Source: a virus
IMG/VR virus record: IMGVR_UViG_3300048548_000061
Span: 1-28,448 of that record
DNA: 28,448 nt
Direction: 5' to 3' (one strand)
The notes beneath the pieces were generated by a model, which saw only the letters and a list, made by a program, of their open reading frames with translations, was not told the origin of the DNA and made no database searches. Within the stretch, counting starts at the first letter, position 1; every line of letters begins with the position of its first letter. Below, in pieces: positions 1 through 28,448 of the stretch. The position numbers and the translations under genes were made by a program.

Positions 1-1
1 A

Positions 2-590
2 AGGTATACAGGAAACTATTTAAGAGATTTTGGCACAGCATATCAAAGTAACTATACTAGAAATTATACTGAACCTTATACTCCAAACTATATAAGTCAG
101 TATGTTACGCAATATACAAGAAATTTTGTGGGAAATTTTGAATCTCAGTTCACTGGAGTTTATCAAAGAAACTTCGTAAGAAATAATGATGTAGGTTATC
201 AAAAAGAGTTTGCAGGAACTTATGATCGTAATTTTGCAATAAATTATGTTAGCACTACTGATGTTAATTATGGCAAAGATTATCAAAGAAGATATACAGG
301 AAACTATGATAAGAATTTCGAATCTGTTCCTTATGATATAAATTATATTAGGCAGTTCAATGTTGCATATATACCTAACTATATCAGACAGTTTCAGGCA
401 TCCTATGATGGAACAGAATTTGTAGCACAATATCTGCAGACGTATACTGGCGCATATAATAAGGTTTATGAAGCTAATTATGAAGGTAATTATGAAAACA
501 ACTATGAAGGTAATTATGAAAACAACTATACTAGAGTATATGAAAATATCTATATAAAGGATTACCTTGGAAATTTTATTGGTAACTTTG
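2..590 (+). repeat. Coding 12-bp-period repeat (aromatic residue every 4 codons)
   Basis: A TAT/TAC or TTT/TTC codon recurs every 12 bases over nearly 600 bases, giving about 45 tetrapeptide units. The middle positions vary (TGN, TRN, IRQ, EGN, KDF and others) while the aromatic position is kept, so selection acts on the protein pattern. Phase slips by one residue occur around the ESVPY and DGTEF units. Confidence 0.85.
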
Positions 591-658
591 AGGGTGAAAC
601 TATTGATGCAACACATGAAACAAACGAGACATACACATTATATGTAAGAATCGCATAG
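2..658 (+). CDS. Tyr/Asn-rich tetrapeptide-repeat protein, probable virion/fibre protein (5' partial)
   Basis: The reading frame is open from base 2, so the start lies upstream of the window; the first internal ATG at 128 is not a credible start because the same repeat runs through it. The visible 218 residues are built almost entirely of four-residue units ending in Tyr or Phe (for example TGNY, TRNY, VGNF, EGNY, ENNY), about 45 units with only a few one-residue slips. The repeat stops near base 590 and a short non-repetitive tail follows (ending TLYVRIA). Composition is rich in Tyr, Asn, Phe, Gly and Arg and very poor in Cys, Trp and Met. I recall similar Y-T-G-N/D-Y repeat proteins next to structural genes in marine T4-like phages, but no function is established. 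Position beside fibre genes suggests a virion or adhesion role; that is inference. Confidence 0.7.
   Translation, partial: RYTGNYLRDFGTAYQSNYTRNYTEPYTPNYISQYVTQYTRNFVGNFESQFTGVYQRNFVRNNDVGYQKEFAGTYDRNFAINYVSTTDVNYGKDYQRRYTGNYDKNFESVPYDINYIRQFNVAYIPNYIRQFQASYDGTEFVAQYLQTYTGAYNKVYEANYEGNYENNYEGNYENNYTRVYENIYIKDYLGNFIGNFEGETIDATHETNETYTLYVRIA
479..526 (+). repeat. Exact 24-bp tandem duplication
   Basis: Two perfect adjacent copies of a 24-base unit (479-502 and 503-526) encode YEGNYENN twice. Each unit is itself two diverged 12-base sub-units. Perfect identity, against the divergence of the other repeats, suggests recent slippage or unequal recombination. Confidence 0.9.
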
Positions 659-667
659 GAGATTGAA

Positions 668-1117
668 ATGAAAAAAGAATGGAAACATCCATTTTGGGAA
701 AATGCAGCAAAGGATAGGATGACGGTTCGTTTGAATATTACTCATGATGATGGAACTTTTTCCACCACTGTTGCAAAAGTATCTAAATATGATGGAGAGG
801 GTAATATATCATCCGATTATGAAGAAGTGTTAGAACAAAACAGTATGGAAGAGGTTGATAGATTTACTGAAGAAAGACTTGAAAGACACCGCCAAGAACG
901 TGAGGCTAATATAAAAAAGCAGCAAGAAAAAAATGAATCTAAACGACTTGAAGATTTGTTTAATGCAAAACTGCAAACATTTGAAATACCTCAAATAAAA
1001 GAATCTACTAATCGCTCTTTAAAGTCAAAAATTAGGAAAGCAAAAAACACTATTGAAATGCAAGCATATGCTACTATACTATTGATGGAGATCATGAATG
1101 AAGGAAAATCCGACTAA
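668..1117 (+). CDS. Hypothetical coiled-coil protein, 149 aa
   Basis: The start ATG is preceded by an AGGAGA ribosome site in the 9-nt gap after the repeat gene. Residues about 1-55 look globular (EWKHPFW near the start, then a beta-rich stretch). Residues about 56-100 are strongly charged, Glu/Arg/Lys-rich and heptad-like (MEEVDRFTEERLERHRQERE), a likely coiled coil. The C-terminal 45 residues hold a basic segment (SLKSKIRKAKNTIEM) and a hydrophobic helix (YATILLMEIMN). I believe similar small proteins sit beside fibre genes in marine T4-like phages, but I know no function. The 3' end overlaps the next gene by 20 nt, implying coupled translation. No signal peptide or membrane segment is seen. 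Confidence 0.7.
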   Translation: MKKEWKHPFWENAAKDRMTVRLNITHDDGTFSTTVAKVSKYDGEGNISSDYEEVLEQNSMEEVDRFTEERLERHRQEREANIKKQQEKNESKRLEDLFNAKLQTFEIPQIKESTNRSLKSKIRKAKNTIEMQAYATILLMEIMNEGKSD

Positions 1118-1934
1118 AGGATTTGTGACTGTTGCGACTAAACGTAAACAGTTTTTAATGGGTGCTGATAATCTAAAAGAATCTTTACTTGATCACTGTC
1201 CTGATGCAAAGATAACTTTGTTTACTGAACAGCGTTTTATAGACGATCCTTCATGTCAAGTATATTTCAGAGACTTTGATAAAGTTCTTCCAACTCCTAG
1301 CAACACGAATAGAGAAAAGATGTGGGGAATGGCAAACTCCCCATACGATCTTACGTTCTATATGGACGCTGATATTGAAGTAGCTCATGATGATATAGCA
1401 AACATCTTCGATCATTTGGAAGATGGTGAATATGATATGGCATATGTTAATCTAACTAAAGAAGGTGCAAAGTATTTTGCTGAATGGGAATGGGGTCCAA
1501 ATCTATACGATGATGGATGGGAAGGAGTACCAGATCATTTAGCGCATTGTGGTGGTGTAGCTCTTTACGATATGCGTAATCCTCTTATAAAAGAGTTTAT
1601 GATGGATTGGTACGACTTGTTTTTAAAGCAAAGAGATGGTCGATGGAATCCAGAAGCTTTTGATTATATTAAGACAGGAAACTTTAGACAGTGGGATCAA
1701 CTAACTCTTTGGTGGTTGATATATCACTCACCTAAATATGAGTCGTTGAAGTGGAAGTTTTTTAAAGATAACTATAGGTGGAACTACTTTACAAGTTTTG
1801 GGTTTAATAAGGATGGAACACACAACTGTCACGAAGTTGATCCTACTAGAGATTATTGGAAAACTGATCCAGAACCTGTAATAATACATTATTCAAGTTG
1901 GATGGATAAGTTCGGAGATAAGGGAATTTTGTGA
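1098..1934 (+). CDS. Glycosyltransferase, GT-A fold (nucleotide-diphospho-sugar transferase type), 278 aa
   Basis: The N-terminus (FVTVATKRKQFLMGADNLKESL) fits the first beta-alpha unit of a GT-A Rossmann-like fold. A DxD motif (YMDADIEV, D90-A91-D92) is the expected Mn2+/sugar-nucleotide site. Downstream are a CGGVALYDMRN segment (151-161), resembling the acceptor-side loop of GT8-like enzymes, a conserved-looking RQWDQLTLWW (197-206), and a late HYSSW (264-268) that could hold a metal/phosphate ligand. The predicted role is sugar transfer from a nucleotide sugar to an acceptor that cannot be read from sequence: phage DNA, a virion protein or host surface glycan are all possible. The start overlaps the upstream gene by 20 nt with GGAG 8-10 nt ahead. 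It forms a cassette with the oxygenase-like gene and a second glycosyltransferase just before the fibre genes. Confidence 0.75.
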   Translation: MKENPTKGFVTVATKRKQFLMGADNLKESLLDHCPDAKITLFTEQRFIDDPSCQVYFRDFDKVLPTPSNTNREKMWGMANSPYDLTFYMDADIEVAHDDIANIFDHLEDGEYDMAYVNLTKEGAKYFAEWEWGPNLYDDGWEGVPDHLAHCGGVALYDMRNPLIKEFMMDWYDLFLKQRDGRWNPEAFDYIKTGNFRQWDQLTLWWLIYHSPKYESLKWKFFKDNYRWNYFTSFGFNKDGTHNCHEVDPTRDYWKTDPEPVIIHYSSWMDKFGDKGIL

Positions 1935-2617
1935 TGAATAAAAAAGTAAACTATATGAGAGACATTGATTTAAAAAACCAAGAGTTTTTAGATATCTTAA
2001 ATGAATATAAAGATGTGCTTCTTAAGAGAGATACTCCTGATGACGTTCCACTTATTGAAAAAGAAATACCTATAAATCATAAAGATGATAAAGCAGAAGA
2101 TTGGGTATCTGATCAATATCTAAAAGAGATCATATCTCAAGGAGAGGGTCATGATGGGTTTCCTAGAGTTCTAAAAGGATTTTCTGGTTTAAAACATGAG
2201 AATGAAAAAGATATTAGAGGAAGGGTTATTAAAGACGCTTCCAGAGTTCTGAACACTAAGCTTATTGAGTTTCTCTCTTGTCGCAATAATGCTCTTAATG
2301 CTTGTTATCCCCCCGGTGGTTTTATTTCTTGGCATAATAATGCGAATGCTTCGGGTTATAATATCATTATCACATATTCAGAGACAGGTGAAGGGTGGTT
2401 TGATTATTGGGATGTTGAAAAACAAGAGAGAGTTCGTATTCAAGATAAACAAGGTTGGCAAGCAAAGATGACATACTTTGGCCCTTATAGTGAGCCTGAT
2501 CAGGTGTGCTATCATGCTGCATATACTGACTGTTACCGTATTACTGTTGCATTTGTTTTTGCAGAAGCTGATACATTTTGGGAAGAGGTAATTGAGGATC
2601 TTGAAACAGAGTGTTAA
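1934..2617 (+). CDS. 2OG-Fe(II) oxygenase-like protein with HxN motif, 227 aa
   Basis: I prefer ATG at 1934, overlapping the previous stop by one base (TGATG), with GGAGATAAGGG about 10 nt upstream; a GTG at 1931 is also in frame and residue numbers here count it as 1. The double-stranded beta-helix core of the 2-oxoglutarate/Fe(II) dioxygenases is recognisable: YPPGGFISWHNNANASGYN (126-144), then VCYHAAYTDCYRITVAFVF (192-210). His135 and His195 match the two iron-binding histidines and Arg203, eight residues later, the 2OG-carboxylate arginine. The usual HxD acid is replaced by Asn137. Family members hydroxylate protein side chains, nucleobases or small molecules; the substrate here is unknown. 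It lies between two glycosyltransferases, suggesting hydroxylation followed by glycosylation of one target (inference). Confidence 0.72.
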   Translation: MNKKVNYMRDIDLKNQEFLDILNEYKDVLLKRDTPDDVPLIEKEIPINHKDDKAEDWVSDQYLKEIISQGEGHDGFPRVLKGFSGLKHENEKDIRGRVIKDASRVLNTKLIEFLSCRNNALNACYPPGGFISWHNNANASGYNIIITYSETGEGWFDYWDVEKQERVRIQDKQGWQAKMTYFGPYSEPDQVCYHAAYTDCYRITVAFVFAEADTFWEEVIEDLETEC

Positions 2618-3287
2618 TATTGTATGTGTCTGCGTAGGAACAAAATATACAAAAGAACATGTGAATAGACTGTATAGAATGGTAGAGCGTAACTGTACTC
2701 TACCATTTTCTTTTTATTGTATATCAGATGTTCAACAAGATGTCAATACTATTTTTATAAACGAAGATTTAGACTTAGAAACTTATTGGTGGAAAATAGA
2801 ACTTTTCAATCTTGACTTTGAAGACCCCACCCTGTATCTTGACTTAGATGTTGTGGTACAAAATAACCTAGACTATCTCTTCGACAAAATAGATGAGACG
2901 ATAAAAACGATTGCCTTTGAGGATATTGGTGCGTATTATCCATACGATGGAACTAAGGATAATATTTTGACTATTCCCTTAGGTAAAATAAATAGTTCTA
3001 TAATGCTACTATATCCATATCTTCACAAGGAACTATATAAAAAGTTTATTGAGAATATAGATTATAATATAGTACACTACTATGGATTGGATAGGTTTGT
3101 TAGCAATGAATATGATAGTTTGTCTTTTTTAGATTTTGGTAAAGATTATTATCACAGATCAAAGGGTTGTCTGCCTGATAATAAAATAGATAAATATAAT
3201 CTGAACTATGATCCTGAGATAACTATATGCATTTTATCTCAGTGTGAAGATGAACATTATAAAGGTTTAGAGAAATATTTCTTATAA
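2592..3287 (+). CDS. Second GT-A glycosyltransferase-like protein, 231 aa, TTG start
   Basis: The N-terminus (VNIVCVCVGTKYTKEHVNRL) is a typical first strand and helix of a nucleotide-sugar transferase. A DxD motif (TLYLDLDVVV, D84-L85-D86) follows a YWWKIELF segment. INSSIMLL (133-140) resembles the loop after the DxD in GT8-like enzymes, and DRFVSNEYD (about 166-174) fits the usual conserved Asp region. There is no in-frame ATG near the start: translation probably begins at TTG 2592 (GAAGAGG just upstream) or TTG 2601, overlapping the oxygenase gene by 26 or 17 nt. Weak starts inside the preceding gene suggest translational coupling. The stop codon lies inside the late promoter for the next unit. 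Acceptor unknown. Confidence 0.68.
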   Translation: MRILKQSVNIVCVCVGTKYTKEHVNRLYRMVERNCTLPFSFYCISDVQQDVNTIFINEDLDLETYWWKIELFNLDFEDPTLYLDLDVVVQNNLDYLFDKIDETIKTIAFEDIGAYYPYDGTKDNILTIPLGKINSSIMLLYPYLHKELYKKFIENIDYNIVHYYGLDRFVSNEYDSLSFLDFGKDYYHRSKGCLPDNKIDKYNLNYDPEITICILSQCEDEHYKGLEKYFL

Positions 3288-3290
3288 ATA
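3283..3290 (+). promoter_or_regulatory. T4-type late promoter TATAAATA (BppU-like/fibre unit)
   Basis: Exact match to the T4 late-promoter octamer, overlapping the stop of the glycosyltransferase gene and 34 nt before the next ATG. By T4 geometry transcription would start near 3296. It would drive the small structural protein and the fibre genes. Confidence 0.75.
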
Positions 3291-3324
3291 AAGGTAAAGT
3301 TAAAAATAACTAAGAGATTTACCT

Positions 3325-3681
3325 ATGTCGCAGTATGAAGATTTTACCATCGATCAAGGAACGGACTTCAATATTCAGTTGGAATTGGTCGATAAGAACA
3401 ATGCAAAGAAAAACTTAGCTGGTTATTCTTGTGCTGCACAAATTCGCAAAACATACTCTTCAAGTGATTCTGATGCAGTTACGTTTTCTACTCAAGTACA
3501 AGCACCTGCAGCAGATGGTGTATTGAACTTAACGTTAACTAACACTCAGACCAGTGCAATGAAGTCTGGTCGTTATGTCTATGATGTGGAGATTTCTTCT
3601 ACCGATAGTGCTGCGAACACTCTCGTTGAAAGAATACTAGAAGGACAGATCACAGTATCGCCTTCGGTTACTAGAACCTAA
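3325..3681 (+). CDS. Small Ig-like / BppU-N-like structural protein, 118 aa
   Basis: The protein is all-beta in pattern. It starts YEDFTIDQGTDFNIQLELVD, has a central AGYSCAAQIRKTY segment, continues DGVLNLTLTNTQTSAMKSGRYVYDVEI and ends EGQITVSPSVTR. This layout (Gln-Gly-Thr-Asp near the N-terminus, bipartite strands around a 'SGRYVYDVEI' motif, final 'EGQITVSPSVT') resembles the N-terminal Ig-like domain of baseplate upper protein BppU and small structural proteins next to fibre genes in marine T4-like phages. It is probably a virion component linking fibres to the baseplate, but that is inference. It is the first gene after the late promoter at 3283. Its stop overlaps the TAAGGAGA ribosome site of the next gene, so the two are likely co-translated. 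It carries one DSD tripeptide (SSDSDA). Confidence 0.6.
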   Translation: MSQYEDFTIDQGTDFNIQLELVDKNNAKKNLAGYSCAAQIRKTYSSSDSDAVTFSTQVQAPAADGVLNLTLTNTQTSAMKSGRYVYDVEISSTDSAANTLVERILEGQITVSPSVTRT

Positions 3682-3690
3682 GGAGACATA

Positions 3691-6600
3691 ATGGCTATTC
3701 GTATTGTATCGGCCGGGACAACGATTGTTAAAAGAGTAACCGTAGGAACGCCAACTAGAATCGGTGATCCTTCGGTTGGATCTATTATAACACTTGATGA
3801 TGTAAATGGTTCAACAAATCTTGCACATGGAACTTACATAAGATACGACTCAGATCTTAATAAGTTTATTCATACAGGTTTTGATAGTGATGCCAGAAAT
3901 CTTATCAGTGCTGATATTGCCTTATCATACGATCCTTCAACAGGACAAGTAATACACACTAACTCAGGTGTGGTTTCAGGCGCTTATGGAACTGCATCAC
4001 TCATCCCAACTATATCTGTAAATGATCTTGGTCATATTGATAGTATAGGAACAGTAAGTGTTGCAGGTGTATCTACCTTTACATTCGACTCTGATGAGGC
4101 AACTCTCAACATAGGAACTGCTGATGGCGGTTCATTTAATGCACGTATAGGCTTAAAACATTTTAGTACTAATGATCTAGTAGAGAGTGATAATCTATAC
4201 TTTACAGAAGCTAGAGTAGACACTGCTATTTTAGATGTTGTTAGAACGCAAGACGTTGCACTTATTGATAGTGCTAACGGTAATAGAATAACTAATATTA
4301 GTCAGACAGTTTTACCAAGCGGTAGACCAACCACATTAATCACATCAGCAGATTCTGCAAACAGTTTATTAATTTTAAGTAATCAGTTCGGTATAGCAAA
4401 TCCTGCAGGTGTGAAGTTACTTGAAACCTTTGGTGATAGTGGGCATATTGAACTTTACTTCAATGGGCAACATGCTATAGACACAACATCTTATGGTGTT
4501 AGAGTTTTTGGTCAAATGAGATCAGACTCTGCACAAGTCATAGGAAATCTGAATGTTGATGGTATTACTAGCCTAGACAGCACTAATGTTGTTGGAGATC
4601 TAAACGTCACAGGAGATCTAGGGTTTACGGGGGATCTAGCTGTAACTGGAAATGCAACAGTCACAGGAAGCATTTTATATCAAAACGTATTTGCTACTGA
4701 AGGTGATTTACCCAATGCCTCTACATACCATGGCATGTTCGCCCATGTTCATGCAACTGGCAAAGGATATTTCTCACACGCAGGTTCGTGGCATAAACTT
4801 TTAGATGAAAGTACTAGCACTACAACAGATCTTACGGAAGGAACAAACTTATATTATACGAGAGCACGTAGAGATTCTGATTTAGGTAATGTTGGTGTTG
4901 ATCTTTTACCGCTTTCTGACAGCGACTATGACTTAGGTTCCCCAACAAAGAAATGGAAAGATTTATATCTTTCAGGATCGTCAGTACACCTTGGTAGTAT
5001 AATATTAAAAGATGCTGATGGTCAACTTTCTGTGACCGACAACAGCGGAAATCCTGCAGCAGTAGATCTGTCATCTAACTCGACTTCAGACCTATCTGAA
5101 GGCACTAACTTATACTACACTACTGCACGTAATGACTCAGACACTAATGCATACATTGCAGGTAATAGAACGTATGGTAACATCACAACAACTGGTTACA
5201 TTGCTGGACCTGCTAACCTAACCATTGATCCTGCAGGTGTTGGAGACAACACAGGTAAAGTTATCATTGCAGGTGACCTTCAAGTTGATGGCGTACAAAC
5301 AATAGTAAACTCTACCACAGTTTCTATAAACGATAAAAATATTATTTTGGCAGACAGTGCTGCTGATAGTGCTGCTGCAAATGGTGCAGGTATTACTGTA
5401 GAAGGTGCAAACGCACTCATACAATATAATGCTACGACTGACACATGGGATCTGAACAAACCATTAGGCTCCACTAGAAATCATTTAGTTAACTTCAGTA
5501 CAACTAACTTATCAGAAGGCTCTAATCTATATTACACTAAAGTTAGAGTCGATAGTGATGTAAATCAAGGATTTGCAGATAGAACCACTGCAAATCTAGC
5601 TGAAGGTAGTAATCTATATTATACTACAGCAAGAGCGGATTCTGATGCTAAGAACTCTGTGTCTGTAACAGATAACGGTGGTGATGGATCTCTCACATAC
5701 ACACCTGCAACTGGTGTCATATCCTATACTGGTCCTAGTGCTGCAGAGACACGTGCTCATTTCTCAGGTGGCACAGGTATCACATATACAAGTGGTACAG
5801 GCGAGATTAAGATTACTGATACTACTGTTGTTGCAGGAACCTATGGTTCAGCGTCATTAGTTCCTGTATTTACGGTTAATGCCCAAGGTCAAGTAGACTC
5901 TATAGGCACTGTATCAGTAGCAGGAGTTTCAAGCACATCATTCGATAGTGCTTCAGGAATATTTACAATCAATACAGCAGATGGCGGGGTGTTCCCAACA
6001 ACCATTCTTGATAGCGATCTTACTAAGTCTAGAACTAGAGATGTTCTTGGCGCAGAGGATGCAGGTGGTGATGGTAGCTTTGCATACGACTCATCAAGAG
6101 GTGTCTTCACATATACTGGCCCTAGTGCTGCAGAAGTCAGAGCACACTTTAGTGCAGGTGGAGATCTAACATACAATAGCGGAACTGGCGAGTTTAGTTT
6201 TAATGTTGAAGATGTGTATACAAAAGCAAACTTTGACAGTGACTTTAATACTTCTATAGATGAAGCTGCTTTAGGTGGGGTGGGTCTTGATTACAACTCT
6301 ACAACAAATACTTTACGAATTGACTCAGCAGAATTATCGGCATACGCATTACCTATAAGAAGTTACTTTTCAGCAGCAGGGGATTTATCATATAATAATA
6401 CTACAGGTGAATTTAGTTTTGATGTTGAAAGTGTGTATACACAAGCTAACTTTGATAGTGATTTCAACACGTCATTGGATAATGCGGCTTTAGGTGGAAC
6501 TGGACTTTCATATGCTGCAGATAGTAATACTCTTAGTATCACTAATACAGGTGTAACTTCAGGATCATATGGTTCAGCTTCATTAGTTCCTGTACTAGCA

Positions 6601-7305
6601 ATCAATGGTCAAGGTCAAATTACATCAGCGTCCACAGTTTCTGTTGCGGGTGTATCCTCAACAAGCTTTGATAGTGCTTCAGGAATATTCACAATCAGTA
6701 CTGCAGATGGTGGAACCTTCAATACAACAATCCTAGACTCTGACTTATCAGCTTCTAGAGCAAGAGATGTTGTGAGAGCGGTTGACGCAGGTGGGGATGG
6801 TAGCTTTGTATACGACTCAGCTTCAGGCACATTCACATACACTGGTCCATCAGCATCTGAAACAAGAGCACACTTCTCAGGTGGAAACGGTATTGAGATT
6901 ACTAATGGTAAAGTTGATATGGACTCTGCATATGATGCGGTGTTTAATACAGCAACCATAACCACAGGTGAAATATACACAACACCTACTGAGACTTCTG
7001 TGAATGATAATAGTGCAACTGTTGTTGACACTGAGGCTCATGGAAGCGACTTTAAATCTATAGAGTATGTTGTGCATATGGATGATGATGCAGCAGGACA
7101 TTCTCAGATTTCTAAACTACTATTAACATATAATAAAACAAGCGTGTTCTATTCAGAGTATGGTATGGTAAGTTCTTTCACAGGAGACAGTGATATCGGA
7201 GCTTTGACTGCAGATGTTAGTGGTTCGGATATTAGATTACTATTTACTAGAGCAAGTGGCATGGGAACAATAAGTGTGAAACCAGTGAAAACTGTAATAT
7301 CATAA
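3691..7305 (+). CDS. Large modular tail fibre-like protein, 1204 aa
   Basis: A long, Ser/Thr/Asp/Gly-rich, Cys-free, beta-rich protein typical of phage fibre shafts. The start has a strong TAAGGAGA site 4 nt before ATG. Three module types recur. Module A (LSEGTNLYYTTARxDSD-like) is at residues 379-397, 466-484, 604-623 and 635-652, with a degenerate copy near 160-178. Module B (YGSASLVPVFTVNAQGQ... VAGVSSTSFDSASG... TADGG) is at 96-149, 717-769 and 957-1010. Module C (GGDGS... YTGPSAAETRAHFSGG) is at 663-708, 792-838 and 1033-1070. A VIGNLNVDG/VTGDLGFTG tract (283-327) resembles the short repeats of many fibres. Residues from about 1085 to the end are non-repetitive and may be the tip or a trimerisation domain. 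At least 13 DSD tripeptides occur. The role in host adsorption is inferred from composition, repeats and position. Confidence 0.75.
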   Translation: MAIRIVSAGTTIVKRVTVGTPTRIGDPSVGSIITLDDVNGSTNLAHGTYIRYDSDLNKFIHTGFDSDARNLISADIALSYDPSTGQVIHTNSGVVSGAYGTASLIPTISVNDLGHIDSIGTVSVAGVSTFTFDSDEATLNIGTADGGSFNARIGLKHFSTNDLVESDNLYFTEARVDTAILDVVRTQDVALIDSANGNRITNISQTVLPSGRPTTLITSADSANSLLILSNQFGIANPAGVKLLETFGDSGHIELYFNGQHAIDTTSYGVRVFGQMRSDSAQVIGNLNVDGITSLDSTNVVGDLNVTGDLGFTGDLAVTGNATVTGSILYQNVFATEGDLPNASTYHGMFAHVHATGKGYFSHAGSWHKLLDESTSTTTDLTEGTNLYYTRARRDSDLGNVGVDLLPLSDSDYDLGSPTKKWKDLYLSGSSVHLGSIILKDADGQLSVTDNSGNPAAVDLSSNSTSDLSEGTNLYYTTARNDSDTNAYIAGNRTYGNITTTGYIAGPANLTIDPAGVGDNTGKVIIAGDLQVDGVQTIVNSTTVSINDKNIILADSAADSAAANGAGITVEGANALIQYNATTDTWDLNKPLGSTRNHLVNFSTTNLSEGSNLYYTKVRVDSDVNQGFADRTTANLAEGSNLYYTTARADSDAKNSVSVTDNGGDGSLTYTPATGVISYTGPSAAETRAHFSGGTGITYTSGTGEIKITDTTVVAGTYGSASLVPVFTVNAQGQVDSIGTVSVAGVSSTSFDSASGIFTINTADGGVFPTTILDSDLTKSRTRDVLGAEDAGGDGSFAYDSSRGVFTYTGPSAAEVRAHFSAGGDLTYNSGTGEFSFNVEDVYTKANFDSDFNTSIDEAALGGVGLDYNSTTNTLRIDSAELSAYALPIRSYFSAAGDLSYNNTTGEFSFDVESVYTQANFDSDFNTSLDNAALGGTGLSYAADSNTLSITNTGVTSGSYGSASLVPVLAINGQGQITSASTVSVAGVSSTSFDSASGIFTISTADGGTFNTTILDSDLSASRARDVVRAVDAGGDGSFVYDSASGTFTYTGPSASETRAHFSGGNGIEITNGKVDMDSAYDAVFNTATITTGEIYTTPTETSVNDNSATVVDTEAHGSDFKSIEYVVHMDDDAAGHSQISKLLLTYNKTSVFYSEYGMVSSFTGDSDIGALTADVSGSDIRLLFTRASGMGTISVKPVKTVIS
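3976..6720 (+). repeat. Module B copies inside the 1204-aa fibre gene
   Basis: Three copies of a roughly 53-residue module lie at 3976-4137, 5839-5997 and 6559-6720. The later two are much closer to each other at the protein level than either is to the first. A fourth copy is in the 405-aa fibre gene at 12928-13083. Confidence 0.8.
4825..5646 (+). repeat. Module A copies (SEGTNLYYT motif) in the 1204-aa fibre gene
   Basis: Copies at 4825-4881, 5086-5142, 5500-5559 and 5593-5646 encode L-(S/T/A)-E-G-(T/S)-N-L-Y-Y-T followed by an Arg and D-S-D. Three more copies are in the next gene at 7510-7563, 8164-8211 and 8239-8292. Confidence 0.85.
5677..6900 (+). repeat. Module C copies (GPSAAETRAHF motif) in the 1204-aa fibre gene
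   Basis: Copies at 5677-5814, 6064-6204 and 6787-6900, with a related degenerate copy (RSYFSAAGDLSYNN) near 6358-6441. A further copy lies in the 641-aa fibre gene at 8326-8445. Each places GGDGS and GPSA ahead of an R-A-H-F turn. Confidence 0.82.
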
Positions 7306-7308
7306 ATA
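7301..7308 (+). promoter_or_regulatory. Possible variant late promoter CATAAATA
   Basis: Seven of eight bases match TATAAATA. It overlaps the stop codon of the 1204-aa gene, 28 nt before the next ATG, the same arrangement as the site at 3283. The first-base mismatch makes it weaker evidence. Confidence 0.4.
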
Positions 7309-7335
7309 CAGATAACGCCTTGGGGAAAGTGAACT

Positions 7336-9261
7336 ATGGCAGAAAAAGATTTTAAAGTTAAAAATGGCTTATTTGTAACTGATAGTGCAAATGTCAACGA
7401 TCTAAATGTGCGTGGAACTGCAGAAGTTACAGGCGCTATTACTGCGACAGGTGGTGTTGTTGGTAACGTTACAGGTCAAGTAAGCGACATTTCTAATCAC
7501 AATACGGGTGATCTCACAGAGGGTAGTAACCTATACTATACTACTGCTAGAGGTGATAGTGATACCACAGCCTTAGTAGACTCTGCATATATTACATTAA
7601 GAACACCTGAGTACGTTAGACTAACAGGCGCACAAACTCTCACAGATAAAACTTTAGTTGATCCTATTATTGACTCAACGCAAATGTATGGTATGCAGTA
7701 TGGTGGCATATCATTTAATGTTGATGGTCAACTAGGCGACTCACTTCAATCCGTACTTAACTTCACATCAAAAGAAGCAGGTGAAGATGCAGTATTAAGT
7801 TTAGGTGTTAATGGTCAGTTTAATCATGCTATTGGTGTTACAGGAAATGCAGCATCTAATGATATGGTCATTGGATTTGAAGGTGCCAATACTGAACTCA
7901 AGATTAAAAGTGGTGTTGGTAAAGCCCCATTTAATCTAAGTGGTGGCACAGATCTTCTTACCATGGATACAGGTGGTAAGATAAATGTTACTAACCCAAC
8001 AGAAGCAACAACTAAAACAAATGCTGCAGTAACAATTGTTGGTGGTCTTGGTGTTGATAAAAACATTCGTGGGCAAGACATTATTGCTCAAGGTAATGTC
8101 ACTGCCACAGGAACACTGTTTGGTACATTGTCTGCTGCATCTCTTTCTGCTAGATCCACAAGTGATCTAAGTGAAGGCACTAATCTATATTACACAGATG
8201 CAAGAGTAGATTCATATGTCAATGCTTCTATACTAACTACTGATGTATCTGAAGGAACTAACCTCTATTACACCACAGCAAGAGCCGATAGTGCAGCTAA
8301 GAATGCTATCTCTGTCAACGATGGTGGTGGTGATGGTAGTTTATCATATAGTGCTTCTACAGGTATAATATCGTATCAGGGTCCAAGTGCTGCTGAAGTA
8401 AGAGCGCACTTCACTGGTGGAACTGGTGTTACTATAACTAGTGGCTCTATTGCCATTGGTCAGGATGTTAGTACGGGTGCGTCTGTTACCTTTGATACTT
8501 TAGCTGTTTCAAATAATGCTACAATATCAGGTGACTTGACGGTTGGTGGAGATTACATTCTAAACGAAACAACTGACCTTAGAGTTACCAATGCACTGAT
8601 CAAACTTGCAGATTCAAATAATCAAGATGCGGTAGATATTGGTGTTGTTGGTAGATACAAAGACTCAGCAGGTGGTCCTATTAGAAGGTCAGGATTTTTC
8701 AGAGATGCTACAGACGGTGAGTGGTATACGTTTGTTAATCTTATCCAAGATAATTTAGATAGTTCTCCTGCGTCTCAAATCATCAACAGATCAGATCCTT
8801 CTTTTGAGTTAGGTACGTGGAATTTCGGTGCTTTGAAGGGTAGATACTTAGGGTTTGACTCAGACTTCAGAGTTTTTTCTACAGACTATACCGTTTACAC
8901 CTCAGATTTTACTGCAGTATCTGCAGGAAGATATGCAATCGATACTTCAGGGGGTGTGGTTACAGTAACTCTTCCTGCAAATCCAACAACAGGAGATTAC
9001 ATAAGACTTATTGATGTTGGAAACTGGACAGGAAACTCTGTCATTCTCAACAGAAATGGCGAGACCATTGAAGGTTATTCAGAAAACTTTGAACTTGATT
9101 TAGGTCAATCTATCATTGAGTTAATACATATAAATAATAATTGGCAGCTATACTCATCTATTGGTCAGAGGGGTCAAAAAGGTGATAAAGGCGATTCAGC
9201 AGATGTTGCAACATTCAGTACACAAAGTCAGTCTATAGCATTCGCAGTGGCATTAGGATAG
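7336..9261 (+). CDS. Modular tail fibre-like protein with collagen-like C-terminal tract, 641 aa
   Basis: The N-terminus (KDFKVKNGLFVTDSANVND) resembles the start of fibre proteins that attach by a short beta segment. Module A copies lie at residues 59-76, 277-292 and 302-319 and module C at 331-370; all match the preceding gene. A TLTDKTLVDPIID motif (101-113) is a common fibre repeat that also recurs in the 405-aa fibre. Residues about 528-600 form a distinct domain (AGRYAIDTSGGVVTVTLPANP, GDYIRLIDVGNW, VILNRNGETIEGY) seen in many marine phage structural proteins. A short Gly-X-Y tract (GQRGQKGDKGD, 610-620) places Arg and Lys in the Y position. The ribosome site is GGGGAAAG. Probable adsorption or distal fibre component; paralogous to its neighbour by shared modules. 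Confidence 0.75.
   Translation: MAEKDFKVKNGLFVTDSANVNDLNVRGTAEVTGAITATGGVVGNVTGQVSDISNHNTGDLTEGSNLYYTTARGDSDTTALVDSAYITLRTPEYVRLTGAQTLTDKTLVDPIIDSTQMYGMQYGGISFNVDGQLGDSLQSVLNFTSKEAGEDAVLSLGVNGQFNHAIGVTGNAASNDMVIGFEGANTELKIKSGVGKAPFNLSGGTDLLTMDTGGKINVTNPTEATTKTNAAVTIVGGLGVDKNIRGQDIIAQGNVTATGTLFGTLSAASLSARSTSDLSEGTNLYYTDARVDSYVNASILTTDVSEGTNLYYTTARADSAAKNAISVNDGGGDGSLSYSASTGIISYQGPSAAEVRAHFTGGTGVTITSGSIAIGQDVSTGASVTFDTLAVSNNATISGDLTVGGDYILNETTDLRVTNALIKLADSNNQDAVDIGVVGRYKDSAGGPIRRSGFFRDATDGEWYTFVNLIQDNLDSSPASQIINRSDPSFELGTWNFGALKGRYLGFDSDFRVFSTDYTVYTSDFTAVSAGRYAIDTSGGVVTVTLPANPTTGDYIRLIDVGNWTGNSVILNRNGETIEGYSENFELDLGQSIIELIHINNNWQLYSSIGQRGQKGDKGDSADVATFSTQSQSIAFAVALG
9129..9136 (+). promoter_or_regulatory. 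Possible intragenic late promoter TATAAATA
   Basis: Exact octamer inside the 641-aa fibre coding region, 135 nt before the 978-aa gene, which otherwise has no promoter in its 9-nt gap. The bases encode H-I-N-N in an AT-rich context, so chance is a real alternative. Confidence 0.3.
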
Positions 9262-9270
9262 GAAAATAAA

Positions 9271-12207
9271 ATGGCGAAACAACTAGTAAGAGATTACGTT
9301 TTTACACCGGGATCAGCGGGTGCAGGTACTATTGTTGTACCATGCAGATATGAACTTGACAAACTTCTCTTGATTACAAATGTAACAGATAACGTGATTA
9401 TCTATAACTTTGGTGATGCGTCATTTGCAGGAACCACTACAGCATTTACAAAAGGAACCACAACAGACTTTCCCACAGTAGATACATTGCATAGTGGGTA
9501 TACCACCATCACTTTAGCTGCAGATACATCTTCTATGAGTGCCTCAGACGTTCTGCAAATCTTTGCAGAACCTCAAGTGGACTTTGGTCAGACTATCAGA
9601 CCATGGCAATTTGGTACAGACGCTATCGAAAGAATGCGTGTATCAACACCCGAATCAATGATCGATGCTGACTTTGAATATGGATTGCAGCCTACTAAGT
9701 GGGCAGGGTATGGTACGATTAAAGGATACCCATCCACATATGATGAGCCGGGAGTTGACCTTACAGTTAACACTATTACCACAGACTATCAAACTTCTAG
9801 TACTTCAAATAGTTTGATCAGTATCACGTTTGTAGATTTAGATCACGATTTATCTGTTGGAGATGTTGTAAACGTATCAGGACTAGACGCAGGTACAGCA
9901 GGATTCTCACGGGCTGATGGTAGTTTTATTATTGATCAGGTTCCAGACACCCAAACTATTAAATACTTTGCACGTGGAACTGTAGGAACATCAAGTGGTC
10001 AATCACTTAAAACAGAAGAGACTATTGGTAGAAAGGGTGGAGTATACGCAAACTCATCTATTCCTGTAGCATCAGCAACTTCTAATGGCGCTGATCCAAG
10101 TGTGATTACACTTAACTTTACAAATCCGCATGGATTAATCCCAGGTTGTCCTGTTCATGTTACAGTGGGCGCAGGTACAAATAAAGAAGAAGCTACAGGA
10201 CCATTTGTTGTTAAATCAACACCATCTTTGACTTCATTAACATATACAGCAAGGGCAGGGGCGGCTGTAGGAAGTCCTTCTAGTGTTACTCTGTATGCTA
10301 TCTCAAACGCAACTATTTTGCACAGACCTTCTGATGGTGGGGTTATTCTCTCGACTAAAACTCCTACATATGCTGCTGCAGTTATCAGACAATCAAAAAG
10401 ATTCTTCCGCTACCAATCTGGTAAAGGTTTCTTGTGGTCATCAGGTACGTTATTTGCACCAAACTATGATCTACAAAGCATTACTGCAGCAGGAACGACA
10501 GTTGGTTCTGCGATTACTGTAAAGACTGACGATATCGATCATGGTCTTCAAGTAGGGGCAGATATTACTCTTGAAGGTATTACAACTTCGGGGTATGAAG
10601 ATGATTACACAGTTGCAAGTATTGTAGATGACTATACATTCACAGTTGCTGCAAAATCAACGTTGGGAGACACTACTGCTGTCTTAGCTCAACAATCTAA
10701 GGTGTATGTAAAAGGTTGGGTTGGTTCTGCTGTTCGTGCAGGTATGTTTGATGATCAAAATGGTATCTTCTTTGAATTTGATGGCAACCAAATGTTCTGT
10801 GTTAAAAGATCCTCCACAGACAATATTACTGGCACACTGTCAATGACACAAAACAGTAATGCTGTGACAGGAAGTAACACAAGACTCACTGAACAGGTGC
10901 GAGCTGGTGATCGTATAATTATTAGAGGAATGACACACTTTGTTACTCAGGTTGTAAGCAATACCTCTATGTTCATTACACCAGATTACAGAGGTGTGAC
11001 ACAAGGTGGTATTAGATCTCAAAAAGTATCAGAACTCAGAGTTCCTCAATCAAAATGGAATATGGATAAAGCTGATGGTCTAGGATCTTCTGGATACCAT
11101 TGGGATTTTAACAAGATGCAAATGATTGGTATTGAGTACTCTTGGTATGGTGCAGGTTTCATTCACTTCATGGTTAGAGGTGATGATGGTAGATGGTTAT
11201 ATATCCATAGAATGAAAAACAACAACATTAATGATGAAGCTTATATGAGATCAGGCAACCTTCCTGTTAGATATTCTATTGAGAATGACTCTCCAATCAC
11301 CTTTCTTACAAATACTATTGATGCAACTCAAACAACAATTCCGGGAGCTAACTTACAAGAGTTTGATGATGCGGGTGTATTAATGATTGACAACGAAATC
11401 ATTTCATATACAGGCAGAAGCGTAACAGATGGAGCGGGTAACTTTACAGGATGTACTAGAGCGGCAACTCTATCTCAGTATCTCCAAGGTACTACAAATA
11501 ACCTTACAGCAGGTAGTGCTGCAACTCATAGTAGTAATACTGGTATTATTGAGATTTCCAACACTTGTTCTCCAACACTATCGCATTGGGGTTCTGCCCT
11601 AGTAATGGACGGTGGATTTGACTTTGATAGAGGTTATATTTTTAACTACTCAAACTCTCACAATACATCTGGCGATAAGATTGGTACAACTCCAATCACA
11701 TCATTCTGTTTGAGACTAGCTCCTTCAGTATCTAACTCTTCTGTGGGTCGATTAGGGGCAAAGGAACTTCTTAATAGATCACAACTTCTTTTACAACAAT
11801 GTGCGGTTGGATTGTCACGTGGTTCATCTTCATCGGGTGAGGTGGTTGTTCAGGGTATCATTAATCCAAGAAATTTCTCTGACGCATCATGGAAATCATT
11901 GAATGCTGTTGATGATGGTGGACAACCATCCTTTGCTCAAGTTGCTGATAAAGATGATATCACTTGGTCTACAGGATCATATGCGTTACCAGGCGAAAGA
12001 ATCTTCTCATTCGTTTGTAATGCATCTAGAGCGGATGCTTTGACAACTGTTCTTGAACTAGGTGGTCTTAAAGAACTATCAGGTGCTCCATTGGGTGGCG
12101 ACTACAAATATCCAGATGGCCCAGATGTTTTGGCTATCAATGCTTTTGTTAAATCAGGTGATGTGAAAGGAACGATTCAGTTAAGATGGGGCGAAGCCCA
12201 AGCATAA
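9271..12207 (+). CDS. Large virion structural protein, 978 aa
   Basis: The start has an AGGAAAA site in the 9-nt gap. The N-terminal third holds segments I associate with a conserved large structural protein of T4-like cyanophages: FGTDAIERMRVSTPESMIDA and then DFEYGLQPTKWAGYGTIKG (about residues 114-152). The middle has repeated Ig-like or beta-sandwich segments with 'HDLSVGDVVNVSGLD' and 'HGLQVGADITLEGIT', apparently paired internal repeats (also 'HGLIPGCPVHVTVG'). The C-terminal half has SSGYHWDFNKMQMIGIEYSW, FMVRGDDGRWLYIHRMKNNN and a DNEIISYTG turn motif. It lacks modules A, B and C and has no DSD tripeptide, unlike its flanking fibres. A structural role is likely from position and resemblance; exact location in the virion cannot be read. 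Confidence 0.68.
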   Translation: MAKQLVRDYVFTPGSAGAGTIVVPCRYELDKLLLITNVTDNVIIYNFGDASFAGTTTAFTKGTTTDFPTVDTLHSGYTTITLAADTSSMSASDVLQIFAEPQVDFGQTIRPWQFGTDAIERMRVSTPESMIDADFEYGLQPTKWAGYGTIKGYPSTYDEPGVDLTVNTITTDYQTSSTSNSLISITFVDLDHDLSVGDVVNVSGLDAGTAGFSRADGSFIIDQVPDTQTIKYFARGTVGTSSGQSLKTEETIGRKGGVYANSSIPVASATSNGADPSVITLNFTNPHGLIPGCPVHVTVGAGTNKEEATGPFVVKSTPSLTSLTYTARAGAAVGSPSSVTLYAISNATILHRPSDGGVILSTKTPTYAAAVIRQSKRFFRYQSGKGFLWSSGTLFAPNYDLQSITAAGTTVGSAITVKTDDIDHGLQVGADITLEGITTSGYEDDYTVASIVDDYTFTVAAKSTLGDTTAVLAQQSKVYVKGWVGSAVRAGMFDDQNGIFFEFDGNQMFCVKRSSTDNITGTLSMTQNSNAVTGSNTRLTEQVRAGDRIIIRGMTHFVTQVVSNTSMFITPDYRGVTQGGIRSQKVSELRVPQSKWNMDKADGLGSSGYHWDFNKMQMIGIEYSWYGAGFIHFMVRGDDGRWLYIHRMKNNNINDEAYMRSGNLPVRYSIENDSPITFLTNTIDATQTTIPGANLQEFDDAGVLMIDNEIISYTGRSVTDGAGNFTGCTRAATLSQYLQGTTNNLTAGSAATHSSNTGIIEISNTCSPTLSHWGSALVMDGGFDFDRGYIFNYSNSHNTSGDKIGTTPITSFCLRLAPSVSNSSVGRLGAKELLNRSQLLLQQCAVGLSRGSSSSGEVVVQGIINPRNFSDASWKSLNAVDDGGQPSFAQVADKDDITWSTGSYALPGERIFSFVCNASRADALTTVLELGGLKELSGAPLGGDYKYPDGPDVLAINAFVKSGDVKGTIQLRWGEAQA

Positions 12208-12225
12208 CCATAAGAAAGTGTAAAG

Positions 12226-13443
12226 ATGGTACAAAAACTTAGTGATTTTTTAGGCACTTCATTTAGTGAAAACCCTGTAGACTCTTCAGGGATCGTGTCT
12301 ATTATTGGCACGACAACAATATTACTAGATTCAGGTACTAGTGGCAACTATGTTAAGACGTTAACAGGTGCAGCAGGATTGGACATAACCTCTCCTGCAC
12401 ACGCACTTGATGCGACTATTTCCATCGACAGTGATCACATTGCAACAAGAACTGGCACACAAACTCTTACAAACAAAACTATTAACTTAAGTAACAATAC
12501 TCTAGTAACTACACTATCACAACTTAGTGCTGCAGTTAGTGGCGACACAGTTATTGGCGCACAGGCAACACAAACTTTAGCAAATAAGACATTAACTAGT
12601 CCTACGATAAACGGCGCTGATATCAATGGTCCTTTAGCTATCAATGATATTACTACCTTTGGTCTTAGGGATGTTACTACCACAGATTACGAAACTCTTA
12701 TCGTATCTAATAACGCAAGTCCTGCATTAACAGCAGACAGAACTCTTACGCTTGATATTAACAATGCCAATAGGACCATTAGTCTTGCAGGAGATCTGAC
12801 ATTAGCAGGTAATCTAATCACAAGTGGTGGGCATGCTGTTACGCTAACGACTACAGGAGCAACTGGTGTAACATTACCAACATCAGGAACACTTGTCTCT
12901 AGGGCATCTGCACTTGGAACCACAGGAACATTTGGATCTGCTTCTTTGGTTCCAATAATAACTGTGAACTCTCAAGGGTTGGTTGATAGTATAGGTACAG
13001 TTTCTGTAGCAGGTGTTAGCTCAACATCATTCGATTCTGCTGCAGGTGCATTAACAATCAACACTGCTGATGGTGGTTCTTTTGTACAGCCTATCTATAC
13101 ACAAGAATTGACAAGAACTGCAGTAAGTGGTAGCACAGGTATTAGCTACAATAATAGTACTGGCGCTATATCAACCAATGATGGTGCGATTGTTCATGAC
13201 AACTTGTCAGGTTTCGTGGGCAACGAACATATTAACCATACTAGTGTAACATTAACAGCAGGTACTGGTTTAGCAGGTGGGGGTACTATTGCCGCAAGCA
13301 GAACTTTTAGTATAGACTCAAGTGAACTGCATGCATACTTTGGGGGTGCAGGTAAAGGTATGGACGCAGACTTACTTGACGGGCAGCATGGTTCACACTA
13401 CCGTATTGATGTTTACGATGCGTCTGGAACTCTTTTGAACTAA
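12226..13443 (+). CDS. Tail fibre-like protein with DLLDGQHGSHY C-terminal motif, 405 aa
   Basis: The start is preceded by AAGAAAGTG. Two fibre repeats (TQTLTNKTINLSNNT, 79-93, and ATQTLANKTLTSPTI, 114-128) belong to the widespread TLTNKT family. Residues 235-286 are a near-copy of module B of the 1204-aa fibre (GSASLVP, DSIGTVSVAGVSSTSFDSA, NTADGGSF). Residues 341-366 (VTLTAGTGLAGGGTIAASRT) are a common fibre segment. The C-terminus has DADLLDGQHGSHYR (380-393), a motif recurrent at the ends of T4-family and prophage fibres. The protein is short for a whole fibre and may be a distal or accessory one. It is the last gene before the late promoter at 13444. Confidence 0.75.
   Translation: MVQKLSDFLGTSFSENPVDSSGIVSIIGTTTILLDSGTSGNYVKTLTGAAGLDITSPAHALDATISIDSDHIATRTGTQTLTNKTINLSNNTLVTTLSQLSAAVSGDTVIGAQATQTLANKTLTSPTINGADINGPLAINDITTFGLRDVTTTDYETLIVSNNASPALTADRTLTLDINNANRTISLAGDLTLAGNLITSGGHAVTLTTTGATGVTLPTSGTLVSRASALGTTGTFGSASLVPIITVNSQGLVDSIGTVSVAGVSSTSFDSAAGALTINTADGGSFVQPIYTQELTRTAVSGSTGISYNNSTGAISTNDGAIVHDNLSGFVGNEHINHTSVTLTAGTGLAGGGTIAASRTFSIDSSELHAYFGGAGKGMDADLLDGQHGSHYRIDVYDASGTLLN
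12928..13083 (+). repeat. Module B copy shared with the 1204-aa fibre gene
   Basis: This stretch encodes a version of the roughly 53-residue module found three times between 3976 and 6720, the only copy of module B outside that gene in the window. It marks exchange or duplication between two fibre genes separated by two other genes. Confidence 0.8.
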
Positions 13444-13451
13444 TATAAATA
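13444..13451 (+). promoter_or_regulatory. T4-type late promoter TATAAATA (gp13-gp17 unit)
   Basis: Exact octamer directly after the fibre stop codon and 22 nt before the gp13 ATG. T4 spacing puts the start near A13457. The genes gp13 through gp17 that follow are tightly coupled with no other intergenic copy. Confidence 0.8.
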
Positions 13452-13472
13452 CTGTTAAAATAGGAACAAAAC

Positions 13473-14225
13473 ATGGCTAACCCTAGTTCAAGACAAGGCT
13501 TAATAGATTACTGCTTACGCAGACTAGGTGATCCTGTCATCGAAATCAATGTGGATGAAGATCAAATAGAAGATCGTGTAGATGAGGCTCTACAGTATTT
13601 CAGGGAGTTTCATTCAGAAGCCACGTATAGAGGATATATTCAACACCTCTTGACTGCAGATGATATTACTAACAAGTATGTTTCGATATCCTCTGATGTT
13701 CAACAGGTCACCAAACTATTTAAGTTAGAGCAAGGTTTGTTCTCACGTAATATGTTTAGTGTCAAATACCAAATGCATATGAACGATATAGCCAACATGG
13801 GTTCTTATGTTGGAGATCTTGCATACTATGAGCAAGTACAACAATATCTTTCTCTACTTGATATGAGATTAAATGGCACTCCACAGGTAGAGTATGTAAG
13901 GAAACAAAATCGCTTATACATTCACGGTAACTTTGATGATGGTGATATCAAAGAAGGCGAATATATTGTAGCAGAAGTCTATAGTATTATTGATGGTGCT
14001 ACTCACACAGCAGTGTGGAATGACTTGTGGTTAAAAGAATATACTACAGCACTTATCAAACATCAGTGGGGCGCAAACCTTATCAAGTTTGAAGGAATGC
14101 AAATGCCTGGAGGGGTTACAATAAACGGTAGACAAATCTATGAAGATGCGTTACAAGATATCGAAAGATTAAGAGAGAGAATCCGTTTGGAACATGAACT
14201 TCCTGCAGATTTCTTTGTAGGCTAA
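13473..14225 (+). CDS. gp13: Neck protein gp13, 250 aa
   Basis: Matches T4-family neck protein gp13 in features I recognise: N-terminal SRQGLIDYCLRRLGDPVIEINVDEDQIEDRVDEALQYF, a long Met-rich middle (MFSVKYQMHMNDI), VYSIIDGATHTAVWNDLWLKEYTTALIKHQWGANLIKFEG, and a C-terminal GGVTINGRQIYEDALQDIERL. Gp13 and gp14 build the collar joining the filled head to the tail. Length is somewhat under T4 gp13 (about 309 aa), as is usual in marine relatives. AGGAAC lies 6-11 nt before ATG, and gp14 begins one base after the stop. Sequence and synteny agree. Confidence 0.92.
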   Translation: MANPSSRQGLIDYCLRRLGDPVIEINVDEDQIEDRVDEALQYFREFHSEATYRGYIQHLLTADDITNKYVSISSDVQQVTKLFKLEQGLFSRNMFSVKYQMHMNDIANMGSYVGDLAYYEQVQQYLSLLDMRLNGTPQVEYVRKQNRLYIHGNFDDGDIKEGEYIVAEVYSIIDGATHTAVWNDLWLKEYTTALIKHQWGANLIKFEGMQMPGGVTINGRQIYEDALQDIERLRERIRLEHELPADFFVG

Positions 14226-14226
14226 C

Positions 14227-15129
14227 ATGGCAACTAATCTATACTTCAGTCAAAAAGTACACTCAGAACAGAACCTCTATGAAGATATTGTCATAGAGTC
14301 CTTAAAGATGTTTGGTCAAGATGTGTACTATCTTCCAAGAGATATTGTAAATGAAGATAGGATTTTTGGAGACGATGTTCCTTCAAGGTTTAACTCATCT
14401 TACAAAGTGGAAATGTATATTGAGAATACAGAAGGGTTTGATGGTGAAGGAGATCTGTTCACAAAGTTTGGCGTAGAGATCAGGGATCAAGCAACGTTTG
14501 TTGTGGCAAGACGTAGATGGACAACAACCATAAATCGTTTTGATAATGAGATTAATAGCACTAGACCTAGAGAAGGTGATCTAGTATACTTACCATTGTC
14601 TAACTCTATGTTTCAGATCATGGCAGTAGATCACGAACAACCATTTTATCAGCTAAGTAACTTAGCAACATATAAACTTAGATGTGAGAAGTTTGAGTAC
14701 AGTGATGAAGACTTTGATACGAATGTTGATGCTATTGATGGCATTGAACGGTCTTATGCATATGAGTACTTACTTACCCTTGACAGTGCAGGGGGTGGCT
14801 TCACAGTAGGGGAAACTGTAAATCAGACACTATCCTCAGGAGTTGTCATGAGAGGGGAAGTTGCTGCATTCTCAGACTCAGATAATGTTCTTAAGCTCAT
14901 TCATATCGGTGCAGACGATGGAAACTATCATGAGTTTGTTGCCAACAGATTTGTTGTCGGTACAACTTCTCTAGACTTGGCAGGAACACTGGCTACTGCA
15001 ACAGTTTCTGCAGTGGCAGAAGATAATCAGATTAGTCAGAACGAACAGAACACAGACTTTAGTACAATCGGTGCAGACTTCTTAGACTTCTCTGAGAACA
15101 ACCCATTTGGTGATCCGGAGAATAACTGA
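14227..15129 (+). CDS. gp14: Neck protein gp14, 300 aa
   Basis: The N-terminal half has typical gp14 segments: SEQNLYEDIVIESLKMFGQDVYYLPRDIV, RRRWTTTINRF, RPREGDLVYLPLSNSMFQIM and FYQLSNLATYKLRCEKFEYSDE. Together with gp13 it forms the neck/collar between portal and tail. The C-terminal third (about 180-300) is more variable and looks like a beta-rich insert (GGGFTVGETVNQTLSSGVVMRG, then a DSD tripeptide in AFSDSDNVLK) before an acidic end (DFLDFSENNPFGDPEN) that resembles the usual gp14 terminus. Starts one nucleotide after the gp13 stop; its stop overlaps the next ATG by one base (TGATG). Confidence 0.92.
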   Translation: MATNLYFSQKVHSEQNLYEDIVIESLKMFGQDVYYLPRDIVNEDRIFGDDVPSRFNSSYKVEMYIENTEGFDGEGDLFTKFGVEIRDQATFVVARRRWTTTINRFDNEINSTRPREGDLVYLPLSNSMFQIMAVDHEQPFYQLSNLATYKLRCEKFEYSDEDFDTNVDAIDGIERSYAYEYLLTLDSAGGGFTVGETVNQTLSSGVVMRGEVAAFSDSDNVLKLIHIGADDGNYHEFVANRFVVGTTSLDLAGTLATATVSAVAEDNQISQNEQNTDFSTIGADFLDFSENNPFGDPENN

Positions 15130-15368
15130 TGAGTGATATGTTTGATTTTGGATTTACCGCCGTTGATGAAGATGAACTAGAGGCAGTACAGAAAGTATCT
15201 GCCACAGCATCGTCTGCAGAAGAGCGGCTAAATAACTTATACAATGCCATTGTACCTCTCCTTAATAATCTTAAGGCAAATCCAGAAAAGGATTACATCC
15301 TTTGGCCTAATAGATTATCCAAGGTGGAACAGTTTGAAGATCATCTTCAGAATATATATAAAGGTTAA
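15129..15368 (+). CDS. Small conserved protein between gp14 and gp15, 79 aa
   Basis: Acidic N-terminus (FTAVDEDELEAVQ), an Ala/Glu helix (SAEERLNNLYNAIVPLLNNLKANP) and a C-terminal KDYILWPNRLSKVEQFEDHL. The last segment is very like one I remember in small proteins of marine T4-like phages at the same position. No function is known to me; with its place between neck genes it may be a virion or assembly factor. The ATG overlaps the gp14 stop by one base and gp15 starts two bases after its own stop, so it is embedded in a translationally coupled string. Confidence 0.8.
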   Translation: MSDMFDFGFTAVDEDELEAVQKVSATASSAEERLNNLYNAIVPLLNNLKANPEKDYILWPNRLSKVEQFEDHLQNIYKG

Positions 15369-15370
15369 CT

Positions 15371-16165
15371 ATGTTTGGAACGCATTTCTATCATCAAAGG
15401 ATAAGAAAAAGTGTAGCTGTATTCGGCACACTGTTCAATAACCTTTATGTGCTACGTAAGAATAGCTCAAATCAAGTAACAAGTCAAGTAAAAGTTCCAT
15501 TATCATATGGTCCACAGAGAAAGTTTCTTGAACGTATCAGGGAAAATCCTGATCTTGATAATGATACTAAAGTTTCTATCAAGCTTCCTAGAATGTCTTT
15601 TGAGATTACTGGTATTCAATACGATGCTCAGAGACAACTTCAGAAGATGAATAACTTTACCCAATCGGGCAGCACATCTAATCTAAGAAATAAGTTCTAT
15701 AGTTTCGTTCCATACAATATTGGATTTCAATTAAGCGTTTATGCAAAAACTCAAGATGATGCTTTGCAGATTGTAGAACAGATCCTACCAACATTTAATC
15801 CTCAGTATAGTTTAACAATTAAACCTTTTTCTGACTACCCCAATATTACTGAAGACACTCCAATAACTTTAACTGGTGTAGATTTTAGTGATGACTATGA
15901 GGGAACATTAGAAGCAAGAAGGACTATTATATACACACTCACATTTGATATGAGAGTAAACTTTTATGGTGCTATTAACGAAGTTGGTGTGATTAGAACT
16001 TCCATAAATAACATCAGTGAAATCAATGGTGGACTAGCAGACTCAGATGTACAGATAGGACAGATACAAGTAACGACTGATCCTGCGAATGTTTCTGCTG
16101 ATAGCGACTATGGTTTTAATGAACTGATAGATTTTGAATTCCCATTTGCTGATAGTGCAGGATAA
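15371..16165 (+). CDS. gp15: Tail sheath stabiliser / tail completion protein gp15, 264 aa
   Basis: Starts FGTHFYHQRIRKSVAVFGTLFNNLYVLRK, the characteristic beginning of gp15. Further recognisable segments are VPLSYGPQRKFLERI, KVSIKLPRMSFEI, NFYSFVPYNIGFQLSVYAKTQDDALQIVEQILPTFNP-like text around residues 105-150 and DFSDDYEGTLEARRTIIYTLTFDM. Gp15 forms the hexamer that caps the finished tail and contacts the neck. Length matches T4 (272 aa). The last 60 residues carry two DSD tripeptides (LADSDV, SADSDY), an addition I do not associate with T4. The stop overlaps the gp16 ATG by one base (TAATG). Confidence 0.92.
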   Translation: MFGTHFYHQRIRKSVAVFGTLFNNLYVLRKNSSNQVTSQVKVPLSYGPQRKFLERIRENPDLDNDTKVSIKLPRMSFEITGIQYDAQRQLQKMNNFTQSGSTSNLRNKFYSFVPYNIGFQLSVYAKTQDDALQIVEQILPTFNPQYSLTIKPFSDYPNITEDTPITLTGVDFSDDYEGTLEARRTIIYTLTFDMRVNFYGAINEVGVIRTSINNISEINGGLADSDVQIGQIQVTTDPANVSADSDYGFNELIDFEFPFADSAG

Positions 16166-16539
16166 TGACAAAAGAAAATGAAAATGTAGACAATGATTTT
16201 GAATTTGCTAGAAAAACTTACTATGACTTATTAGTAAAGGGTTCTGAGGCACTTGAAGAGATGATGGAAGTAGCAAGAGCTACTGAACATCCACGTGCAT
16301 TTGAAGTTCTGTCGGGCATGATGAAAAACATGGCAGATGTTAACGGCAATCTTTTAGATCTTCATAAGAAGAAAAAAGAGTACCATAAAGAAGAAGCTCC
16401 AAAGGAACTTCCACAAAATACAACAAACAATCTATTTGTAGGCTCTACAAGTGATTTGCAGAGAATGCTTTTATCGGAAGACAGTGATGATGAACAAGGT
16501 AACGTGGTAGATATAAGTGACTATACCTCAGATAAATGA
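16165..16539 (+). CDS. gp16: Small terminase subunit gp16, 124 aa
   Basis: Short, highly charged helical protein directly upstream of the large terminase. The central part (ARKTYYDLLVKGSEALEEMMEVARATEHPRAFEVLSGMMKNMADVNGNLLDLHKKKKE) is the conserved gp16 core, predicted helical and expected to form the oligomeric ring that recognises DNA and regulates gp17 ATPase. The C-terminus (STSDLQRMLL, acidic SEDSDDEQ) is the usual flexible tail contacting gp17. The reading frame overlaps the start of gp17 by 23 nt if gp17 begins at GTG 16517. Confidence 0.9.
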   Translation: MTKENENVDNDFEFARKTYYDLLVKGSEALEEMMEVARATEHPRAFEVLSGMMKNMADVNGNLLDLHKKKKEYHKEEAPKELPQNTTNNLFVGSTSDLQRMLLSEDSDDEQGNVVDISDYTSDK

Positions 16540-18145
16540 AACCTATATGGGTAACCCTAACGTTAAACGTGATGGGGTTCAGCAACAATATACTAAGAAA
16601 GAGTTTCAAGAATACGCAAGGTGTATGAAAGATCCTAGCTATTTTGCTAAGAACTATTGTAAAATTATACACCTTGATAGAGGTCTTGTCAACTTTGAAC
16701 TTTACCCCTATCAGCAAAAGATGTTTAACCATTTTATGGAAAATAGGTTTAGCATCGTGCTTGCTTGTAGACAGTCGGGGAAATCTATTTCTTCGGTTGC
16801 ATATCTTCTTTGGTACGCACTGTTTAGTCCTGAAAAAACTATCGCAATCCTAGCAAACAAAGGCGCTACTGCACAGGAGATGTTGGGTCGTATTCATTTG
16901 ATGTTGGAAAACCTACCGTTCTTTTTACAACCGGGATGCAAGGCTCTTAACAAAAGAAGTATTGAGTTTAGTAATAACAGTCGTATTGTTTCTGCTGCTA
17001 CATCTGGTTCTTCTATTCGTGGTATGTCTGTAAATCTTCTGTACTTGGATGAGTTTGCATTTGTTGAGAAAGCGGCTGACTTCTATACGTCAACTTATCC
17101 TGTTGTATCATCTGGTAAAGACACTCAAATCATTATCACATCCACAGCAAATGGTATCGGTAACATGTATCATAAGTTGTGGGAAGGCGCAATGCAAAAG
17201 GTGAATGAGTTTATACCTTTCAGAGTTGATTGGTGGGATGTTCCCGGTCGTGACGATGAATGGAAAGCAAAGACTATATCAAATACTTCACAACTACAGT
17301 TCGATCAGGAGTTTGGTAACACTTTCTTTGGCACAGGAGATACTCTCATTGCGGCACATGTTCTTTTGGAACAACAGGCAATCCCTCATGTGGAAGTATT
17401 AGAGGGTGGGGATCTTCTTGTATATGAACCGCCGAATAAAAAACGTAACTATGTAATGACTGTTGATGTGTCGAAGGGTAGAGGACAGGACTATTCTACA
17501 TTTAATGTGATCGATATTAGCCAAAGACCTTTTAAACAGGTTGCTGTTTATCGCAATAATACTATCTCTCCAATACTCTACCCTAACATTATATATAAGT
17601 ATGCAACTTTATACAATGAAGCGTATGTTATCGTTGAATCAAATGATCAGGGAACACTAGTTACTAATGGTCTATATCAAGACTTAGAATATGAAAACCT
17701 TCATATGGAATCTGCCATTAAAGCAGATCGTATTGGTGTGGAGATGAATAGAAAAGTCAAGCGTATTGGTTGTTCTGCTATAAAGGACATTATAGAAAAC
17801 GGTAAGTTGAATATAGTTGATCCTCAAACAATCACAGAAATGTCTACTTTTGTTGCAAAGGGAGTTTCTTTCGAAGCATCAGAGGGAAATCATGACGATT
17901 TGATGATGAACCTTGTGATGTTCGGATACTTTGCTGTTGGTAATAACTTTGAAGAGCTTACTGACGTTAATCTAAAAGAAATGATGTTCGAGCAACGTAT
18001 GAAAGAAATCGAAAATGACATAACTCCATTTGGATTTATAGAAGATCATAGCGAAGAAGACAAGTTTGACGAAGCTGTCCTTGAAGGTGATAAGATGAAA
18101 GGATGGAAAGTTAACAAAGATTGGCAATGGAACATCGAGTTTTAA
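16517..18145 (+). CDS. gp17: Large terminase subunit gp17, ATPase-nuclease, 542 aa
   Basis: The DNA-packaging motor. ATPase domain: Walker A CRQSGKS (84-90), Walker B LLYLDEF (174-180) with catalytic Glu179, coupling motif TSTANG (208-213). C-terminal RNase H-like nuclease: Asp317 in MTVDVSKGRGQDYS, Glu374 in VIVESNDQG, and Asp460/Asp461 in NHDDLMMN match the three acidic positions of T4 gp17 (Asp401, Glu458, Asp542). Length is under the 610 aa of T4, as in marine relatives. The start is uncertain: GTG 16517 overlaps gp16 by 23 nt and has only weak GGTAG upstream; ATG 16547 (MGNPNVKR...) would give 532 aa and fits the usual start of marine homologues near 'GNPN'. No frameshift or intein is seen. 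Confidence 0.95.
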   Translation: MTIPQINETYMGNPNVKRDGVQQQYTKKEFQEYARCMKDPSYFAKNYCKIIHLDRGLVNFELYPYQQKMFNHFMENRFSIVLACRQSGKSISSVAYLLWYALFSPEKTIAILANKGATAQEMLGRIHLMLENLPFFLQPGCKALNKRSIEFSNNSRIVSAATSGSSIRGMSVNLLYLDEFAFVEKAADFYTSTYPVVSSGKDTQIIITSTANGIGNMYHKLWEGAMQKVNEFIPFRVDWWDVPGRDDEWKAKTISNTSQLQFDQEFGNTFFGTGDTLIAAHVLLEQQAIPHVEVLEGGDLLVYEPPNKKRNYVMTVDVSKGRGQDYSTFNVIDISQRPFKQVAVYRNNTISPILYPNIIYKYATLYNEAYVIVESNDQGTLVTNGLYQDLEYENLHMESAIKADRIGVEMNRKVKRIGCSAIKDIIENGKLNIVDPQTITEMSTFVAKGVSFEASEGNHDDLMMNLVMFGYFAVGNNFEELTDVNLKEMMFEQRMKEIENDITPFGFIEDHSEEDKFDEAVLEGDKMKGWKVNKDWQWNIEF

Positions 18146-18150
18146 TTTAT

Positions 18151-18158
18151 TATAAATA
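18151..18158 (+). promoter_or_regulatory. T4-type late promoter TATAAATA (gp18-gp19 unit)
   Basis: Exact octamer six bases after the gp17 stop and 64 nt before the gp18 ATG, within a 77-nt gap that is one of the longest in the late block. The extra leader is AT-rich with no clear hairpin. Confidence 0.8.
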
Positions 18159-18222
18159 CAAGTGATTGAATATAACCGTATAATGAAAACATATAATTCG
18201 ATTACTGGAAAAGGAAACAGTC

Positions 18223-19827
18223 ATGGCAATATTTGCTCCATCAGAATCCCCAGCGATTGTCGTTAAGGAAGTTGATCTTACAGGCGGTGTGCCTAACGTA
18301 CAGACAACTACTGGCGCATTTGCGGGGAAATTTCGTTGGGGGCCAATCGAAGAGGCAGTACTAATAGACAATGAAGCAAGTCTTGCCGCTACCTTCGGTG
18401 CTCCTGATGATGCGCATACCGTAGATTTTCACACTGCGGCAGGTTTTTTAAAATTCTCAAATGCTTTACAAGTAGTTCGTGTCGCTGATTCAGACGCACG
18501 GAACGCTGCTGATTCAGATGCCACACATCTGATCAAAAACGACACAGCATTTGACAACAAGACAGGTCTTGGCGGCACATTTTATGCAAGAAATGCAGGT
18601 GCTCTTGGTAGCTCACTTCAAGTTGTTTGGTCTAACGATAGTAACTGGGGAAATTGGAATGATGCGTATAAAGCACAGTTTGACGCAACTCCTGCAGGAA
18701 ATGAGCGTCACCTTCTTGTTCTTGACGAAGATGGCACAATCACAGGAACAGCAGGAACTGTTCTAGAAAGATATCCATTCGTATCAAAGGATAGTGCTGC
18801 TATCAAAGCAAATGGTACTTCTAACTACATGAAGAATGTCATCAACAGACAATCTGAGTGGATATATGCTACTACACACGTAGATAGCACAGGTTCAATG
18901 TCTTTGGCAAATGGATCTGATGGCACTACAGCATCAACTTCTGCATATCAAGCAGGATTTGATCAGTTTGAAGATAAAGACACTATCGAAGTGGACTTCT
19001 TGATTGCACCAGGACAAGCGACTGCATCGGATCAGGATACATTGGTTGATGATCTTATTGTAATAGCAGGTACAACTCGTAAGGATTGTGTTGTTGTAAC
19101 ATCACCTGCATCAGCCTCAGTCGTAGGTAATGATGATCCTGTTACAGATACTGTTACGGACGTTGCCGATTACACATACAGTTCATATGCCTTTGTCGAT
19201 AACAACTGGTTGAAAGTATACGACAAATATAACGACAAGTACATCCATACACCTGCAGCAGGTCAAACAGCAGGTATCATGGCAGCTTCAGATGCAAACT
19301 CTGCACCATGGTTCTCACCTGCAGGTTCTCGTAGAGGTCAGTACTTGGGCGTAACAAGCCTAGCTTATACTCCAACTAAAGCTCAAAGAGACACACTATA
19401 TAAAGCAGGTATCAACCCGATTGCTAACTTACCGGGCCAAGGTATCTTATTGTATGGTGACAAAACACACATGAACAGACCATCAGCATTTGATCGTATC
19501 AATGTTCGTAGGTTGTTTAACGTTGTCGAAAGAGCGATTGCACTAGCAGCAAGAAACACTTTGTTCGAACTCAACGATGAGTTCACAAGAGCGGAGTTCG
19601 TTAACATCGTAGAACCATTCCTGAGAGAAATCAAAGGACGTAGAGGTATTACAGACTTTAGGGTTGTGTGCGATGAAACAAACAATACTGCTGCAGTAAT
19701 AGATAGAAACGAGTTTATTGCGAACATCTTCATCAAGCCAGCACGTTCTATCAACTACATCACTCTTAACTTTGTAGCTGTAAGATCTGGCGTTGACTTT
19801 GAAGAAGTCGCCGGACTATCGGTATAA
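18223..19827 (+). CDS. gp18: Tail sheath protein gp18, 534 aa
   Basis: The contractile sheath subunit. N-terminal SPAIVVKEVDLTGGVPNVQTTTGAFAGKFRWGPIEEAVLIDNEASLAATFGAP and the C-terminal half (PAGSRRGQYLGVTSLAYTPT, RDTLYKAGINPIANLPGQGILLYGDKTH, RPSAFDRINVRRLFNVVERAI, LNDEFTRAEFVN, GRRGITDFRVVCDETNNT) are unmistakable sheath segments. It is shorter than T4 gp18 (659 aa), mostly through smaller outer domains, as in marine relatives. Two DSD tripeptides occur close together (residues 89-91 and 97-99) in an apparent surface insertion. AAGGAAA precedes the ATG. It is co-transcribed with gp19, 14 nt downstream. Confidence 0.95.
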   Translation: MAIFAPSESPAIVVKEVDLTGGVPNVQTTTGAFAGKFRWGPIEEAVLIDNEASLAATFGAPDDAHTVDFHTAAGFLKFSNALQVVRVADSDARNAADSDATHLIKNDTAFDNKTGLGGTFYARNAGALGSSLQVVWSNDSNWGNWNDAYKAQFDATPAGNERHLLVLDEDGTITGTAGTVLERYPFVSKDSAAIKANGTSNYMKNVINRQSEWIYATTHVDSTGSMSLANGSDGTTASTSAYQAGFDQFEDKDTIEVDFLIAPGQATASDQDTLVDDLIVIAGTTRKDCVVVTSPASASVVGNDDPVTDTVTDVADYTYSSYAFVDNNWLKVYDKYNDKYIHTPAAGQTAGIMAASDANSAPWFSPAGSRRGQYLGVTSLAYTPTKAQRDTLYKAGINPIANLPGQGILLYGDKTHMNRPSAFDRINVRRLFNVVERAIALAARNTLFELNDEFTRAEFVNIVEPFLREIKGRRGITDFRVVCDETNNTAAVIDRNEFIANIFIKPARSINYITLNFVAVRSGVDFEEVAGLSV

Positions 19828-19841
19828 AGGGGAGATAGAAA

Positions 19842-20369
19842 ATGGCAGTACTAGGCGTAGATGATTTTAAAGCCAAGTTGCGTGGCGGTGGAGCGAGACC
19901 AAATCTCTTCAAAGCTACGATTAACTTTCCGGGCTATGCAAACGGAGATGTAGAACTTACATCTTTCTTGTGTGAAGCAGCACAACTTCCTGCTTCCACT
20001 ATGGGTACAATCATTGTACCATTTCGTGGTAGACAGTTAAAGATGGCAGGAGACCGTACATTCGAAACGTGGTCACCTACTATCATTAACGACACTGACT
20101 TTAATGTTCGTAACGCTATGGAACGTTGGATGAACGGTATGAATGCACATAGTGCAAATACTGGTCTAACAAACCCTGTAGATTACGAAGCAGACCTTGT
20201 TGTCGATCAACTCGACAAAGACGGGTCTACATTGAAGTCTTATAACTTTCGTGGGTGTTTCCCAACAGCAGTATCAGCAATCGATCTGAACTATGCTTCA
20301 GAAAATGAGATTGAAAGGTTCACTGTTGAATTCCAAATGCAATATTGGGAAGCAGCGACTACTTCTTAA
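19842..20369 (+). CDS. gp19: Tail tube protein gp19, 175 aa
   Basis: Inner tube subunit. Shows gp19 features: N-terminal DDFKAKLRGGGARPNLFKATINFPGY, SFLCEAAQLPASTMGTIIVPFRGRQLKMAGDRTFETWSPTIINDTDFNVRNAMERWMN, and a C-terminal GCFPTAVSAIDLNYASENEIERFTVEFQMQYWE. Length (T4: 163 aa) and position right after gp18 agree. AAAGGGGAGATAG lies before ATG, a strong ribosome site fitting a highly expressed protein. The gene ends inside a small inverted repeat (20358-20375). Confidence 0.95.
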   Translation: MAVLGVDDFKAKLRGGGARPNLFKATINFPGYANGDVELTSFLCEAAQLPASTMGTIIVPFRGRQLKMAGDRTFETWSPTIINDTDFNVRNAMERWMNGMNAHSANTGLTNPVDYEADLVVDQLDKDGSTLKSYNFRGCFPTAVSAIDLNYASENEIERFTVEFQMQYWEAATTS

Positions 20370-20375
20370 AGTAGT
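20358..20375 (+). other. Short inverted repeat at the end of gp19
   Basis: ACTACTT (20358-20364) and AAGTAGT (20369-20375) can pair as a 7-bp stem with a 4-nt loop. No T-run follows, so it does not look like an ordinary intrinsic terminator; its last base is the first base of the late promoter octamer. Confidence 0.4.
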
Positions 20376-20382
20376 ATAAATA
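20375..20382 (+). promoter_or_regulatory. T4-type late promoter TATAAATA (gp20 unit)
   Basis: Exact octamer just after gp19 and 52 nt before the portal ATG. T4 spacing places the RNA start at about 20388, two or three bases before a stable hairpin. Confidence 0.8.
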
Positions 20383-20389
20383 AAAGTTA

Positions 20390-20412
20390 AGGTGGGCTGT
20401 GGTGGCCCACCT
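20390..20412 (+). other. Stable hairpin at the predicted 5' end of the portal mRNA
   Basis: Perfect 8-bp GC-rich stem, AGGTGGGC (20390-20397) with GCCCACCT (20405-20412), and a 7-nt loop. No T-run follows, so a terminator for gp19 is unlikely. It ends 22 nt before the portal ATG and begins almost at the predicted start of transcripts from 20375. It may stabilise the mRNA 5' end or act as a processing signal (inference). Confidence 0.7.
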
Positions 20413-20434
20413 ACCTCTAATATTAGGATTTAAT

Positions 20435-21949
20435 ATGGCTGAGAACAACGGCGTTACATTATTTGGTTTTGAAATAAAACGTAAAAAAGATACTTCTCAA
20501 GAGAAGTTACAATCTATTGTGCCACCCACAGATCAGGATGGTGCAGGATACGTTACTGCTGCAGGTGCTCATTATGGTACTTACGTAAACCTTGGTGGTG
20601 AAGACCACGCTAAAGATAACTTACAGAACATTAGACAATATCGTGCAGTTGCCACTCATCCTGAGGTAGACGCAGCCATTGAGGATATTGTAAACGAATC
20701 TGTTATTTCGGGTGAAGGCGAAAGCTCAATATCCTTGACGATGGATAAGGTTGAGGGTTTAAGCGAGTCACTTAAGAAACAAATCAATGAAGAGTTTGAC
20801 AACGTTGTTTCTATGCTAAACTTTAACGATTTAGGTCATGATATTTTCAGACGTTGGTATGTCGATGGTCGTATCTATCATCACTTGGTTGTTGATGAGA
20901 AGAACCTAAAGCTAGGTATTCAGGAGATCAGACCTGTTGATGCGACAAAGATTCGCAAAGTAAAAGAAGTAAAGAAGAAAAAAGATCCTGTAACTGGTGC
21001 AAGTCTTATTGATAATGTCAATGAGTTCTACATCTATCAGGAGAAACCGGGCGGTACTAATCAGGGTGTAAAGCTTTCTACAGACTCTGTTAGTTATGTC
21101 ACATCAGGTCTTTTGGATGTTGACCGTAAGCGTGTCGTTTCTCACTTACATAAAGCACTAAAGCCGATTAACCAGTTGCGTATGATGGAAGACTCGCTAG
21201 TTATTTACAGACTAGCTAGAGCACCTGAGAGACGTATCTTCTACATTGATGTTGGTAACTTACCAAGAGGTAAGGCAGAAACGTACATGAAAGATATCAT
21301 GGCACGTTATCGCAACAAACTTGTCTATGATGCAGACACAGGTAAGATCAGAGATGATCGTAAGCACATGTCAATGCTTGAAGACTTTTGGTTGCCACGT
21401 AGAGAAGGTGGTAGAGGTACAGAGATCTCTACATTGCCTGGTGGTGAAAACCTTGGACAGATTGATGATATTATCTACTTTCAAAAGAGATTATACCGTT
21501 CACTGAATGTACCTATCAATAGATTAGAGCAAGAGGCACAGTTCTCTCTTGGCAGATCTACAGAAATCTCTAGAGATGAAGTCAAGTTTCAGAAGTTTGT
21601 CGATAGACTTCGTAATAGATTTGGAATGCTATTCACAGAGATCCTTAAGAAACAGTTGATCATGAAGGGATTAATCACTGAAGAAGATTGGAATCAATGG
21701 AAGAACGATATTGCGATTGACTATATAAGGGATAACCACTTTACAGAACTTAAAGATGCTGAGTTACTTGCAAACAGATTACAAACTCTTGATCAAGTAC
21801 AACAGTATGTCGGAGAGTTCTTCTCTAAAGAGTATGTCATGAAAAACATTCTGATGTTGGATGATGATGGTATGAAACAAATGAAAGATCAGATTGCACA
21901 AGAAACGCAAGCTGGAGAGATAAACAATGATGAGGATGAAGACCAATGA
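20435..21949 (+). CDS. gp20: Portal vertex protein gp20, 504 aa
   Basis: The dodecameric portal through which DNA is packaged. The start is ATG 20435 with TTAGGATTT just upstream; an in-frame GTG at 20399 would begin inside the leader hairpin and is rejected. Typical gp20 segments: IRQYRAVATHPEVDAAIEDIVNESV, FNDLGHDIFRRWYVDGRIYHHLVVD, IQEIRPVDATKIRKV, APERRIFYIDVGNLPRGKAETYMKDIMARYRNKLVYDADTG, LPGGENLGQIDDIIYFQKRLYRSLNVPINRL, FSLGRSTEISRDEVKFQKFVDRLR. Length is close to T4 gp20 (524 aa). The C-terminus ends in an acidic NNDEDEDQ and overlaps the next ATG by four bases. Confidence 0.95.
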   Translation: MAENNGVTLFGFEIKRKKDTSQEKLQSIVPPTDQDGAGYVTAAGAHYGTYVNLGGEDHAKDNLQNIRQYRAVATHPEVDAAIEDIVNESVISGEGESSISLTMDKVEGLSESLKKQINEEFDNVVSMLNFNDLGHDIFRRWYVDGRIYHHLVVDEKNLKLGIQEIRPVDATKIRKVKEVKKKKDPVTGASLIDNVNEFYIYQEKPGGTNQGVKLSTDSVSYVTSGLLDVDRKRVVSHLHKALKPINQLRMMEDSLVIYRLARAPERRIFYIDVGNLPRGKAETYMKDIMARYRNKLVYDADTGKIRDDRKHMSMLEDFWLPRREGGRGTEISTLPGGENLGQIDDIIYFQKRLYRSLNVPINRLEQEAQFSLGRSTEISRDEVKFQKFVDRLRNRFGMLFTEILKKQLIMKGLITEEDWNQWKNDIAIDYIRDNHFTELKDAELLANRLQTLDQVQQYVGEFFSKEYVMKNILMLDDDGMKQMKDQIAQETQAGEINNDEDEDQ

Positions 21950-22218
21950 GTGAACCGCAAATGAGTCCAGACACAAAACTACACGATTTTATTGACGCTG
22001 TTGTAGATAAAGATTTTTCTAAAGCTGCGCCAACATTTCATGAACTTTTAGCAGATAAAATGTCTGATGCACTTGACCAAGAAAAGGTTGCAGTAGCAGA
22101 TCAGATGTTCAATGGTGCAGAAGCTGAGTTGGACGAAGATGATCCTTCAGAGGAAGAAGTCGAAGCCGCACTAGATGAGCTAGAAGATGATACAGAAGAA
22201 GATGAAGAAGAACAATAG
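21946..22218 (+). CDS. gp67: Acidic prohead core protein, gp67-like, 90 aa
   Basis: Starts at an ATGA overlap with the portal stop. Residues 1-55 form a helical domain (TKLHDFIDAVVDKDFSKAAPTFHELLADKMSDALDQEKVAVADQMF), and 58-90 are almost wholly Asp/Glu with Ala and Ser. Position between gp20 and gp21 and the acidic C-terminus fit T4 gp67, an internal scaffold component degraded by the gp21 protease; several L-x-E tripeptides (ALDELE) could be protease sites. Identity rests mainly on synteny and composition. Confidence 0.75.
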   Translation: MSEPQMSPDTKLHDFIDAVVDKDFSKAAPTFHELLADKMSDALDQEKVAVADQMFNGAEAELDEDDPSEEEVEAALDELEDDTEEDEEEQ

Positions 22219-22238
22219 TATACCAAAAATCTTTTTAG

Positions 22239-22246
22239 TATAAATA
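22239..22246 (+). promoter_or_regulatory. T4-type late promoter TATAAATA (gp68-like to gp23 unit)
   Basis: Exact octamer in the 45-nt gap after the gp67-like gene, 17 nt before the next ATG; predicted start near A22252. It is the nearest recognisable promoter upstream of the major capsid gene (about 1.9 kb away), since no copy lies in the gaps before gp21, gp22 or gp23. Confidence 0.78.
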
Positions 22247-22263
22247 AAAGAAAAATAAAGAAC

Positions 22264-22479
22264 ATGACAAAAACATTTAAAGATATTAGAGAACTTGCAG
22301 GAAGAAAGCCTTCTGGAAATACAATCTTGGATACTAAGATTGATCGTATTCCTGTAAAGATCACTAAGGAAAAGAATGGATTTGTTGTGTACATCGATGG
22401 TGATAGACTAGATAGCTATAAGTCTCAGAAAGAAGCTGAGAAGATGGCTAAAGAGTTTGTCAAGCAATATAAAGGTTAA
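22264..22479 (+). CDS. Small conserved prohead-region protein (gp68 position), 71 aa
   Basis: A compact basic protein: FKDIRELAGRKPSGNTILDTKIDRIPVKITKEKNGFVVYIDGDRLDSYKSQKEAEKMAKEFVKQYKG. The middle looks like a beta hairpin pair (IPVKITKEKNGFVVYIDGDRL) and the end an amphipathic helix with Lys-rich surface. It occupies the place of T4 gene 68 (prohead core), and marine relatives have a similar small protein there; sequence similarity to T4 gp68 itself is not evident to me. No strong Shine-Dalgarno is seen (AATAAAGAAC). The gp21 ATG follows four bases after its stop. Confidence 0.65.
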   Translation: MTKTFKDIRELAGRKPSGNTILDTKIDRIPVKITKEKNGFVVYIDGDRLDSYKSQKEAEKMAKEFVKQYKG

Positions 22480-22483
22480 CTAG

Positions 22484-23140
22484 ATGAAGCTTATCACAGA
22501 ATACACTGAAACAAATGTTCAGTGCATCGTAGAGAAAAAAGAAGATGGATCTAAATCACATGTGATTGAGGGGGTCTTCATGCAAGCCGAATCTAAGAAT
22601 AGAAACGGACGTGTCTACCCAAAGCCTATTATGGAAAAGGCTGTAGATAAATATGTTTCAGAACAAGTTTCCAAGAACAGAGCGGTGGGCGAGTTAAATC
22701 ACCCTGATGGACCAACTGTTAACTTGGATAAAGTATCTCACAAGATCACAGAACTTTCTTGGAAGGGAAATGATGTTGTGGGTAAGGCACAGATACTGGA
22801 TACTCCTATGGGTAATATTGTAAAAGGTTTACTAGAAGGTGGTGTTCAACTAGGTGTCTCGACTCGTGGTATGGGTAGCCTTGAGCAACGTAACGGAACT
22901 ATGTACGTCAAAGATGACTTTATGCTTAATACGGTTGATATCGTACAAGATCCATCTGCACCGAATGCTTTTGTTAATGGAATAATGGAAGGTGTTGAGT
23001 GGGTCTGGAATAATGGCATCATTGAAGCTCAAGAAATTGAAAGAATAGAGACTGAAATCAAACGTGCTCCACGTGCGGATCTTTATGAGACGCAGGTTCG
23101 TGAGTATAAAAATTTCCTCTCGTTATTGAAACAAACATGA
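22484..23140 (+). CDS. gp21: Prohead maturation protease gp21, 218 aa
   Basis: Serine protease of the herpesvirus-like prohead protease group (clan SH). Recognisable motifs: EGVFMQAESKNRNGRVYPKPIMEKAV (29-54), GELNHPDGPTVNLDKVSH (69-86) containing His73, and GVSTRGMGS (124-132) containing Ser126, the expected catalytic pair; NTVDIVQDPSAPNA (149-162) supplies a likely acidic partner. It cleaves scaffold and the N-termini of capsid proteins, usually after (L/I)-x-Glu. Length matches T4 gp21 (212 aa). Its stop lies inside the leader of gp22. Confidence 0.93.
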   Translation: MKLITEYTETNVQCIVEKKEDGSKSHVIEGVFMQAESKNRNGRVYPKPIMEKAVDKYVSEQVSKNRAVGELNHPDGPTVNLDKVSHKITELSWKGNDVVGKAQILDTPMGNIVKGLLEGGVQLGVSTRGMGSLEQRNGTMYVKDDFMLNTVDIVQDPSAPNAFVNGIMEGVEWVWNNGIIEAQEIERIETEIKRAPRADLYETQVREYKNFLSLLKQT

Positions 23141-23141
23141 T

Positions 23142-23148
23142 TAAGGAG
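23142..23148 (+). promoter_or_regulatory. Ribosome binding site that fixes the gp22 start
   Basis: TAAGGAG lies 6 nt before ATG 23155. An in-frame ATG at 23137 precedes this site and has no Shine-Dalgarno of its own, so the later start is preferred. Confidence 0.8.
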
Positions 23149-23154
23149 TCAAAC

Positions 23155-24096
23155 ATGACTGATCAAATCGAAGAGCAGGATGTGGAACTTCTAGACGAGA
23201 TGGAAGTCGAAGAAGCACACGATCCTAAGAATGCTGAAGCTCAGTCGCTTGCTGCTAATGATGCAGCAGAGACTAAAGCACCTGCAGCTAAAAAGCGTAA
23301 AGGTGATAAGAGTAACAGCGAACCAATGCAAAAGGGTTCTGCAACACCAATGAAAGCGGAGTCAGTAGAGATTGATGGAGATTTTAGTGAAGACTTAAAT
23401 GCTCTTGTTGAATCTGAGGCAACACTCAGCGATGAGTTTAAAGCCAAAACTGCAGTAATCTTTGAAGCAGCGGTAAAGTCAAAAATCTCAGAAGAGATCA
23501 ACCGTTTGGAAACTGAATATCAAGAACAACTTGATGAAGAAATTCAGTCAACAAAAGCTGATCTTGTTGAGAAAGTAGACAGCTACCTCAACTATGTGGT
23601 TGAAAATTGGATGGAAGAAAACAAACTTGCGATTCAATCTGGACTTCGTTCAGAAATCGCAGAAGGTTTCATGGATAAGTTGAAAGACTTGTTTGTAGAA
23701 TCTTATGTTGAAGTTCCTGAGTCCAAAGTTGACCTAGTAGACGAACTGGCAACAGCTAACGAAGAACTAGAAGAACAGTACAACGAAGCCGTTGCTAAAG
23801 CTATGACAATCCAAGAAGAGCTAGTATCTTACAAGCGTGATGCGATTATTCGTGAAGCGTCAAAAGACCTAGCAGAAACTCAGGTTGAAAAGCTTGCCAA
23901 ACTAGCAGAATCTGTAGATTTTGATGACGCAGAGTCATTCGCCTCTAAGGTGTTGACACTGAAAGAATCATACTTCTCACAGAAGACCGCTACATCTGTT
24001 ATCGCAGAAGAGTCAGAAGATGACACAGCCGATGAAGCTGTAGAAACTTCAGCGATGATGGAGCAATATTTACAAGCCCTAAGAAAAACTAAATAA
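23155..24096 (+). CDS. gp22: Prohead core scaffold protein gp22, 313 aa
   Basis: Highly acidic, almost entirely helical protein directly before the major capsid gene. The N-terminal 65 residues are disordered-looking (Glu/Asp then a basic APAAKKRKGDKS tract). Residues about 95-235 form long coiled-coil helices (INRLETEYQEQLDEEIQSTKADLVEKVDSYLNYVVENWMEENKLAIQSGLRSEIAEGFMDKLKDLF contains the conserved 'YLNYVVENWMEENKLAIESGLR'-type core of gp22). The C-terminal end (SAMMEQYLQALRKTK) matches the usual gp22 terminus that binds the shell. It forms the inner scaffold and is degraded by gp21; L-x-E tripeptides are frequent. The upstream in-frame ATG at 23137 would add six residues. Confidence 0.92.
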   Translation: MTDQIEEQDVELLDEMEVEEAHDPKNAEAQSLAANDAAETKAPAAKKRKGDKSNSEPMQKGSATPMKAESVEIDGDFSEDLNALVESEATLSDEFKAKTAVIFEAAVKSKISEEINRLETEYQEQLDEEIQSTKADLVEKVDSYLNYVVENWMEENKLAIQSGLRSEIAEGFMDKLKDLFVESYVEVPESKVDLVDELATANEELEEQYNEAVAKAMTIQEELVSYKRDAIIREASKDLAETQVEKLAKLAESVDFDDAESFASKVLTLKESYFSQKTATSVIAEESEDDTADEAVETSAMMEQYLQALRKTK

Positions 24097-24098
24097 GT

Positions 24099-24106
24099 TA
24101 AGGAGA
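24099..24106 (+). promoter_or_regulatory. Near-consensus ribosome binding site of gp23
   Basis: TAAGGAGA with a 7-nt spacer to ATG 24114, among the best Shine-Dalgarno matches in the window, fitting the most abundant virion protein. No late promoter octamer lies in this gap. Confidence 0.8.
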
Positions 24107-24113
24107 TCCAATT

Positions 24114-25451
24114 ATGGAAACTTATGATCGTCTCGTAGAGAAATGGTCTCCAGTATTGAACGAAGAGTCTGCCGGTTCTATTACCGATGCACACAAGCGT
24201 TCTGTTACTGCAGCCGTTCTTGAAAACACAGAAAATGCCCTGCGTGAGCAAGGTTTACAAGAAACCGCAGCTAACGCTGCAGGTGCAGGTACTGCAGCCA
24301 CTGGTGCAGCAGATAACTGGAACCCAATCCTGATCTCACTCGTAAGACGTGCGATGCCAAACATGATGGCATATGACGTTGCAGGTGTTCAGCCGATGTC
24401 AGGTCCAACTGGTTTGATCTTCGCAATGAAGTCAAAGTACAAAACCACAAAAGCTGGTGTATCTTCAGGTGACGAAGCACTGTTCAACGAAGCTGCAGTA
24501 GGCTTCTCAGGTGACTCAGCAACAACTGCTAACGGTTCACCATCAGGTTTGGCTGGCGTATCTGACACAGATGTAGACAGTTCTATCGTTGACTCTGGTT
24601 CAGCTTATGCTCCATATACAGGTGATGCATATACCACAACTGAAGCTGAAGCACTTGGTAACACAGGTGAAGCATTTGCAGAAATGGGTTTCAGCATTGA
24701 AAAAGCAACAGTGACTGCGAAGTCACGTGCTTTGAAAGCTGAGTACACTCTGGAACTGGCACAGGATCTGAAAGCTATTCATGGTCTTGACGCTGAAACA
24801 GAGTTGGCAAACATCTTGTCAACAGAGATTCTTGCGGAAATCAACCGTGAAGTAATCCGTACAATCAACAGCCAAGCTAAAATCGGCGCACGTCAAGCAA
24901 ACGTAACAACTAAAGGTATCTTTGACTTGTCAAGCGATGCTGATGGTCGTTGGTCTGCTGAGAAGTTCAAAGGCTTGGGCGTACAGCTTGATCGTGAAGC
25001 AAACGTAATCGCAAAAGAAACACGTAGAGGTAAAGGTAACTTCATTATCTGTTCTTCAGACGTTGCTTCTGCTTTGGCTGCTTCAGGCATGTTGGACTAT
25101 TCACCTGCACTGTCAACCAACTTGAATGTTGATGACACAGGTAACACTTTCGCAGGTGTTCTGAATGGTCGTATGCGTGTATACATCGATCCATATGCAA
25201 CTGCAGACTACATCAACGTAGGCTACAAAGGTACAAACCCATATGACGCAGGTGTATTCTACTGCCCATACGTACCGTTGACAATGGTTCGTGCCGTAGG
25301 TGAGGATGATTTCCAGCCACGTATCGGGTTCAAAACTCGTTATGGCATGGCGTCAAACCCATTCGTAGGTGCTTCACCTGCAGATGGTCTTGCAACTGCA
25401 CGTACAAACCAGTACTACAGAATCTTCCGTGTGGACAACATCCTTACATAA
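24114..25451 (+). CDS. gp23: Major capsid protein gp23 (precursor), 445 aa
   Basis: HK97-fold shell protein. Typical gp23 segments: LVEKWSPVLNEE near the start, NWNPILISLVRRAMPNMMAYDVAGVQPMSGPTGLIFAMKSKY (69-110), EAFAEMGFSIEKATVTAKSRALKAEYTLELAQDLKAIHGLDAETELANILSTEILAEINREVIRTI, GKGNFIICSSDVASALAASGML, and VGYKGTNPYDAGVFYCPYVPLTMVRAVGEDDFQPRIGFKTRYGM near the end. The N-terminal ~50 residues are the propeptide; the LQE at 48-50 before an Ala/Gly-rich stretch is a good gp21 site. Length is typical of marine T4-like phages and shorter than T4 (521 aa). Arginine codons are nearly all CGT, unlike the AGA-rich fibre genes, in keeping with very high expression. A hairpin terminator follows. Confidence 0.96.
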   Translation: METYDRLVEKWSPVLNEESAGSITDAHKRSVTAAVLENTENALREQGLQETAANAAGAGTAATGAADNWNPILISLVRRAMPNMMAYDVAGVQPMSGPTGLIFAMKSKYKTTKAGVSSGDEALFNEAAVGFSGDSATTANGSPSGLAGVSDTDVDSSIVDSGSAYAPYTGDAYTTTEAEALGNTGEAFAEMGFSIEKATVTAKSRALKAEYTLELAQDLKAIHGLDAETELANILSTEILAEINREVIRTINSQAKIGARQANVTTKGIFDLSSDADGRWSAEKFKGLGVQLDREANVIAKETRRGKGNFIICSSDVASALAASGMLDYSPALSTNLNVDDTGNTFAGVLNGRMRVYIDPYATADYINVGYKGTNPYDAGVFYCPYVPLTMVRAVGEDDFQPRIGFKTRYGMASNPFVGASPADGLATARTNQYYRIFRVDNILT

Positions 25452-25462
25452 GATTTAAATAT

Positions 25463-25488
25463 AAAAAAGGGAGGGGTTCAACCCTCCC
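25463..25488 (-). terminator. Intrinsic terminator for the minus-strand gene
   Basis: The stem is GGGAGGG (25469-25475) with CCCTCCC (25482-25488) and a 6-nt loop. Read on the minus strand it is followed by TTTTTTAT (the A-run at 25463-25468). It lies 30 nt past the minus-strand stop codon. There is no T-run on the plus side. Confidence 0.75.
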
Positions 25489-25493
25489 AACTA

Positions 25494-25519
25494 AGGTCCA
25501 CTTCGGTGGGCCTTTTTTT
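25494..25519 (+). terminator. Intrinsic terminator after gp23 with UUCG tetraloop
   Basis: The stem is AGGTCCAC (25494-25501) with GTGGGCCT (25506-25513), eight pairs with one G-U. The loop is TTCG closed by C-G, the very stable C(UUCG)G type. A run of seven T ends at 25519. It is 43 nt past the gp23 stop and overlaps the stop codon of the converging minus-strand gene. Confidence 0.88.
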
Positions 25520-25868
25520 ATGCCATCTTATTAGACATTTTCTTTAACCATTGAAACATGATTTTATCTGCCCACTCAGGATTTTTATTTTTCAGAATTT
25601 CAAGAGGGGCACCCTCAATACCTTCTTTACTACGGGCTTCTACATATTCTTCAACAGTAAAGCTTTTGATTAATTCTTTTAGAAATTTAGCTTTAGTAAA
25701 AGGCCCTTTGTACTTAAACCGAGCTATGAACAATTCTTTAGGCATACCTACACGTGAGGGATGACAGTTAGGGGCTACTTGATCCCAAGTAGGTTGACCT
25801 TCGTAGGTGCCTGTATACTCAAGATATCCACCGTGGTAAGTAAACTTAGATTTATCAAACTGTGTCAT
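25518..25868 (-). CDS. Hypothetical 116-aa protein, lone reversed gene
   Basis: The only credible minus-strand gene here, set between capsid and late tail genes. The protein has an N-terminal aromatic segment (FTYHGGYLEYTGTYEGQPTWDQVAPNCHPSRVGMPKELFIARFKYKGPFTKAKFLKELIKSFTVEEY covers residues about 9-75) and a C-terminal helical part (APLEILKNKNPEWADKIMFQWLKKM). It is basic, with no signal peptide or membrane helix and one Cys. I do not recognise a family with a known function. It has its own sigma70-like promoter, a GTGAGAA ribosome site close to ATG, and its own terminator, so it is an independent unit, plausibly expressed early before the late regulon. A DNA- or protein-binding role is possible but unsupported. 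Confidence 0.72.
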   Translation of the reverse strand: MTQFDKSKFTYHGGYLEYTGTYEGQPTWDQVAPNCHPSRVGMPKELFIARFKYKGPFTKAKFLKELIKSFTVEEYVEARSKEGIEGAPLEILKNKNPEWADKIMFQWLKKMSNKMA

Positions 25869-25898
25869 ATGATTCTCACTTTCTCTTGATTACATACT

Positions 25899-25927
25899 TT
25901 TGTAACATATCAAATAGTGTTTGTCAA
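25899..25927 (-). promoter_or_regulatory. Sigma70-type promoter for the minus-strand gene
   Basis: On the minus strand, a perfect -35 TTGACA (25927-25922), a 17-nt spacer and a -10 TACAAA (25904-25899, four of six matches to TATAAT). The start would fall near 25892, giving a leader of about 24 nt. It faces away from the late promoter at 25931, three bases from its -35. Confidence 0.65.
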
Positions 25928-25930
25928 GCA

Positions 25931-25938
25931 TATAAATA
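25931..25938 (+). promoter_or_regulatory. T4-type late promoter TATAAATA (post-capsid unit)
   Basis: Exact octamer 30 nt before ATG 25969; start near A25944. It is back to back with the minus-strand sigma70-type promoter, so the two could interfere. Confidence 0.8.
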
Positions 25939-25968
25939 GAGGTATATAAAGTTTTTTAGGAACAACCT

Positions 25969-26511
25969 ATGCCTACATTAAATCCTAGTCTAGAAGTATT
26001 AACATCATCAGCAACATCAGGGTTGAACAACGTCAACTATTTACAGCCCAATGCGTTTAAGCTTACGATAGACCACAAGCATTTTCAGAACTTAGAGTTC
26101 TTTTGTCAAACTGTACTACATCCTTCGATGTCATCTAATCCAGTAGAGATGCCATACAAGAGAGTTACTTCTGTGCCATTCACGGGGGATAAATTGACAT
26201 TTGGAGAATTAACTGCTATGATTATAGTTGATGAGAATTTAAATGCATACACTGAAATGTATAACTGGTTGCAAAGAACTATCGAACAAGAAGACAGAAC
26301 ACCGCTAGGTAGAACATCAGTAAACCCCCCAACATACGCTGATATAACACTTAGCATTTTGAGTAGCCATAACAACAAGGTTCGACAGATTAGATATATA
26401 GATAGTATGCCAACAAGTCTTGGTGATATGACGCTAGAGTCAACCTCAGGTGACGTTACATTTATAACATTTCCTGCATCGTTTAGGTTCTCTTATTTTG
26501 AATTAAAGTAA
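25969..26511 (+). CDS. Tail tube-fold protein (gp3/gp54-like position), 180 aa
   Basis: Shares a pattern with gp19 in this window: NAFKLTIDHKHFQNLEFFCQTVLHPSM here aligns by eye with NLFKATINFP...LTSFLCEAAQLPAS, then GDKLTFGELTAMIIVDENLNAYTEMYNWLQ with GDRTFETWSPTIINDTDFNVRNAMERWMN. It is therefore likely a tail-tube-fold protein. By position (between gp23 and uvsY) marine relatives carry a gene annotated as gp3, the tail completion protein, but the tube-initiator family of gp48/gp54 is an equal candidate on sequence. The end (FRFSYFELK) is a compact final strand. The ribosome site is AGGAACAA. It is the first gene of the post-capsid late unit. Confidence 0.68.
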   Translation: MPTLNPSLEVLTSSATSGLNNVNYLQPNAFKLTIDHKHFQNLEFFCQTVLHPSMSSNPVEMPYKRVTSVPFTGDKLTFGELTAMIIVDENLNAYTEMYNWLQRTIEQEDRTPLGRTSVNPPTYADITLSILSSHNNKVRQIRYIDSMPTSLGDMTLESTSGDVTFITFPASFRFSYFELK

Positions 26512-26529
26512 CCGCAAAGAAAGTATATT

Positions 26530-26976
26530 ATGAAAACATTGGAAGAAGTTATAGAATCTTGGCAAGAAGATTGTCAAATCCCTAGAAACGATCTGGCAGA
26601 AACCTCTCGCTTGACACCTAACCTACACGCCAAGTATCTTGGCGCATTGGCTAATGCTAAGTTGCGTCTCAAGAAATATGAGATGGATCAAAAGTCTTTA
26701 CTCAAAGATAAATGGCTATACTACAACGGTAAGATGGATCAATTTGAAATAGAGGCACGTGGTTGGGATTACGATCCCTTAGACGGTCTAAAGGTTCTCA
26801 AGGGAGATATGAACCATTACTATGACTCTGACAAAGAAATACAAGAGTCTGAGTTGAAAATAGAGTACCTAAAAACCCTTATAAATACACTTACAGATAT
26901 AGTTGATACCTTGAAGTGGCGTCATCAAACTATTGGTAATATGATAAAATGGAAAGTATTTGAAGCAGGTGGATAA
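26530..26976 (+). CDS. uvsY: Recombination mediator UvsY, 148 aa
   Basis: UvsY loads the UvsX recombinase on gp32-coated single-stranded DNA. Family features visible: N-terminal LEEVIESWQEDCQI, a central basic helix (HAKYLGALANAKLRLKKYEMDQKSLLKDKWLYYNGKMD), an aromatic RGWDYDPLDGLKVLKGD segment, and a C-terminal helix ending NMIKWKVFEAGG, like the FEAGK end of T4 UvsY. Length is close to T4 (137 aa). It overlaps the next gene by one base. A TATAAATA octamer occurs near its 3' end. Confidence 0.88.
   Translation: MKTLEEVIESWQEDCQIPRNDLAETSRLTPNLHAKYLGALANAKLRLKKYEMDQKSLLKDKWLYYNGKMDQFEIEARGWDYDPLDGLKVLKGDMNHYYDSDKEIQESELKIEYLKTLINTLTDIVDTLKWRHQTIGNMIKWKVFEAGG
26880..26887 (+). promoter_or_regulatory. 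Possible intragenic late promoter TATAAATA
   Basis: Exact octamer inside uvsY, 88 nt before the nuclease gene. It encodes L-I-N-T in frame, so it may be chance, but it would give late expression of the nuclease and uvsW. Confidence 0.3.
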
Positions 26977-27647
26977 TGTTTAATCATGTAGATCATGGTA
27001 TTAGTTTACCAAAAATGACTAGGAAGACAGGGAAGGGTGGACGTAAGTATTTTACTCCTGATGGCAATGCCTACCCTTCTATCACTACAGTGCTAAGTCT
27101 CTTAAGTAGAGATAGTATTATAAAGTGGCGTAAAAGAGTTGGCGAAGAAGAAGCCAATAAAATCTCACACCAAGCGGCGACAAGAGGAACTTCTGTACAT
27201 AAGTTGGCAGAAGATTATCTTGATAATGTTGAAGATTGGAATAAGGATGTTCTGCCTAACAACTTATTTACGTTTAGTCATATAAAAGATATTATAGATC
27301 ATAAAGTAAATAACGTTTGGTTTCAAGAAGAATATCTTTACAGCGACAGACTTCAGTGTGCAGGTCAAGTGGACTGTATTGCTGAGTATGATGGCGAATT
27401 GTCAATAATCGATTTCAAAACAAGTCGTAAACCAAAGAAAGTAGAATGGATCAGCAACTACTTTATTCAGGCATCCTTTTATGCTGCAGCATTCTATGAA
27501 CGCACAGGTGTTCCTATTAAGCAGGGCGTGATTATTATTGCAGTGGATCATAGTGAACCGCAAGTGTTTACAGTTAATACGCATGACTACCTACAAGAGT
27601 TTATTAAAGTAAGACAAATGTATAGAGAACAAAAAGAGAATGGCTGA
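26976..27647 (+). CDS. PD-(D/E)XK exonuclease, RecB/MGME1-like, 223 aa
   Basis: Motifs of the RecB-type PD-(D/E)XK nuclease fold are in order: RGTSVHKLAEDYL (70-82) with His75, the metal-site Asp133 in AGQVDCIAEYDG, the D-x-K pair Asp146/Lys148 in IIDFKTSRKPK, and YFIQASFYAAAFYE (162-175) with the conserved Gln165. This layout is typical of the phage exonucleases often annotated as similar to mitochondrial genome maintenance exonuclease 1. It probably processes single-stranded DNA ends in recombination-dependent replication, in line with flanking uvsY and uvsW. The start ATG shares a base with the uvsY stop, and the end overlaps uvsW by 8 nt, so the three are translationally linked. Confidence 0.85.
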   Translation: MFNHVDHGISLPKMTRKTGKGGRKYFTPDGNAYPSITTVLSLLSRDSIIKWRKRVGEEEANKISHQAATRGTSVHKLAEDYLDNVEDWNKDVLPNNLFTFSHIKDIIDHKVNNVWFQEEYLYSDRLQCAGQVDCIAEYDGELSIIDFKTSRKPKKVEWISNYFIQASFYAAAFYERTGVPIKQGVIIIAVDHSEPQVFTVNTHDYLQEFIKVRQMYREQKENG

Positions 27648-28448
27648 TATTACAGTCAAACTAAAAGACTATAGTATGATGTATGTTGACTGCGAAGGCG
27701 GGTTTGCATATGAACTTTCTGACTACTTCTCTTTTTATGTTCCAGGTTACAAGTTTATGCCAGCCTATAAAAATAAAATATGGGATGGAAAGATAAAGTT
27801 ATTCAACAGAATGACAGGTGAGTTGAATGCAGGGCTATATGTTTACCTTGTAAAGTTTTGTGAAGAGCGTGGTTACATATTAGACACAGAAGAAACTAGG
27901 TATGGGTTTCCTTTAGTAAAAGATAATGTCAGTGAGTTAGATCATTACTTGCAAAATGACAACTTGCCATTCCAACCTAGAGACTATCAGTACGATGCAG
28001 TTAAGACAGCAATGGAGCGTAGTAGAGGAATACTTCTTTCTCCTACAGGATCTGGTAAGTCATTCATGATTTACATCCTTGCTAAGTTTTGGTTACAATA
28101 TGTTACAGAAGGAGTTGGGTTTCCAAAAGCAGGGCGTGTTCTGATTATTGTTCCGACTACTTCCTTGGTCGAACAAATGCATCAAGACTTTATCGACTAT
28201 GGTATGAGTGAACGTGGGATGCATAAAATATACTCAGGTAAGAGTAAGAACACAGATAAAGCCATAGTAATATCTACGTGGCAAAGCATATATAAATACC
28301 CTAAGAAATGGTTTGAACAGTTTGGTATGGTTATAGGGGATGAGTGTCATGGCTTTAAGTCAAAGTCATTGTCATCTATCATGAATAAGGCAACAGAGGC
28401 AAAATATAGGTTTGGTACTACAGGTACTCTTGATGGCACCCAAACTCA
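27640..28448 (+). CDS. uvsW: UvsW-like SF2 helicase (3' partial)
   Basis: The reading frame continues past the window end; 269 residues are visible. The N-terminal ~110 residues match the small UvsW N-terminal domain (SFYVPGYKFMPAYKNKIWDGKIKLFNRMTGELNAGL). The helicase core begins with FQPRDYQYDAV (Q-motif region), Walker A LSPTGSGKS (133-141), motif Ia VPTTSLVEQM (171-180), motif Ic ISTWQS (211-216), Walker B GDECH (233-237) and motif III GTTGTLDG (259-266). T4 UvsW unwinds R-loops and branched DNA and switches replication from origin- to recombination-dependent mode. The start overlaps the nuclease stop by 8 nt. A TATAAATA at 28291 within the gene has no nearby downstream gene start and is probably chance. 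Confidence 0.93.
   Translation, partial: MADITVKLKDYSMMYVDCEGGFAYELSDYFSFYVPGYKFMPAYKNKIWDGKIKLFNRMTGELNAGLYVYLVKFCEERGYILDTEETRYGFPLVKDNVSELDHYLQNDNLPFQPRDYQYDAVKTAMERSRGILLSPTGSGKSFMIYILAKFWLQYVTEGVGFPKAGRVLIIVPTTSLVEQMHQDFIDYGMSERGMHKIYSGKSKNTDKAIVISTWQSIYKYPKKWFEQFGMVIGDECHGFKSKSLSSIMNKATEAKYRFGTTGTLDGTQT

Follow-up and report, generated by a model that had tools for sequence, protein, structure and literature searches.

A giant, probably tail-fibre-type adhesin with a period-four aromatic array in uncultured T4-like phages

Fibre chaperones encoded directly 3' of fibre genes are known (PMC4576200), and glycosyltransferases and curli genes of related pelagimyophages have been discussed as cell-surface functions (PMC7029224). 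A protein with the array described below was found in a single isolate, phage C48C1 (OQ984149), the sole match in an array search of 50,697 phage records. Its gene for the hypothetical protein WJE88074.1 is complete, encodes 3,347 aa and is followed by the same genes as in our window. A literature search returned no paper on the array or on C48C1 and no function for this protein. The sequence-only reading of our locus had mentioned similar repeats in marine phages, which we can back for this one isolate and for many uncultured contigs. The window is the whole of IMGVR_UViG_3300048548_000061, a 28,448-base virus fragment that reads as a T4-like late region. Further on it encodes terminase, sheath, tube, portal and capsid proteins, recognised from their ORF sequences and, for the capsid, with a database match. 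The major capsid protein is closest to that of C48C1 (66%), followed by Methylophilales phage Melnitz and Pelagibacter phage HTVC008M (∼60%).

The features of the window are collected in Table 1. An open frame (+2) of 218 aa runs from base 2 to the stop codon at 656-658. The first bases of the contig already lie within the repeat gene, whose 5' part is therefore absent. Tyr or Phe occupies 47 of the first 199 residues, and of the 46 steps from one aromatic to the next, 42 span four residues, two span eight and two span five. Y/F pairs number 42 at lag 4, where 10.9 are expected, and 39 at lag 8, with none at lags 2, 3, 6, or 7; in 20,000 shuffles the lag-4 count never exceeded 20. The array slips twice by one residue, and in two further units the aromatic is replaced. 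The residue preceding the aromatic is Asn in 20 of 42 cases, and the one before that is Gly or Arg in 19 of 42. These counts bear out the initial description of about 45 x-x-x-(Y/F) units with almost no slips, and also its view that the repeat is neither a heptad nor a pentapeptide one, as the period is four and no Pfam match lies above cut-off. The span first given to the array (2-590) was right to within a few bases (it ends at ∼592), whereas the gene itself runs on to 658 through a conserved C-terminal motif, here ETYTLYVRIA. A frame or strand artefact was dismissed because the pattern appears in frame +2 only and is mirrored by the antisense ORF (20-616).

Table 1. Features of the window around the repeat gene, with the basis of each assignment
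Feature	Position	Strand	Basis
Period-4 aromatic array, 3' part of the repeat-protein gene	2..592	+	Lag statistics; tblastn with the C48C1 3347-aa protein, 2e-14
Conserved C-terminal tail, ...GETIDATHETNETYTLYVRIA and stop	593..658	+	Motif in 97/101 complete distinct relatives; alignment
Small charged, probably coiled partner, 149 aa	668..1117	+	Adjoins last repeat gene in 94/96 loci
GT-A-like glycosyltransferase, DAD motif	1098..1934	+	Glycos_transf_2 E=3e-4, below curated cut-off; 42/42 non-redundant loci
Oxygenase-like protein, YPPGGFISWHNNANA...YHAA..CWR motifs, possible 2OG-Fe(II) type	1931..2617	+	Motifs only; 42/42 loci
Second glycosyltransferase, GT8-like	2592..3287	+	PHROG 1962 E=1.4e-10; Glyco_transf_8 E=0.007, below cut-off
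LtfC-like / L-shaped tail fibre assembly protein	3325..3681	+	PHROG 3304 E=6e-21; LtfC E=2e-4, below cut-off; 42/42 loci
Tail-fibre and virion structural genes	3691..13443	+	PHROG matches

Relatives of the window's protein share an architecture of an N-domain of ∼265 aa, a phase-locked array, and a TYTLYVR C-tail, and the intact relatives with the same neighbour genes as the window carry the N-domain. Searches of viral contigs gave 36 loci by the array and eight by the small neighbour gene, and a profile search with the N-domain gave at least 192 matches. The domain is present in 126 ORFs that differ from one another on the criteria of length and final 200 residues, in nearly all of which a lag-4 aromatic excess follows it. 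The 101 complete distinct ORFs, some of which are close variants so that the counts do not represent independent lineages, range from 409 to 3,884 aa (median 869), and 97 of them end in a [YF]T[LM]Y.R-type motif. Two tandem copies of the repeat gene occur in 54 of 120 loci. A comparable lag-4 excess is seen in just eight of 773 other ORFs of at least 200 aa in the same loci; seven are truncated or interrupted family members, the window's included, and the eighth, in L031, has a different N-terminus. This last ORF (L031:1535-5749) encodes a 1,405-aa protein with the array behind an unrelated N-terminus and no TYTLYVR tail, which makes the array a module able to pass from one protein to another. 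At L082:7986-11499 the repeat gene is split within the array into two overlapping ORFs, by a frameshift or an assembly error. A single query of genome contigs for prophage or host relatives yielded none. Neither Pfam nor PHROGs holds a family for the array protein, and a known repeat or domain family was set aside after the other family libraries searched gave no match either. Judged by these comparisons, the proteins form an undescribed family that is widespread in contigs of uncultured T4-like phages.

The consensus unit, computed on 99 members after redundancy filtering, is [T/A/V/S/I]-[G 65%/R 22%]-[N 48%/D 21%]-[Y 60%/F 40%], and in these members the phase persists for more than 60 residues, which fits a repeat-matched fold. 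Arg fills 76% of the positions at which an aromatic is skipped, and some relatives contain steps of six and ten, so the single invariant aromatic class proposed at the outset was too strict. An Arg at position 2 is seldom followed by Arg in the next unit (53 R-R neighbours vs 368 expected); units with Arg at position 2 end in Phe, and octads of the form Y-x-R-[ND]-F-x-G-[NDE] are common. Even steps other than four are six and ten in L111 and L125 (YAGPTN, NYLGEASGAV) and six, mixed with four, in L184 (YAGSRN), and the even-spacing pattern is clear in L111, L125, and the second ORF of L184. As a family-wide rule, strict even spacing (beta parity) was rejected, since distances of 2 mod 4 outnumber odd ones by a small margin only. 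N-glycosylation sequons (N-Y/F-S/T) show no enrichment and were likewise rejected as a feature of the array: the figure is 37% where N precedes, 35% for D and 43% for the remaining residues. The variant YAGSRN cassette of L184 adjoins another large repetitive ORF (L184:6679-12072) of ∼1,800 aa with SGVSERVLVASGALQGEESVAGNAEREIDDQGGN units.

Codons were compared in 48 pairs of relatives, some of which repeat the same contigs. Aromatic codons are unchanged in 65.8% of cases, synonymous in 26.6%, exchanged between Tyr and Phe in 7.1%, and changed otherwise in 0.5%, a lower bound because the alignment favours matching aromatics. The contrast with non-synonymous change at positions 1 and 3 of the unit (27.8% and 22.9%) is still large, and position 2 stands at 3.5%. 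This pattern shows purifying selection on the aromatics and position 2 across relatives, in agreement with the selection on the aromatic pattern claimed from the window. It also bears on the idea that the array is a functionless low-complexity product of 12-base tandem duplication. Recent tandem copies in the window (EGNYENNYEGNYENNY) and the indels between relatives, frequently multiples of four residues, are what such a process would leave, and yet the codon-level selection, the conserved ends, and the fixed gene neighbourhood make this explanation very improbable.

AlphaFold gives a confident model of the N-domain (pLDDT 85, pTM 0.79), for which fold searches of the PDB and viral libraries returned no match (best E 0.87 and 0.24) and which corresponds to no known attachment domain by fold or sequence. 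The AlphaFold2 monomer of the window's array and C-tail has a mean pLDDT of 36 and no repeat-matched structure. This result means only that the single chain is not predicted to fold, as an intertwined trimer and a disordered chain would look alike. Against solved structures, the array profile matched an exoribonuclease only (0.001), which we read as a chance low-complexity match, and solved beta-helices gave no sequence match to the array. The retained phase fits the distinct solenoid or stacked-aromatic fibre first suggested, the monomer prediction does not show it, and such a fold is a plausible candidate. The same prediction would suit an array that is a long disordered sticky polymer on the virion or in the cell, with Tyr/Arg stickers and Gly/Asn/Thr spacers that make multivalent weak contacts or condensates. 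The composition (Y 12%, R 11%, G 11%, K 0.4%, C 0.02%) resembles that of sticker-and-spacer domains, and array length ranges from near zero to several thousand residues. However, the strict phase and the alternation of G/R and Y/F, including the shortage of R-R neighbours, exceed what sticker spacing needs, though unit duplication also keeps phase, and the drift at positions 1 and 3 is not shared by the aromatics and position 2, which stay conserved. We consider a disordered polymer unlikely, if still a serious contender.

The domains, promoter, and surroundings of the gene favour a phage adhesin. The extra domains are all seen in relatives, the window's ORF being known from its 3' part: Laminin_G_3 (1.5e-15) lies within the array of L004, GLEYA (8.6e-5) and PA14 (1e-3) are found in L095, both below curated cut-offs, a stretch of tail-fibre PHROG 30742 lies inside the N-domain of L045 (6e-5), and C48C1 matches tail-fibre PHROG 16053 (0.004). 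The tail-fibre matches come from inserted domains of some relatives only; the N-domain, array, and C-tail matched no tail-fibre family. An FG-GAP_2 beta-propeller (5.9e-16) is also present in L004 (3356-4555), inserted within the N-domain and not the array. Upstream of the repeat gene are an S74-type tail fibre in L043 (S74 recognised from sequence) and a Phage_tail_APC chaperone (2e-17) in C48C1. The motif TATAAATA, in T4 the late promoter, occurs no more than 150 bases upstream of 29 of the 67 first repeat genes, compared with 1.4 expected. The repeat gene sits in a tail-fibre cluster that also holds the LtfC-like assembly gene, a location typical of tail fibres, and a PHROG-supported gene for a gp13-like neck protein lies at 13473. 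Because the window encodes tail fibres near the neck genes separately, the aromatic-repeat protein would be an addition to these fibres and not their replacement. The tail-fibre ORFs at 3691-9261 of the window contain repeated L[ST]EG[ST]NLYYT.AR.DSD motifs.

All 42 non-redundant loci with enough sequence keep one order, in which the repeat gene or genes come first and are followed by the glycosyltransferase-like, the oxygenase-like, and the LtfC-like gene; in the window the partner and these last three genes lie within 668-3681. In the two of 96 loci where the partner does not adjoin the last repeat gene, it is within ∼3.4 kb. The partner has no match in Pfam, PHROG, or NCBIfam, and we propose that it is a dedicated assembly chaperone or adaptor. 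Seeding the search from the oxygenase-like gene instead recovered the partner and glycosyltransferase in 50 of 52 non-redundant loci and a detected repeat gene or C-tail in 48, and two of the other four (L179, L184) hold a repeat protein that the detector missed. In the last two, at L180:4577-5212 and L206:5175-5825, a lone oxygenase-like copy has a tail-tube-like gene on one side and a small gene on the other, with no repeat cassette, and three places in C48C1 match the oxygenase-like family. Among isolates, the partner, glycosyltransferase-like, and oxygenase-like genes matched only in C48C1. The GT8-like gene is found in 11 of the 42 loci and is restricted to the window's subgroup. The oxygenase-like alignment has an invariant H-x-N...H...R, where the 2OG-Fe(II) pattern is HxD...H...R; this protein has no profile support, and a profile-profile comparison with real phage oxygenases also gave no match. 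We regard the assignments of the glycosyltransferase-like and oxygenase-like genes as weak.

This neighbourhood also weighs on a reading in which the product is a secreted or surface late protein, such as a coat of the infected cell or a sibling-capture fibre on it, and not part of the virion. The position in the tail-fibre cluster, the assembly-type neighbours, the constant partner gene, and the T4-type late promoter all speak against it, and we consider it improbable. In its favour are the linked glycosyltransferase-like genes and the cell-surface discussion of pelagimyophage glycosyltransferases and curli genes (PMC7029224).

We hold with fair confidence that the repeat gene encodes a giant modular tail-fibre-type adhesin of T4-like phages, which comes with a dedicated assembly partner and perhaps modification enzymes as well. 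Attachment to the tail or baseplate would fall to the conserved N-domain of this adhesin, and the period-four array, free to vary in length, would serve as a long stalk and as the surface of contact. One side chain in four (Tyr/Phe, occasionally Arg) may be stacked on one face of an extended beta structure, probably a homotrimer, while the lectin-like and other binding domains of some members would touch the host surface. The TYTLYVR C-tail may set the register or cap the fibre, aided by the downstream partner as an assembly chaperone, and the array may be a substrate of the linked glycosyltransferase-like and oxygenase-like gene products. Their constant linkage with the partner leads to an idea open to direct testing, self-modification of the fibres by these phages, which we offer as an attractive but provisional extension. 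The fullest version, a self-contained decorated fibre in which a new stacked-aromatic beta structure is hydroxylated and glycosylated by the same late cassette and folded by its own chaperone, seems to us doubtful. Uncultured T4-like phages appear to carry a widespread, unnamed family of adhesins of the virion type, very long at up to ∼3,900 aa, whose array type is absent from the family libraries searched and whose N-domain is without a known fold match, and the simple aromatic-ladder repeat is a subject for structural work.

Set beside known systems, the array shares a short period with pentapeptide-repeat and heptad coiled-coil proteins; pentapeptide-repeat proteins repeat over five residues with a central L/F, unlike the period of four here. 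The tail-fibre-like SWTG_00067 of cyanophage S-RIM2 has T-G-[N/D]-phi tetrapeptides (LTGNVTGNVTGDLTGNV), and its gene lies directly upstream of the gp13 neck gene, but it has aliphatic V/L in place of the aromatic, another N-terminus, no conserved C-tail, and no linked cassette; the likeness is one of the repeat only. Its aliphatic period-four array (L003:9001-9210; LTGNVTGNVTGD), at a similar genome position, is possibly an aliphatic counterpart. The C-terminal triple-stranded beta-helix of T4 gp5 (VxGxxxxx) also builds a fibre from short repeats with a large residue and glycine in fixed register (PMC4576200), and its x-G spacing recurs in the frequent array octad F-x-G-[ND]-Y-x-R-[ND], a loose analogy, as the array differs from the VxGxxxxx octad in having twice the large residues, aromatic and not valine. 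C48C1 WJE88074.1 differs from the window in an array richer in glycine and arginine and in several inserted domains, and shares with the family the N-domain, the period-four array, the C-tail, and the downstream gene order.
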